Assembly: GCA_003215895.1 (NCBI GenBank)
Contig: QCJR01000002.1
Location: 1 to 64,000 of the forward strand
Source of the DNA: Prochlorococcus sp. AG-409-D14
GTDB taxonomy: Bacteria; Cyanobacteriota; Cyanobacteriia; PCC-6307; Cyanobiaceae
Reading direction: 5' to 3'
Length of the DNA: 64,000 bases
Shown here: positions 1 through 64,000 of the stretch, one piece after another
Numbering within the stretch: position 1 is the stretch's first letter
Layout: the number at the start of each line of letters is the position of its first letter
Translations under genes and position numbers: made by a program
Notes under the pieces: model-generated
What the model saw: the letters and a program-made list of their open reading frames with translations, nothing else
Databases searched by the model: none
What the model was told of the DNA's origin: nothing

Positions 1-2
1 CT

Positions 3-1007
3 ACTGCTGTTTATATTGAATTAACTAATAAGTGTAATTTTCACTGCACATTTTGCCCTTCGGACTCTCAAAAACGTCTTTTGGGATCTATGGATTTAGA
101 TCTTGTTAAACAACTATATGAAGAGAATGCTGATAAAAACTTTGCTAACCACGTAAATCTCCATTTAATGGGTGAGCCAACTTTACACCCTGAATTGATT
201 GAAATTTTAAAATTTGGATCAATAAAGAAAGTACGCACTAATTTAACAACAAACATCAGTACCCTTGGAGCTAAAAATGTTTCGAAAATATTGGATTCCT
301 TATATGGCACATTAACTGCAAGCCATATGAGTCCCACTGAAGATACATATCATGTTCGTGGTTCAGTTGGTATTTCATGGGAACGCTATATCGGTAATCT
401 TCGCTTATTAGTTCGTGAATACATGAAACGTCTCCAGAAAGGGAAGGTAACCAAAAATTCTATAAATATAAGAGTGATGGCTACCCAAAATACAGCCTCC
501 AATGTAAGTATTGTTGGATCTTCAAAAGAAGCTAGGGACATCCTAAAAGAATGGAATGATTTTGTTGCCGAAGTTGAAAATGAATTAGGCATGGCTCCCT
601 TTGCGCGCAAAGATCACAATGACAATGATCTATTGCGAGAGAATAAATATTCATCTATCTCTTACTCTTTGCAAAAAGGGATTAAGCTAACCTTCTGGAG
701 AGCATTTACATTTGCCAACACAAGAGTAAGTGATGACTTTGAATTGGAAACGACAAAGCAAACGTCTTTCTGTCCTCACCCCTTCTCTGACGTTGGGATC
801 CTGTGGAACGGAGACGTAACACTTTGCTGTCTTGACCATGATGGTCAACTAAAAGTAGGTAATGTTCGCAACTCCTCGATAGAAAATGTGATACAGAGTG
901 ATGCGGCTCAAAAATTACGCGCCAGTATGCTTGGGAAATATCCCCTTCCTTCTATCTGTCAAACGTGCCAAGAACGACCTATTAAGCGTGAGAATAGTAA
1001 AAATTAA
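3..1007 (+). CDS. Radical SAM/SPASM domain protein, 5' end truncated by window edge
   Basis: Frame is open from base 3, upstream of the listed ATG at 81, and encodes ELTNKCNFHCTFCPSD (CxxxCxxC radical SAM motif). C-terminal Cys-rich CPHPF...CCLDHDG...CQTCQER resembles a SPASM region. Confidence 0.85.
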   Translation, partial: TAVYIELTNKCNFHCTFCPSDSQKRLLGSMDLDLVKQLYEENADKNFANHVNLHLMGEPTLHPELIEILKFGSIKKVRTNLTTNISTLGAKNVSKILDSLYGTLTASHMSPTEDTYHVRGSVGISWERYIGNLRLLVREYMKRLQKGKVTKNSINIRVMATQNTASNVSIVGSSKEARDILKEWNDFVAEVENELGMAPFARKDHNDNDLLRENKYSSISYSLQKGIKLTFWRAFTFANTRVSDDFELETTKQTSFCPHPFSDVGILWNGDVTLCCLDHDGQLKVGNVRNSSIENVIQSDAAQKLRASMLGKYPLPSICQTCQERPIKRENSKN

Positions 1008-1040
1008 ACAAGAAAGATATAATTCTCGTTAATAGATCCT

Positions 1041-2495
1041 TTGAAAACAAATAATTTGGATAAAAAAAAAAGGAAACAAAAGCAAGCAGGATTTGAAGTG
1101 AAAACATTCCCAGTAGCATTTGCTTTAGAAACAATTAAAGAGAATCTTTCTATTTATACAAATAACCCATCTCCACCTTCTAAAGAACAAATAATCAAGG
1201 AAGCATATGGATTTCATTCGCAAGGTAATACTTCAGAAGCGGCAAAGTATTATCAATATTTCATCGATCGAGGTTTTGAAGACCACGGGGTTTTTTCTAA
1301 TTATGGAATAATTTTAAAAAACTTGGGCAAATTAAAACAGGCTAATTTATATACTCGCAAAGCCATAGCGCTTAACCCAAATATCTATAAATCTCATTAC
1401 CTTCTCGGAACAATCCTCATTGGACAAAAAAAATTTCAAGAAGCAGAAGAAGCTCTGCGCAAAGCAATAGAACTTAAACCAGATTTATTTCAGGCTCATG
1501 TAGATCTTGGATCTGTTTTAAAAGACCTAGGTAAATTACAAGAAGCAGAGATATCGACTCGTAAAGCTATTGAAATTAATCCTAATTTGGCTGAATCTCA
1601 TTACAATTTAGGCATAATATTAAAAGATCTTGGAAACTTAAAAGAAGCAGAAATATCGACTAGAAAAGCTATTGAAATTAATCCTAATTTATCTTCTGCT
1701 CATTTAAATCTGGGAATTATACATAATGATAATGGTAAAAATAATCAAGCATCAAATCACTTTCGCCAGGCATTATATTTAAATTCAGATAATCATCAAA
1801 TACGATATCATTTAGGATTTTCATTAGAAAATGAAGCTAAATTTGAAAATGATCATGACTTGAGAGTTTCTTTAAAAAATGAAGCTAAATTTCAATTTAG
1901 TGAGGCATTTAAGAAAAGAAAGGTAATAGCTAAGATTGGTTTATTAAATCGCAGTCCTAAAAATTTTAATAAAAAAATTATTATTATTGATCAATATATA
2001 ATTTCTTTACTAAATAAACTTTCTCAATCAATTAACTCTATGTATGGGTTCCATCCTAATGGAGCTCATGCAATAAATCTTGGTCCTTGTGGAGACTTTG
2101 CTAATGAATTTTTCATGATATGGAATTTACGATTTATAAATCAGTCAGAAATTTGCTTTGTAAAGTCTATTAAACAAAACAAGCCTAAACATGTTCTTGT
2201 TAAATTACCGAATAGTCAATTATTTGATGGAGGAAGAGGAGTTCATAACTTTAATACTTATAATAAAAAAGATGATGAATTAATTATTATGAAAAAATAT
2301 GATTTAGAGACTATAGATAAACATTCATGGGGTCTATATCAAGAGGAATATAGAAAATGTCCTAACTTTTCAATTCGCAAAACATCAGATATTATATCTA
2401 AATATTTAGATTATATATATTATTCCTTACCAAAAGAAAAGAAGAAAAGAGAACATCACACCCTTAGCGAAGTTTCCGAACACACCGAAGCCTAA
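1041..2495 (+). CDS. TPR repeat protein with uncharacterised C-terminal domain
   Basis: Multiple TPR units (NLGIILKDLGNLKEAEISTRKAIEINPN); distinct C-terminal domain with GPCGDFANEFF, KHVLVKL, LFDGGRG. Start is an alternative codon (TTG). Confidence 0.8.
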   Translation: MKTNNLDKKKRKQKQAGFEVKTFPVAFALETIKENLSIYTNNPSPPSKEQIIKEAYGFHSQGNTSEAAKYYQYFIDRGFEDHGVFSNYGIILKNLGKLKQANLYTRKAIALNPNIYKSHYLLGTILIGQKKFQEAEEALRKAIELKPDLFQAHVDLGSVLKDLGKLQEAEISTRKAIEINPNLAESHYNLGIILKDLGNLKEAEISTRKAIEINPNLSSAHLNLGIIHNDNGKNNQASNHFRQALYLNSDNHQIRYHLGFSLENEAKFENDHDLRVSLKNEAKFQFSEAFKKRKVIAKIGLLNRSPKNFNKKIIIIDQYIISLLNKLSQSINSMYGFHPNGAHAINLGPCGDFANEFFMIWNLRFINQSEICFVKSIKQNKPKHVLVKLPNSQLFDGGRGVHNFNTYNKKDDELIIMKKYDLETIDKHSWGLYQEEYRKCPNFSIRKTSDIISKYLDYIYYSLPKEKKKREHHTLSEVSEHTEA

Positions 2496-3022
2496 GATTA
2501 GATTTCGCATCCTTTAAATAATTTCACTTTTTCATCATTTTTCCGCTACACAGGGCTTGGGAACTATTAAGGTCGCTGTGGATTTACAAATATTCTAATA
2601 CCTAATGCAAATGCATATTTTCTGTTATTTGACTTATGCGGATTCGCCCTAACTTAATAAGAACTGAGAGGTTAAGAAATAGATTTGAGTTCATATCCTC
2701 CATAGGAAAGGGCCTGAAGGGATCAAAGTTGGATTAGCGATATTTCTCTATATAAATCCCCATGCCCAGTAAAAGTCCTAATAATGAACAGTTTCAGACT
2801 TTCTATTGCTAAACAATAGAAAACTCCAAACACTTTGAAAACAAGAGAAGGACGAACTAATTTGTATGACTTTAATAAAGTAGATGCTTGGGAAAACAAT
2901 TATTTTACCAAGCAATTCATAATTGATCTAACTCTATAAATTAAATACAAATTATCTTAAGTCGAGTTGCAAATAGCTTTATAGTGAATAGTAGAATTAT
3001 TAAAATCAGAAGTTCATAGAAA

Positions 3023-4252
3023 ATGGTGGAATCTAGTAATAAACACCAAGGGGAAAAGAAAGTCAGTAAAATTGCAACCTTCTCAGTTCCATTTGCTTTA
3101 GAAACAATTAAAGAGAATCTTTCTATTTATACAAATAACCCATCTCCACCTTCTAAAGAACAAATAATCAAGGAAGCATATGGATTTCATTCGCAAGGTA
3201 ATACTTCAGAAGCGGCAAAGTATTATCAATATTTCATTGATCGAGGTTTTGAAGACCACAGGGTTTTTTGTAATTATGGAGTTGTATTACAAAATCTAGG
3301 CAAATTGAAAGAGGCAGAAATTTCTTATCGCAAAGCTATTGAACTAAAACCAGATTTCGCTGAATCTTATTATAATTTGGGACTCATATTAAAAGATCTA
3401 GAACAATTAAAAAAAGCAGAAGAGTCATACCGCAAAGCAATTGAACTCAATCCTAATTTCGCAGAAGCACATTCTAACTTGGGAGGGATATTGAAAGATC
3501 TCGGAAATTTACAAGCCGCAGCATTATCTACTCGCAAAGCACTTAAGCTGAAACCGAATTATGCAAAGGCTTATTTCCAAGAAGGAATCATACTAAAACT
3601 GCTTGGAAGATACAAAGATGCAATTCAAAGTTTCAATAAAGCTTCTGAAATTGAACCAAGAAACGCCAAATACTATGCATTCAGAGGGCTTAAACCATCC
3701 TACTTCTATAGAGAGCCTTTAACTAAAAACAAAAATTTAATCAAAAGTATTAATCAATGCAATTGGAAGCAATCTAAAATATTTTTAGAAAAAGCCTGTA
3801 AAGATACACCTAAAGATACAGAAATAAATGTAAATGAATTTATCAAGCTTTGGTGTGATTATCTGAGAAATATAGTCGATCAAGATTCTCCTAAAAAGTT
3901 ATTAGAAATTCTCACAAATCTTATTATTATAGATGAAAGGAATAAAAATATAAATAAATTACTCAAATATGTATTTGAAAGCTTTGACTTAAGTTTATTG
4001 CTAGAATTGGCTGAAAAGAAAGATAAAATATTATTAACATTGGGGTATAGCCAATACAAATTTCAAAAAAAAGATTTTGTGGAAGCTCAGTTTATAGCCT
4101 CTAACAATATTAAGCAAGCAGAGATCCTAATTAAGAGACAGGAGACTGAAGATCTTGGTTGGCTTATTGTTCGTAGAAGTCTTAGATTATATAAGCAGAA
4201 AAATATAGCTAGAGATAGTTTAACAAAACTAATAAACAATTTAAGTCATTAG
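3023..4252 (+). CDS. TPR repeat protein
   Basis: Tandem TPR motifs (NLGLILKDLEQLKKAEESYRKAIELNPNFAEAH); N-terminus nearly identical to the 1041 ORF. Confidence 0.8.
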   Translation: MVESSNKHQGEKKVSKIATFSVPFALETIKENLSIYTNNPSPPSKEQIIKEAYGFHSQGNTSEAAKYYQYFIDRGFEDHRVFCNYGVVLQNLGKLKEAEISYRKAIELKPDFAESYYNLGLILKDLEQLKKAEESYRKAIELNPNFAEAHSNLGGILKDLGNLQAAALSTRKALKLKPNYAKAYFQEGIILKLLGRYKDAIQSFNKASEIEPRNAKYYAFRGLKPSYFYREPLTKNKNLIKSINQCNWKQSKIFLEKACKDTPKDTEINVNEFIKLWCDYLRNIVDQDSPKKLLEILTNLIIIDERNKNINKLLKYVFESFDLSLLLELAEKKDKILLTLGYSQYKFQKKDFVEAQFIASNNIKQAEILIKRQETEDLGWLIVRRSLRLYKQKNIARDSLTKLINNLSH

Positions 4253-4255
4253 ATT

Positions 4256-5953
4256 ATGACAGTTATTTTAGGTTTCAGTAATACGCACAATGGAAGTGTA
4301 GCTCTAATATGTGATGGAGAAGTAAAAGTCGCTATTCAAGCAGAAAGGATCTCTAGAAGAAAGCGTCAGTCTTTACCTCTAGGCGAAGAAATAGAGTTAA
4401 CACATAAATGTGTTGAATATTGCTTAAGCTCTTCGGGGTTTAAATATAAAGATATAAATGCTATTGCACTTTCTTCTCCTTGGAAAGTTAATAAGATAAC
4501 TGATCAAAAATTATTCAATTATATAGGTGGAATCCCTAAGAATTATTTAGGAACATTTTATGTGCCTCACCATTTATCTCATATGGAATATATTCTTCAC
4601 TATGGAAATATGGAGCCAGGAATAGTTCTCGTTATAGATGGAAGTGGTTCTTTGGAGGAAGACAGATCACTTTTTAACATTAAAGAAGATCACCATCCTC
4701 AAATAATTAATCATACTCATTTCTCTGGGAAAGAAGTAATATCTGCATACTGGTTTGACGGAAAAAAAACCCTTTTAATTTATAGATTTAGCCCATCTCG
4801 AGCTGTTATTGACAATAAAAATTCTATTGGGAATGATTTATTACCAAGCATTGGTCACTATTGGGAATGGGCTGGATTATATTGTTGCGGATCCAGAAAT
4901 GCAGCTGGTAAAGTAATGGGTTTAGCTGCATTTGGAGAAGGAATTAAGTCTATTGAAAAAGATATTTTAACTATTAATGATTACGGGAAAATAAAATTAG
5001 ATTTCTGCAAAATTGATAAACTTTATAACGAAGCCAATATTTTCGTTGCAGACCTGTCTAATAGTAAGCATCATCAAGATTTAGCTAAAAGGGTTCAATT
5101 AGAAACGGAGAATGTAATTCTAAAGTTACTTAATATACTTAAGAAAAAATTTCCAAGTGATAATCTGTATCTTTCAGGAGGTGTTGCACTTAATGTAGTA
5201 GCAAATGAGCGGATTAAAAAAAGTAACTTATTTAAAAAAGTCATACTTAATGGTTCTGTAGAAGATAATGGGACAGCAATAGGAGCTGGTATAGCTACAT
5301 ATACAAAAATGGGTTATGAGCGTAAATTTTCTAACCTCAATGATTATTATGGTAGATTTTATGATGAAACTGATATAATAAATGCTATCTCAAATTTCAA
5401 TTTATGTTTTAAAATTCTCACTGAAAATGAATTAATAAAAATTGCCGCAAAATCTATTCAAGATGGAAAAATAATAGGATGGTTTCAGGGTAGAAGTGAA
5501 TTTGGTCCTAGAGCATTGGGGAACAGAAGTATTCTAGCAAATCCTTCTAGTAGCCATACTAAATATATTTTAGACCATTATATGAAGTGCAGAGATAGAT
5601 ATCGACCATATGCCCCAGTTGTAATAGAAGAAAGAGCAAATCAATATTTTGATATCAGCGATAGCTCGCCAGTTATGATGAGAAATGTCAATATTTTAGA
5701 CAAAAATCTGGTTGCTGTTCAACATATAGATAGTACAGCTAGAGTACAGACTGTAAATAAAAATCAAAATAAAAAATTATATCAATTACTTTTAGAAGTA
5801 GAGAAAATTACAGGAATTCCTGTTTTATTAAATACATCATTTAACAGGCCAGGGGAACCCATCGTTGAATCTCCAAATGATGCATTATCTTCTTTTTCTG
5901 AAGGTTCCTTAGACTATCTATTTATGGGAAATATTTTCATTTCTCGTGAGTAG
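4256..5953 (+). CDS. Carbamoyltransferase, NodU/CmcH-like
   Basis: GFSNTHNGSVAL..., LSGGVALNVVANERI, GWFQGRSEFGPRALGNRSILANP, RPYAPVV, NTSFNRPGEPIVESPNDA are family hallmarks. Confidence 0.92.
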   Translation: MTVILGFSNTHNGSVALICDGEVKVAIQAERISRRKRQSLPLGEEIELTHKCVEYCLSSSGFKYKDINAIALSSPWKVNKITDQKLFNYIGGIPKNYLGTFYVPHHLSHMEYILHYGNMEPGIVLVIDGSGSLEEDRSLFNIKEDHHPQIINHTHFSGKEVISAYWFDGKKTLLIYRFSPSRAVIDNKNSIGNDLLPSIGHYWEWAGLYCCGSRNAAGKVMGLAAFGEGIKSIEKDILTINDYGKIKLDFCKIDKLYNEANIFVADLSNSKHHQDLAKRVQLETENVILKLLNILKKKFPSDNLYLSGGVALNVVANERIKKSNLFKKVILNGSVEDNGTAIGAGIATYTKMGYERKFSNLNDYYGRFYDETDIINAISNFNLCFKILTENELIKIAAKSIQDGKIIGWFQGRSEFGPRALGNRSILANPSSSHTKYILDHYMKCRDRYRPYAPVVIEERANQYFDISDSSPVMMRNVNILDKNLVAVQHIDSTARVQTVNKNQNKKLYQLLLEVEKITGIPVLLNTSFNRPGEPIVESPNDALSSFSEGSLDYLFMGNIFISRE

Positions 5954-6500
5954 CAAATTGGATAGTAGGACATACCAACTTATTAAATCAAAAAGTTAAC
6001 CTTCCTCTTGCGTTGTATTGATAGTCACCAGCTAAGCAGCAAGTAAAGTAATTTGTCTTTCACATGCAAGAACAACTCTTGATTCATCATTGTTAAATTA
6101 TTTATTTATATTTACTGATATAGTTTATCTTTGAACAGTTGAAAGTTTAGAGAGAATTTATTTTACGTTCAAGAGATGCCCTCTTATCATTTTGTTGATA
6201 AACTGACCTGGAAAGTTAGATAAATTGATCATCAAACTCCTTGCAAGCTTTTTAAATCTTCTTTTTCCTAAATTTGTCGTAATAATAAGATTAACTTCAG
6301 CTAATTAAGAAGAGAGTATTGGATCAACTTTAAGATTTTTCTTAATTAATTTTACTTCCAATTCCTAAAGTACTCTACTAACATTAATTAATTAATTAGA
6401 TTTCAGCCATTTTCTAAGTTTAATTTTTAATATAGAAATTTTATCTATTAATTCACCTATTTATATAGGAATTAAAATCAACTAATTTCCAGCCATCCTC

Positions 6501-8429
6501 TCAATCATAATAATTAGCAAATTCCTTCCTTAATTCTAATCCAACTTTTTCAAATAAAGAAATCCAATCATTTTTTTTATATTGTCTAAATAATCTCATT
6601 GATGGATACCAAAAAGTACTCTGGTCATGCAATCCCCAGGTCCAGAATGGTACATCCCTAAGTAATAGCCAAACCTTTAAACCCATACCGCCTGCCAAAT
6701 GGGCCACCGATGTATCACAAGTAATTATTAAGTCACAATTAGCAGCAATTGCAGCATTTTCCGTAAAGTCCCAAATTTGATCAATTTTATTTTGAGATGA
6801 TACGAATTTATTTTTAAACGAACAATCTTTTAACTGATCTGATCCAAATCCTTTTTGAAGTGATAAAAAAGTTATATCATTTTGCTTGAGAAAAATAGAA
6901 AAAGTTTCCAAGGATATTGATCTACCTTTATAAGATGCTTTTTCCATATCTAAACTACCTTGCCAATTGATCCCTACTATTGGTTTGTTTTCATGTGAAA
7001 GCTCTTTTTTCCATTTATCTAAAAGTTCTTTTTTAGTTTTAATGTAAGGCTTAGAAATGACTGGATTAGTGGGTGTCACTCCTAAATTCCTTGGAAGAGA
7101 TAGTAAAGGGATCCACCTTCTATCACTTACAAAGTTAGCCGCCTCAGTGGTAAGAGGATTAGAATCAATATTAGATACTTTAATTAAATTATGAAGTTTT
7201 TCTTGAGCACTAAAAAGAATATTTAATCCTAAATCACGCAAATAGGGAATATACCTCATATATTGAATTGTATCGCCAAGTCCCTGCTCACTAATAACTA
7301 ATAAATTCTCATTTGATCTTAAAATATCCTCAAAAATTGGTTTAGATTTTGGAGATGAATGTAATTTATTTGAGTTTAAATTATTTAATCTCCAGTCATA
7401 ATTTCTCCATCCTTCAATATAATTTCCATTTAATAACTGAGAGATAGCTAAATTCCATCGAGATTTGGGATTATTTGGCTCAATTCTAAGTGCCTTATAA
7501 TATGTATCTATAGCTAATTCGAGAGAACCTAACTCATGGAAAATAATACCTAAATTCGTAAAGGCTTCGACATTATTTGGATCAGCTTTAATAGATTCTT
7601 TATATGCATTAACGGCAGCATTGGGTTTGTCAATTTCTTCTAATAAAACGCCTAAATTAAAAAAAGCTTTAGCATTTCTAGGATCAATTTTTATAGCATT
7701 ATTATACTCCAATATAGCTTGATCAAAAAGTCCTTTCTTTTTTAGTGCGCTAGCCAGATTATTATGAGAACTTGAATCATCTGGTTTTATCATTATAGAC
7801 CTTCTATATAAAATAATAGCCTCATCAATCTTTCCTTTTCTAAAAAGAGAATTAGCAAAATTTGTATTAATTTCACTAGATAAAGGGTTGATTTTAAGAG
7901 CTTTTTCATAGCAAGATATAGCTTTATCAAATTCATTCTCATGTTCATAAGTAATTGCCAGACTATTAATTGCTTTTATATTTTTTGGATCAATTTCAAT
8001 TGCTTTTTTATAAAAAATTCTAGCTCTTTCAAGCTTGTTCTTTCGATACATTACTATCCCAAGGTTAAGATATGCATCTGAGTAATCAGGTTTTATTTTT
8101 ATAGCCTTTTCAAATAATATTATAGCGGAATCAAGTTCATTTCTATCCCGCAAAGCGATACCTAAATTATTATATGCTTGTTCATATAGAGGCTCAATCT
8201 CTATACTTTTCCTTAGGAGTTTAATCATATCCTCGCTATTACCTTTTGCCCCACATATAATTGCAAGATTTGCATAAGTAATATGGTTCAGTGAACCTTT
8301 ATCAATCAAATATCTATATATTTTTTCTGCCTTGCTAAGCTTTCCTTTCTTAATAAATTCTAAGGCTCTCATTTCTAAAGATAATTTATCATCAGGATTA
8401 TTAGATTGATTTTTATCTAGATTACTCAA
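6501..8429 (-). CDS. TPR repeat protein with glycosyltransferase (GT9/heptosyltransferase-like) C-terminal domain
   Basis: About nine TPR units then LLVISEQGLGDTIQYMRYIPYL and CDLIITCDTSVAHLAGGMGLKVWLLL. Confidence 0.82.
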   Translation of the reverse strand: MSNLDKNQSNNPDDKLSLEMRALEFIKKGKLSKAEKIYRYLIDKGSLNHITYANLAIICGAKGNSEDMIKLLRKSIEIEPLYEQAYNNLGIALRDRNELDSAIILFEKAIKIKPDYSDAYLNLGIVMYRKNKLERARIFYKKAIEIDPKNIKAINSLAITYEHENEFDKAISCYEKALKINPLSSEINTNFANSLFRKGKIDEAIILYRRSIMIKPDDSSSHNNLASALKKKGLFDQAILEYNNAIKIDPRNAKAFFNLGVLLEEIDKPNAAVNAYKESIKADPNNVEAFTNLGIIFHELGSLELAIDTYYKALRIEPNNPKSRWNLAISQLLNGNYIEGWRNYDWRLNNLNSNKLHSSPKSKPIFEDILRSNENLLVISEQGLGDTIQYMRYIPYLRDLGLNILFSAQEKLHNLIKVSNIDSNPLTTEAANFVSDRRWIPLLSLPRNLGVTPTNPVISKPYIKTKKELLDKWKKELSHENKPIVGINWQGSLDMEKASYKGRSISLETFSIFLKQNDITFLSLQKGFGSDQLKDCSFKNKFVSSQNKIDQIWDFTENAAIAANCDLIITCDTSVAHLAGGMGLKVWLLLRDVPFWTWGLHDQSTFWYPSMRLFRQYKKNDWISLFEKVGLELRKEFANYYD

Positions 8430-9089
8430 AACATTCTGACCTATTAAAGAATATTATACTCTAAAAATTATGAATCAAGATTAGCAGCTATTATACAAAG
8501 AAATATTAGAGTGGATATTATAATTATAGATTTTGAAAATAAAAGGGACAACATCAAGAACGGGATTTGATCTTCTAAAGACTAATAAAGATAAAAAGGA
8601 ATTGCATATATTTAAAAATTTCTTCTCAATATTATATTCCAAAATATAATTACAAAGAAAGTTACACCTTTAACTAAAAATCCAAAAGTATTTTTACAGT
8701 GCTTATTAATTATTTAAGATTATTTTTGTTAAGATTTCGAGACCCCAAAAAACTTTACTCATTAAAATTTTTACATATCAAGAGCACTACCCTAATATAA
8801 TTCATTGGATTTTCTTCTGCTTAATTTATATTCTTCGGTCCTGCGGTATTAATAAGGTTAGAATATGCCCTTAAGCTAGTAATTATTGAGAAATCCTGTT
8901 CTAGAACATCTTCTATTTATTTAGCTTTGCCATACCCAAGCTCCAAAAATGTAATTTTCAATTTCCTCCAAAAATCTAAGCACGAAGTGCAGCCTAGAGA
9001 ACCAAGAAAGGTATAGATCTTTTATTGCTAAAGAGGAGGCCTTGATGAGTTCTTCGAAAGTTAAAAAACAAGAGTTTCTTTAGCTATAT

Positions 9090-9224
9090 TTAGTTTTTAT
9101 GAGCAAAAAGGGATTTTTTATCTATCTCATCCCAAAAACTCGCAAGAGCAGCTTCCGAAAAAAGTTCGCGAATCTGCCAATTAATTTCAAAAGGCGTTTT
9201 AGCTTTTTTAAAGGAATCCTCCAT
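9090..9224 (-). CDS. Candidate small ORF, 44 aa
   Basis: Manual translation: MEDSFKKAKTPFEINWQIRELFSEAALASFWDEIDKKSLFAHKN; frame is open further upstream without a canonical start. Below the length cut-off of the ORF track. Confidence 0.3.
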   Translation of the reverse strand: MEDSFKKAKTPFEINWQIRELFSEAALASFWDEIDKKSLFAHKN

Positions 9225-9758
9225 AAAGTCAATTAAATTTTCTGATAAAAAAAACTTAATTGCTTTTTAAAGAGTTGTCTAAAAAAAAAATATCTCATAA
9301 TAAAAATTTACTTAGAAAATCTAAAAAAAAAATTTCCAAAATAACTCAAATCAATCGATTCGCAACGTGATAAGTTCTCTTTCGAGAGATAGTTGTACAA
9401 TGTGATACTTTTCCACATTTTCCTTCTTTCCTCATATTACAAAAAGTTTTGTCCGCAAATTTTAACAAGAACTTTTTAATGTATCAAAAAATACAAAATC
9501 CTTGAGATTAGCTGCAGCGGCTAAGTTTTAGTGTTCATTTTTTTTTTGTAATTAATCCACTTATTCAATTGACATGAATCCTATTGAGATTTTTCATAAA
9601 TTATGAATTTTGTGGAAAAGTGGAAAAACCCATATTAATTTTTTAAATACTCTTTATTTATTTTCTTCATCTCCAAAAAAAGTTGGTTACAAATAAAGAA
9701 ATATTCAAGGTTAAAAGGAAAACAATTCAACAAGAGAAATTAGTTGCCACTAGATAAA

Positions 9759-9911
9759 CTAGTCAATATAGCTTAGGCAAGCATGGGCTTCTTCTATCTC
9801 TTTAGTTAACAGTTCCAATTCATTTTCAAGATCATCAATTGTATTGAAGCCTAAAACTTCAATAGTTTCATTTCCTAGAGAATCTTCAAAAAATACTTTT
9901 TTCATAATCAT
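9759..9911 (-). CDS. Candidate small ORF, 50 aa, acidic
   Basis: Manual translation: MIMKKVFFEDSLGNETIEVLGFNTIDDLENELELLTKEIEEAHACLSYID, ending TAG; protein-like composition. Confidence 0.45.
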   Translation of the reverse strand: MIMKKVFFEDSLGNETIEVLGFNTIDDLENELELLTKEIEEAHACLSYID

Positions 9912-10004
9912 AAATTTTTAATAAAATAAATAATTAGTTATTAATTTCAATTATTTATGTTGAAAGTAAGTTTTGAAATAAGCCGCTGAATAAATTAATT
10001 TATT

Positions 10005-10283
10005 TTGCTGACGTTAAATCTGCAAAAGATAATTAGGAGTCATAGTGATTGTATGCATAACCCTTTCTCCATTAACTGGAATAAAAACTGGACATTTCAA
10101 ATAGTACACATGGAAGGTGGCATTTATATAGAGGCAAAAGGACTTGGGGTTCTAATAAGAAAGCCTTTATTAGCAACTGAAAGTCCGTTTACCGCAGCTG
10201 ACAATTTAGTTTATAGGGAAGATAAAAATAGAAAATCTTTATTCAACTCTTGGAAATCAAAGGAAATCACTAGTTTTAATTAA
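10005..10283 (+). CDS. Hypothetical protein
   Basis: 92-aa ORF; alternative start at an internal Met (MHNPFSINWNKNWTFQIVHMEGG...). Confidence 0.55.
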   Translation: MLTLNLQKIIRSHSDCMHNPFSINWNKNWTFQIVHMEGGIYIEAKGLGVLIRKPLLATESPFTAADNLVYREDKNRKSLFNSWKSKEITSFN

Positions 10284-10295
10284 TTTTGAAAAAAG

Positions 10296-10904
10296 TTAAG
10301 TTTTTCTCCATACAGCTGCTAACTTTCCCTGAACATGTACTTGTTCAGCATCAATTTCTATAGGTTCATAAGATGTATTAGCAGCTTCTAAACGAACTAA
10401 ACTTCCATCGCGAAAAAAGTGTTTCAAAGTAGTTCCCAGGCCTGGGACCATGGCACTAACAATAGTACCGTTTCTCAAACGAGAAGGGTCATTAACAGGT
10501 TCCATTAACACCATATCTCCATCTGCAATAAAAGAATCAATCATTGAATCTCCATTTACCGTTAAAGCAAAAAGTCCTTTCAATTGAAGAACTGAATTTA
10601 AGTCAAGAGTTTCCTGTACATCATCAAAAGTTTCAACTAACCCCCCTGCAGCTATTGCTCCCAAAACAGGAACGCCTGAAATACTTTCCTCTATTAATTG
10701 CAGTGTTCTTGCCTGACCTTCTTGCCATTTTATCCAACCTTTTTGTTGTAAATGTCTTAGACGACTTTGGATTGGTGCTGGAGATCTAAGACCCATAGCT
10801 TGCATCATCTGCCTAATCGAAGGACTGTGATGATGATCTCCTATGAAATCGACTAGCCAGTCATAGAGTTCTTGTTGAGCAGTAGTTAGAGCTTCTTCTG
10901 GCAT
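10296..10904 (-). CDS. lexA: LexA repressor (SOS regulator, S24 autoprotease)
   Basis: LTTAQQELYDWLVDFIGDHHHSPSIRQMMQAMGLRSPAPIQSRL..., IAAGG cleavage-site-like Ala-Gly, VNGDSMID Ser and TTLKHF Lys. Start moved from the track's TTG at 10934 to the ATG at 10904. Confidence 0.92.
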   Translation of the reverse strand: MPEEALTTAQQELYDWLVDFIGDHHHSPSIRQMMQAMGLRSPAPIQSRLRHLQQKGWIKWQEGQARTLQLIEESISGVPVLGAIAAGGLVETFDDVQETLDLNSVLQLKGLFALTVNGDSMIDSFIADGDMVLMEPVNDPSRLRNGTIVSAMVPGLGTTLKHFFRDGSLVRLEAANTSYEPIEIDAEQVHVQGKLAAVWRKT

Positions 10905-10914
10905 TCGAATAAAT

Positions 10915-10946
10915 TGAGTACATATGTCCTTCAATACATATGTACC
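10915..10946. promoter_or_regulatory. Pair of putative LexA boxes upstream of lexA
   Basis: agtacatatgtcct and aatacatatgtacc (reverse complement ggtacatatgtatt) each nearly match the cyanobacterial LexA-box form GTAC-N4-GTWC. Confidence 0.55.
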
Positions 10947-10969
10947 TAAAATACATCAACATCGCAACC

Positions 10970-11926
10970 CTAAAGTCCTCCAAGTTGAACGGCGAGTAAA
11001 GCTTGCTGAACATGAAGCCGATTTTCAGCTTGATTAAAAACATGATCACTTTGGCTCTCTAAAGCCTCTTCTGTAATTTCTTCTCCTCTATGAGCAGGCA
11101 AACAATGCAAAACAATAACTTCATCATCTGCAAGCCCTATTAATTTTTGATCAACTTTATATTTTTCAAAAATTTCTTTCCTCTTTATATGTTCTTCCTC
11201 TTGCCCCATAGAAGCCCAAACATCTGTATAAATCACTTGAGCTTCTTTGACGGCTTTTAAAGGGTTATTACAAATAGATATTTTCGAACCGAATTCCGAA
11301 AGTGATTCCGCCTTTTCTGCGATATGAGAGTCTGCTTCAAAACCCTTTGGTGAACAAATTTTCACATTAACTCCCAACATTGATCCGCATAGCATCAAGG
11401 AATTAGCAACATTATTTCCATCTCCAATGTAAGTAAGATTTATTCCTTTTAGCTTCCCAAATTTTTCCTGAATTGTTAAATAATCAGCTAGCGCCTGACA
11501 AGGATGTTCAAGATCAGTTAAAGCATTGATGACAGGAATAGTAGACCACTCTGCATATTCTTCTAATTCTTGCTGGGAAAAAGTCCTAATTGCTAATGCA
11601 TCGCAATAGCGACTCAAAACCCTTGCGGTATCTTTAATAGGTTCACCTCTTCCAAGTTGTGTGTTTTGAGGGTTTAAATCAACTGTCTGTCCTCCCAATC
11701 TTGCCATTGCTACTTGAAAACTCACTCTTGTCCTAGTAGAGGCTTTTTTGAATATCAATCCAAGTACTCTATTACCAAGATCTATCCTTCTATTACCTGT
11801 TTTTAGCTCTTTAGCTAATTCAAATAAAGCTAAAACCTGATCACTCTTTAAATCGGATGAAGAAAGGAAATCGTTGTTACTAAAAGTGCTTAATTTAGAG
11901 GCTAAGCCTATGGGTGATGAGGGCAT
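10970..11926 (-). CDS. argF: Ornithine carbamoyltransferase
   Basis: FKKASTRTRVSFQVAMARLGG, HPCQALADYLTI, HCLPAHRGEEIT. Confidence 0.97.
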   Translation of the reverse strand: MPSSPIGLASKLSTFSNNDFLSSSDLKSDQVLALFELAKELKTGNRRIDLGNRVLGLIFKKASTRTRVSFQVAMARLGGQTVDLNPQNTQLGRGEPIKDTARVLSRYCDALAIRTFSQQELEEYAEWSTIPVINALTDLEHPCQALADYLTIQEKFGKLKGINLTYIGDGNNVANSLMLCGSMLGVNVKICSPKGFEADSHIAEKAESLSEFGSKISICNNPLKAVKEAQVIYTDVWASMGQEEEHIKRKEIFEKYKVDQKLIGLADDEVIVLHCLPAHRGEEITEEALESQSDHVFNQAENRLHVQQALLAVQLGGL

Positions 11927-11981
11927 AAAATAAGCCTCAAATATCCTTTATCGGAGATAAAGGATATAAAAGTCAAGTGTT

Positions 11982-13856
11982 TTAATTTAAAACTTTTTCA
12001 GGCATTACACTACTTGACAACATTTCTTTAAGTTCATCTCCCTCTATAACTTCCTTTTCGAGGATCTTTTGAGAAATATCTTCCAATAATGAAAGATTAT
12101 TCTTAAGAATGTTTAAGGCATTTTCGTGAGCATCATCTACCAAACTCCTGACTTCTTTATCAATAGCTTGAGCGGTTGCATCACTTAGTTCTCTTCTTGG
12201 ATTGTTATTACCACCAAGGAACTGACCACCTCCCTGCTTGTCATATGCCAGAGGGCCCAAAATATCACTCATACCATAGGTCCCGACCATTTGCTCTGCA
12301 AGATCGGTAGCTCTCTGCAGGTCATTTGATGCTCCAGTAGTAATTTTCCCAAAAATTATTTCTTCTGCAGATCTCCCACCAAGGAGAGTAGCTATTTGTC
12401 CTTGTAAATCTTCTTTTGAATTTAAAAATCTTTCTTCAGTAGGCAATTGAAGAGTATATCCCAAAGCACTCATTCCCCTAGGAACTATAGATATTTTTGC
12501 GACTTTGCTTCCTCCAGGCATTAGGTGACCAACTATTGCATGTCCAACTTCATGATAAGCAACGATCTTTTTCTCATCGTCTTGCAATACTCTGCTTTTT
12601 TTCTCTAATCCAGCAACTACTCTTTCAATTGCTTCATTGAGGTCCTTTTGTTCGACTGATTTTCTTTTCCCTCGAGCAGCCAAAAGAGCTGCTTCATTTA
12701 CCATGTTCGCCAAGTCAGCACCAGCAAACCCGCTGGTTGCCTGAGCAATTCGATCTAGATCAATTTCATTAGATAATTTTACTTTCTTTGTGTAAATTTC
12801 CAAAATTGTTTTTCTTCCAGATAGATCAGGTCTATCCACAAGTACTTGTCTATCAAATCTACCTGGGCGAAGCAAGGCTGCGTCTAAGACTTCAGGTTGG
12901 TTAGTAGCCGCAAGAACGATTACTGGTTTATCAGTTGACGCAAACCCATCCATTTCAGTAAGAAGTTGGTTCAGAGTCTGCTCTCTTTCATCATTTCCAC
13001 CAACAACACCCATTGATCCTGATCTGCTTTTTCCTATTGCATCAAGTTCGTCAATGAAGATTATGCAAGGTGCTTTTTTCTTGGCTTGCTCAAATAAATC
13101 CCTAACCCTAGCTGCACCAGCCCCAACAAATAGTTCTACAAATTCTGAACCAGAGATAATGAAGAAAGGTACTTCTGCTTCGCCTGCTACTGCTTTGGAT
13201 AGGAGAGTTTTACCAGTTCCTGGAGGACCTACAAGCAGGACGCCTTTAGGGATCCTTGCTCCAATGTCTGAATATCTCTGAGGTTTTTTAAGGAAATCAA
13301 CAATTTCTGTTAATTCGTCTTTTGCCTCATCAACTCCTGCTACATCTTCGAAAGTAACTTTTGATTCATCATCAGGAACATAAACTTTAGCTTTACTTTT
13401 GGTGAAACTAAGAGCTCCTTGAGCTCCTCCTCCTCCCATACTTCTGCGTGCAAAAAACTGTAAGACAAGAATAAATATCAGAGGTGGTACAACCCAACTT
13501 AAAATTGTAGTAAATATGTTTGGTTTCTTGGGAGGTGCAGCTGCAAATTCAACACCTTTTTTCTCCAGTCTTTGAGGTAACTCCATATCAAAAATTGGAG
13601 TCGTTGCAAGAACAGATGGAGCTCCTTCTTCTGCCGTAGAAAGTTCGTATCTAATTTGATCTTGCGTTATGTATGCGCGTTTAACTTCACCATCATCTAC
13701 TTGATTAATGAAAAGCGAATAAGGAACTCTTGGTACTTGCGTGTTTTGGCTTGGGAAAAAACTACTAAAGAGAAGAAGCGCTCCAAAACCTATAAGAACT
13801 AAATTAATTATTCCAAAACGCCTATTTGGTTGATTTTCATCCTGTCGTATTGGCAT
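11982..13856 (-). CDS. ftsH: ATP-dependent zinc metalloprotease FtsH
   Basis: GPPGTGKTLLSKAVAGEA, IDELDAIGKSR, HEVGHAIVGHLMP zinc motif. Confidence 0.97.
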   Translation of the reverse strand: MPIRQDENQPNRRFGIINLVLIGFGALLLFSSFFPSQNTQVPRVPYSLFINQVDDGEVKRAYITQDQIRYELSTAEEGAPSVLATTPIFDMELPQRLEKKGVEFAAAPPKKPNIFTTILSWVVPPLIFILVLQFFARRSMGGGGAQGALSFTKSKAKVYVPDDESKVTFEDVAGVDEAKDELTEIVDFLKKPQRYSDIGARIPKGVLLVGPPGTGKTLLSKAVAGEAEVPFFIISGSEFVELFVGAGAARVRDLFEQAKKKAPCIIFIDELDAIGKSRSGSMGVVGGNDEREQTLNQLLTEMDGFASTDKPVIVLAATNQPEVLDAALLRPGRFDRQVLVDRPDLSGRKTILEIYTKKVKLSNEIDLDRIAQATSGFAGADLANMVNEAALLAARGKRKSVEQKDLNEAIERVVAGLEKKSRVLQDDEKKIVAYHEVGHAIVGHLMPGGSKVAKISIVPRGMSALGYTLQLPTEERFLNSKEDLQGQIATLLGGRSAEEIIFGKITTGASNDLQRATDLAEQMVGTYGMSDILGPLAYDKQGGGQFLGGNNNPRRELSDATAQAIDKEVRSLVDDAHENALNILKNNLSLLEDISQKILEKEVIEGDELKEMLSSSVMPEKVLN

Positions 13857-13961
13857 TAGCTAAAATTTAATTCCTTCTAAGTTAATCAATTTTTATACCA
13901 AATCGACTTGATTAACTGGAGGGAGATCCGAACGAATATCTAATACTAAAAAATTACCCCC

Positions 13962-15056
13962 CTAAAAAATTAGTCTCCAACAAAGATCTTCTCCTTTTCG
14001 ATCTAAAAAAGAATGTTGCAATTTGTAGGTAGAACTTATTGATTCAAATCCAAAACTGTTCAAAGGGCTCATTGCAGACTTTCCTCCAATTAGTTTGGGT
14101 GCAACAAAAACTACTAATTCCTGGACACAATTGGCCTCAATTGCACTTGTAGCTAATTCGGGGCCGCATTCCCAAAGAATTTTATTACAGCCTTTTTTCG
14201 CTAATGAATTAAGCAATTCTGATGGATCATTCGAATTTAATCTCAATTTCTCTGGGCCATCTGGCAAACCAAAGAAGAAAGCTTCATCCCCATCTGGCCC
14301 ATACGCAATTATTGTTCTGGCAATTTTGGTATCCCAAAGTTTTGAAGATTTAGGTAAATCCAATGACCTTGAGAAAATGACCCTTAAAGGTTCAAGATTT
14401 GATTTTCCCCTTGAAGTCAAAAGAGGATTATCTACTCGAACTGTTCCTCCTCCTACTATTACTGCATCACATTTAGATCTGATTTGATGAACCGAATTCC
14501 TCGCCGGACTATCGGTAATCCACTTACTGCATCCATTTGGCAAACCAATTCTTCCATCTAAGCTCATTGCCCATTTAAGAATTCCCCAAGGGCGACCATG
14601 ACGAACTCGAAAACTAAATTCGCGATTAATTGATTCACATTCTTGAGTCAAAACCCCCTCAATAACTTCAAGTCCAGAGTCTTTTAATCTTGAAATTCCA
14701 TTACCTGAAACTCTTGGATCAGGGTCAATCATCCCAACTACAACTCTTTTCAAACCTGCTTTTATTATTGCTTCTGTACAAGGAGGGGTTAACCCTTGAT
14801 GGCAGCAGGGTTCTAAGGTTACTACGATAGTTCCATCAACCGATTTCTCTCTTGCTTGAGTAAGTGCTTCTATTTCTGCATGAGGTTTCCCTACTCCCGT
14901 ATGAAATCCCTCTCCAACAAGCCTTCCATTTGCATCCAAAACGATTGCTCCCACAAGTGGATTTGGGCTTGTCCTCCCTTCAGCTAACAACGCCAGTTGG
15001 ATTGAGCGTCTCATCCAAGGCACCCATATTTTTTGATGATCAGGCAAATTAATCAT
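13962..15056 (-). CDS. ribD: Bifunctional riboflavin deaminase/reductase RibD
   Basis: TSPNPLVGAIVLDANG..., HAEIEAL, PCCHQGLTPPCTEAI, reductase domain DAVIVGGGTVRVDNPLLTSR. Confidence 0.95.
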   Translation of the reverse strand: MINLPDHQKIWVPWMRRSIQLALLAEGRTSPNPLVGAIVLDANGRLVGEGFHTGVGKPHAEIEALTQAREKSVDGTIVVTLEPCCHQGLTPPCTEAIIKAGLKRVVVGMIDPDPRVSGNGISRLKDSGLEVIEGVLTQECESINREFSFRVRHGRPWGILKWAMSLDGRIGLPNGCSKWITDSPARNSVHQIRSKCDAVIVGGGTVRVDNPLLTSRGKSNLEPLRVIFSRSLDLPKSSKLWDTKIARTIIAYGPDGDEAFFFGLPDGPEKLRLNSNDPSELLNSLAKKGCNKILWECGPELATSAIEANCVQELVVFVAPKLIGGKSAMSPLNSFGFESISSTYKLQHSFLDRKGEDLCWRLIF

Positions 15057-15058
15057 TT

Positions 15059-15589
15059 TTATTCAGCCAATGATCTCCATTCAGCCACTAAGTATGGCGG
15101 GATTGGTAAATCTTTTATCAAGCCTGACAAGCTGAGTCTTAAAGGTCTATTTTTATCCAACTCAGCAATCAAAGGGCTTAAATCAAATTCTGCAGCGGAG
15201 TCATTCAATGATTCAACTTTGATTTTACTAATTCTTGTTATGTCTTTTAGATCCCAAGACTTTCTCCCTGAGTTAACTATCAAGTTAGTTGGATGATCAA
15301 TCCTTAATGATCCTGGATAACCCACAATTCTTAAAATTAAATTCTTGGACTCTTTGGAACTTGGGTAGACGATAATTTGCCAAGTTTGGTAATCCAAGTC
15401 TTTGAGGCTCTCTAAGCTTCTTTTAATCTCTTTTTTCTGATTATTTAAAGTGACTTTTGAATCTGCATAGCTTTTAGTCACGCTAGTAAAAAAACAACAA
15501 TAAATTAAAAGAAAAGAAATTATTAGCCGAAAGAAATCACGAAATCCCTCCATCACTAATATCGTAATCTTCCGATTGAAGTAGTGCAT
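15059..15589 (-). CDS. Hypothetical exported protein (possibly DUF3122-like)
   Basis: 176 aa with N-terminal hydrophobic segment; likely cyanobacterial conserved hypothetical. Confidence 0.6.
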   Translation of the reverse strand: MHYFNRKITILVMEGFRDFFRLIISFLLIYCCFFTSVTKSYADSKVTLNNQKKEIKRSLESLKDLDYQTWQIIVYPSSKESKNLILRIVGYPGSLRIDHPTNLIVNSGRKSWDLKDITRISKIKVESLNDSAAEFDLSPLIAELDKNRPLRLSLSGLIKDLPIPPYLVAEWRSLAE

Positions 15590-15824
15590 CCAATGCTATT
15601 GCTGAACGAACGAGTGACTGATATTTCTTAATGATACGTTGGTTACGTTCAACTATTTTGGAGGGATCATATTTTTTTGAATGATTAGTAGGATTTTTAA
15701 AGACTTGAACACCTTCATCCATTAATTCTAAATCTTTTTGTTGTTTAATCAGAGCGATCAAAATTTCATGCCGTCGGGATCTTCTTGTTAAGTGTTCCTC
15801 GTTTTCATTTTTTTTAAGATTCAC
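15537..15824 (-). CDS. Hypothetical protein
   Basis: 95-aa basic/helical ORF with 53-nt overlap to the downstream ORF. Confidence 0.6.
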   Translation of the reverse strand: MNLKKNENEEHLTRRSRRHEILIALIKQQKDLELMDEGVQVFKNPTNHSKKYDPSKIVERNQRIIKKYQSLVRSAIALDALLQSEDYDISDGGIS

Positions 15825-15922
15825 AAAACTTTTAAACTAGCTATTGAAGTTTTAGTTGATTTTAATCAAAAAAATAGTAAAGCTATAAAAAAGAAATTTT
15901 TCTGAGTCCATTTATTTAAACC

Positions 15923-17209
15923 ATGCCTAATGAGTCAAAGCAAATACACGTAATAGGAATTGATAGTTCAAATGTTGAAAGTTTTTTTGAAGCTAAAAAA
16001 AACTCAATCTTTAAAGCCGAGAGAATCACTGGTCCACAAAGAATTTTAGATTCATTCAAAACTTGGTTAAAGGATAAAAATATAGAAAATCGTAAATTTG
16101 AGTTCATTTTTACTGACAAACTAAATGATTTTATTGATCAATTAAAAAAAGAAGAGAAAAAAACAATTGTTTTTTCTGGTGGTGATCCTCTTTGGTTTGG
16201 AATTGGTAGATTATTAGTTCAAAACTTTCCATTATCAAAAATTTATTTTGAGCCTGCCGCTACCTCTTTCCAACTGGCTTTTTCCAGACTTGGGAAACCT
16301 TGGCAAAATACAAAATGGATCAGTTTACATGGAAGAGATCCGCTTCCATTTGAAAAAGCAATTAAAAAGCTTCCTTCCTCACTTGTAGTTTTAACTGACC
16401 CAAATAAGGAGGGGGCTAAAGAAGTTTTTCAATTACTTCATTCACTGGGGCTTGAGGGAAAATATGAATTTTGGACTTTTGAAAGGCTTGGATATCAGAA
16501 TGAAAGAATCTTAGAAATTAATTCAATTGAAGATTTCCCGACAAATATAGATCCATTGCATCTTGTTATTCTTTTTGAGAAAGGCAAGCAGCTAATAAAA
16601 TCAAAAAATTTACCTTTATTTGGAATTGATGATTCGGTCTTCCTTCAAAACTCAGATTGCCCTGGTTTAATGACAAAAAGAGAAGTTAGAGTCCAAATTC
16701 TTGCCGATCTTAATATCCCAAAAAAAGGGGTCATTTGGGATATAGGTAGTGGTGTTGGGAGTATCGGTTTAGAAGCATTAAGAATATCTCCAAGCTTAAA
16801 GTTATTATCTATTGATAAAAGAATTGGAAGTAAAAATATTATCGAAGAAAATGCAAAAAGGCTTAATGTTTATCCATCTTTAATAATTGAAGATGAAGTT
16901 TTAAATATATTTAAAGAAAATAAAATTCCAAATAATCTTTTACATCCAGATAGAGTAATTATTGGAGGAGGGGGGTCAAGATCAGATTTGATTATTGAAG
17001 AAGTATTAAAGAAAGTAAATAGTTTCTGTATTATACTTATACCCTTGATTTCATTAAAGTCTATATCAAAAATAGAGTCGATTTTAAAACCTAAAGTTAA
17101 CAAGTTATCTATTAGTCAACATCAATCATATAGAGGTGTATCTATTGGAGAAGACATAAGATTATCACCCTTAAATCCTGTTTTTATTTTAAAAGGGGAG
17201 ATTCAATAA
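15923..17209 (+). CDS. cobL: Precorrin-6Y C5,15-methyltransferase (CobL/CbiET)
   Basis: N-terminal tetrapyrrole methylase (VFSGGDPLWFGIGRLL) and C-terminal SAM methyltransferase (LTKREVRVQILADL..IWDIGSGVGSIGLEA). Confidence 0.9.
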   Translation: MPNESKQIHVIGIDSSNVESFFEAKKNSIFKAERITGPQRILDSFKTWLKDKNIENRKFEFIFTDKLNDFIDQLKKEEKKTIVFSGGDPLWFGIGRLLVQNFPLSKIYFEPAATSFQLAFSRLGKPWQNTKWISLHGRDPLPFEKAIKKLPSSLVVLTDPNKEGAKEVFQLLHSLGLEGKYEFWTFERLGYQNERILEINSIEDFPTNIDPLHLVILFEKGKQLIKSKNLPLFGIDDSVFLQNSDCPGLMTKREVRVQILADLNIPKKGVIWDIGSGVGSIGLEALRISPSLKLLSIDKRIGSKNIIEENAKRLNVYPSLIIEDEVLNIFKENKIPNNLLHPDRVIIGGGGSRSDLIIEEVLKKVNSFCIILIPLISLKSISKIESILKPKVNKLSISQHQSYRGVSIGEDIRLSPLNPVFILKGEIQ

Positions 17210-17213
17210 TTTT

Positions 17214-18122
17214 TTATGTTTTATCAGGTTTCGCAACGTGGGGTAATCCCCAACCTAATTTATTTCTTAAAACCTGAAAGAACTCATGATCTGAAAGTCT
17301 AATGAACCTAACTGGATGATCACTTTTTCTGATTAAAACCCTATCCTCTGGCCAAACATAACAGCCTGCACTACCGTCTACTACCATCATTAATCTTTCG
17401 GGTGTAGCAGGGAAAACTGTTACTGGTTCTTCATTGCTAAATACAAGAGCTCTTGAGGCCAATGAATGAGGAGATACAGGAGTAAGTTGCAAAACCGGGC
17501 AATCTGGAGTAATCACAGGCCCCCCAGCACTAAGTGAATAAGCTGTTGAGCCAGTAGGAGTAGAGAGAATTACACCATCTGCAGAAATATCGACGGGTGC
17601 GTGCCTACCAACAGAAATTTCAAAATGACACATGCTTGTCATAGGTTCTCTATGTAATGCCATTTCATTGAGGCAAAGAACTTCCCACCTACATTGATCA
17701 CCTCTCATAACACTCACTACTAGGCTTGTTCTATCCTCAATATTCCATTGCCTTTCAACTATATGTTTGAAAATTTTATCTATATCTGAAAGATACGCCT
17801 CAGCTAAAAACCCTAAATGTCCTGTATTTACAGTGAGGATAGGAATTCCCAATGGTGCTGTTTGTCTTGCTGCAGACAAGACAGTCCCATCCCCTCCTAA
17901 TACAACTGCAAACAAAATTGAAGAATCAAATCCATCTGGAATACAAGAGTTATATCCTTGTGAGCTCATATATTGATCAGGATTAGTAAAACCTAATAAA
18001 CCGCCTGCACTACTAACTCTGACAACATCAAAACCAGAATCTTCTAGTTTCTTATGAAAAGTTTTTGCTGTCTTAACAGCAAGATCTTTCCCATCATTAA
18101 CGATCAGTCCTACTCGGGGCAC
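17214..18122 (-). CDS. nadK: NAD kinase
   Basis: [42 protein letters not shown]. Confidence 0.95.
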
Positions 18123-18217
18123 CGATCATACTTCACAAACTATTGATCAATATTAGCAATTAAACGTCAATAAAATTTATTTAATACAATAAAAAATTAA
18201 TTCAAAAAAATCTAACT

Positions 18218-19225
18218 TTAAAATTGTTCTAAAAATCTGAGGTCACTTGTGTATAACTTTCTAATGTCATCCACTCCATGACGAACCATGCAAAATCTTT
18301 CCACCCCAAGTCCTGCAGCAAATCCACTATATCTTTCTGGATCAATCCCTAATTCATCTAAGACGGCAGGATCTACCATCCCGCAACCCATAACTTCTAA
18401 CCATTTACCTCTCCATTGAACATCAACTTCAGCTGATGGCTCTGTAAATGGGAAATAGCTAGCTCTGAATCGAATAGGAAGATCTCCGAAAAAAGCTTTT
18501 AAAAAAGCCATTACTGTCCCTCTTAAATGACTAAAGTCAAGCTTTTCATCAATTGCTAAGACCTCAATCTGGTGGAACACAGGCGAATGAGTAGCATCAA
18601 CTGCATCTCTTCGATAAACCCGACCAGGAGAGACAATTCTTACAGGAGGTTTTTTGCTTTCAAGGCAACGAATCTGAACAGGCGAAGTATGAGTTCTTAA
18701 AAGATATTCACCTCCCAAATAAAAGGTATCTTGCATATCTCTTGCAGGATGATCTGGTGGAATATTTAGTGCCTCGAAATTGTAATAATCATTTTCTATC
18801 TCAGGTCCTTCGGAAACTTGGTATCCGAGGCCCAAGAAAAGATCAATTATCTGTTCTGTAGTTGTAATTAAAGGGTGCCTATGTCCTTGAAAAATACCTG
18901 TTGGAGGTGCTGTAACATCTATAGTTTCTTTTATTAGTATTTGATTTAAAGCCTGAGTTTTTAAAATTTCGAGCTTTCCCTTTATTAATTCTTGCAATTG
19001 AGTTTTTAAAACGTTAGCTCTTTGACCAATTAAAGGTCTTTCCTCGCTAGAAAGATTTTTCATCCCTCCCAATAGAAGTGAGAGTTTTCCTTTCTTTCCA
19101 AGGAAACCCAACCTTAATTTCTCTATTGATTCAGAATTTTCAGCAGCTGCAATCTCTTTTGCAGCCTCGCGTTCTAGAATTTCAAGCTCATTAATGAGCT
19201 GTTTTAGGGATAATGTTGAACTCAA
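18218..19225 (-). CDS. pheS: Phenylalanyl-tRNA synthetase alpha subunit
   Basis: [44 protein letters not shown]. Confidence 0.97.
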
Positions 19226-19292
19226 TGAATTCCAATCTCGAGTACTAGTTTAATCGGCAACCAGTCCCAGTTCTAAAACCAATAGCTAAAAC

Positions 19293-20081
19293 ATGAAACC
19301 ATTGAGAATTCTAATTAGTAATGATGATGGAGTTTTTGCAGAAGGGATAAGAACACTTGCAACATCTGCAGCGTGCAGAGGACACAAAGTAACTGTTGTT
19401 TGTCCAGATCAAGAAAGGTCAGCTACTGGCCATGGATTAACTTTACATTCACCAATACGCGCTGAAAAAGCTGACGAATTATTCGGGGAAGGTATTCAAG
19501 CTTGGGGATGTAGTGGCACCCCCGCTGATTGCGTAAAGCTCGCACTTAATGAACTTCTTGATCAAAAGCCAGACTTAATTCTTTCGGGAATAAATCATGG
19601 ACCTAACCTTGGTACGGATATTTTTTGCTCAGGAACTGTTGCTGCTGCACTTGAGGGTACTTTGGATGGGATACCATCTATTGCAATAAGCATTGCAAGT
19701 TTTCAATGGAAAAGTTTTAGTTATGCTGCGAAACTAGCCTTAGATATTGCAGAGAAAGCAATTCAACAAAGTTGGCCAAAGAACTTACTCTTAAATTTAA
19801 ATATTCCCCCTTGTGAAGAAAAAGAAATGGGAGATTTAGTTTGGACAAGACTTTCAATCAGACAATACGAAGAGCAATTCATTCGTCGCATCGATCCAAG
19901 AGGGAACACCTACTTTTGGATGGCTGGGGAAGCAGTAAAAGATCTTCAATCAGCCGGAGAAGGACCTAAAGAATGGCCAAGCGATGTATCTCAAATAGCT
20001 TCATGCTCGCCCTCATTAACACCCATTCAACCAGATCTTTTTTGGAGAGGAAATTTGAATGATTTGCCGAACTTAATATAA
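19293..20081 (+). CDS. surE: 5'/3'-nucleotidase SurE
   Basis: [56 protein letters not shown]. Confidence 0.96.
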
Positions 20082-20084
20082 AAG

Positions 20085-20648
20085 TCAGTTTTTCCTGAAA
20101 ATCCTTTGAAGTAACCATAAAGAAAAAATCAGACCAATCAAGTGTGCAAATAAAACTTGAGTATTACTCAAAACGGAGAGCATTTCTAAAGAAGTAATAG
20201 GATAATTTTCCATTGCTCTCATACCTGCCCCAATGGAAATTCCAGGAGCTTGCATTGAAGCCTGCACGAACAACGCTCCTGCTAAAGATTGATATCCGAC
20301 CGACGAAAAAACCAATCCGACTAAATCGACAATCAAGCCTCTCTTTAGTAACCGGCTTGTTTCACCTCTACTTGGGCGAGCCTCGCTTCCTAAAGCTCTA
20401 CCAGTCTTGACTATCAACCAGCCTTGCCAAAGGCTAAACAGCAATAAAATGAATGCCAATGTCGTGAGAGACAAACCTGGCCCCAAGCCCAATGCTCTCT
20501 CTGAATTTCTAGCTAAACTACTTCCAACATTGTTGAACAACAAAACACCCACTACCACTACACCTAAAATTGTTTGAATCCAAAACCGAATCCAACCAAT
20601 TCTTCTCATCCCTAGAGAAAGCAATTGAAAGTCACGTTGATCTGCCAT
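20085..20648 (-). CDS. DUF3611-like membrane protein
   Basis: Several TM segments, cyanobacterial/plastid family resemblance; internal Met (MADQRDFQLLS) preferred as start, which removes the overlap with ribF. Confidence 0.65.
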   Translation of the reverse strand: MADQRDFQLLSLGMRRIGWIRFWIQTILGVVVVGVLLFNNVGSSLARNSERALGLGPGLSLTTLAFILLLFSLWQGWLIVKTGRALGSEARPSRGETSRLLKRGLIVDLVGLVFSSVGYQSLAGALFVQASMQAPGISIGAGMRAMENYPITSLEMLSVLSNTQVLFAHLIGLIFSLWLLQRIFRKN

Positions 20649-20675
20649 CACGATGAATAAGGCGATAAACCAAAC

Positions 20676-21638
20676 TTGCCATCTAAGCACAAAAATTGCA
20701 CGTTTATCTTGATTCCACTCTGTGCTCCTGAAAACGCAAAACTACCTACAGCACTAGCTTTAGGTAGTTTCGATGGTCTTCACTTAGGTCATAAAAAAGT
20801 AATAAAAGCTATATTAAAAGAATCAATTGGTGTGCCAACAGTTGTAAGTTTCTGGCCTCATCCACGCGAAGTTCTCTTTGGCGAATCAAGATTAAGATTA
20901 GATTTACCAAGTGAAAAAACATTCCTGCTTGAGCCACTAGGAATTGAACAATTAGTTTTGGTTCCTTTTAATAAAACTCTTGCTTCTAAAAGTGCTGAGA
21001 CATTTGTAGATGAAATTCTTGTAAAAACCCTTCATGCCAAACATATAGCAGTTGGAGAAAATTTTAGGTTTGGACGTAATAGAGAGGGTGACATTTCCAC
21101 TTTAAAAAAGATAGGTGCATCTCTAGGAATAAAAATTTCTATTGTTCCTATTCTTGAAGACAATCATGGTCGGCTTAGTAGTAGCAGAGTACGAAAAGCA
21201 CTCAACGCCGGTGATTTAAAATATGCCAAATATCTATTACAGCGTCCCTATACCTTTAGAGGGATGGTAGAGAAAGGTAGAGGCTTAGGTAAAAAGATTG
21301 GATGGCCGACGGCAAATTTAAAAATAGATGGGCGAAAATTTCTTCCATCACTTGGGGTTTATGCAGCTTGGGCTTCCATAACTAACAAAAAAGAACGTTT
21401 CTCAGCAGTTATGAACCTGGGCCCTCAGCCAACTATTGACCCAAATTCTCTATCAGCAGTAGAAGTTCATATTCTAGATAAAGAAATCGATCTAATAGGA
21501 CAAGAATTAATTATTGAACCAGTGCAAAGAATTAGACTTCAAAAAAAGTTTGAAAACATTGAGGCACTAAGCAAACAAATAAGTTTAGATGCAATATTGG
21601 CAAAAGAAATATTGTCAACAGTCTCTAAATCTAAGTAA
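20676..21638 (+). CDS. ribF: Bifunctional riboflavin kinase/FAD synthetase
   Basis: ALGSFDGLHLGHKKVI, VGENFRFGRNREGD, RGLGKKIGWPTANL. Confidence 0.95.
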   Translation: MPSKHKNCTFILIPLCAPENAKLPTALALGSFDGLHLGHKKVIKAILKESIGVPTVVSFWPHPREVLFGESRLRLDLPSEKTFLLEPLGIEQLVLVPFNKTLASKSAETFVDEILVKTLHAKHIAVGENFRFGRNREGDISTLKKIGASLGIKISIVPILEDNHGRLSSSRVRKALNAGDLKYAKYLLQRPYTFRGMVEKGRGLGKKIGWPTANLKIDGRKFLPSLGVYAAWASITNKKERFSAVMNLGPQPTIDPNSLSAVEVHILDKEIDLIGQELIIEPVQRIRLQKKFENIEALSKQISLDAILAKEILSTVSKSK

Positions 21639-21723
21639 TTGTGGGATAAGCGTTGGATAATCCCCACACAACGAATAAACCTATGCCCCCTAATAAAAAT
21701 ACACCCCAAATAAGCACAGTCAT
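21631..21723 (-). CDS. Candidate single-TM microprotein, 30 aa (44 aa if started at 21765)
   Basis: Manual translation MTVLIWGVFLLGGIGLFVVWGLSNAYPTIT: one clear TM helix with a short polar tail; convergent overlap with ribF end. Confidence 0.5.
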   Translation of the reverse strand: MTVLIWGVFLLGGIGLFVVWGLSNAYPTIT

Positions 21724-21785
21724 ATTGTTCTCAGAATCATTTTCCACAATAAAATTTAAATACATATCATCTAATAAAGGATGAC

Positions 21786-22838
21786 ATGAAATCAATGTCT
21801 GTCACCCCTCCATCTAATAATCGTATTGCTCAATTGATTGACGCGAACCTTGATCGCGCCAGAGAAGGTCTTCGAGTTATGGAAGATTGGTGCAGATTTG
21901 GTCTAAAGAGGAGTGATTTTTCGATTCAAATCAAAGATTGGAGGCAACAATTAGGAGTTCATCACCACAACATTTATCGAAAAGCAAGGCTTACATCCAA
22001 CGACCCAGCCATGGGAGTTTCACATCCTTTACAAAAAGTCAGATCAACCCCAGAGGCTGTATTTATTGCAAACTCATCCAGAGTGCAAGAAGCCTTAAGA
22101 GTAATAGAGGAATTTACTCGACTAACAGATCCGAAGCTTTGCGAAATAGCCACCAAAATTAGATACGAAACTTATGAGATCGAGATAAAAGTTCTTAATA
22201 CGACAGAAGGTATAAATAAAAGAAAAACCCTAAAAGATTGCGCCATATACCTAATAACCACAAACAGGAGAGATCTCGAAGGGATTGTTCTTCAGGCTCT
22301 AAAAGCTGGTGCAAAAATGGTTCAATACAGAGAGAAATTTTTAAATGACAATGAAAAAATTTCACAGGCTAAATTACTAGCATCACTTTGTAAAAAATAC
22401 AATTCACTATTTATTGTCAATGATCGCATTGATATTGCACTTGCCGTTGACGCCGATGGAGTTCATTTGGGGCAAGAAGATATACCAACAAAAATCGCAA
22501 GGAAGCTCCTAGGGTCTGACAAGATCATTGGCCGAAGCACGCACAGCCTTGAAGAAATAAAGAGAGCAGAAGATGAAGGCTGTGACTATATTGGCATAGG
22601 ACCAATATTTTCGTCTGAAACCAAAAAGAAACTAAATCCAATTGGAATTGACTACCTTAAGAAGGGATTGAGAAAAACTCTCCTACCTGCTTTTGCTATT
22701 GGTGGGATAAATAACTCAAATATCAAAAAATTAAATCAAATCAATAATCTTCGCATAGCTGTATCAAATGCAATCATTAATTCAAATGACCCCTTTTCAA
22801 AAACTGAAGAGCTTATCAAATTTCTAACATGCAACTAA
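21786..22838 (+). CDS. thiE: Thiamine-phosphate synthase (long form with N-terminal extension)
   Basis: C-terminal VQYREK, FIVNDRIDIALAVDADGVHLGQEDIP, GPIFSSETKK; N-terminal ANLDRAREGLRVMEDWCRF. Confidence 0.95.
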   Translation: MKSMSVTPPSNNRIAQLIDANLDRAREGLRVMEDWCRFGLKRSDFSIQIKDWRQQLGVHHHNIYRKARLTSNDPAMGVSHPLQKVRSTPEAVFIANSSRVQEALRVIEEFTRLTDPKLCEIATKIRYETYEIEIKVLNTTEGINKRKTLKDCAIYLITTNRRDLEGIVLQALKAGAKMVQYREKFLNDNEKISQAKLLASLCKKYNSLFIVNDRIDIALAVDADGVHLGQEDIPTKIARKLLGSDKIIGRSTHSLEEIKRAEDEGCDYIGIGPIFSSETKKKLNPIGIDYLKKGLRKTLLPAFAIGGINNSNIKKLNQINNLRIAVSNAIINSNDPFSKTEELIKFLTCN

Positions 22839-23041
22839 AAATTAACGGCGAAATTAAAACCATTAACAATTTCGCTGAAGAATTACCTCTGGAAACTTTG
22901 CTTGAAAACTTAGGTTACAAACCTCAATTAGTTGTAGTTGAGTTAAATGGTGAAATAATCAACCCAAAAGTTTGGAAAAGTACAAAAATGAAAAATGGCG
23001 ATTGCTTAGAGGTTGTGACAATTGTTGGCGGAGGTTCCTAA
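22829..23041 (+). CDS. thiS: Sulfur carrier protein ThiS
   Basis: 70-aa ubiquitin-like protein ending VVTIVGGGS; overlaps thiE by 10 nt. Confidence 0.92.
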   Translation: MQLKINGEIKTINNFAEELPLETLLENLGYKPQLVVVELNGEIINPKVWKSTKMKNGDCLEVVTIVGGGS

Positions 23042-23065
23042 AGTTAATTAATTCCTCAAAAATAA

Positions 23066-24031
23066 GTGTTCAAATTTACTCTCTTTCACTGGTTAAAAAG
23101 AAAAAAATTTTTTTCTTTCCTGGTTATTTCTGCAATAGTTTCTTCTTTTTTATTTATTAACCCCAACCCGGCTTCGGCTGCCAGTGGGGGTCGCATCGGT
23201 GGAGGAAGTTTTCAGGCACCTTCCTCACCACGAAGCCAAAATTATGGAGGTTATGGAGGCAATAACTTTCGTGGCTATGGAAGTGGATACAGAGGAGGTG
23301 GTATTGGTTTTCCTTTCTTATTGCCAATATTTGGCTTTGGTGGTGGTGGAATTTTTGGTTTTTTAATACTTATATCAATTGTCAGTGTGATTGTTAATTC
23401 ATTTAAAAACTCTTCAAATTTCTCAAACTCAAGCAATAACTCAATAGTTTCTCAATCAGCAAACTCTTCCAAAGTTTCTTTAATACAGTTTCAAATTGGC
23501 TTACTAGCAAGTGCTAAAGAGATTCAAGTAAAGCTTAGAGAACTTGCCTCCTCTTCAAGCACCTCAACCTCATCTGGTCTTCAAAGAGTTCTTCAAGACA
23601 CAACTCTTGCCTTACTAAGGAAGCCTGAATTATGGGTCTATTCAAATATAGAAACAGGCTCCGTTCCTTTTACTTCCGCAGAATCAACATTTAATCGAAT
23701 CTCAATAACTGAAAGAAGCAAATTAAAAGCCGAACTCACATCAAACTATTCTGGTCAAATAACTACATCAACAAATAATGAATCCAATCCTGGCAATTCA
23801 GATTCAACAAATGAATACATCGCGATTACGATTTTAGTAGCGACAAAAAAGCATTTAAGACTAAATAACTCCGCAAACAACGAACAAACAACAGAGGCAT
23901 TGAGACTCTTAGGATCAATTTCATCAAACGACCTAATCGCCTTGGAAGTTATCTGGCAACCTGACGGAGAAGGAGAGACTTTGAGAGAAGAAGAGCTAAT
24001 AACTCAATACCCAAATCTTAAACATTTATAA
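23066..24031 (+). CDS. DUF1517-like exported/membrane protein
   Basis: Signal-like N-terminus, Gly-rich GGRIGGGSF segment, TM segment, conserved C-terminal domain. Confidence 0.75.
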   Translation: MFKFTLFHWLKRKKFFSFLVISAIVSSFLFINPNPASAASGGRIGGGSFQAPSSPRSQNYGGYGGNNFRGYGSGYRGGGIGFPFLLPIFGFGGGGIFGFLILISIVSVIVNSFKNSSNFSNSSNNSIVSQSANSSKVSLIQFQIGLLASAKEIQVKLRELASSSSTSTSSGLQRVLQDTTLALLRKPELWVYSNIETGSVPFTSAESTFNRISITERSKLKAELTSNYSGQITTSTNNESNPGNSDSTNEYIAITILVATKKHLRLNNSANNEQTTEALRLLGSISSNDLIALEVIWQPDGEGETLREEELITQYPNLKHL

Positions 24032-24133
24032 ATTAAGTGTCCTAAGTGACAAAAAACCTTATTTCTTTATATTTTTTTCATCTTATTTACGTAAAGAAGA
24101 GTCAAAAAACACACAAATAACAGTTAGCATTCC

Positions 24134-24325
24134 GTGACAGTTATTTTTAAAATAGAAGTGTCGGCTTCTTCGCAACCAGAACCTCGTTCAATGAAATGGG
24201 AAAGCTCTGGAGAGCTTGCTCAAAGAGATTTATCAGAATTAGTCACTCGTCTTCTCGATGTTGAATCGAGCAACAATAGTGATGAGCTAACTAGACTTGG
24301 TAGCAAATATGACGAAGAATCTTAA
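24134..24325 (+). CDS. Hypothetical protein
   Basis: 63-aa ORF (GTG start), protein-like composition. Confidence 0.5.
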   Translation: MTVIFKIEVSASSQPEPRSMKWESSGELAQRDLSELVTRLLDVESSNNSDELTRLGSKYDEES

Positions 24326-24391
24326 GACTATAAATTCCCCCTTGCGCTCTTAGATTTAATAGCTCAATTTAGGAGAAAGAAGAGAGTTTTA

Positions 24392-24529
24392 ATGAGGCGA
24401 AAGACCATTCAATGGATAAACACCCCAGTTATTACTGAAGCAATTTTTCGTTACGAGAAAGGTCTACTACCTAACTCAATGAAGTTGTGGTTAGAACAGG
24501 TTCTAGAGATAAATTCAAATAAAGATTAG
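24392..24529 (+). CDS. Candidate small basic protein, 45 aa
   Basis: Manual translation MRRKTIQWINTPVITEAIFRYEKGLLPNSMKLWLEQVLEINSNKD; convergent 4-nt overlap with larB. Confidence 0.45.
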   Translation: MRRKTIQWINTPVITEAIFRYEKGLLPNSMKLWLEQVLEINSNKD

Positions 24530-25170
24530 GCTAATAAAATTCTGATAGCAGCCATAGCTGCACCATAACCATTATCAATATTCACTACTAACAAGCCTGG
24601 AGCACAACTTGCAAGCATTCCCTCCATAGCCGTTTTACCACCACCACTAATACCATATCCAACTGAAACAGGAAGTCCAATAATTGGCTGAGGAATTAAT
24701 CCAGCGAGTACCGTAGGCAAAGCCCCCTCCATGCCGGCACATGCAATAACTACTTTTGCTAATTTTATTTCTTCTAGCCTATCTAGCAGTCTGTGAAGTC
24801 CTGCGACACCAACATCAATCAACAATTTGGTTTTTATTCCATGCAAATTCAAAGCTATTTCTGCTTCTGAAGCCACTCCTACATCACTTGTTCCTCCAGT
24901 CAAAATAATTACTTCTTCGGAAGAAGTACATTCCTTAAACTCCCCCAAAGTTAAACAACCAGATATTTCATGAAATTCTGCAGAAGGGAATTCAACTAAA
25001 AGTTTTTCTCCTTTTTCTTTAGAAAGTCTTGTCACCAAAGCAGTTTCAGATTCAAGTTGATATTTTTTCAATATTTCAGATATTTGTTGAATTGTTTTAT
25101 GCTCCCCCCAAATAGCCTCAATTACACCTAGTCGATTATGCCTCTGAAAATCAATAATTGATTGATTCAT
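24526..25170 (-). CDS. larB: LarB-type AIR carboxylase-family protein (nickel-pincer nucleotide pathway family)
   Basis: ILTGGTSDVGVASEAE, DVGVAGLHRLL, VVIACAGMEGALPTVLAGL, PVSVGYGISGGGKTAMEGMLASCAPGLLVVNIDNGYGAA. Confidence 0.9.
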   Translation of the reverse strand: MNQSIIDFQRHNRLGVIEAIWGEHKTIQQISEILKKYQLESETALVTRLSKEKGEKLLVEFPSAEFHEISGCLTLGEFKECTSSEEVIILTGGTSDVGVASEAEIALNLHGIKTKLLIDVGVAGLHRLLDRLEEIKLAKVVIACAGMEGALPTVLAGLIPQPIIGLPVSVGYGISGGGKTAMEGMLASCAPGLLVVNIDNGYGAAMAAIRILLA

Positions 25171-25172
25171 CT

Positions 25173-25628
25173 TTACTCTGGATTTAATTCCCCCTCAAAA
25201 ATCAATGGAAAAGGATTTCCACTTGTTTCACCTGTTTCCTCTCTGGCAATCTTTTCGAAATCCTGCTGGACAAGATTAATTTCTGCCTTAGAGATGTTTT
25301 TCCAAACTGCTCTTGATTCCCAACCAATCAATAAGGTTGCCTCTTCAAATTTAGGATCCCAAAAAAGTTGGCGTCCTAAAAAACCATTTTGTTTCAACAA
25401 CCATGGTTCCCAACTTCCTTGTTCAGCTTTTAACCAAGCATGTTTATATTTTTTCGGGACATCAAGCTTAAGGAGCTCGACAATAGATTCCTTTGGAAAA
25501 TTCACTTTTAATAAAGACTCAGCTTGAATATTTTTCACATTTCCAAAAATAGTAGAAAAAGAAATCAAACCAACAATACAAAACCAAAATACTTTTTCGA
25601 TCAAATTTTTCTTGCTAATTGTTTTCAT
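25173..25628 (-). CDS. Hypothetical exported protein (TIGR03792-like)
   Basis: N-terminal hydrophobic segment; [41 protein letters not shown]. Confidence 0.65.
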
Positions 25629-26841
25629 TCTTTTTCATCAAAACAACTGCATGACAAGATATACCTTCCTCTCTTCCTTCAGCACCTAATTTCTCATTTG
25701 TAGTTGCTTTAACTCCTACAGCATCAATGTCAACACCAATTTTCTTAGATATTTTCTCCTTCATTAAGTCAATATAAGGTTTTAATTTTGGCCTTTCAGC
25801 AACAATAACTGAATCAATATTTTGAATTTGCCATCCTCTATTCTCAATTAATTCCATTACCTGTTCAAGAAGAATCAAACTATCTGCATTTTTCCATTTA
25901 GGGTCGTCTGGGGGGAAATACTTTCCAATATCACCCAAAGATAATGCTCCTAAAATGGCATCCATAATTGCATGAGTAAGAACATCTGCATCACTATGCC
26001 CATCAAGACCTAAACCTTCAGGATGCTTTAACTCGATCCCGCCAAGTATCAAAGGTCGACCAGGGACCAATCTGTGCATGTCATAACCGTTGCCTATTCG
26101 TAAGCTCACTTCAGTTTTCAATAATGAACTTCCTTTATCGAATGATAATTGGTCAAGCTTCCAAAGTTCGAACAAATCGGGTCTACGCGACTGTGTTCTG
26201 ATTTCTCTTTGCTTCTGCCTCCATTCTTTAATTAATTTATGGTTACCACTTAGTAGAACATCAGGTACTTTCATGCCTCTGAATTCTGAGGGTCTAGTGT
26301 ATTGCGGATGTTCTAAAAGGAACTCATTATGACTTTCCTCTTCTAATGATTCAGAACTGCCTAAAGTTCCAGGCAAAAGACGTACTACTCCATTAATCAA
26401 AGTTATCGCAGGAATTTCTCCACCGGTAAGAACAAAGTCTCCAATTGAAATTTCTTCATCAGCTAGAGACCGAATCCTCTCATCAAACCCTTCATAGCTA
26501 CCACATATCAATATGAGTTGATCTTCTTTTGACCATCTATAAAAATCATTTTGAGATATTTTTCTACCTTGTGGAGTCATCAAAAGTATCCTTTTTTTAT
26601 TGAGCTTTGGAATGTGATCAAATACCGAAAAATAAGGTTCGGGCTTCAAGACCATTCCAGCGCCTCCGCCATATGGTTCATCATCAACTTTTCGATAATT
26701 ATCTATTGCATAGTCACGAGGATTGTGTATATGAATTGATGCAATCTTCTCTTCAAATGCCTTTTTTATAAGTCCATGATTAAAAAAATTTTTAAATGCT
26801 TCAGGGAAAAGGCTTACTACATCGAACCTGAATTTATTCAT
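25615..26841 (-). CDS. trmD-ispF: TrmD (tRNA m1G37 methyltransferase) - IspF (MECDP synthase) single reading frame
   Basis: N-terminal TrmD ([38 protein letters not shown]) then, without a stop, complete IspF ([51 protein letters not shown]). Confidence 0.93.
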
Positions 26842-26846
26842 ACAAA

Positions 26847-27788
26847 TTAGCTCCCTTCATAACCAAACTCATTAAGCCGAGATGATTTACTTCTCCAGTC
26901 AGGAACAACTTTAACAAACAATTCTAAATAGACATTTCCATTAATTAAAGTTTGAATTTGGAGCCTTGATTCCTGGCCAATTTTCTTCAACATACTTCCC
27001 CCTTTACCAATTAATATGCCTTTCTGACTTTTTTTCTCAACACAAATAGTTGCAAGAATTCCTGTTCTTACAATCTCCTTAGATTTTTTTTTCGAGGTTA
27101 TATCTTCAATTTTATCAATAGAAACTGCAACACTATGAGGGACCTCCTCGCGTGTATGGATTAATACTTGTTCCCTTATAAATTCAGCCATTAAAAACTT
27201 CTCAGGATGGTCACAAGTCATATGACTTGGATACAACTGAGGTCCTAAAGGTAGTTTTTTTTCTATTTCATTAATCAATTCATTACATCCATTTCCTGTT
27301 AGAGCACTACAACAAAAAACTGGCCAATTTGTACCCTCAAAAAAGTCTAAATATTCCTTCTTTCTATCTTTAAATTTGCTCAACGGAACAAGATCCCATT
27401 TATTCAAGGCAACAATAACTGGTATTTGTAAATTTCTAATCAAATTCAAAATGAATGCATCGCCCCTGCCTGGAGAATGATTAGCTTCAAAAATAACTAA
27501 AAGGGCATCCACCTCTCCTATAGATCTCTTAGCACTCTGAACAAGTCTTTCACCTAATAAATGATGGGGTTTATGAATACCAGGAGTATCTACAAAAATA
27601 ATTTGAGACTTTTCATTAGTAAGTATTACTTTTAATCGATTTCTAGTTGTTTGAGCGATGGGTGATGTTATTGCTATTTTCTCACCAATAAATTTGTTTA
27701 TAAAAGTTGATTTGCCAACATTAGGTCTACCTATTAATGCAATAAATCCTGATTTAAAATCCTCTTGAATCAAATCTCCCAAAGACAT
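26847..27788 (-). CDS. era: GTPase Era
   Basis: [40 protein letters not shown] domain [12 protein letters not shown]. Confidence 0.96.
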
Positions 27789-27839
27789 TTTCTTTCTCTA
27801 CGATTATCTATAGCCTTACTCTAAAAGAGCAATAAAACC

Positions 27840-28352
27840 ATGAATGAAAAGAAACCAACTTTTAAAGAGGCTATGCAAGCTTCAATGATTTGGTGCAAAA
27901 GTTGGGAAAATGATGAAATAAGTGACGAAGTTATATCTGATCGAATTGGTGAGCTTATTAAAACAGTAGAGGGAGCGAGAGGATTTTTTGTTGTAAGTCT
28001 CTCAATAGATTGCCCTTTAATGGATAGATTTCCTGATGCATTGATTTTTCAATTAAGAAATTCTGGAGAAATTGTTGTCGACTTAACCGTAAAGAATCTT
28101 GCCATGAGTTCAGCGATGATAATTACACATCGAAATAATAAAGATCCTCATGAAATACAATCAAAGAGAATAAAAATTCGGTGTATTGAATTACTTAAGC
28201 TATTAGATTCAACTCAGGTAAAAAAACGTTTAGATGTTTTGCTTGAAGCAACAAAAGGGACTGGGAAAGACTTGGAATTTCTTAATAAATGGGGTTATAA
28301 CGATGAACAAATCAATGCAATATCAGAAAGTATTTTTGAAGTTGCAACATAA
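27840..28352 (+). CDS. Hypothetical protein
   Basis: 170-aa ORF, isolated, followed by a terminator hairpin. Confidence 0.7.
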   Translation: MNEKKPTFKEAMQASMIWCKSWENDEISDEVISDRIGELIKTVEGARGFFVVSLSIDCPLMDRFPDALIFQLRNSGEIVVDLTVKNLAMSSAMIITHRNNKDPHEIQSKRIKIRCIELLKLLDSTQVKKRLDVLLEATKGTGKDLEFLNKWGYNDEQINAISESIFEVAT

Positions 28353-28380
28353 AAAAAGAGCCTTTAGGCTCTTTTTTTAT
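28350..28380. terminator. Bidirectional intrinsic terminator between convergent genes
   Basis: aaaaaaagagcctttaggctcttttttt: 6-bp AGAGCC/GGCTCT stem, TTTA loop, A/T tracts on both sides. Confidence 0.85.
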
Positions 28381-28397
28381 GTTTAATTTTTTTAACC

Positions 28398-29135
28398 TCA
28401 ATCTCTTCTACCACCTCCCTGAAGAGCAATAATAAGACGAAGAACAAAAACAAATAAATTTATATAAGTTAAATACATTCCCAATGCTCCTGCTAAATAC
28501 TGTTCATCGTTGTACCTTCTTGGCATTGTATAGAAATCCACAAAAGACATGGCAACAAAAAGTACTGTTCCAAAACCAGCAATCATTAATTCAAAGCCAC
28601 TGCCTCCAAACATCCCTGGAGCAAATAAACCACCAATAAACTGAAAAACCATCGCAATAATTAGACCAAGCAATCCAAGACCAACTGCACCCTGCAAAGC
28701 TTGACCAACGTTATCGCTCATTTTTCTACCTACAGAAGATGCAATAACGAAAGTTATTCCAGTAGCAAATACAGCTGTTCCGATGGCTCCCATTCCTGCA
28801 ACTTGAATTGCCAACCCAACAATCCCACTAAGAGTAAAACCAGTTAACAAGCTGAATCCGGTTAATAGTGGGAGCGCCTTAGAGTTATTTGCATTGTTGG
28901 CAGCACTGCTTGCCATAAAAAACAGAACAATTTCTGCAATAAATGCAACTATAAATAATGGACCAAATAGAGGATTGTTAGTTCCTTGTAAAGAGAGGCC
29001 ACCTAAAACACCTAATCCGGTTAATGCCATTCCTCCGCCTACATAAGGCAAGGCTTTATTAACTACATTTGGGCCAATAAGTGCACTTGATTGTGCTTCA
29101 CGAATAGCTTGTTGAAAATTGCTGTTTGCTGGCAT
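28398..29135 (-). CDS. Bax inhibitor-1/YccA family membrane protein
   Basis: Seven-TM-like hydrophobic pattern, family-like GLxxGG and C-terminal YINLFVFVLRLIIALQGGGRRD. Confidence 0.8.
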   Translation of the reverse strand: MPANSNFQQAIREAQSSALIGPNVVNKALPYVGGGMALTGLGVLGGLSLQGTNNPLFGPLFIVAFIAEIVLFFMASSAANNANNSKALPLLTGFSLLTGFTLSGIVGLAIQVAGMGAIGTAVFATGITFVIASSVGRKMSDNVGQALQGAVGLGLLGLIIAMVFQFIGGLFAPGMFGGSGFELMIAGFGTVLFVAMSFVDFYTMPRRYNDEQYLAGALGMYLTYINLFVFVLRLIIALQGGGRRD

Positions 29136-29210
29136 AACGCACCAGGTAATTATTAATACTTATTTTGACATAAAAAAAATAAGTCTTCATGAATGTGAAT
29201 GCGGATCACC

Positions 29211-30188
29211 CTATCGTCTTTTTTTATCTAGTTCTGCATAAGCATCAACAACGCTTTGAACGAGTGGATGTCTTACCACATCTGCTGAGGTAAGTCTGCA
29301 AACTGAAATCCCATCAATGTTTTCGAGTAAATCTGATGCTTCAATAAGTCCACTCATTTGACCGAATGGCAAGTCTACTTGCGTTACATCCCCAGTTACT
29401 ACCATTCTTGATCTTTCACCTAACCTGGTAAGAACCATCCTCATTTGTGCTTGAGTCGTATTTTGAGCTTCATCAAGTATCACAAAAGATTCTTCTAAAG
29501 TTCTACCTCGCATATATGCCAAAGGAGCAACTTCAATCACATTTTTTTCAATAAGTAAATTAGTTTTCTCTTGTCCAAGTAAAGAGTGAAGGGAATCATA
29601 TAAAGGTCTTAAATAAGGATCTACTTTTTGCTGTAAGTCTCCTGGTAAAAAGCCCAATCTTTCTCCAGCCTCAACTGCAGGTCTTGTCAAAATAATTTTC
29701 TCAATTTTTCTCTCAGTAAGCATTCTCACCGCTAATACTGTTGCTAAGAAAGTTTTTCCTGTTCCAGCAGGGCCTAAAGCAAAAGTAAGATCACTGTTTT
29801 CCATAGCTTCTACATAGAATTTTTGTCTAATTGTTCTTGGCCTTAACAGATTTCCTCTTTGACTTCTAGCTAAAACTTTTTTTGTTGATTTTGCGTGATC
29901 ATTTTTTTTACCATTATCCAATGCTCCCGCCGCGGCATGCAAATCTACAGCAGAGACAATTTGTCCTTCTTCCCAAATTGGTCTAACTAATTCAACGATT
30001 GCTGCAGCTCTTTCTAATTGATGAGAATTTCCTTTTATTTCGAGTTGTAATCCCCTTAATGCAAAAGCAGCGCCAGTAAGGGCTCCTAATCTATGAAGTG
30101 TTGACTGACCAGTCCCTGACAAAGCAGTAGCAGCATCAGAATCAGGCAGATCTATACAAAAGCGACCTTCAGTGGTTGCTTCAAACAT
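29211..30188 (-). CDS. phoH: PhoH family ATPase
   Basis: FALGPAGTGKTFLATVLAVRML, RPAVEAGERLGFLPGDLQQKVDPYLRPLYD, FVILDEAQNTT. Confidence 0.94.
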   Translation of the reverse strand: MFEATTEGRFCIDLPDSDAATALSGTGQSTLHRLGALTGAAFALRGLQLEIKGNSHQLERAAAIVELVRPIWEEGQIVSAVDLHAAAGALDNGKKNDHAKSTKKVLARSQRGNLLRPRTIRQKFYVEAMENSDLTFALGPAGTGKTFLATVLAVRMLTERKIEKIILTRPAVEAGERLGFLPGDLQQKVDPYLRPLYDSLHSLLGQEKTNLLIEKNVIEVAPLAYMRGRTLEESFVILDEAQNTTQAQMRMVLTRLGERSRMVVTGDVTQVDLPFGQMSGLIEASDLLENIDGISVCRLTSADVVRHPLVQSVVDAYAELDKKRR

Positions 30189-30225
30189 GAATTTTATTGA
30201 AATTATTAATATTCATCAAAACTTC

Positions 30226-30558
30226 TTATTCAGAAGTTTCTGATGCAGCTGCATCTTTTTTCTTTGCTGATCTTTCTTTTTCTTGTTTTTGCTTACCTAA
30301 AACTTCAGCAGGTCGAACTTTCTTTTCAAGGAGTCCTCCTTTCTCTAGTAAAGTCCTCACTGCATCAGTAGGCTGAGCGCCTTGTCCTAGTCGAGTTCTC
30401 AAAGCCTCTGTATCTAACCTGGTTTCCTTGGTTCTTGGATTGTAAAAACCTAGTTCTTGTAGGGGGCGACCATCTCGCCTTGAAGTGCTATTACAGGCAA
30501 CCAGACGAAAACTGGATTCACGCTTTTTACCAAACCGCTTAAGGCGGAGCTTGATCAT
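30226..30558 (-). CDS. rpsP: 30S ribosomal protein S16
   Basis: [41 protein letters not shown]. Confidence 0.97.
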
Positions 30559-30645
30559 CTTCGATTTATTTGTAAGTGGATTGAACTCAAAAGTTCTTCA
30601 ATTCAATAATACTGCACAGATGATTAATTTAGCCTTTTGATATTT

Positions 30646-32109
30646 CTAAAGATCACCAAAGCCTTTCTTTTTCTTAACTGGTCGCTGTCTTCGGGGCGCA
30701 GAGCTAGGACCTCCTTTTCCTTTTCTTGACTGATATGGATTCGCACCTGGTGTTGACATACCAGGGAGTCCTCCCATGCCAGGAAGTCCTCCTTCCATGC
30801 CAGGAAGTCCTCCTCCATTAGACATCTGCTTCATTAAGCCACGCATCCTCTGAAAATCGGCGAGAACCTTGTCAACGTCTGATGGCTGATATCCACTGCC
30901 ACTTGCAACCCTTCGACGTCTTGATGGCTGTGCTGCCAGTAATTCAGGCTTATTCCTTTCCTCTAATGACATTGAACCAATCATTGCCTCAATTTTTTTT
31001 AATTGATCTTCTCCACTTTTAATCATTCCATCATCAATTTTATTCATTCCAGGAATCATTTTTAGCAGCCCTCCTAAAGAGCCCATTCTCTTTATCATCC
31101 TCATCTGTTTTACAAAATCTGAAAAATCAAAAGTTGCTTCTTGAAGCTTCTTTTGCATGATTTCCGCATCAGCAATTTCAACTTCTTTCTGTGCTTTTTC
31201 AACAAGAGTTAAAACATCTCCCATCCCTAAGATTCTGCTAGCCATCCTCTCGGGATAAAAAGGTTGTAATGCTTCAACCTTTTCACCCGTCCCTATGAAT
31301 TTGATTGGTTTCCCACTGATTTTTCTAATAGAAAGAGCTGCTCCACCTCTTGAATCTCCATCTAGCTTTGTGAGAACAGCACCTGTTATACCGACTTTTT
31401 CATGAAAGCTTCTTGTAATTTCTGCGGCCTCTTGGCCAATCATTGAATCAACCACCAATAAAACTTCATCGGGTTGAACGGCCTCTTTAATTCGAACCAT
31501 CTCTCCCATCATTTCGGTATCAATTTGAAGCCGACCAGCAGTATCAACAAGAACAGTGTCAAATCCTTCCTCCCTAGCTTTTTCTAAGCCTTTTCTTGCA
31601 ATCTCCTCTGGCTTTGAATTTTGACTTAAGTTAAAAACCTCCACACCAATTTGATTTCCCAGCGTTACCAATTGATCAATAGCCGCTGGTCTATAAGTAT
31701 CAGCCGCAACAAGTAATGGCTTTTGATTTTTTTCTTTAAGAAGCAATCCAAGTTTTGCTGTAGCTGTAGTCTTTCCTGCACCCTGAAGTCCAGCCATTAA
31801 AATTACGGTTGGTTTTTCCTCAGAATCTGCCAAGGGATCATTCTCTCCCCCCATAACATTTACTAGTTGCTCATGAACTACTTGAATAAATTTCTGCCCA
31901 GGATTTATACCTCTGACGACCTCTGTCCCAATAGCCTTGACTCTTACTTCTTCTATAAAATCTTTTACTACAGACAAACTAACGTCGGCCTCTAAGAGAG
32001 CTCGTCTAACCTGTTTAAGTGCTTCATCAACATTTTCATCTGAAATTTTTGCTTCACCTTTAAAGGCCTTAACAGCATCCTCAAATTGATTAGTTAGTTC
32101 CTCAAACAT
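30646..32109 (-). CDS. ffh: Signal recognition particle protein Ffh
   Basis: GLQGAGKTTATAKLG, DTAGRLQID, TKLDGDSRGGAALS, Met-rich M domain. Confidence 0.97.
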   Translation of the reverse strand: MFEELTNQFEDAVKAFKGEAKISDENVDEALKQVRRALLEADVSLSVVKDFIEEVRVKAIGTEVVRGINPGQKFIQVVHEQLVNVMGGENDPLADSEEKPTVILMAGLQGAGKTTATAKLGLLLKEKNQKPLLVAADTYRPAAIDQLVTLGNQIGVEVFNLSQNSKPEEIARKGLEKAREEGFDTVLVDTAGRLQIDTEMMGEMVRIKEAVQPDEVLLVVDSMIGQEAAEITRSFHEKVGITGAVLTKLDGDSRGGAALSIRKISGKPIKFIGTGEKVEALQPFYPERMASRILGMGDVLTLVEKAQKEVEIADAEIMQKKLQEATFDFSDFVKQMRMIKRMGSLGGLLKMIPGMNKIDDGMIKSGEDQLKKIEAMIGSMSLEERNKPELLAAQPSRRRRVASGSGYQPSDVDKVLADFQRMRGLMKQMSNGGGLPGMEGGLPGMGGLPGMSTPGANPYQSRKGKGGPSSAPRRQRPVKKKKGFGDL

Positions 32110-32147
32110 TTTCTTAGAGTTAGGGAAATAATTTAAAAAATTATTTT

Positions 32148-34202
32148 TTAATTACCACTAATATAGTCAACTAGTAGCCAATTTTTTTTATTTCTGCCTA
32201 TTATATATTTTACTTTCAAAGCAGGAATAACCGTTTCCGACAAAATCTCACCAGAAGAACTAATCATTTTATCTTTATAGTTTAATTCAACATCTGCTGC
32301 AATTCTTTTATCTGATCTTTGAACAATATTGATTGAATTTATATTTGCATCAATAATCTGTTTTTGTCCTAATAGTTTATCTTTCTTTCTCTGTTCAACA
32401 ACTCTATTAAATAAAGAGGCTCTAGCAACATAAGAAAGCAACTGATTTTCTGAACCATTCAAAATATCAGCTTTGCCTGACAACCATGATTCAATAAGAA
32501 ATTTAATTTCCTGCTTTGAGGGTTGTTCAGAAGCAAGCGGAATTAATTTATTTAAACCTAATTCTTCTTTACTATTAACTATTTCATTTGATCCATTATC
32601 TTTAGTTTTAGTATCTTTAGGTTTAGCCAATTCAGATTTAGTAATATTATTAATATCATTATTTTCTGATGGTTTTCTCTGGGTAAGAATCCCTAAGCTT
32701 GTTCCTATAATAAATAAGCCAATAAATGCTAAAGAACTGGTATAAATCGGGCGTTTTAATATGAAAGATTTGAAATCTGACTTTTTGAATAATTCAACAG
32801 TTGAATAATATTTCGAAATTATCTTTTTAACTAAATCAGATCTGAAGAAAGCTTCTCTAGATTGGAATTTTGATTTAAAAGACTTTTCTTTAAAAATTTC
32901 ATCCATAGCCCCACCTGGCATTGGCAAATCTGCTTGTTCCTCTGGGTTTTTTGCTGAATTATTTTCAATTTGTTGCTCAGGTCCCAAGGAAGATAAAAAT
33001 GAAAATCCCGCTTTTGCAATACCTAATGCCCCTTTCGCTTCTAACTGCTCTACATAGTTTTGTACTTCTGGGCTAGCGAACCAATCATCAAGATTTACAG
33101 GTTGTATCTCAACATCGCTAAAGCCAACTAATACATCTTTTTTCAACCAATGTCTACAGTAGTCACAAAGGGCTCCCAATGTCTCACCAGGATAATTATC
33201 TAACCAGTCTTTTAATTTCTCATCTGAACTGCTTCTAAAACGAGCCTCTGCTTGCTTTACATCTCCCAATAAAAGATCTAGGCACCCTATTAATGGCATA
33301 GGGTCAAAACCATTTATATTGATATTTCGAAGGTATTTACGAGCTTCTTGCAAGAGTTCTGGTTTTCGATAAGAAAAGCCAGAAGCAATCAAGGCAAAAG
33401 CAGCAAGAAAGCCAGCATCTTCAGAACCCCTTCGATACCAATTTAAGTAGATTTTTGACTGTTCTTTTGCAGTTAAAAATTTTCTAATTTGGAGGAAAAA
33501 TAGCTCAAAATCATTTTGATTTAATCCTGCTATTTTTTCTGAATTTCGTTTACCTTCCAGTCCACCTCTTTTATTTACAAAGTCTTCCAACAACATCAGG
33601 CCTTCCTGATGAGATTGTTCATCTTCTCTTTCTCTACTTAATAAATCAAGAATTCTGTATGGGAGTAGAGTCTCTAAATCAGATTCAAGAGTTTTTCTTT
33701 CTTCAACAAGCTTGCCCATTCTTTGTAATAACTGTATCCCTTCCTGAAGCAAATCAGCTCCTGAAGCATATCTTCTGTGATTCTGCTCCTCAATAGACGC
33801 ATCTCTACAAGATAAAGCTGCTATTAATGTCAAATCTGACTCTCTACCACTTCCCAAGGCTGGGGCTTGTGGAGGTTGTAATGCTTTTTTCGCAAGCTTA
33901 AAAGCTTGCAAAGAAGCATTCGATTCCCACAACAGAAGTAAACCAGCAACTTCTCTATTTGAAGATAATTCAAGTCCCGACGAACCCTCAATAAGAGCAA
34001 GTTCGTAGGATTGTCGTTCGGCAGGATTGGATAAAAGATCAGCAGAAAGTCTTAACAGCTCTGATCTCTGAGCTAAAACTTCATAAGTAAAGCCTTGCTT
34101 GGGAGGACGATCTAGCCTTAGCTGAAAAGCCCTGAGGACTTCTTCAGCATTTGCAGAAGGGCTAACCCCCAATAAGCGAAAATGATCAATAGGTAATTCC
34201 AA
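32148..34202 (-). CDS. Ftn2/ZipN/ARC6-like division protein
   Basis: N-terminal DnaJ-like segment MELPIDHFRLLGVSPSANAEEVLRAFQLRLDRPPKQGFTYEVLAQRSELL, central TM, C-terminal IMS-like domain. Confidence 0.82.
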   Translation of the reverse strand: MELPIDHFRLLGVSPSANAEEVLRAFQLRLDRPPKQGFTYEVLAQRSELLRLSADLLSNPAERQSYELALIEGSSGLELSSNREVAGLLLLWESNASLQAFKLAKKALQPPQAPALGSGRESDLTLIAALSCRDASIEEQNHRRYASGADLLQEGIQLLQRMGKLVEERKTLESDLETLLPYRILDLLSREREDEQSHQEGLMLLEDFVNKRGGLEGKRNSEKIAGLNQNDFELFFLQIRKFLTAKEQSKIYLNWYRRGSEDAGFLAAFALIASGFSYRKPELLQEARKYLRNININGFDPMPLIGCLDLLLGDVKQAEARFRSSSDEKLKDWLDNYPGETLGALCDYCRHWLKKDVLVGFSDVEIQPVNLDDWFASPEVQNYVEQLEAKGALGIAKAGFSFLSSLGPEQQIENNSAKNPEEQADLPMPGGAMDEIFKEKSFKSKFQSREAFFRSDLVKKIISKYYSTVELFKKSDFKSFILKRPIYTSSLAFIGLFIIGTSLGILTQRKPSENNDINNITKSELAKPKDTKTKDNGSNEIVNSKEELGLNKLIPLASEQPSKQEIKFLIESWLSGKADILNGSENQLLSYVARASLFNRVVEQRKKDKLLGQKQIIDANINSINIVQRSDKRIAADVELNYKDKMISSSGEILSETVIPALKVKYIIGRNKKNWLLVDYISGN

Positions 34203-34298
34203 TCGCTACTAGGTAATCAGAAAAAAAGCTCTAGGCATCGTAAGGGGTTTTAACCATTTTGCATCCATTGACGCTTAAAGTCTAAAAAGGATTGATAA

Positions 34299-35393
34299 GT
34301 GAATATGAACAAAATCATGTCTCACGACCAGGACAAAACCAGCCAAGACCCAATGCAGCAAAGGGAACACGCCGACAGGCTAAGCAATCTTAGCAATACA
34401 AAACCAGCTCATATTGATAGAGAAATTGGTTTAAATCTTTTCAAAGATATGACTTTGGGAAGACGATTTGAAGATAAATGCGCTGAAATGTATTACAGAG
34501 GAAAGATGTTTGGGTTTGTTCATCTTTACAACGGACAAGAAGCTATAAGTACAGGTGTTATTGGGGCAATGAAACGCAAACACGACTGGTTTTGCAGTAC
34601 TTATAGAGATCACGTTCATGCTTTGAGTGCTGGAGTGCCTGCGAAAGAGGTGATGAGCGAGCTATTCGGGAAGGAGACAGGCTGCAGCAAAGGAAGAGGT
34701 GGATCTATGCATCTATTTTCTAAAGAACATCATCTTCTCGGAGGTTATGCATTTATTGGTGAAGGGATTCCAGTTGCCCTTGGAGCCGCTTTCACCAGTA
34801 AATACAAAAGGGAGGCTCTTAAGGAAAATAGTGATTCTGTAACTGCAGCATTTTTTGGAGATGGTACTTGCAATATTGGTCAGTTTTATGAATGTTTAAA
34901 TATGGCCCAGCTATGGAAATTACCGATCATATTTGTAGTCGAAAATAATAAATGGGCAATTGGAATGGCCCATGACAGAGCAACTAGCGAGACTGAAATA
35001 TGGAGAAAAGCTTCAGCCTTTGGTATGCCAGGAGAAGAAGTAGACGGAATGGATGTTTTAGCAGTGCGAGGGGCTACTCAAAGGGCTCTAGAAAGGGCAA
35101 GAGCTGGAGAAGGACCAACTTTGATAGAGTGCCTTACTTACAGATTCAGAGGCCATTCACTAGCTGATCCAGACGAACTTAGGTCTGAAAAAGAGAAGGA
35201 ATTCTGGGCTAAAAGAGATCCAATTAAAAAGCTAAAGAAAGATTTAACTAGTTCTGGATTCCTCTCTGATGAAGAGTTAAAGAATATTGAGAAAGAAATC
35301 GATATCGAAGTTAACGATGCTGTTGAGTTTGCTCTAAACGCTCCAGAGCCTGACCCTAGTGATTTAACTAAATATATCTGGGCAGATAACTAA
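34299..35393 (+). CDS. pdhA: Pyruvate dehydrogenase E1 alpha subunit
   Basis: [69 protein letters not shown]. Confidence 0.96.
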
Positions 35394-35411
35394 AAATAAA
35401 GTAGATAAAAT

Positions 35412-36374
35412 TCAAATTCCACTTGGCAGCTTTCTCGTAAGATTTCTCAATTTTCTTAAAGCTTTTAACTCAACTTGCCTAACCCTCTCACGAGAAACCT
35501 GTAACAACCGGCCTATCTCTGCGAGAGTATGTCTTTCATTACCCTCTAAGCCAAATCTAAGCCTTATAACATGCTGTTCTTGTTCGCTTAGATGACTTAG
35601 CCATCTTCCAAGTTGCTCTTGATGAATTTTTTGTTCAACTTTATCTAGCGGTTCTTCTCCAGAGCCGTCAGCTATTAGATCACCTAAAAAGCTACGACCT
35701 TCATCGCCATTAACGGGCGCATCAAGACTGCTAGTAGTAAGAGCTTGTCTCAAAATTGAATCAAGTTCTTCTAACTCAATTTCCATTGCCTCAGCAATTT
35801 CAATACGACTAGGCATTGCACCGAGCTTATGAGCCAAATCTAAGCTGACTTTCCTAATGGTCGCTAATCTCTCACTTAAATGGACAGGTAATCGAATTGT
35901 TCTTGATTGACAAGCAATAGCTCTTGTCATGCTTTGCCTTATCCACCAAAAAGCGTAAGTAGAAAACTTATAGCCACGAGTTGGATCAAATTTTTCTACA
36001 GCTCTTTCTAATCCAAGAGAACCTTCCTGGACTAAATCCAAGAGTTCAAGACCTTTACCTTGATATTTCTTTGCAACGCTTACAACCAGTCTAAGATTGG
36101 CTTTCATCATTCTTTCCTTTGCCCTTCTTCCAATTCGAATCAATCTTCTTTGATGTGAATTAAATTCTTTGCTCTCTTCCTTAATCTGACCATCCTCTGT
36201 AAGGCTCATCATTGTTTGAACCTGATTACCAAGTTCAATCTCTTCTGCTGGCGTTAAAAGAGGAACTCTTCCTATAGAGGAAAGGTACCAACTAATTGGA
36301 TCACTGCTGCGTCGTTTTTGGGATTCAGCAGGCTTGGGTGCAGATGAAACCATTGTTTCTAGACCCGTTTTCAA
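35412..36374 (-). CDS. Group 2 (RpoD-like) RNA polymerase sigma factor
   Basis: DPISWYLSSIGRVPLLTPAEEIELG, LDLVQEGSLGLERAVEKFDPTRGYKFSTYAFWWIRQSMTRAI. Confidence 0.93.
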   Translation of the reverse strand: MKTGLETMVSSAPKPAESQKRRSSDPISWYLSSIGRVPLLTPAEEIELGNQVQTMMSLTEDGQIKEESKEFNSHQRRLIRIGRRAKERMMKANLRLVVSVAKKYQGKGLELLDLVQEGSLGLERAVEKFDPTRGYKFSTYAFWWIRQSMTRAIACQSRTIRLPVHLSERLATIRKVSLDLAHKLGAMPSRIEIAEAMEIELEELDSILRQALTTSSLDAPVNGDEGRSFLGDLIADGSGEEPLDKVEQKIHQEQLGRWLSHLSEQEQHVIRLRFGLEGNERHTLAEIGRLLQVSRERVRQVELKALRKLRNLTRKLPSGI

Positions 36375-36509
36375 AGTGATAAGACTTTCTTACAGAAATG
36401 GTAAAAGATGCCTGGGTTTCATGAAGGCTTCAGATTCTGTTGACGATTAGTTAACAAATGACACCAAATCCACCATTTAATGCGCTTTAAATGGTTGTTT
36501 CAAAACATT

Positions 36510-38024
36510 TCAAGTGCTTTCCTTTTTTATTAATTCACTAAGAAAAGTGCAAACAGTGCTCGCTGTGCTCCCCTTTATGCAAAACGCACCTGCATATGCA
36601 TGCATCAAAGCTGACGCAGCAAGCAAACTTGTATCTAATTTTTTATCACTTGCGAGTCCAAAAGCACCCATCCCCGAAACGAAGCCAGCCAAAACATCGC
36701 CAAGACCAGTTCTTGCAACGCTTGAATTCACTTGCCCTATTTGCCAGTTTTTCCCTTCTGGATCAGAAATCACACTATGAGCAGATTTCAATAAGACGGA
36801 AGAACTGCAAGTTTTTGCAGCTTCAATTCCAGCCTTCAATGGATTCGAGCAATCAATTAAAGGAAATAGCCTTTTAAATTCTTCAAGATGAGGGGTAAGC
36901 CAGGTAGGACCTTTTCTATCATTTAGCCATTCCCAACCTTTCGAAGTTATCGACAGCCTATTGATTGCATCAGCATCAAGAACCAGCAGGCCTTTGAAAT
37001 CCTGCAAGTCAGATCCAAAACAATCTTTTTCTTCTGCAATCCCTAATCCAGGACCAAGCAAAATCGAGTCGAACCTATTCAAGTCAACTTCATTCAAAAC
37101 TTTGGAAAAACCTGAAGAACCGTCCTGACAAGTATTTAGATCTCCAAGCAATAACACTTCAGGGTGATCAATCCAAAGAGAAGAAGAAACTGAATTAGGC
37201 AAAAAAGCGCTAACACTACCTGTTCCACTTGCTAAAGCCCCATTCAAAGCAAGAGATGCGGCTCCTCTGTATTTCTCACTTCCTGCGACGACCAGAACTC
37301 TTCCTCTCTGATATTTACTTTTACTTTTGCTTGGCTTAGGCCAAACGAAAGTAGATAAATCTGAAAAAGAAATCCTCAAAGACTGGTTTTCAGGAAGACC
37401 AGCCAAAATCTTATCTGGGATCCCGATATCTACTCTCTCTATATCTCCCACAAAATCAATAGCTGAATCTTGAATCAACCCAGTCTTAAAGAGGCCTAAA
37501 GCCAGTGTGGAAGTAGCTTTAAATGAGGTATTTGATACTGTACTTCCATTATCTGAGTCTAATCCAGCGGGAACATCAATACTTATTAATTTATCAGGAC
37601 TAAATTTCTTCTTCGAATTCAATAAATGAAATATTTCATCAGAAATAATTCTTGATTGACCTAATCCAAATAATGCCTCAATCCATAATGAATCAGAATT
37701 GGAATCAGGTTTTTGCTCCAAGTTTTCAATTCCAATCTGCATTGCATAATCGAAATGTTTTTGTGTTAATTCTTTTTTCAATGGAAATGGACACCAAATA
37801 GAGATATCAACGCCTGCCATATAAAGTTCTCTTGCAACAACAAGCCCATCGCCTCCGTTGTGCCCTGGCCCTACTAAAACTATTGCACCATTTTCAATCA
37901 ATCCTTGTCTGTCTAATATCCATGTAGAGATACCAATCCCTACTTTTTCCATCAGAGCTTCAACAGGCATACCCATAGAAAACATTTCTTTTTCTATGTT
38001 TTTCATCTGCTCTGAAGAAACCAT
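36510..38024 (-). CDS. nnr: Bifunctional NAD(P)H-hydrate epimerase/dehydratase (YjeF)
   Basis: GPGHNGGDGLVVAREL, DVPAGLDSDNG, GRVLVVAGSEKYRGAASLAL, ARTGLGDVLAGFVSGM. Internal Met (MVSSEQMKNIEKE) preferred over the track start at 38132. Confidence 0.9.
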   Translation of the reverse strand: MVSSEQMKNIEKEMFSMGMPVEALMEKVGIGISTWILDRQGLIENGAIVLVGPGHNGGDGLVVARELYMAGVDISIWCPFPLKKELTQKHFDYAMQIGIENLEQKPDSNSDSLWIEALFGLGQSRIISDEIFHLLNSKKKFSPDKLISIDVPAGLDSDNGSTVSNTSFKATSTLALGLFKTGLIQDSAIDFVGDIERVDIGIPDKILAGLPENQSLRISFSDLSTFVWPKPSKSKSKYQRGRVLVVAGSEKYRGAASLALNGALASGTGSVSAFLPNSVSSSLWIDHPEVLLLGDLNTCQDGSSGFSKVLNEVDLNRFDSILLGPGLGIAEEKDCFGSDLQDFKGLLVLDADAINRLSITSKGWEWLNDRKGPTWLTPHLEEFKRLFPLIDCSNPLKAGIEAAKTCSSSVLLKSAHSVISDPEGKNWQIGQVNSSVARTGLGDVLAGFVSGMGAFGLASDKKLDTSLLAASALMHAYAGAFCIKGSTASTVCTFLSELIKKEST

Positions 38025-38107
38025 CAAATGTTCCGAATCAGATGGAGGCCAATTCAAAATCAAAAAGCAACCAAACCAACTATGAATAGAAGCTACTATC
38101 AATCCCC

Positions 38108-39316
38108 ATGAATGTGGAAACAAGAGAAACAAAAAAAGTTTTAAATCATTTGACTTCAGAAGAAACAGTCACGAAAACATTAAAAAGACTGCAAGCATTT
38201 TCTGGGAATCATTCGGTTGTAGTGGGGCTTTCAGGAGGTGTGGATAGCTCCTTAACAGCTGCTCTCCTCTGTGAAGCCGGGTGGGATGTAGTTGGATTAA
38301 CTTTGTGGCTAATGAAAGGGAAAGGATCTTGCTGCTCAGATGGATTAATTGATGCAGCAGGTATATGTGATCAACTTGGAATTAAGCATCACATAGTCGA
38401 TTCAAAAGAAATTTTCCAAAAAGAAATAATCAATAATGTCGTAAAAGGATATGAAGAAGGAATTACTCCTTTACCCTGCTCTCGCTGCAATAAATCAGTC
38501 AAATTCTCAGAGATGCTGAAATGGGTAAAAAAAAATAAAAATGTCGAAAAGATCGCTACTGGGCATTACGCAAGAATTAGATATTCAAATGAATCTTTCG
38601 AAAGCAATGATCTTCCGAGTGATGGAAGTAAAAGACATAAGCTTTTAAGAGGTAAAGATCCAAACAAAGATCAAAGCTATTTTTTATATGATCTCCCTCA
38701 AGAAATTTTAGGAAAAACAATTTTTCCTCTTGGAGAATTAACTAAAGAGATAACACGAATCGAAGCTTTGAAACATTCATTAAAAACTGCCGAAAAGGCA
38801 GAGAGTCAAGACCTTTGTCTTGCTGAACATTATGGGTCAATGAATGCTTTTATTGATAAGTATCTACCCCAAAAGGAAGGAGAAATTGTCCTTAAAAATG
38901 GACAAATTATAGGTTCCCATAATGGAGTTCAGCATTTCACGATAGGACAAAGAAAGGGATTAGGTATTGCATGGAAAGTTCCTCTACATGTTGTTGAAAT
39001 TGATGCATCTTTAAACAGAGTAATTGTTGCCCCAAGAGAAGATTCTGGAAAGTCAGATTGTATTGTCAAAGATATAAATTGGGTATCAATTGAAGCGCCT
39101 AAAAAACCAATAGAGATTGAGGCCCAAATTAGGTATAGAAGTAAAGCAGTAAAAGCAAAGTTAATACCAATTATTGATAGTTCCAAAGAGAATAATTGTT
39201 ATAAATGTCATATTCATTTTGAAAAAGATCAATTTTCAATTACTCCTGGACAAGCAGCCGTATTTTACAAGGGTGACTATGTATTAGGAGGAGGACTTAT
39301 TTCTAAAGAGTATTAA
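38108..39316 (+). CDS. mnmA: tRNA-specific 2-thiouridylase MnmA
   Basis: [70 protein letters not shown]. Confidence 0.96.
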
Positions 39317-39318
39317 TA

Positions 39319-40791
39319 TTAACCATATTTACGTAATCGTAAAACGCCTATTAAACTTATAAGATTAACTGAAATCAAAGGCAAATCAGGAATAAATGTA
39401 TATAAAGTTTTCTTTCCATTCAATTCAAGATCAACGAGTTGAACAAGTTCTTTATTTGGTTTAAGGAGAGTATCAATTCTTCCATCACTTTTAATCAAAG
39501 ATGTTGGTCCGGTATTGGAAACAGATATTAAATTTTTTGATGTTTCAATACTCCTTAATTGAGCAATAGATAAAAATTGTCTTTGCAAAGAAATAGGATA
39601 TGGATCTAAGTTTGCAATCACTAAAATCCATTTAGCTCCTTGATTTACTGCTTTAGCGATAGCTTTCCCATTACTCAATTCATAACAAATAGCACCTGCA
39701 AAAGAGGGTCCCTCCCAATCAAGAAGTCTTGATGGATTCCCACTTTCAATTCCACCTACTGCAGAGAGGCCATTTTTCATAAAGTTAGGTAATGCAGGAA
39801 TCCACTCGCCCAGAGGGACTAATCTAGATTTGTCCAATACATTCGAAAAAGAATCTTGGCCTGGATTAAAAACTAATATTGAACTTCGTAGAGAACCATT
39901 TATTTCCCTGAAGCCTCCAGAGAGAAATTTAACAGGAAAACCTCGCATCTTTGATCGATCCAGAGGCAACGTTCCCTCTGGGGCAATTAAAAAAGATGCA
40001 TTCATTTCAAAAGCATCATTTAATGCTCTATCTACTTTTGAAGGCAAAGCATTTATTTCATCCTGACTAAATTTTTGTCTTATTGGAATGTTTGTTTGCC
40101 ACATCGCAACCTGTTCTGCCGAATCAGTTGGAGAATCCAACAACAAGATAAATCCAATTAAATGAGCTAACGAAAAATAAGCACATCCAACAAAAATCAA
40201 TTTCTTGAGTTTTTTTCTGGCTTGAAAAACAATTGAAAGTTGCCAAATCCACCATCCAACCAAAAAATGGATAGAGGCCAAGCCGCCCGAACCTATCCAT
40301 CTTGCTAATCCAGCCAAATATCTATCTTGTGGTAATAAACTTGGCCCTACACCCATCCAAAACAAAGGGCCTCTAGATAGGATTTCTTCAGTTAGCCCCC
40401 ATATTGCTGATAATAAGACAGCATAAATAAACTTATTTTCTAATTTAGAAAACTGAAGTCTTCCAGAAGCCAAAAAACCACTCAAAGCTGACCAGCTAAA
40501 AACCAGAGCCCCTCCAAAGGCTCCACAAAAAAGCCATATAAGAATGGTAATAGGCAAGCTTAAATTTGAATTTATCCCTACCCAACTGAGTGGATGCAAA
40601 AATAGCAACCACTTATGACTCCATAAAATAGCCGTTGCACCCCAACAAAAGCCCCCCCATGGATTCTTACTAGCAGGCCAAAGTAAAGATATGCCAAAAA
40701 GCATGAATACATAATTCCCTTCACTAAGGGAGATTCCTGCTAGAGCCCCCCCAGCAAAAGCTTTAAAAAAAAGAGAATTGATATTATTCAT
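39319..40791 (-). CDS. lnt: Apolipoprotein N-acyltransferase
   Basis: Multi-TM N-terminus and nitrilase-like domain: APEGTLPLD, GAICYELSNG, NLDPYPISLQRQFLSIAQLRSIE. Confidence 0.88.
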   Translation of the reverse strand: MNNINSLFFKAFAGGALAGISLSEGNYVFMLFGISLLWPASKNPWGGFCWGATAILWSHKWLLFLHPLSWVGINSNLSLPITILIWLFCGAFGGALVFSWSALSGFLASGRLQFSKLENKFIYAVLLSAIWGLTEEILSRGPLFWMGVGPSLLPQDRYLAGLARWIGSGGLASIHFLVGWWIWQLSIVFQARKKLKKLIFVGCAYFSLAHLIGFILLLDSPTDSAEQVAMWQTNIPIRQKFSQDEINALPSKVDRALNDAFEMNASFLIAPEGTLPLDRSKMRGFPVKFLSGGFREINGSLRSSILVFNPGQDSFSNVLDKSRLVPLGEWIPALPNFMKNGLSAVGGIESGNPSRLLDWEGPSFAGAICYELSNGKAIAKAVNQGAKWILVIANLDPYPISLQRQFLSIAQLRSIETSKNLISVSNTGPTSLIKSDGRIDTLLKPNKELVQLVDLELNGKKTLYTFIPDLPLISVNLISLIGVLRLRKYG

Positions 40792-40865
40792 AAATCCAAT
40801 TTAGATAAAATATACAACGGCAAAATTCATACTCTCTGGTTAGTTATCTTTTAAATAGATGTAAT

Positions 40866-41510
40866 TTGGGTATTAATCTGCAAGAATATTTACGATTACT
40901 TGATATTGCTGTGAGAGAAATCTTAATTAGCTTTTCTGTTTGCCTTAGCTGCTTGATGATTGCAGTGATCAGCCAAATCATCTCACCAACTCCAACGAAT
41001 GCCTTACAAATTGACCAACCAATCCAAGCGGATGTAAGGCAATCCACAAAAAGCAGCGAGTCTGTAACCAATTCATTTGAATTAGACCCAGAAGACCCAA
41101 ATCCATTACTTTTTACTATGGCTTCAGATAAAACCAGTGCAAACAACACGCCCCTCAGAGGAGCTGAGATAGGAGCATCCCAAGTAACTTCAAGTGGATT
41201 GAAAATTACTGAATTAGTTTTAGGTGATGGTCAAGAAGCTACTCCAGGAACAAGTGTCTCAGTAAATTACAAGGGAACTCTTGATGATGGGAAAGAATTT
41301 GACAGCAGTTATGGAAGAGGTCCTTTTGAATTTTCCTTAGGTGCAGGGATGGTTATAAAGGGCTGGGATGAGGGAGTCGCAGGAATGAAAGTTGGAGGTA
41401 AAAGAAAATTAGTCATCCCTCCAGAATTGGGGTATGGCAGCAGAGGGATAGGTCCAATCCCCCCTAATTCAGTTTTAACTTTTGAAGTGGAATTATTGGG
41501 TGTTAAGTGA
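40866..41510 (+). CDS. FKBP-type peptidyl-prolyl isomerase
   Basis: [63 protein letters not shown]. Confidence 0.95.
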
Positions 41511-41546
41511 ATTTCTTAAATTATTCAGAAAGCTATAGAAAAAGTT

Positions 41547-41570
41547 ATGGCGTTTGTTGACAAACGCCAT
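41547..41570. repeat. Palindrome upstream of sodN
   Basis: atggcgtttgt-tg-acaaacgccat: perfect 11-bp arms; no T tract follows on the + strand. Confidence 0.8.
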
Positions 41571-41605
41571 TAATGTAAAAAAAAATGTTCTCAAATTATT
41601 TTCAG

Positions 41606-42076
41606 ATGTTGAGCGAAACACTTACATCAATCTTTAACAAGCTACCAGCAAAACCTGTTCACGCTCATTGTGATGGTCCTTGTGGTGTGTACGACCCTGC
41701 TTCTGCGAGAGTTGCCGCAGAGGCAGTTTTGTCTATGACAAAAAAACTTATTGCTCTAACTCCAGCTGGTAACGATCAGGCTTCAGTTTCAGCTTATAAC
41801 AATACTTTTTCTCGCTTCGTTGCGATTAAAGAAGAAGAATCACAAAAGGCCAAAAAAGAACTTCTAATCCTTTGGACTGATTACTTCAAACCTGAACACT
41901 TAGCTACATATCCAGATCTTCATGACACTTTTTGGAAAGCAGCAAAGCTTTGTAGTGCGTGTAAGGTAAATATTGATCAAACCAAGGCAGAAGAATTATT
42001 AGCAGCTGTACAAAAGATACATTCGATGTTTTGGGCTTCAAAAGGTAGAAGTGATAGCTGGGTTACCGCAAGCTGA
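41606..42076 (+). CDS. sodN: Nickel superoxide dismutase
   Basis: PVHAHCDGPCGVYDPASAR (nickel-hook HCxxPC after a short propeptide). ATG at 41606 preferred over 41585. Confidence 0.96.
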   Translation: MLSETLTSIFNKLPAKPVHAHCDGPCGVYDPASARVAAEAVLSMTKKLIALTPAGNDQASVSAYNNTFSRFVAIKEEESQKAKKELLILWTDYFKPEHLATYPDLHDTFWKAAKLCSACKVNIDQTKAEELLAAVQKIHSMFWASKGRSDSWVTAS

Positions 42077-42428
42077 TAAAAGTCTTTTCCACAAACCCGA
42101 CTTATTTACTTTATTTACTTTGATAATCGGTTACCGACAACATTTACGTGTTGTCGGTACTTCTATGGAAGAAACCCTTAAAGAGGGAGATTTAATAACA
42201 TATAAAAAATTAAATCCAAAAAATACTGACTTAAAGATTGGCGATATCGTCGTTGCCTTTCATCCAAAAACAAAAAATAAATTAATAATTAAAAGAATTC
42301 ATAGGATTTATCAAAATAAATTTGATTTAAGGGGAGACAACTCCTTTTCAAGCACTGATAGCCGGGAATTGGGTTTAATTGAATTAGATTTAATCATTGG
42401 GAAAGTAGACAAGATTTTCTCTAAATAG
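42051..42428 (+). CDS. sodX: Nickel SOD maturation protease (S26 type)
   Basis: VVGTSMEETLKEGDLI, IIKRIHRI, LRGDNSFSSTDSRELG; 26-nt overlap with sodN. Confidence 0.9.
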   Translation: MIAGLPQADKSLFHKPDLFTLFTLIIGYRQHLRVVGTSMEETLKEGDLITYKKLNPKNTDLKIGDIVVAFHPKTKNKLIIKRIHRIYQNKFDLRGDNSFSSTDSRELGLIELDLIIGKVDKIFSK

Positions 42429-42461
42429 ATTCAACTGATTTGGATAGATCTTTTCCTTAAT

Positions 42462-43349
42462 TTATAAGTTACCAATTAATTTTTTAACTCCACCTAATAT
42501 ATCTTCCTCTGACATAAGAGATTCACCAACCAAAACAGCATCAGCCCCATAACTCTTTACCAAGCTCAAATCCTCGCGAGTAAATAAACCTGACTCGCTT
42601 ACCAAAGTAATAGAATTTTCCTTGATTTGGTTAGCATAATTCTTAGCCAATTCCTTTGTAACTTCAAGATCAGTTTTAAAACTCTTTAAATTTCTATTGT
42701 TAATACCTATTAATTTAAATACATTAATATTTAGTACTCGTTCAAGTTCTTCTGAGTCATGAACCTCTACTAATATTGTCAGTCCCAAATATTTAGCGAC
42801 CTTAGATAAGTACTTTAAATCAGAATCAGTCAGAATTGCGGCTATCAAAAGTGCAGCATCAGCGCCCGCAGCTCTTGCTTGGTAAAGCTGATAGGGGTAA
42901 AGAATAAAATCCTTACATAGTATTGGGATTGTGATTTCCTTTCTAACTTCAACTAAGACATCAAAACCACCTTGAAAAAATTTTTTATCTGTTAAGACTG
43001 ATATACAGTTAGCACCTCCCTCTTCATACATTTTACCTATCATTCTCGCGTCAAAGTCCTCTCTAATTATCCCTCTACTTGGACTAGCTTTTTTGATTTC
43101 TGAAATTAGTGCTGGTTTCGACTTACTATTTCTTAATGCATCAATAAAATTTTTTGTTTTTGGTAAATCCTTGATCTTTTTTTTTAAATCTTCAAGCGAA
43201 ACTTTTTTTCTTGCAATCTCAACTTCTAAATGTTTTTCCCAAACAATTTCCTCCAAAATATTTTTAGGTTTTGAATCTGGATGGGGGATTGCATACTCTA
43301 AATTAGCTACTTTTATACTTGGGTTAGGAGGTCTTCTTCTGATTTCCAT
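42462..43349 (-). CDS. trpC: Indole-3-glycerol phosphate synthase
   Basis: [63 protein letters not shown]. Confidence 0.96.
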
Positions 43350-43392
43350 AATTTAAATAATTAATGATCAATAAAAATAAAATTTGATTTAC

Positions 43393-44835
43393 CTACTTCT
43401 TTATTTGTAAAGATGCCTGTTTATAGGCAACCTCTACAACTTCGCTTAATGTTGGATGAGTATGAACTTCTTTTGACAAGGCATCAACTCGTTGTCTTCT
43501 AGAAATTGCATTAGAAACCTCTTGTATAAGATCAGCCGCATGTAATCCATAAATATGAGCTCCAAGAACCTCTCCATTCTCTTTATTAAAAATCAACTTC
43601 ATAATTCCATCACTTTCTAATTCAGCCAAGGCCTTAGAGTTCGCTTTAAAATAACTTCTAACAATTCCAAGTTCAAAACCTTCATTCTTTGCTAGATCTT
43701 TTGCTTCTTCTTCCGAAAGTCCAACGGAACTTATCTCAGGGTGGGTAAAAGTCGCTGCAGGTATACTTCTATAGTCAATTTCTGTTGCTTTTCCTAAAAT
43801 ATTTTCTACTGCAATACTCCCTTGCGCCGCAGCAGTATGGGCCAGCATCAACTTACCCGTAACATCTCCCACTGCCCATAGATTAGAAACTGGTTTTTCA
43901 TTTACCAATACTCTCATCTGATCATCAATTGGAATAAAACCCCTAATTGTTTCAACTCCAACGGATTGTAGATTTAGATTTTTAGTCGATGGAACTCGGC
44001 CTGTCGCAACCAGAACAGCATCAACTTGTAACTCCTCAATCACTTCTCGATTCTTTGCATCTGTAAGCTCGACCTCCACGGGACAACCTGGCTTAACTTT
44101 AGTAGCGAAGACTCCAGCTCGAGTTTCAATATCTCTTTTATCAATTAAATTTCTTGAAGCAATTTTCGTGATATCAGGATCGAAAGTAGGCATTACTTTA
44201 TCAAGAGCTTCAATCATGGTTACCTCACAACCTAAAGCTGTATAAATATCAGCAAATTCCAAACCTATATAGCCACTACCAATTATTGCGATCCATCTTG
44301 GCAACCATTCTAAATTAATCGCCTCATCACTTGTAAAAACAGTTCGTCCATCAATTTCAATTCCAGGGGGTACAAAAGGGTCTGAGCCTGTAGCCAAGAT
44401 AATATCTCTTGCGGAAAAAATTCTATCAACTCCATTAACTTCTCTTAAACCGACCTTTTGATTACCTTCTAAACGTCCTTCTCCTCTAAATATCTCAACT
44501 CCAGATCTTTCTAATGTTTTAGTAAGATTTTTTCGAATTGTCTCAACTAAGTTCTTTGCATGTTCTGCAATTTTTTTACGTTCAAATCTAACCGGAGCGG
44601 AATGTATCCCAAATTCAGCAAGATGAGGAACATTTGCAAGCTCACGCACTTTGCCACTGGCTGCTAGTAATGCTTTAGAAGGTACACAGCCTCTGTTGAC
44701 ACAGGTTCCGCCCATATCTCTTGATTCGACAATAGCCACTTTCAAACCAGCCTCTGCTGCATGTTTAGCAGCATCAAAACCTCCATATCCAGCTCCGACA
44801 ACAATTAAGTCAAAGTCAAAAGAAATTTCACTCAC
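43393..44835 (-). CDS. lpdA: Dihydrolipoamide dehydrogenase
   Basis: GGTCVNRGCVPSKALLAASG, IGSGYIGLEFADIY, WAVGDVTGKLMLAHTA. Confidence 0.95.
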   Translation of the reverse strand: MSEISFDFDLIVVGAGYGGFDAAKHAAEAGLKVAIVESRDMGGTCVNRGCVPSKALLAASGKVRELANVPHLAEFGIHSAPVRFERKKIAEHAKNLVETIRKNLTKTLERSGVEIFRGEGRLEGNQKVGLREVNGVDRIFSARDIILATGSDPFVPPGIEIDGRTVFTSDEAINLEWLPRWIAIIGSGYIGLEFADIYTALGCEVTMIEALDKVMPTFDPDITKIASRNLIDKRDIETRAGVFATKVKPGCPVEVELTDAKNREVIEELQVDAVLVATGRVPSTKNLNLQSVGVETIRGFIPIDDQMRVLVNEKPVSNLWAVGDVTGKLMLAHTAAAQGSIAVENILGKATEIDYRSIPAATFTHPEISSVGLSEEEAKDLAKNEGFELGIVRSYFKANSKALAELESDGIMKLIFNKENGEVLGAHIYGLHAADLIQEVSNAISRRQRVDALSKEVHTHPTLSEVVEVAYKQASLQIKK

Positions 44836-45668
44836 GGTTTTTTTTGGATACCCTTAACCATTTTTACTCTTTGTCGCTCCAACAAGAGAGGAACGGCAGC
44901 AGATGCCACATTTAGTGAATCAACTAATGAGCTATGAGGCAACGTAACAAAGTCTGTACAACAAGCTTCAATTGAAGAATGAACACCTGATCCTTCATTC
45001 CCAAGAACCAATACAGTAGGGAGATCCCAGTCTAATTCCCAATAAGGTTTCACTTTCTTATCAGTAATTTTATTCGGTGAAATTGTTCCTACTACTTGGT
45101 AATTATCATCAATAGCAATATTGAGTTTTAAAACAAGCATTTCAATACTTGAAGAAGATGAATCTCCAATCCTTTCAAAAGGTAAATGAAGAACTGAGCC
45201 AGCTGAGGATCTTAAAACCTTTTGATTTAGGGGATCTGCTCCAGAAGCCAACCACATAACTTCATATTCACCCGCAAGGGCTGATCGGAATAAATTTCCC
45301 AAATTGCCAGGATCTTGAATCCTATCTAAAGCCAAAATGTGTTTTGGGGCTTTCCCCGGTTTTGGCAACCCTGGTATTGGGAATATCGCCGCGACACCGT
45401 CAGGTGTCACGGTGGACAAAGATGCTTCTAAAACGTTCTTAGTAACTAGAGTTAATAAAGATCTTGAACCTATTTTTTTTAAATTTCCCTCATGCTCATC
45501 ACACCATTCAGGAGTTGCAATAACTTCTGTTGGCAAAAAATTTGTTTTCAAAGCCTCTTCTAACAAATGAGTCCCCTCAAGCAAAAGAGAAGAATGCTCT
45601 TCACGGCCAGTTTTTTTCAAAAGACACCTTAATTTTCTAACTAAAGGGTTTCTTTTACTTGTAATCAA
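44832..45668 (-). CDS. TrmH/SpoU family RNA methyltransferase
   Basis: ALDRIQDPGNLGNLFRSALA, VLVLGNEGSGV, LPHSSLVDSLNVASAAVPLLLER. Confidence 0.93.
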   Translation of the reverse strand: MITSKRNPLVRKLRCLLKKTGREEHSSLLLEGTHLLEEALKTNFLPTEVIATPEWCDEHEGNLKKIGSRSLLTLVTKNVLEASLSTVTPDGVAAIFPIPGLPKPGKAPKHILALDRIQDPGNLGNLFRSALAGEYEVMWLASGADPLNQKVLRSSAGSVLHLPFERIGDSSSSSIEMLVLKLNIAIDDNYQVVGTISPNKITDKKVKPYWELDWDLPTVLVLGNEGSGVHSSIEACCTDFVTLPHSSLVDSLNVASAAVPLLLERQRVKMVKGIQKKP

Positions 45669-45909
45669 TGGAGAATATGAATTATTAATTTTCTAACCTC
45701 AAATTATTTAATTTTTGAAAAGTAGAAAAGTTTCTTGCATTTTACTAACCACTGAATTTTCTTATTAAGTTCAATAGACTACATTACAAATCTTATTCAA
45801 ACTTTCAACATTATCAATATTTAATTTGAACCCATCAATTTTCAATAAGGTTGACTGGACTATTTTAAATCCACTTGGCATTATGGCTTGGTAAGCAGTT
45901 CGCACCAAT

Positions 45910-47286
45910 ATGAGTAGTGTGGCGACAATTAAAAGGAATCTTGTTCCGCCACATCTGGAGGTAAAAGGAGGTCGTCCGCTTAATGGGGTTTTAAAAGTTA
46001 GTGGAGCAAAAAATTCTTCGCTAGCTTTAATGGCTGCCTCTCTTCTTACGAAAGACAAGCTTCTCATTAAAAATGTTCCAGAACTTACGGACATTGAAGT
46101 TATGTCAGAGATTCTCCGTAATTTGGGCGCGAAGTTAACCAAAACAAAGAATTCCATCGAGATTAATTCAGCGTCCATTCATAACGTTGAATTACCGTAT
46201 CAACTAGTTCATAGTTTGAGGGCAAGTTTTTTCTGTGTTGGCCCCTTACTTACTAGACTTGGTGAAGCAAAAATTCCTTTACCTGGTGGTTGCAATATTG
46301 GAGCAAGACCTGTTGATGAACATATCAATGGTCTAAAAGCTTTAGGAGCGGAAGTTGAAATTATAAATGATGTTGTAAAGGCTCGAGTTTCGACTAAAAA
46401 CAAAAGATTACGTGGAACAGATATTTCTCTTAAATATCCCAGCGTTGGAGCTACTGAAACAATCTTGATGGCTTCTTGCTTAGCTTTAGGCAAAACAACA
46501 ATATCGAATCCAGCAAGAGAACCAGAGATCCAGGATCTCGCGAAAATGCTTAATTCAATGGGAGCGAAGGTTTTTGGAGCTGGAACAAAAAGAATCACAA
46601 TCATTGGAGTGGAATCTTTAAGCGGGACTTCTCATTGTGTTATTCCCGACAGGATAGAAGCAGGAACTTTTCTTATCGCTGCAGCAATAACACGATCGCC
46701 TCTCATTGTTGGTCCAGTAATCCCAAATCATTTGAGTGCTGTTATCTCAAAATTAGAAGAGTGTGGCTGTTCAATATCTCATCATGGGAATCATCATTTA
46801 AAAATCATTCCAAGAGAGATTTCAGGAGTTGACATAACCACAAGTCCTTTCCCTGGCTTTCCCACTGATCTTCAGGCTCCGTTTATGTCATTAATGGCCA
46901 CAGCTAAAGGTTCATGCAAAATCAAAGAAAAAGTTTTTGAGAAGAGAATGCAACATGTTTTGGAGCTAAATAAAATGGGCGCATGTATTTATCTAGAAAA
47001 CAATACTGCTCACATCAAAGGAGTAGAAGAACTTATTGGTTCAAATGTTGAGGGAGGAGATTTACGTTCTTCTGCTGCCATTATCCTTGCATGTCTCTCT
47101 GCTAAAGGAAATAGTATTTTCACGGGGCTCGAACACTTAGATAGAGGCTATGAAAAATTAGAAGAAAAGTTAACTAATGCAGGTTCTATTATTTCTAGAA
47201 AATTTAATCAAATAACATCTCATAGTTCTTTCTCTAACAAAATAATTAATGAAGACAATATTGATACTCAAAAAAATGCAGCTTAG
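45910..47286 (+). CDS. murA: UDP-N-acetylglucosamine 1-carboxyvinyltransferase
   Basis: [58 protein letters not shown]. Confidence 0.95.
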
Positions 47287-47325
47287 TTTCATATTCTTGC
47301 TAGTTTTGGCTTAAAATAAACTTAT

Positions 47326-47407
47326 GGGAGCGTGGTGGAATTGGTAGACGCACCGCACTCAAAATGCGGCACCTTCGGGTTTGTCGGTTCAAGTCCGACC
47401 GCTCCCA
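47326..47407 (+). tRNA. tRNA-Leu (CAA)
   Basis: gggagcg...cgctccc acceptor, CCGCA-CTCAAAA-TGCGG anticodon arm (CAA), variable arm CACCTTCGGGTTTG, GGTTCAAGTCC T arm. Confidence 0.95.
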
Positions 47408-47415
47408 CTTCATTG

Positions 47416-48597
47416 ATGAAAACTTATAATCGTTTTCCTTTAGACCTCATCAGGGGTAAAGGTTCATGGGTGTGGGACAAAAAAGGCCGAAAATATCTTG
47501 ATGCTGTGGCTGGCATTGCAACTTGTTCACTGGGCCACAGTGATAGAGCATTAATCAAGTCCTTATCAAAGCAATTAAGAAGACTTCAACATGTATCTAA
47601 CCTTTACGGTATACAAGAGCAAGAAGAACTAGCTAAATGGTTAACTTTACAGAGTTTTGCTAAGAGTGTATTTTTTTGCAATAGCGGTGCCGAAGCAAAC
47701 GAAGCTGCAATTAAATTGGCAAGAAAATATGGGCATAGTGAACGTAACATCGACAAACCTGTCATTCTTTGTGCAAAGGAAAGCTTTCATGGAAGAACAC
47801 TCGCAGCTGTAAGTGCTACAGGGCAGCCGAAATACCACAAAGGTTTCGAACCAATGGTTCAGGGATTTAAGTTTTTTTCTTATAACGACAATGAATCTTT
47901 TGAAAATCTATTTGATGATTTAGAAAAAACAGGTCCACAAATTGCAGCTGTATTTATTGAACCTATACAAGGTGAGGGAGGCATAAATATTGGAAAAAAA
48001 TCCTTTTTTGAGCTCATAAGAAAAAAATGTACCCACAGCAATGTTTTATTGATACTTGACGAAGTCCAAACTGGAATGGGAAGGACAGGTACTCTTTGGG
48101 GATATGAACAACTGGGTATTGAACCTGATGTTTTCACACTAGCCAAAGGACTTGGTGGAGGTCATGCCATTGGAGCGCTATTAGTTAATCAATTAGCTGA
48201 TGTCTTTCAGCCCGGTGATCATGCCAGCACTTTTGGAGGGAATCCATTCGCTTGTAGAGCAGCTCTAACCGTTGGGAAAGAAATACAAAAAAGAGACCTC
48301 CTAAATAAAGTCACCAAGAGAGGTGTTCAATTAAAAGAAGGATTAATTAAACTTTCAAATAAATATTCAGACATATTTATTTCCACAAGAGGTGTTGGGC
48401 TTATTCAAGGTCTCGTTATAAAAGACAATATCAAAATAACATCTCTTGATATTGTCAAATTGGCCTTAGAAGAGAAACTACTTCTAGTACCAGCTGGTTT
48501 AAAAGTAGTAAGGATAGTCCCTCCTCTAACTATTACAAAAAAAGAAATCAACGAGCTTTTATCGCGACTAGACAAATGTCTGATGAAACTTTCATAG
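47416..48597 (+). CDS. argD: Acetylornithine aminotransferase
   Basis: FCNSGAEANEAAIKLARKYG, SFHGRTLAAVSATGQPKYHKGF, LDEVQTGMGRTG. Start corrected to 47416 because the track start lies in the tRNA. Confidence 0.95.
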   Translation: MKTYNRFPLDLIRGKGSWVWDKKGRKYLDAVAGIATCSLGHSDRALIKSLSKQLRRLQHVSNLYGIQEQEELAKWLTLQSFAKSVFFCNSGAEANEAAIKLARKYGHSERNIDKPVILCAKESFHGRTLAAVSATGQPKYHKGFEPMVQGFKFFSYNDNESFENLFDDLEKTGPQIAAVFIEPIQGEGGINIGKKSFFELIRKKCTHSNVLLILDEVQTGMGRTGTLWGYEQLGIEPDVFTLAKGLGGGHAIGALLVNQLADVFQPGDHASTFGGNPFACRAALTVGKEIQKRDLLNKVTKRGVQLKEGLIKLSNKYSDIFISTRGVGLIQGLVIKDNIKITSLDIVKLALEEKLLLVPAGLKVVRIVPPLTITKKEINELLSRLDKCLMKLS

Positions 48598-49814
48598 CAC
48601 AATCGAATTTCATTTTTGAAAGCGAGAGCAAAGAATATAAAGATATGAATCTGGGCATAGATCGAATGTCATTGGCTATTAATGCCATGGGAGATCCCTG
48701 TAAAAAAATACCTGCTATTCAAATAGCAGGAACAAATGGGAAAGGCTCTATTGCCGCTTTTATTAGTAGTGTTCTTAGCTTAGTAAATATCAAAACTGGA
48801 ATTACCACTTCCCCCCATTTAGTTGATTGGGTCGAGAGAATATGTATAAACAAGACTCCAATATCAAAAGAAGAATTTCAATCATTAAGCCTGTCTCTTT
48901 CTCCAATTACAAAAAAATATAGCTTAACTCCTTTTGAATGTGTTATTGCAATAGCACTCAAATATTTTACTTTAAAGGAAGTTGAACTTCTTATTCTTGA
49001 GGTAGGACTTGGAGGAAGACTTGATGCAACAACCTCGCATCAATATAGACCTATTATTGCATTTGGAGCTATTGGACTTGATCATTGTGAATACCTAGGT
49101 AATAGTCTAGAAAAAGTAGCTATTGAGAAAGCAGCTGTAATAACTACAAAGAGTACTATCGTTACATCTACTCAACACAATATTGTAAAAAGAGTTTTCG
49201 AAAAGACTGCTAAGAGGAAACAAGCAGTCATTCATTGGGTAGATCCTATTCCATCAGATTGGGAACTCGGCCTATCAGGAGCAATACAGAAAGAAAATGC
49301 AGCTGTAGCTAAAGGAGTTATTGAATCCTTAAAAAATTTTGGTTGGAATATTTCTGAGGGACAACTTCGAGAGGGCTTATCTCTTGCTAAATGGCCTGGA
49401 AGACTTCAAACAACAAAATGGGAAGGGATGCCCATAGTTGTTGATGGTGCACATAATCCTCACGCGGCTAAGCAATTATCAACTGAAAGAGACACATGGA
49501 CTGGTCAAGAAAGTGGAATTATTTGGATACTAGGTATTCAAAAAAGAAAAGACATGATAGGTATTTTGCATAAGCTAATTAGAGAAAAAGATTTAGCTTG
49601 GATAGTTCCTGTTCCAGGCCAACAAAGCTGGTCAAAAGATCATATTTTAAGTTTTTGCCCTAAATATAAAGACCAAATCAAAGAAGCAGTTAGTGTTGAA
49701 GAAGTTTTATCAACACTTAAAAAACAATATAGATGGCCATCTCCACCACCTATCATTTCAGGATCTCTATATTTAATAGGCGACCTTTTTCGAAGGAAAA
49801 TATTGAGCAGTTAA
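48576..49814 (+). CDS. folC: Folylpolyglutamate/dihydrofolate synthase
   Basis: IAGTNGKGSIAAFISSVL, TSPHLVDWVERICIN, LEVGLGGRLDATT, VDGAHNPHAA. Confidence 0.94.
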   Translation: MSDETFIAQSNFIFESESKEYKDMNLGIDRMSLAINAMGDPCKKIPAIQIAGTNGKGSIAAFISSVLSLVNIKTGITTSPHLVDWVERICINKTPISKEEFQSLSLSLSPITKKYSLTPFECVIAIALKYFTLKEVELLILEVGLGGRLDATTSHQYRPIIAFGAIGLDHCEYLGNSLEKVAIEKAAVITTKSTIVTSTQHNIVKRVFEKTAKRKQAVIHWVDPIPSDWELGLSGAIQKENAAVAKGVIESLKNFGWNISEGQLREGLSLAKWPGRLQTTKWEGMPIVVDGAHNPHAAKQLSTERDTWTGQESGIIWILGIQKRKDMIGILHKLIREKDLAWIVPVPGQQSWSKDHILSFCPKYKDQIKEAVSVEEVLSTLKKQYRWPSPPPIISGSLYLIGDLFRRKILSS

Positions 49815-49839
49815 ATTGTTTAAAAATAGAGCCATTAAA

Positions 49840-51192
49840 TCAATTGACTTTTAGATCCCACCCCTTGAGTTTACCTGGATTGAGAATACCTTTTGGATCA
49901 AAGTTACTCTTAGCTTGTACTTGATCAGAATCAATTACACCTAAGCCTCCATCTTCAACAGTGATTGTATGCGGATTAAAAATCACTGCGCCAAGGTCCT
50001 TACATTGGCTGATTAATTTATTCATAGCCTCTTCACCTTGCCATTTAACAAGTGGGAGTGAGGCTAATCTTTGAACTCCATTTTGACGAACACATTCCAA
50101 ATGCCATAAAAGATTCGATCCCCAATCAGATTTCAATTTTCTAATCATTTCAAATTCAGGATGAGGAAGAAGCATTTGCAAATATGTCCAGTCAGGATCA
50201 ATGCCACGCATATGCAAAGTTGTATGGTTCCATGAAAGTTCTCGAAGACCGGTCCCTGCCCTCAGATTTTCCGATCCTAAGTCATAAAAGTCAGCACCAG
50301 ATGCTTTTGCAAGACGCTCAGTTGTACTGACACCATCAGGTGAAACCAACATTAAAATCCTATGTTTACCAGAGGGTTTACCAGACCAATGTGGCAGACA
50401 ATTAACAATTTCTTTTTCTAATAAAGTTCCCAAATAAAGCTCCAGTGCAGCGCAATTAAATTTGCTTAATAAGTCGACAGCCTGTTCCCAATCAAAACAA
50501 TCGACAACTATTTGTTGCCATTTAACATATGGAGCCGTTGTAAATTTCAGCGCGGTAATAATCCCGTTAGTTCCATAAGCATGATTCAAAGCCTCTGAAT
50601 TATTTGCGTTCAACTCAAGTTTTCTTGGTGGATCCTCAGTCGTTATTATTTCTAGGGATTGCAAATGCCCAGGATCTCTCAGGAATCCCCAACGGACGGA
50701 TCCTATTCCACCTGAACCACCAGCGATAAAACCACCAATCGAGGCGCTTCTCCATGTACTTGGTAGCAACCGCAACTGACGTCCATGCTTAATCAACTCA
50801 TCATTAATATCTCTAAGCAAACAACCAGATTCAACTGTAATTTCACCTGTTTTTGAATCGAAATTTCTAATTTTTTTAAGACCAGACATAACCATAACAA
50901 CTCCACCGTTAAGAGGGACACACTGCCCATAGTTCCCTGTTCCAGAGCCTCTGAGGGTCAAAGGAGTTGAATACTTATTACATAATTGAGCCACAAGAAT
51001 AATTGCATCTACAGAAAATGGTCTAACGACTATGTCAGCAAGACAATCTTTCAATTCATTGATCAATATTGGCGAATAATCAAAGAAATCTTTAGATAAC
51101 CTTTTTAAATCACTAGTTTTTTGATAGATCTCTATATCAGCAATTGATTTTAGTTCGCTTAAAATCAACTCTATTTTCTGTTTATTAGTCAT
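49840..51192 (-). CDS. FAD-binding oxidoreductase (glycolate oxidase/GlcD-E-like)
   Basis: TPLTLRGSGTGNYGQCVPLNGGVVMVMSGL, C-terminal FDPKGILNPGKL. Confidence 0.87.
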   Translation of the reverse strand: MTNKQKIELILSELKSIADIEIYQKTSDLKRLSKDFFDYSPILINELKDCLADIVVRPFSVDAIILVAQLCNKYSTPLTLRGSGTGNYGQCVPLNGGVVMVMSGLKKIRNFDSKTGEITVESGCLLRDINDELIKHGRQLRLLPSTWRSASIGGFIAGGSGGIGSVRWGFLRDPGHLQSLEIITTEDPPRKLELNANNSEALNHAYGTNGIITALKFTTAPYVKWQQIVVDCFDWEQAVDLLSKFNCAALELYLGTLLEKEIVNCLPHWSGKPSGKHRILMLVSPDGVSTTERLAKASGADFYDLGSENLRAGTGLRELSWNHTTLHMRGIDPDWTYLQMLLPHPEFEMIRKLKSDWGSNLLWHLECVRQNGVQRLASLPLVKWQGEEAMNKLISQCKDLGAVIFNPHTITVEDGGLGVIDSDQVQAKSNFDPKGILNPGKLKGWDLKVN

Positions 51193-51198
51193 GACTCA

Positions 51199-52503
51199 TC
51201 ATTTGTGAATGTTGTTTTTTGTTTTAGGCAATTCATTCAAGAATTCACCATTAACGACTACTCTTCGTTTAGGTCTATCAGACAAAGCTTTTACCCAACT
51301 ATTTGAATCTAACAAAATAAAATCGGCAGGACTTCCCTTTTGAAAAAGGCCATCCCATTGAAGGCTTAGCACTTGTGCTGCAGACGAGGTGAACGGAGCA
51401 AGGCCCAATCTTTCCCAGGGAGATAAATGAGCAATTGGCATAGAAAAAGCCATTAAATTTATTGGATCAAAATTAGACAAAGGAAACCATGCATCATTGA
51501 CATTGTCACCTCCAACAGATACAACAACTCCAGCCTTTTGCAGTTGGAATATTGGAGCAAGTGGTCTTTTAATTAAAGTAGAGCGATCTTTTCTTCCAAG
51601 AAGCCAAGAATTAGTTAGTGGTAAAGCAACGACTTTTAACTTATTTTTAGCCATTTTCTTGGCCAAATGTGAAATCGCCTTTTCTTTTAGCAATCCCATG
51701 CTGCTTAAATGACTACAAGTTATTGATATCTCATTTTCAACTTGAGCTAATACTTCTAGAAGTACTTTCAATCCTCCAGCCGAGCAAGACTGAGACTCAT
51801 CAATATGTAGATCTATATCGCAATTAAGTCTATTTGCGAGTTGAACTAGATGTAATAAAGACTTAAAAGTCTTCCTCTTACTAAAAGGAGGAGCTATTAC
51901 TCCACCTAAAAGATCTCGATTGGAAGCAACTCTTTGAGCTAAAAGATCTCCCTCTTCAGTTTGCCAAAAGTCCAATGGAACCAAAGCTACAAACTGTAAG
52001 AAAATTTTTTCTTTCCATTTTTTCCTAACATCCTCCAAAATATCCCAATCTCTCATTGCATTTTTTCCAAAACTGTCAATATGGGATCTAATTGCCCTGA
52101 TTCCATTCACTAGCGCTAGATTGAGAGACTTTTCAACGCTGAAAATTAATTCATCTTTGGACCTCAATTCATATTCACTTAGATTTGCATCCAAGGCTTC
52201 TTGATAGGTACCCTTCAAATTGGATGAGCGAGGCCATGAGAATGCTTTATCTATATGTGCATGAGGTTCCGCAAATCTTGGAAGAAGAATTTCCTCCGGA
52301 ACTTTAGATGTTTCTTTTAAACCCTTAATAGAGGTAATGGTTCCATCTCTCCACTCAATTTGAATAGAGGACAAGCCTTCTTGATCAATTGATGTTCCTA
52401 ATACATCCTTTCCATTGCCAATCAAACATCTTGGGACAAGAACATCTACGAGTCCAGACTTTGAGGGATTTGCAACCAATTCAACATTTTTTGCGAAATT
52501 CAC
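51199..52503 (-). CDS. Amidohydrolase family (cytosine-deaminase-like)
   Basis: LPRFAEPHAHIDKAFSW, DLHIDES, ITCSHLSSMG, VVSVGGDNVNDAWFP. Confidence 0.82.
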   Translation of the reverse strand: MNFAKNVELVANPSKSGLVDVLVPRCLIGNGKDVLGTSIDQEGLSSIQIEWRDGTITSIKGLKETSKVPEEILLPRFAEPHAHIDKAFSWPRSSNLKGTYQEALDANLSEYELRSKDELIFSVEKSLNLALVNGIRAIRSHIDSFGKNAMRDWDILEDVRKKWKEKIFLQFVALVPLDFWQTEEGDLLAQRVASNRDLLGGVIAPPFSKRKTFKSLLHLVQLANRLNCDIDLHIDESQSCSAGGLKVLLEVLAQVENEISITCSHLSSMGLLKEKAISHLAKKMAKNKLKVVALPLTNSWLLGRKDRSTLIKRPLAPIFQLQKAGVVVSVGGDNVNDAWFPLSNFDPINLMAFSMPIAHLSPWERLGLAPFTSSAAQVLSLQWDGLFQKGSPADFILLDSNSWVKALSDRPKRRVVVNGEFLNELPKTKNNIHK

Positions 52504-52707
52504 TTTTGAATAGATTTCAATCCCGAGCTTTTATTAATCCGGGTTCTAATTACACAGTAACTTTAATAGCTGTCAATTGCGTTGTGATCAAAATATAAAA
52601 AGTTAAAAATTTAATCCTTACTATCTACAATGTTATCAAGCTAAATTTTTTACCAAAATCATTTTGGAATCTCAAAATGGCAAATCATTGGTAGATTAAA
52701 AGCACAA

Positions 52708-52781
52708 GGCGGGCGTCGCCAAGTGGTTAAGGCAGCGGCTTGTGGCGCCGCTATTCGGGGGTTCGAATCCCCTCGCTCGCC
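52708..52781 (+). tRNA. tRNA-His (GTG)
   Basis: G-1 plus gcgggcg/cgctcgc acceptor, GCGGC-TTGTGGC-GCCGC anticodon arm, TTCGAAT T loop, discriminator C opposite G-1. Confidence 0.93.
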
Positions 52782-52843
52782 CTTGAACATTTTTTGGAAT
52801 CAATCTCAAAAATCTTTTTTTCTAAGGTAAAAATAAACCTGCG

Positions 52844-54235
52844 ATGACAGCATCCATAGCTCCCAATAAACAAAGCACATCTTTAAGGACCAACAGAGGA
52901 AGCTATTGGATTACCACTTTTGGATGTCAAATGAATAAAGCTGATTCTGAAAGAATGTCAGGCATATTGCAAACAATGGGATATCAGCTTGCGGAGGAGG
53001 AACTTAAAGCGGATTTAATTCTCTACAACACTTGTACTATTCGGGATAATGCTGAGCAAAAAGTTTATAGCTATTTAGGAAGGCAAGCCATAAGAAAAAA
53101 ATCAGATCCTCATTTGAAAATTATTATTGCAGGATGCTTAGCTCAACAAGAAGGTGAAGCCCTACTAAGAAGAGTTCCAGAAATTGATCTCGTAATGGGG
53201 CCTCAGCATGCTAATAGACTGGAGACTCTTCTTAATCAAGTTGATAACGGACACCAGGTTTTAGCAACTGATGAACAGCACATATACGAAGACATAGCGA
53301 CAGCGAGAAGAGAAAGTGCCATCTGCGGTTGGGTCAACATTATCTATGGATGCAATGAGCGATGCACTTACTGCGTAGTCCCCTCGGTTAGAGGCAAAGA
53401 GCAATCAAGAACACCGGAAGCTATTAAACATGAAATAGAAAATTTAGCGAAAATTGGATACAAAGAAATAACCCTTTTAGGGCAGAATATAGATGCTTAT
53501 GGCAGAGACTTTAAAGCTTATGAGTTTAATAAATCTGGACAACTAACACTTTCATATTTATTAGAATATATTCATGATATTGAAGGAATTGAGCGTATTA
53601 GATTTGCCACAAGTCATCCAAGATATTTCACAAAAGAGTTAATAGATGTATGCGCAAAACTTCCTAAGGTTTGTGAACACTTTCATATCCCTTTCCAAAG
53701 TGGAAGTAATAAAGTACTCAAAAACATGGGTCGGGGATATACTGTTCAAACCTATAAAGAAATTATAGATTATATAAGACAAATAATGCCTGATTCATCT
53801 ATTAGTTCTGATGCAATTGTGGCTTTTCCAGGAGAGACGAGAGATGAGTTCGAAGAGACACTCTCACTTATAGAGGATGTTAAATTTGACCTTGTCAATA
53901 CTGCAGCATATTCACCCAGACCAAACACGCCAGCTGCTTTATGGCCTAATCAATTACATGAAAAAATAAAAATTGATAGGCTAAGAGAAATTAACGACTT
54001 GGTAGAAAAAACCGCAAAAGAAAGAAACTTAAGATATCAAGACTCATTAGAGGAAATACTTATAGAGAATGTAAATCCTAAAGATAATTCCCAATTAATG
54101 GGAAGGACTAGAACTAATCGACTAACTTTTTTTCCAAGTCAAACAAGAGATGGCAAATCACATCAACCCGGAGAAATAGTGACAATAAAAATCAAACAAG
54201 TTCGTCCATTTTCATTAACTGGAATCTTTTCATAA
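52844..54235 (+). CDS. miaB: tRNA-2-methylthio-N6-dimethylallyladenosine synthase
   Basis: [53 protein letters not shown]-like end. Confidence 0.96.
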
Positions 54236-54287
54236 ATGTTGATTAATTCAAAAAATTATCTTATAAAATATTGAAACCAAAATAGTC

Positions 54288-55349
54288 ATGTCGAATAAGA
54301 AACTCACTATAGGTCTAGTTTTTGGTGGAAACTCAAGTGAACATGAAGTTTCTATCAACTCAGCTCAAACTATTTACAAAGCCTTTTCTCATTCTTATAA
54401 TCGTAATCGATTTGATGTAAATCCAATATATATAAACAAGTATGGTTTTTGGGAAGATTCAGAATACTCAAAGTCGATTTTATTGGAAGAAAAAAAATCA
54501 ACTAAAACTATTAAAAGTAATAAAAACTATATCAATAACCTAACTAACTTTCCAAAAGATAGCAACACAATTGACGTATGGTTTCCCGCATTACATGGTC
54601 CAAATGGTGAGGATGGAGTTATTCAAGGATTATTTAAATTAACAGGAAAACCTTTCGTTGGATCAGGGATACTTGGTTCATCTTTAGGCATGGACAAAAT
54701 AGCAATGAAATCTATTTTCAAATCATTTAATCTTCCTCAAGCCCCTTATATCTATTTACATAAAGAGAATTTATTAAATAAAGTATTTATGAAATCAATT
54801 TTTGATAAAATAGAAAAAATAATAATGTATCCATGCTTTGTGAAGCCAGCCAACCTGGGTTCTTCTATAGGTATAACTAAAGCATATTCAAAGCAAGAAC
54901 TTATTACCGGAATAGATATTGCAGTACAATATGATGAAAGAGTTATTATAGAAAAAAATATTGAAGGAAGAGAACTTGAATGTGGAGTATTGGGCAAATC
55001 TATAATGAAATCCTCAGTTGTTGGCGAAGTTAAATTTAAAACTGATTGGTATACATATGAAACAAAATATGACAAGAATCTAAGCAGTACGATTATCCCA
55101 GCCGACTTGAACATAGATATATCTAATAATATACAAAAGCTAGCTATCGAGGCATGCAAGGCTATTAATTCTTATGGTTTAGCAAGAGTTGATTTTTTTT
55201 ATCAAGAGAACACGCAACAGATTTATATAAATGAAGTAAATACCTTGCCTGGATTCACTAAAACGAGTATGTATCCAATGTTATGGGAAGCTTCTGGATT
55301 AAAACTAGAAAAACTTGTTGCTACTCTCATAGAAATAGCTAAAGAATAA
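54288..55349 (+). CDS. ddl: D-alanine--D-alanine ligase
   Basis: GLVFGGNSSEHEVSINSA, LHGPNGEDGVIQGLF, FVKPANLGSSIGI, NEVNTLPGFTKTSMYP. Confidence 0.95.
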   Translation: MSNKKLTIGLVFGGNSSEHEVSINSAQTIYKAFSHSYNRNRFDVNPIYINKYGFWEDSEYSKSILLEEKKSTKTIKSNKNYINNLTNFPKDSNTIDVWFPALHGPNGEDGVIQGLFKLTGKPFVGSGILGSSLGMDKIAMKSIFKSFNLPQAPYIYLHKENLLNKVFMKSIFDKIEKIIMYPCFVKPANLGSSIGITKAYSKQELITGIDIAVQYDERVIIEKNIEGRELECGVLGKSIMKSSVVGEVKFKTDWYTYETKYDKNLSSTIIPADLNIDISNNIQKLAIEACKAINSYGLARVDFFYQENTQQIYINEVNTLPGFTKTSMYPMLWEASGLKLEKLVATLIEIAKE

Positions 55350-55385
55350 ATTAACCATGACATTTTTAGATCTCTTTTTCAAAAA

Positions 55386-55796
55386 ATGATTCACGGTCTC
55401 CTTTGGTTGCCACTGTTGATGGCTTTTCTTCTCATAGCATCCCTTGGATGGATAGAGAGAAGGCGACAGAATCTATATTTACTTTGGGCCAAAGGTTCAG
55501 AGCTAGCGAAGCTTGATGGAACAGGAGCTGCACGGTTGAAAGCTGGCATTTTATGCTGGAGCAGCTTTGAGGCTGGAAGCTTCAAAGAGGAAGCAACTTT
55601 CGAAGTTAAGAAATTAGAAATGGTTGAACTTATGGCTCTTAGTTCAGGGGAAGCCCCTTTAACTAAAGAATCTGAAGGGCGTTGTCGACTCAGACTTATT
55701 GGTTCAGGGAAAGAAATAGATGTGCCCTTTTCAGATGCTGAACGTGCTCGTCAATGGATGGACAAACTTATGTCTAGAGCAAGATGCGACCTTTGA
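55386..55796 (+). CDS. Hypothetical protein
   Basis: 136-aa ORF with N-terminal TM, between ddl and ftsQ. Confidence 0.75.
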   Translation: MIHGLLWLPLLMAFLLIASLGWIERRRQNLYLLWAKGSELAKLDGTGAARLKAGILCWSSFEAGSFKEEATFEVKKLEMVELMALSSGEAPLTKESEGRCRLRLIGSGKEIDVPFSDAERARQWMDKLMSRARCDL

Positions 55797-56614
55797 AATC
55801 AAATAAAAGAAAAAACAGAGAATCAAATAAACACAATCGAATAAGAACTCACAATTTCTCGTATATTTTTCAAAATAAAAATTTTCTAATTGAACTTTGG
55901 CAATTAGTTTTCTTTTCAAGCACTTCAATCCTTCTAATTCTTATATTTCTCAACCAGGCTTGGAAAACAATTAATTTTGATCAAACTAAAATCACAGGTT
56001 TATCTGGAATAACAAAAAACGATATCAAAAAAAACACTAGTATTTTTTATCCCAAAAATTTGTTGGAATTAAATCCAAAAGAAATTGAATCTCATTTAAT
56101 TAAAAAGCTTCCTGTTAAGGGAGTTTCAGTAACCCGACATTTTTTCCCCCCCGAAATTCATCTAAATGTTTTAGAACGAGAACCAATCGCATTTGCAAGT
56201 CGAGTTTTTGCAAACAAGATTGAAAAAGGAATGATTGATATTGAGGGATCTTGGATACCACTTCAATTTGTAAATAAATCAAAAAAAAATCAAATAAAAT
56301 TATCTATTGAAAATTGGAATCCAAATAAAAAAGAAGAAATCATTTTGATAATAAAAAATAGATTTATTTTTCAAAGCCCTCTTCAAAAAATCAAAATAAA
56401 TCCTCTTCAAGAAATCAGCCTAAAAACAGAACACTTCGATTTAGTCCTTCTAGGCTCAGGAACTGATCGCTTAATCGAGCAAATCAATAAACTCAACCAG
56501 CTACAAAAATCATTACCAAATCTTTTAATCAACACAAAAGTAAAAGTCGTAGATCTTATAGATCCAACCAAACCAGAATTAAAAATAGAAAAAATACTGA
56601 GCAATGAGGGTTAA
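55784..56614 (+). CDS. ftsQ: FtsQ/POTRA-domain cell division protein
   Basis: Single TM then POTRA-like GLSGITKNDIKKNTSIFYPKNLLELNPKEIESHLIKKLPVKGVSVTRHFFPPEIHLNVLEREPIAF; upstream of ftsZ. Confidence 0.88.
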   Translation: MRPLKSNKRKNRESNKHNRIRTHNFSYIFQNKNFLIELWQLVFFSSTSILLILIFLNQAWKTINFDQTKITGLSGITKNDIKKNTSIFYPKNLLELNPKEIESHLIKKLPVKGVSVTRHFFPPEIHLNVLEREPIAFASRVFANKIEKGMIDIEGSWIPLQFVNKSKKNQIKLSIENWNPNKKEEIILIIKNRFIFQSPLQKIKINPLQEISLKTEHFDLVLLGSGTDRLIEQINKLNQLQKSLPNLLINTKVKVVDLIDPTKPELKIEKILSNEG

Positions 56615-56771
56615 AAGCACTGCTATGACAACACTTTCAAGAAATCTTTAAGAGAGAGAGAGAAATTTAGGGCAAATAATGTAAATTAATTTGTTAATCA
56701 ATTTGAACCTATAAGCCAACAGAATTCATGGATGATGTTCATAATGCCCAAAACGAGTTCTAATCCTAAAT

Positions 56772-57881
56772 ATGGTGATGGGAATGGGAAACAAATCTGG
56801 TTTCAACATGGATGAAGGGATCCTACCCAGTCAATCTGCACGTATTGAGGTTATTGGCGTTGGGGGCGGCGGAAGTAATGCCGTTAACCGAATGATCAAT
56901 AGTGATCTAGATGGAGTCACATATCGGGTACTCAACACAGATGCTCAGGCTCTGATCCAATCATCCGCTACTCACAGAGTACAGCTTGGGCAAAGCTTAA
57001 CTAGAGGCCTTGGGGCAGGCGGCAATCCAAGCATTGGCCAAAAAGCGGCAGAAGAATCTAGAGCTGATCTTCAACAAGCCTTAGAAGGAGTAGACCTTGT
57101 ATTTATTGCCGCTGGCATGGGAGGAGGTACTGGCACAGGAGCAGCTCCTGTCGTTGCTCAAGTTGCCAAAGAAAGTGGTGCCTTGACAGTAGGGATAGTT
57201 ACCAAACCATTTAGTTTTGAAGGTAAACGTCGTTTAAGACAGGCTGACGAAGGTATCGCAAGACTTGCAGAGAATGTTGATACGTTAATTGTTATTCCAA
57301 ACGACAGACTAAAAGACGTAATTTCAGGTGCTCCTTTGCAAGAAGCCTTTAGAAGCGCTGACGATGTTCTTATGAAAGGAGTTCAAGGTATAAGTGACAT
57401 AATCACTTGTCCTGGATTGGTGAACGTAGATTTTGCCGATGTACGGTCTGTAATGACAGAAGCTGGTACTGCGCTCCTGGGTATAGGTTTAGGTTCTGGA
57501 AGATCAAGAGCCCTAGAAGCAGCTCAAGCAGCGATCAATAGTCCACTCTTAGAGGCTGCTCGAATAGATGGAGCGAAAGGATGTGTAATAAACATAACTG
57601 GAGGGAAAGACATGACTCTTGAAGATATGACATCAGCTTCTGAGGTCATATCCGATGTAGTTGATCCAGAAGCAAATATAATTGTAGGAACAGTTGTTGA
57701 TGAAAAACTTGAGGGGGAGATTCAAGTAACAGTTATTGCTACTGGATTTGACAGTAATCAAATTTATTCAAATGATAGAAACAGAGGAAGACTTTCTCCT
57801 AAATCACTTTATGAGCAGTCAGAAGTTAGAGAAGCAGGGGCTTCGATACCTGAGTTTTTACGTTTAAGACAAAATCGCTGA
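56772..57881 (+). CDS. ftsZ: Cell division protein FtsZ
   Basis: [34 protein letters not shown]. Confidence 0.98.
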
Positions 57882-57906
57882 GACTTATCAACTTATACTT
57901 TTATTA

Positions 57907-58005
57907 GGGTGACCCGGAGTCCACGCCTGCTTTGAGCATCCCATATGGCTGCTACCTTCCGGTCCTGACCAGGTTTAGGCGTCATAGCCGCATGGGGCCG
58001 AGTCA
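57907..58005 (-). ncRNA. ffs: Bacterial signal recognition particle RNA (4.5S-like)
   Basis: Minus strand carries GGTCAGGACCGGAAGGTAGCAGCC, the SRP RNA apical core, flanked by pairing arms (GACTCGG...CCGGGTC). Confidence 0.93.
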
Positions 58006-58046
58006 ATAACATCCTAGCAATAGCTAACCACGTTATTAAGAATTAA

Positions 58047-58865
58047 ATGCAAACCACAGAATTGGTTCGTTTTAAAAAGTTTGGGAAACAGATAACTGTA
58101 TTAACTGCTTGGGATGCCATCTCATCCTCGATAGTGGAGGCCGCAGGGGCTGATGTTGTTTTAGTTGGAGATTCACTTGGAATGGTTGTCTTAGGACACG
58201 CAACCACACTTCCAGTAACTCTTGATCAAATGCTTCACCATACACAGGCTGTTTGTAGAGGTTTTTCTAAACCTCTTTCAAAACAACCATTAGTAGTTTG
58301 TGATCTCCCTTTTTTAAGTTATCAATGTGGAGAAGACAAGGCTGTTGAAGCTGCTGGAACTCTCCTCAAAAATTCCTCTGCTTCAGCAGTGAAACTTGAA
58401 GGAGCAGAACCTGAGACTTTATTGGTAATTAAAAGACTTATTAGAATGGGGATCCCAGTAATGGGGCATCTTGGCCTAACCCCCCAATCAGTTCATCAAC
58501 TTGGATATAAATCGCAAGCCAGAGATAAAAAGAGTCAAGAAAAAATTTTCAAAAATTCAAAAATGCTTCAAGAATCAGGATGTTTTGCAATAGTTCTAGA
58601 ACATATCCCCTCAGAGATTGCCAGCCGATTAAAGAAAGATTTAGATATTCCTGTAATTGGTATTGGAGCTGGCAGTGATTGCGATGGGCAGGTAAGAGTT
58701 ACAGCTGATCTTCTTGGCCTTTCACTTGCACAGCCTCCTTTTGCAAAACCTTTACTTGCAGGACGAGAACTTTGTATCGATGCTCTAAAAGAATGGATTA
58801 ATTCTACGAATCAAGATCAAGTGAATCCCACCACAAAAACATCTGGATCAAAATTTGATTGCTAA
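58047..58865 (+). CDS. panB: 3-methyl-2-oxobutanoate hydroxymethyltransferase
   Basis: [52 protein letters not shown]-like, [14 protein letters not shown]. Confidence 0.96.
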
Positions 58866-60036
58866 TTTGCATACCCCTCGGATCACTTAAAAAATACCTT
58901 CCATTGTTTTTTATGAGAGATCCTTCCTTTAAGGAATTTAGCCAATATTTATCCAATGATTTTAAATTCTTATCGCATTCTTTTTGCGTCCATCCAAAAT
59001 TTTTAGCAAGTTCCTCCAAGTGAACACCTTCGCGCCTCCTGAGACCAATCATTAGTAATTCATCCAATGGCATCGGTTTTGCCTTTTCATTAGACAAAGT
59101 TTTCTCTGATAATTGACTTTCTTGTTGCTCAAGCCATTTTTTATAACCAGCAATTGTTCTTGGTCTAGAGAATCTCTCCCCCCAAGGAGCACTTGTTGCA
59201 CCCATTCCAAATCCCCACCAACCAGAACCACTCCAATACATACGATTATGTCTAGATGTATGACCAGGCAATGAATAACTTGAAATCTCGTATCTAGAGA
59301 AACCCTTAGTTCTAAGAAATCTATTGGTTTCAAAATCTATTTTTTGAGCTTCTGATTCAATGGGGATATTTAACTTACCTTTTTTATGCATTCTTCCAAA
59401 AACAGTATCTGGTTCTATCGTCAAATCATAAATTGACAAATGAGGGGCTTCCGTATGAATTGCTTGTTCCAACTCTTTAATCCACTGAGACAAATTTAAT
59501 CCTGGAAGATTTCGAATTAAATCCAGGCTCCAACTTCTTAGCATCCCTTTTTTAAATAAGTTATTAACCCAATTGCAAGCCTCTAATAATTGTGAACAAT
59601 TATGTTTCCTACCAATTAAAGCCAATGTACTGTCATCAAATGCCTGGCCTCCTAAACTAAATCTATTGATTCCTATTTCTATAAATCCGTTCAGATCATT
59701 TTCAAAAAATGTTGCTGGGTCAACCTCCATAGTTATCTCCGCACCATCTTGAAATCCAAATTTTCTTTGAAGATTTCTCAATAAATCACCTATTTCATTT
59801 TTTTTCAATAAAGAAGGAGTTCCTCCACCCAAATAGATTGTTGATAATGCGGGACCTTTGGGGGAAATTGAAATCTCTCTATGAATTAAATCCAAATATG
59901 CATTAATAGAATTTATCCCTGGACTATTTAGAGCTTGAGCGCTATCACCTAAAGGGATAATGGAAAAATCACAGTAAAAACATCTTTTATGGCAAAAGGG
60001 TATATGCAAATATGCACTTCTTGGTGGGGCTACCAT
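58804..60036 (-). CDS. hemW: Radical SAM heme chaperone HemW-like
   Basis: [63 protein letters not shown]. Confidence 0.92.
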
Positions 60037-60144
60037 ATGAGCTCTAGATATACAAACCCAAATAAATGGTCACTTTTACAATCCAAATCTTTGAAAATAA
60101 ATAAAGCTTTAGTAAAAAACGGGAAGCAAGCATAACCTGAATAT

Positions 60145-61254
60145 ATGGCTGACTTAGTTATTCTGGTTTTATTTCTTATATCAGGTGCAATCACCGGATG
60201 GATTGGTGTGAATTGGTTACCTGAAGAAACACTTAATCATATTACTAATTTAAAAAATTTAAAAATTGCTCTATCAGGATTAACAGCTCTTTTAGGTCTT
60301 TTAATAGCCTTCCTTTTTCAGCAATTTAGAAATAAATTAACCAAAAGAATAAGAACTATGCCAACAGATCTACTGGTTAGTAGATCTGTTGGCATAGTTC
60401 TTGGACTTGTCATAGCAACCCTATTGTTAGTACCTGTACTCCTTTTACCTTTACCCACTGAATTATTTTTTGTAAAGCCTATTTTTGCTGTACTTAGCAA
60501 CATTTTCTTTGGAGTGCTTGGATATAATCTTGCCGATGTTCATGGTCGAACAGTTTTACGTCTTTTTAATCCAAGTAGCACTGAATCTTTGCTAATGGCA
60601 GATGGGATTCTAACTCCAGCAAGTGCAAAAGTTTTAGATACCAGCGTAATAATTGATGGTCGAATTCAGTCCCTTCTTAAATTTGGATTAATAGAAGGCC
60701 AAATAATTGTAGCCCAATCAGTTATGGATGAACTCCAAAAATTAGCTGACTCAAGTAACAACGAAAAGCGAGGCAAAGGAAGGAGAGGACTAAAATTACT
60801 AAACCAATTAAGAGAAAGTTATGGAAGAAGATTAGTTATCAACAGTACCAAATATGAAGGGGAAGGAACTGATGAAATTCTTTTAAAATTAACCTCTGAC
60901 ATTAAAGGGATATTAATCACTGTAGATTACAACTTATCTCAAGTAGCTCTAGTCCAAGAAATTAAAGTTCTTAATTTAAGTGATTTAGTACTTGCGGTTA
61001 GGCCTGAAGTTCAACCTGGTGAGAAGTTAAATCTAAAAGTAGTTAGAGAAGGTAAGGAAAACTCACAAGGTATTGCTTATCTTGAAGATGGCACAATGGT
61101 AGTTATTGAGGAGGGGCTCCAATGGATTGGTAAAAGAATAGAAGTAGTTGTGACTGGAGCATTACAAACACCGACGGGCCGAATGGTTTTTAGTAAAGCT
61201 TCAAATGATCAGCCCCCGAACAAATTTGAAAAAACAAAAGCATCTCAAAGCTAG
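60145..61254 (+). CDS. PIN/TRAM domain membrane-anchored protein
   Basis: Four N-terminal TM segments, PIN domain VLDTSVIIDGRIQSLLKFGLIEGQIIVAQSVMDELQKLADS...GRRGL, C-terminal TRAM-like domain. Confidence 0.9.
   Translation: MADLVILVLFLISGAITGWIGVNWLPEETLNHITNLKNLKIALSGLTALLGLLIAFLFQQFRNKLTKRIRTMPTDLLVSRSVGIVLGLVIATLLLVPVLLLPLPTELFFVKPIFAVLSNIFFGVLGYNLADVHGRTVLRLFNPSSTESLLMADGILTPASAKVLDTSVIIDGRIQSLLKFGLIEGQIIVAQSVMDELQKLADSSNNEKRGKGRRGLKLLNQLRESYGRRLVINSTKYEGEGTDEILLKLTSDIKGILITVDYNLSQVALVQEIKVLNLSDLVLAVRPEVQPGEKLNLKVVREGKENSQGIAYLEDGTMVVIEEGLQWIGKRIEVVVTGALQTPTGRMVFSKASNDQPPNKFEKTKASQS
60351..60402. repeat. Perfect inverted repeat, 24-bp arms, 4-bp spacer
   Basis: aagaactatgccaacagatctact-ggtt-agtagatctgttggcatagttctt; arms 60351-60374 and 60379-60402. 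Confidence 0.97.
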
Positions 61255-61292
61255 ATCTAGCTAGGCTCGAATCCAAGAAGACTTAACTTCAT

Positions 61293-61967
61293 ATGACTGC
61301 ATCTTCCCCATATTATGGCGATTCTGCCGTAATGAGAACTCCTCCCCCTGATTTACCATCACTTCTTCTTAAAGAAAGGATAGTTTATTTAGGCTTGCCA
61401 CTCTTTTCCGACGATGATGCCAAAAGGCAACTCGGAATGGATGTAACTGAACTAATTATTGCCCAACTTCTGTTTCTAGAATTTGATAATTCTGAAAAAC
61501 CTATTTATTTTTACATTAACTCAACTGGAACGAGTTGGTACACAGGGGATGCAATTGGATTTGAAACTGAAGCCTTTGCAATCTGCGACACTCTCAGATA
61601 CGTTAAGCCTCCAGTGCATACTATTTGCATAGGTCAAGCGATGGGCACTGCAGCAGTAATACTTTCAGCTGGGACAAAAGGGCAGAGAGCAGCATTACCT
61701 CATGCATCAATTGTCCTTCATCAGCCCAGAAGTGGGGCTCAAGGCCAAGCAACTGATATTCAAATCAGAGCAAATGAGGTTATTCACAACAAGAAAGAAA
61801 TGCTCAAAATCTTGAGTCATAACACTGGAAGATCAATAGATCAATTATCCAAAGACTCAGATCGAATGAGTTATCTCAACCCTCACGAAGCAGTTGATTA
61901 TGGAATTATAGATAGAGTTCTTACTAGTAGAAAAGACTTACCAGCCGAGAAAGTTTTACCCACATAA
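61293..61967 (+). CDS. clpR: ClpR-like (probably proteolytically inactive) Clp protease subunit
   Basis: ClpP fold sequence, but the catalytic-Ser region reads GQAMGTAAVILSAG rather than the [14 protein letters not shown] of the next gene. Confidence 0.9.
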   Translation: MTASSPYYGDSAVMRTPPPDLPSLLLKERIVYLGLPLFSDDDAKRQLGMDVTELIIAQLLFLEFDNSEKPIYFYINSTGTSWYTGDAIGFETEAFAICDTLRYVKPPVHTICIGQAMGTAAVILSAGTKGQRAALPHASIVLHQPRSGAQGQATDIQIRANEVIHNKKEMLKILSHNTGRSIDQLSKDSDRMSYLNPHEAVDYGIIDRVLTSRKDLPAEKVLPT

Positions 61968-62025
61968 CCAAAATAATTTTAATTTTTCAAATTATTTCCC
62001 TCAACTACTCAACATTTAATTAGCC

Positions 62026-62628
62026 ATGCCTATAGGTACCCCAAGCGTTCCATACCGTCTTCCAGGAAGTCAATTCGAAAGATGGGTTGATATATATACA
62101 AGACTTGGTGCGGAGAGAATTCTTTTTCTCGGCCAAGAAGTAAACGACGGCATTGCAAATAGCTTAGTAGCTCAAATGCTTTATCTTGATTCTGAAGACA
62201 GTAGTAAGCCGATCTATTTGTATATAAATAGTCCAGGAGGCTCTGTAACCGCGGGTTTAGCCATCTATGACACGATGAAATACGTAAAAAGTGATTTGGT
62301 AACCATTTGTGTTGGGCTAGCGGCCTCAATGGGTGCTTTTTTACTGTCTGCAGGAACAAAAGGGAAAAGGCTTGCACTACCCCACAGCAGGATCATGATT
62401 CACCAACCACTTGGAGGTACCGCTCAAAGACAAGCAAGTGACATAGAGATTGAAGCTCGAGAAATTCTAAGGATAAAAGAAATGCTAAATAAATCCATGG
62501 CAGAAATGACAGGTCAAACATATGAAAAGATAGAAAAAGATACTGATCGTGATTACTTTTTAAGCGCGGAAGAAGCAAAAAATTATGGTCTAATTGACCG
62601 AGTGATAACCCATCCAAGTGAAAGCTAA
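62026..62628 (+). CDS. clpP: ATP-dependent Clp protease proteolytic subunit
   Basis: [33 protein letters not shown] (Ser), [10 protein letters not shown] (His). Confidence 0.97.
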
Positions 62629-62732
62629 GGAAAAAGTTTCTTGTTTTTTTTAATTAAATTGTCTTGATAGTCAAAAAAATATATCAATGAAAGTGGTTTC
62701 GATAGCACTCTATTTCGTAAGCTCAGCCTTAA

Positions 62733-63752
<1,020 letters not shown>

Positions 63753-63757
63753 ATATC

Positions 63758-64000
63758 ATTAACATAATTTTATTTGCCGTTATTCTTGACCTTTTAATCG
63801 GCGATCCAAAAAGCTTGCCTCACCCAGTACAAATCATGGGTTTAGTTATTAGCTTTTTGAAAGGATTAGCCGAGAAAATTGCGATAGAAAATAAATCCAA
63901 ATTATATATTGCAGGTCTAATAATTACAATTATTGTTATATCATTAAGTGGTATTTCGGGATGGATTATTGAAAGATTATTTTTATTTTTTACGATAAAA
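63758..64000 (+). CDS. cobD: CobD/CbiB adenosylcobinamide-phosphate synthase, 3' truncated by window edge
   Basis: Frame encodes INIILFAVILDLLIGDPKSLPHPVQIMGLVISFLKG..., CobD/CbiB N-terminal signature; no ATG/GTG/TTG at the expected start. Confidence 0.8.
   Translation, partial: MNIILFAVILDLLIGDPKSLPHPVQIMGLVISFLKGLAEKIAIENKSKLYIAGLIITIIVISLSGISGWIIERLFLFFTIK

Follow-up and report, generated by a model that had tools for sequence, protein, structure and literature searches.

An inverted repeat within the PIN-TRAM gene of Prochlorococcus probably kept in concert by replicative template switching between its arms

Host gene and position of the palindrome

The window, meaning the whole stretch of 64,000 nucleotides that was analysed, derives from a Prochlorococcus assembly of 20 contigs that is 55% complete. 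On its forward strand, positions 60145..61254 carry an intact ORF for a PIN-TRAM membrane protein of 369 amino acids, with Pfam matches to TRAM and PIN_4. The protein opens with hydrophobic N-terminal segments, followed by the PIN_4 domain at residues 163-277 and the TRAM domain at residues 289-338, and its closest solved structure, the PIN domain TTHA0540 (PDB 3ix7, E 1.4e-24), covers the PIN part only. Of 398 genomes in the family, 373 have an orthologue, as do 59 of 60 genomes sampled from the class. Downstream of the gene lie two adjacent ClpP-like genes (window 61293-62628), the first of which appears from its sequence to resemble the non-catalytic ClpR type.

Within the PIN-TRAM gene, an inverted repeat extends over 60351-60374 and 60379-60402, with all 24 of 24 nucleotides complementary around the 4-nt loop GGTT. 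This direct comparison of the arms bears out the initial annotation, which had described perfect 24-bp arms and a 4-bp spacer inside an intact ORF. The left arm AAGAACTATGCCAACAGATCTACT (60351..60374, + strand) runs from the third base of codon 69 to the second base of codon 77, the spacer (60375..60378, + strand) comprises the third base of Leu77 together with codon 78 and differs between relatives, and the right arm AGTAGATCTGTTGGCATAGTTCTT (60379..60402, + strand) covers codons 79-86, encoding SRSVGIVL. At the outer end of the right arm, GGC ATA GTT CTT (60391..60402, + strand; GIVL) pairs base for base with AAGAACTATGCC of the left arm. The window contains no stronger inverted repeat, the sequence of the palindrome occurs once in the genome, and the RNA fold predicted for the region has an energy of -42.5 kcal/mol (z = -10.1).

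Base p of the gene (0-based) pairs with base 463-p, placing codon position 3 opposite position 3 and positions 1 opposite positions 2, so that the arms can co-vary synonymously. On the opposite strand, an open frame of 61 codons, RTMPTDLLTSRSVGIVL (60318..60503, - strand), spans the symmetric stretch as previously described, with no evidence of this antisense ORF being a gene. The core peptide PTDLLxSRSVG reads nearly alike in antisense, and its first and second codon positions are therefore complementary for protein reasons alone, so that information about the palindrome itself comes only from third codon positions and the 10 outermost base pairs. The earlier claim that the symmetry exceeds chance thus holds in part: the counterpart of the repeat in the congener G005 exceeds a Markov control, while the core's complementarity at codon positions 1 and 2 is explained by the protein.

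The initial annotation had also considered an assembly or foldback artefact. Single-cell whole-genome amplification can produce foldbacks, and the window genome is incomplete and fragmented; the ORF is nevertheless intact and aligns without gaps to its orthologues, and near-perfect palindromes with different arm sequences occur in independent assemblies, including six single-contig genomes (G002-G007), which excludes this option for practical purposes. Equally negligible is the insertion of a palindromic mobile element comparable to the Rickettsia palindromic elements. Such elements can sit within ORFs in other bacteria (PMC6649704), but neither the extra length nor the multiple copies that would mark one were found here, with orthologues lacking the palindrome having the same number of codons in a gap-free alignment and the sequence being single copy.

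Covariation of the arms across the genus

Near-perfect versions of the palindrome were found in ~30 congeneric genomes, in which the arm sequences differ yet covary. Covariation of the arms across orthologues, the test that had been proposed for this repeat, is thus present, among 31 genomes. The 248 wobble-wobble cells of these genomes comprise 223 Watson-Crick pairs, 5 G-U, 10 A-C, and 10 other combinations. The pair T71:I84 occurs as T-A, A-T, and G-C (codons ACT:ATA, ACG:ATC, and ACA:ATT), T74:S81 as A-T, T-A, G-C, and C-G, and the codon combinations of Pro73:Val82 include CCA:GTT and CCC:GTG. Another mark of template switching, inversion of the spacer, was not seen by eye in the aligned loops.

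Compensatory changes that preserve pairing, a feature of structured RNA, are therefore present here, although they are not diagnostic of a selected RNA, because copying between the arms yields the same pattern. A functional hairpin could act, for example, as a translational pause before a membrane segment, as an RNase III site, or as a binding and cleavage site for the PIN-TRAM protein in its own mRNA, with compensation maintained by selection. The strong predicted stem, the covarying arms, and a product that combines an RNase-like PIN domain with a TRAM domain all speak for this explanation, and the absence of the long stem outside the genus, where the PIN-TRAM gene is conserved, speaks against it.

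Substitution rates at the paired sites

Selection for pairing is expected to slow the paired synonymous sites and to tolerate G-U, whereas copying from arm to arm should leave the neutral rate unchanged, since every new mutation ends up in both arms or in neither. With the other codons of the PIN-TRAM gene as neutral yardstick, the same amino acids elsewhere in the gene give an expectation of 53 third-position changes in the arms, and 57 were counted by parsimony (P = 0.67), indicating no reduction of the substitution rate at the paired synonymous sites. The exception is Gly83, which changed once where 5.1 changes were expected and which pairs with Met72, an invariant ATG; 30 of the 31 genomes use GGC here, though no other glycine codon is as rare in these genes. 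Tolerance of G-U above A-C mismatches was likewise not observed, with 5 G-U against 10 A-C cells and a worse fit of the models that accept G-U. The initial annotation had taken freely diverged synonymous sites in orthologues as a sign that no structure is selected; divergence at the neutral rate agrees with that expectation, but the sites diverge in pairs.

Likelihood comparison of copying and selection

Likelihoods were computed on a tree built without the arms. The independence model reached a lnL of -234.0, selection for the stem -213.6, and G-U-tolerant selection -218.2, and selection with a free mutation rate reached -194.6 at 3.8 times the neutral rate. Arm-to-arm copying with a single parameter gave -186.7, with a best mutation rate close to 1x neutral (-186.99 at 0.75x, -186.72 at 1x, and -188.79 at 1.5x), and the addition of selection to copying left the lnL at -186.7 (S = 0.12), a gain of 0.02. 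The copying rate in the clade was ~16, in units where fourfold sites change at ~3. Copying in one direction was rejected, with left to right only at -191.1 and right to left only at -194.4, both below the two-way value of -186.7; the fitted directional rates were similar, being 18.7 from left to right and 14.4 from right to left. Registers shifted by whole codons gained at most 6.1, compared with 41-47 at the true register, and the models kept their order when the tree was built from flanking DNA or replaced by a star tree. Among the eight pairs, copying fits worse than independence at one, D75:R80, while the outermost pair is neutral between the two.

In a parametric bootstrap of the difference between copying and selection, the observed value was +8.3. 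The 40 simulations under selection had a mean of -5.3 and a maximum of -0.4, so that 0 of 40 gave a comparable likelihood pattern, and the 40 simulations under copying had a mean of +6.2; the bootstrap covered these two simple models. Selection with direct double substitution, a model with two parameters, comes within 2.6 log units of copying (lnL -189.3) and is the closest that a functional RNA approaches in these fits, but it has to place direct double substitutions at 0.89 times the neutral rate of a single site; fitting slightly worse than copying, it is disfavoured.

The unlowered synonymous rate, the absence of a G-U excess over A-C, the negligible contribution of selection once copying is included, and the simulations together make a functional RNA unlikely. 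If selection acted on the DNA itself, through a cruciform or a palindromic protein-binding site, pairing would have to be strictly Watson-Crick without G-U, in line with the better fit of the Watson-Crick-only models over the G-U-tolerant ones. A binding site should, however, keep its sequence, whereas these arms change at the neutral rate; the selection models still lose to copying, and the sequence is single copy, which leaves selection at the DNA level a good deal less likely still than a functional RNA. The selected mRNA hairpin or cruciform offered in the initial annotation is accordingly unneeded and fits worse on rates, likelihoods, and simulations.

Origin of the outer stem

The long stem is missing outside the genus, and direct comparison with sister lineages provides the basis for reconstructing its origin. 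At position 84, Leu occupies 80 of the 81 other picocyanobacterial rows and Ile all 31 of the genus clade; at position 85, all 81 other rows have Ile and all 31 clade members Val. The sister lineages encode GLIL, as in L022, which has GGATTAATACTT with the left arm AAGAACTATGCC, where the genus has GGCATAGTTCTT; a further sister lineage, L021, carries an AAT/ATT version. Read as its reverse complement, the L022 left arm AAG AAC TAT GCC gives exactly the genus sequence GGC ATA GTT CTT. The change from GGA TTA ATA to GGC ATA GTT is thus a clustered multi-base change that matches the reverse complement of the opposite arm, as expected of a template switch. From this sequence match we infer that the outer stem arose on one branch through a template switch that extended a core of ~14 bp.

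In 55 low-GC outgroup sequences, covariation is weak at the inner four pairs, with a copying rate of 0.9 compared with 16 in the clade, and the inner-core signal is fitted equally by copying (+7.2) and by selection (+6.9). No covariation was found at the outer pairs of these 55 sequences, where the palindrome is absent. This single comparison of clade and outgroup suggests that longer arms are corrected faster.

A separate observation concerns L124 (G043:C1:1635865-1636956), a sequence from another genus, in which Ile84 (GGC ATA) replaces the otherwise invariant Leu. These codons are again what the left arm of L124 (TATGCC) reads in reverse complement, and L124 is possibly an independent short extension of the palindrome.

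Proposed mechanism

The palindrome is best explained as a quasipalindrome corrected by replicative template switching, with long-term concerted evolution of its arms, a reading to which we assign a probability of about 0.83. Both the covariation and the success of the copying model indicate arms made more alike by copying. In the proposed course of events, the antisense-symmetric codons of PTDLLxSRSVG would provide the starting point, an imperfect inverted repeat of ~14 bp that is present in most picocyanobacteria. The exact sequence match suggests that, on the branch leading to the genus, a template switch of the polymerase at this repeat used the left arm as the source for the right; the palindrome would thereby have grown outward to 24 bp, with Gly-Ile-Val taking the place of Gly-Leu-Ile. 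Since then, a synonymous mutation in one arm would have been copied to the other or reverted, in either direction, a course that matches the observed pattern; the molecular step may be the nascent strand folding back or a switch to the sister strand. The arms would in this way evolve in concert at the neutral rate, bounded by what the protein tolerates. A benefit of the hairpin itself is neither required nor detectable. The template-switch event that had been suggested as one of several explanations is supported as the initial rewriting of the segment, and it is extended here to a recurring correction throughout the genus.

Relation to known systems

Quasipalindrome correction is well established in Escherichia coli (PMC7202029), where thyA is a hotspot of quasipalindrome template-switch mutations (Ripley 1982, Viswanathan 2000, Dutra and Lovett 2006, cited in PMC7202029). 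The present case resembles the E. coli quasipalindromes in that an imperfect inverted repeat in a bacterial gene is perfected by copying between its arms, but it differs from those laboratory reporter mutations in being read across a genus, with a rate expressed relative to neutral mutation. Monttinen and Loytynoja (2022, PMC8794818) put forward template switching as a source of RNA hairpins and a means of their maintenance, an idea that shares with our case compensatory changes that come from mutation and not from selection, and a new stem formed in one event. That study concerns RNA genes, in which structure is also selected and the evidence for maintenance was called circumstantial, whereas the Prochlorococcus stem is protein-coding and its synonymous sites allow mutation and selection to be separated.

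In the coding palindromes of Nematomorpha mitochondria, repeat conversion was proposed, possibly by template switching (Mikhailov et al. 2019, PMC6649704), and there, as here, perfect inverted repeats lie in conserved coding sequence with arms in concerted evolution. Those repeats belong to animal mitochondria, reach up to 284 bp, and are longest in codon phases 1 and 2, while the Prochlorococcus repeat lies on a bacterial chromosome, measures 24 bp in phase 3, and permits a quantitative test of conversion against selection. In coding genes of yeast, template switching has been proposed to make the arms of inverted repeats alike (Abraham and Hazkani-Covo 2021, PMC8604942), causing adjacent amino-acid replacements comparable to GLI -> GIV; the yeast events lie between strains and parental nodes, whereas the Prochlorococcus repeat has been kept in concert over a genus. 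A text search of the open-access literature found no earlier description of Prochlorococcus coding hairpins. The mechanism is already known; what is new is a long-lived bacterial coding case that separates selection from copying, and the PIN-TRAM palindrome is an unusually clear one.

A selected RNA structure is conventionally proven by covarying base pairs; this stem covaries strongly, and mutation accounts for its changes better than selection does. Because the paired sites are synonymous, the remainder of the gene supplies their neutral rate, and it becomes possible to test directly whether compensatory changes are selected or made by template switching, a question raised for RNA genes. The fits also give a rough idea of how quickly correction of a 24-bp palindrome proceeds compared with point mutation.

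Other coding inverted repeats

A census of inverted repeats within ORFs covered 1.2 Mb of the congener G005 (G005:C1:1-1200000, L168-L227). The counterpart of the PIN-TRAM palindrome, with 25-bp arms and a 2-nt loop, is the longest inverted repeat in any ORF of this stretch, the runner-up measuring 18 bp, and in both of them third codon positions face each other. The stretch contains 13 coding inverted repeats of at least 13 bp per arm, compared with ~0.7 in a first-order Markov control that takes coding and non-coding DNA together; per 1.2 Mb the control yields ~0.3 arms of 13 bp, ~0.3 of 16 bp, and none longer. A third coding palindrome of 16 bp, at 510935, lies in a gene present in six genomes only.

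A second coding palindrome is located in an HlyD-family membrane-fusion gene (L205:6204-6241; G005:C1:746204-746241), with 18-bp arms, a 2-nt loop, and the codon phase of the PIN-TRAM case, and its arms covary among 25 genomes. Its outer pair combines AAC with TTG and AAT with TTA, Asn256:Thr263 occurs as C-G and T-A, and a replacement of Asn AAC by Ser AGC appears together with the synonymous change of Leu TTG to CTN. Copying is preferred over selection by ~4 log units, each at its best mutation rate, and the best rate at this locus is ~0.5x; this replicate is weaker because some of its pairs are conserved.

A broader claim, to which we give slightly less than even odds, is that template-switch correction of short palindromes may be pervasive in Prochlorococcus coding DNA, so that covariation alone could not prove RNA function there, and that it may drive replacements at conserved sites (GLI -> GIV in PIN-TRAM and Asn -> Ser in the HlyD-family gene). 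The PIN-TRAM case serves as a warning that covariation screens of bacterial coding DNA may return false positives.

Elsewhere in the window, a perfect 18-bp inverted repeat with a 2-nt loop, AACATAAAAAAAGAGCCT, occupies 28346-28383, at the junction of the convergent ORFs 27840-28352 (+ strand) and 28398-29135 (- strand), and it looks like an ordinary bidirectional terminator.
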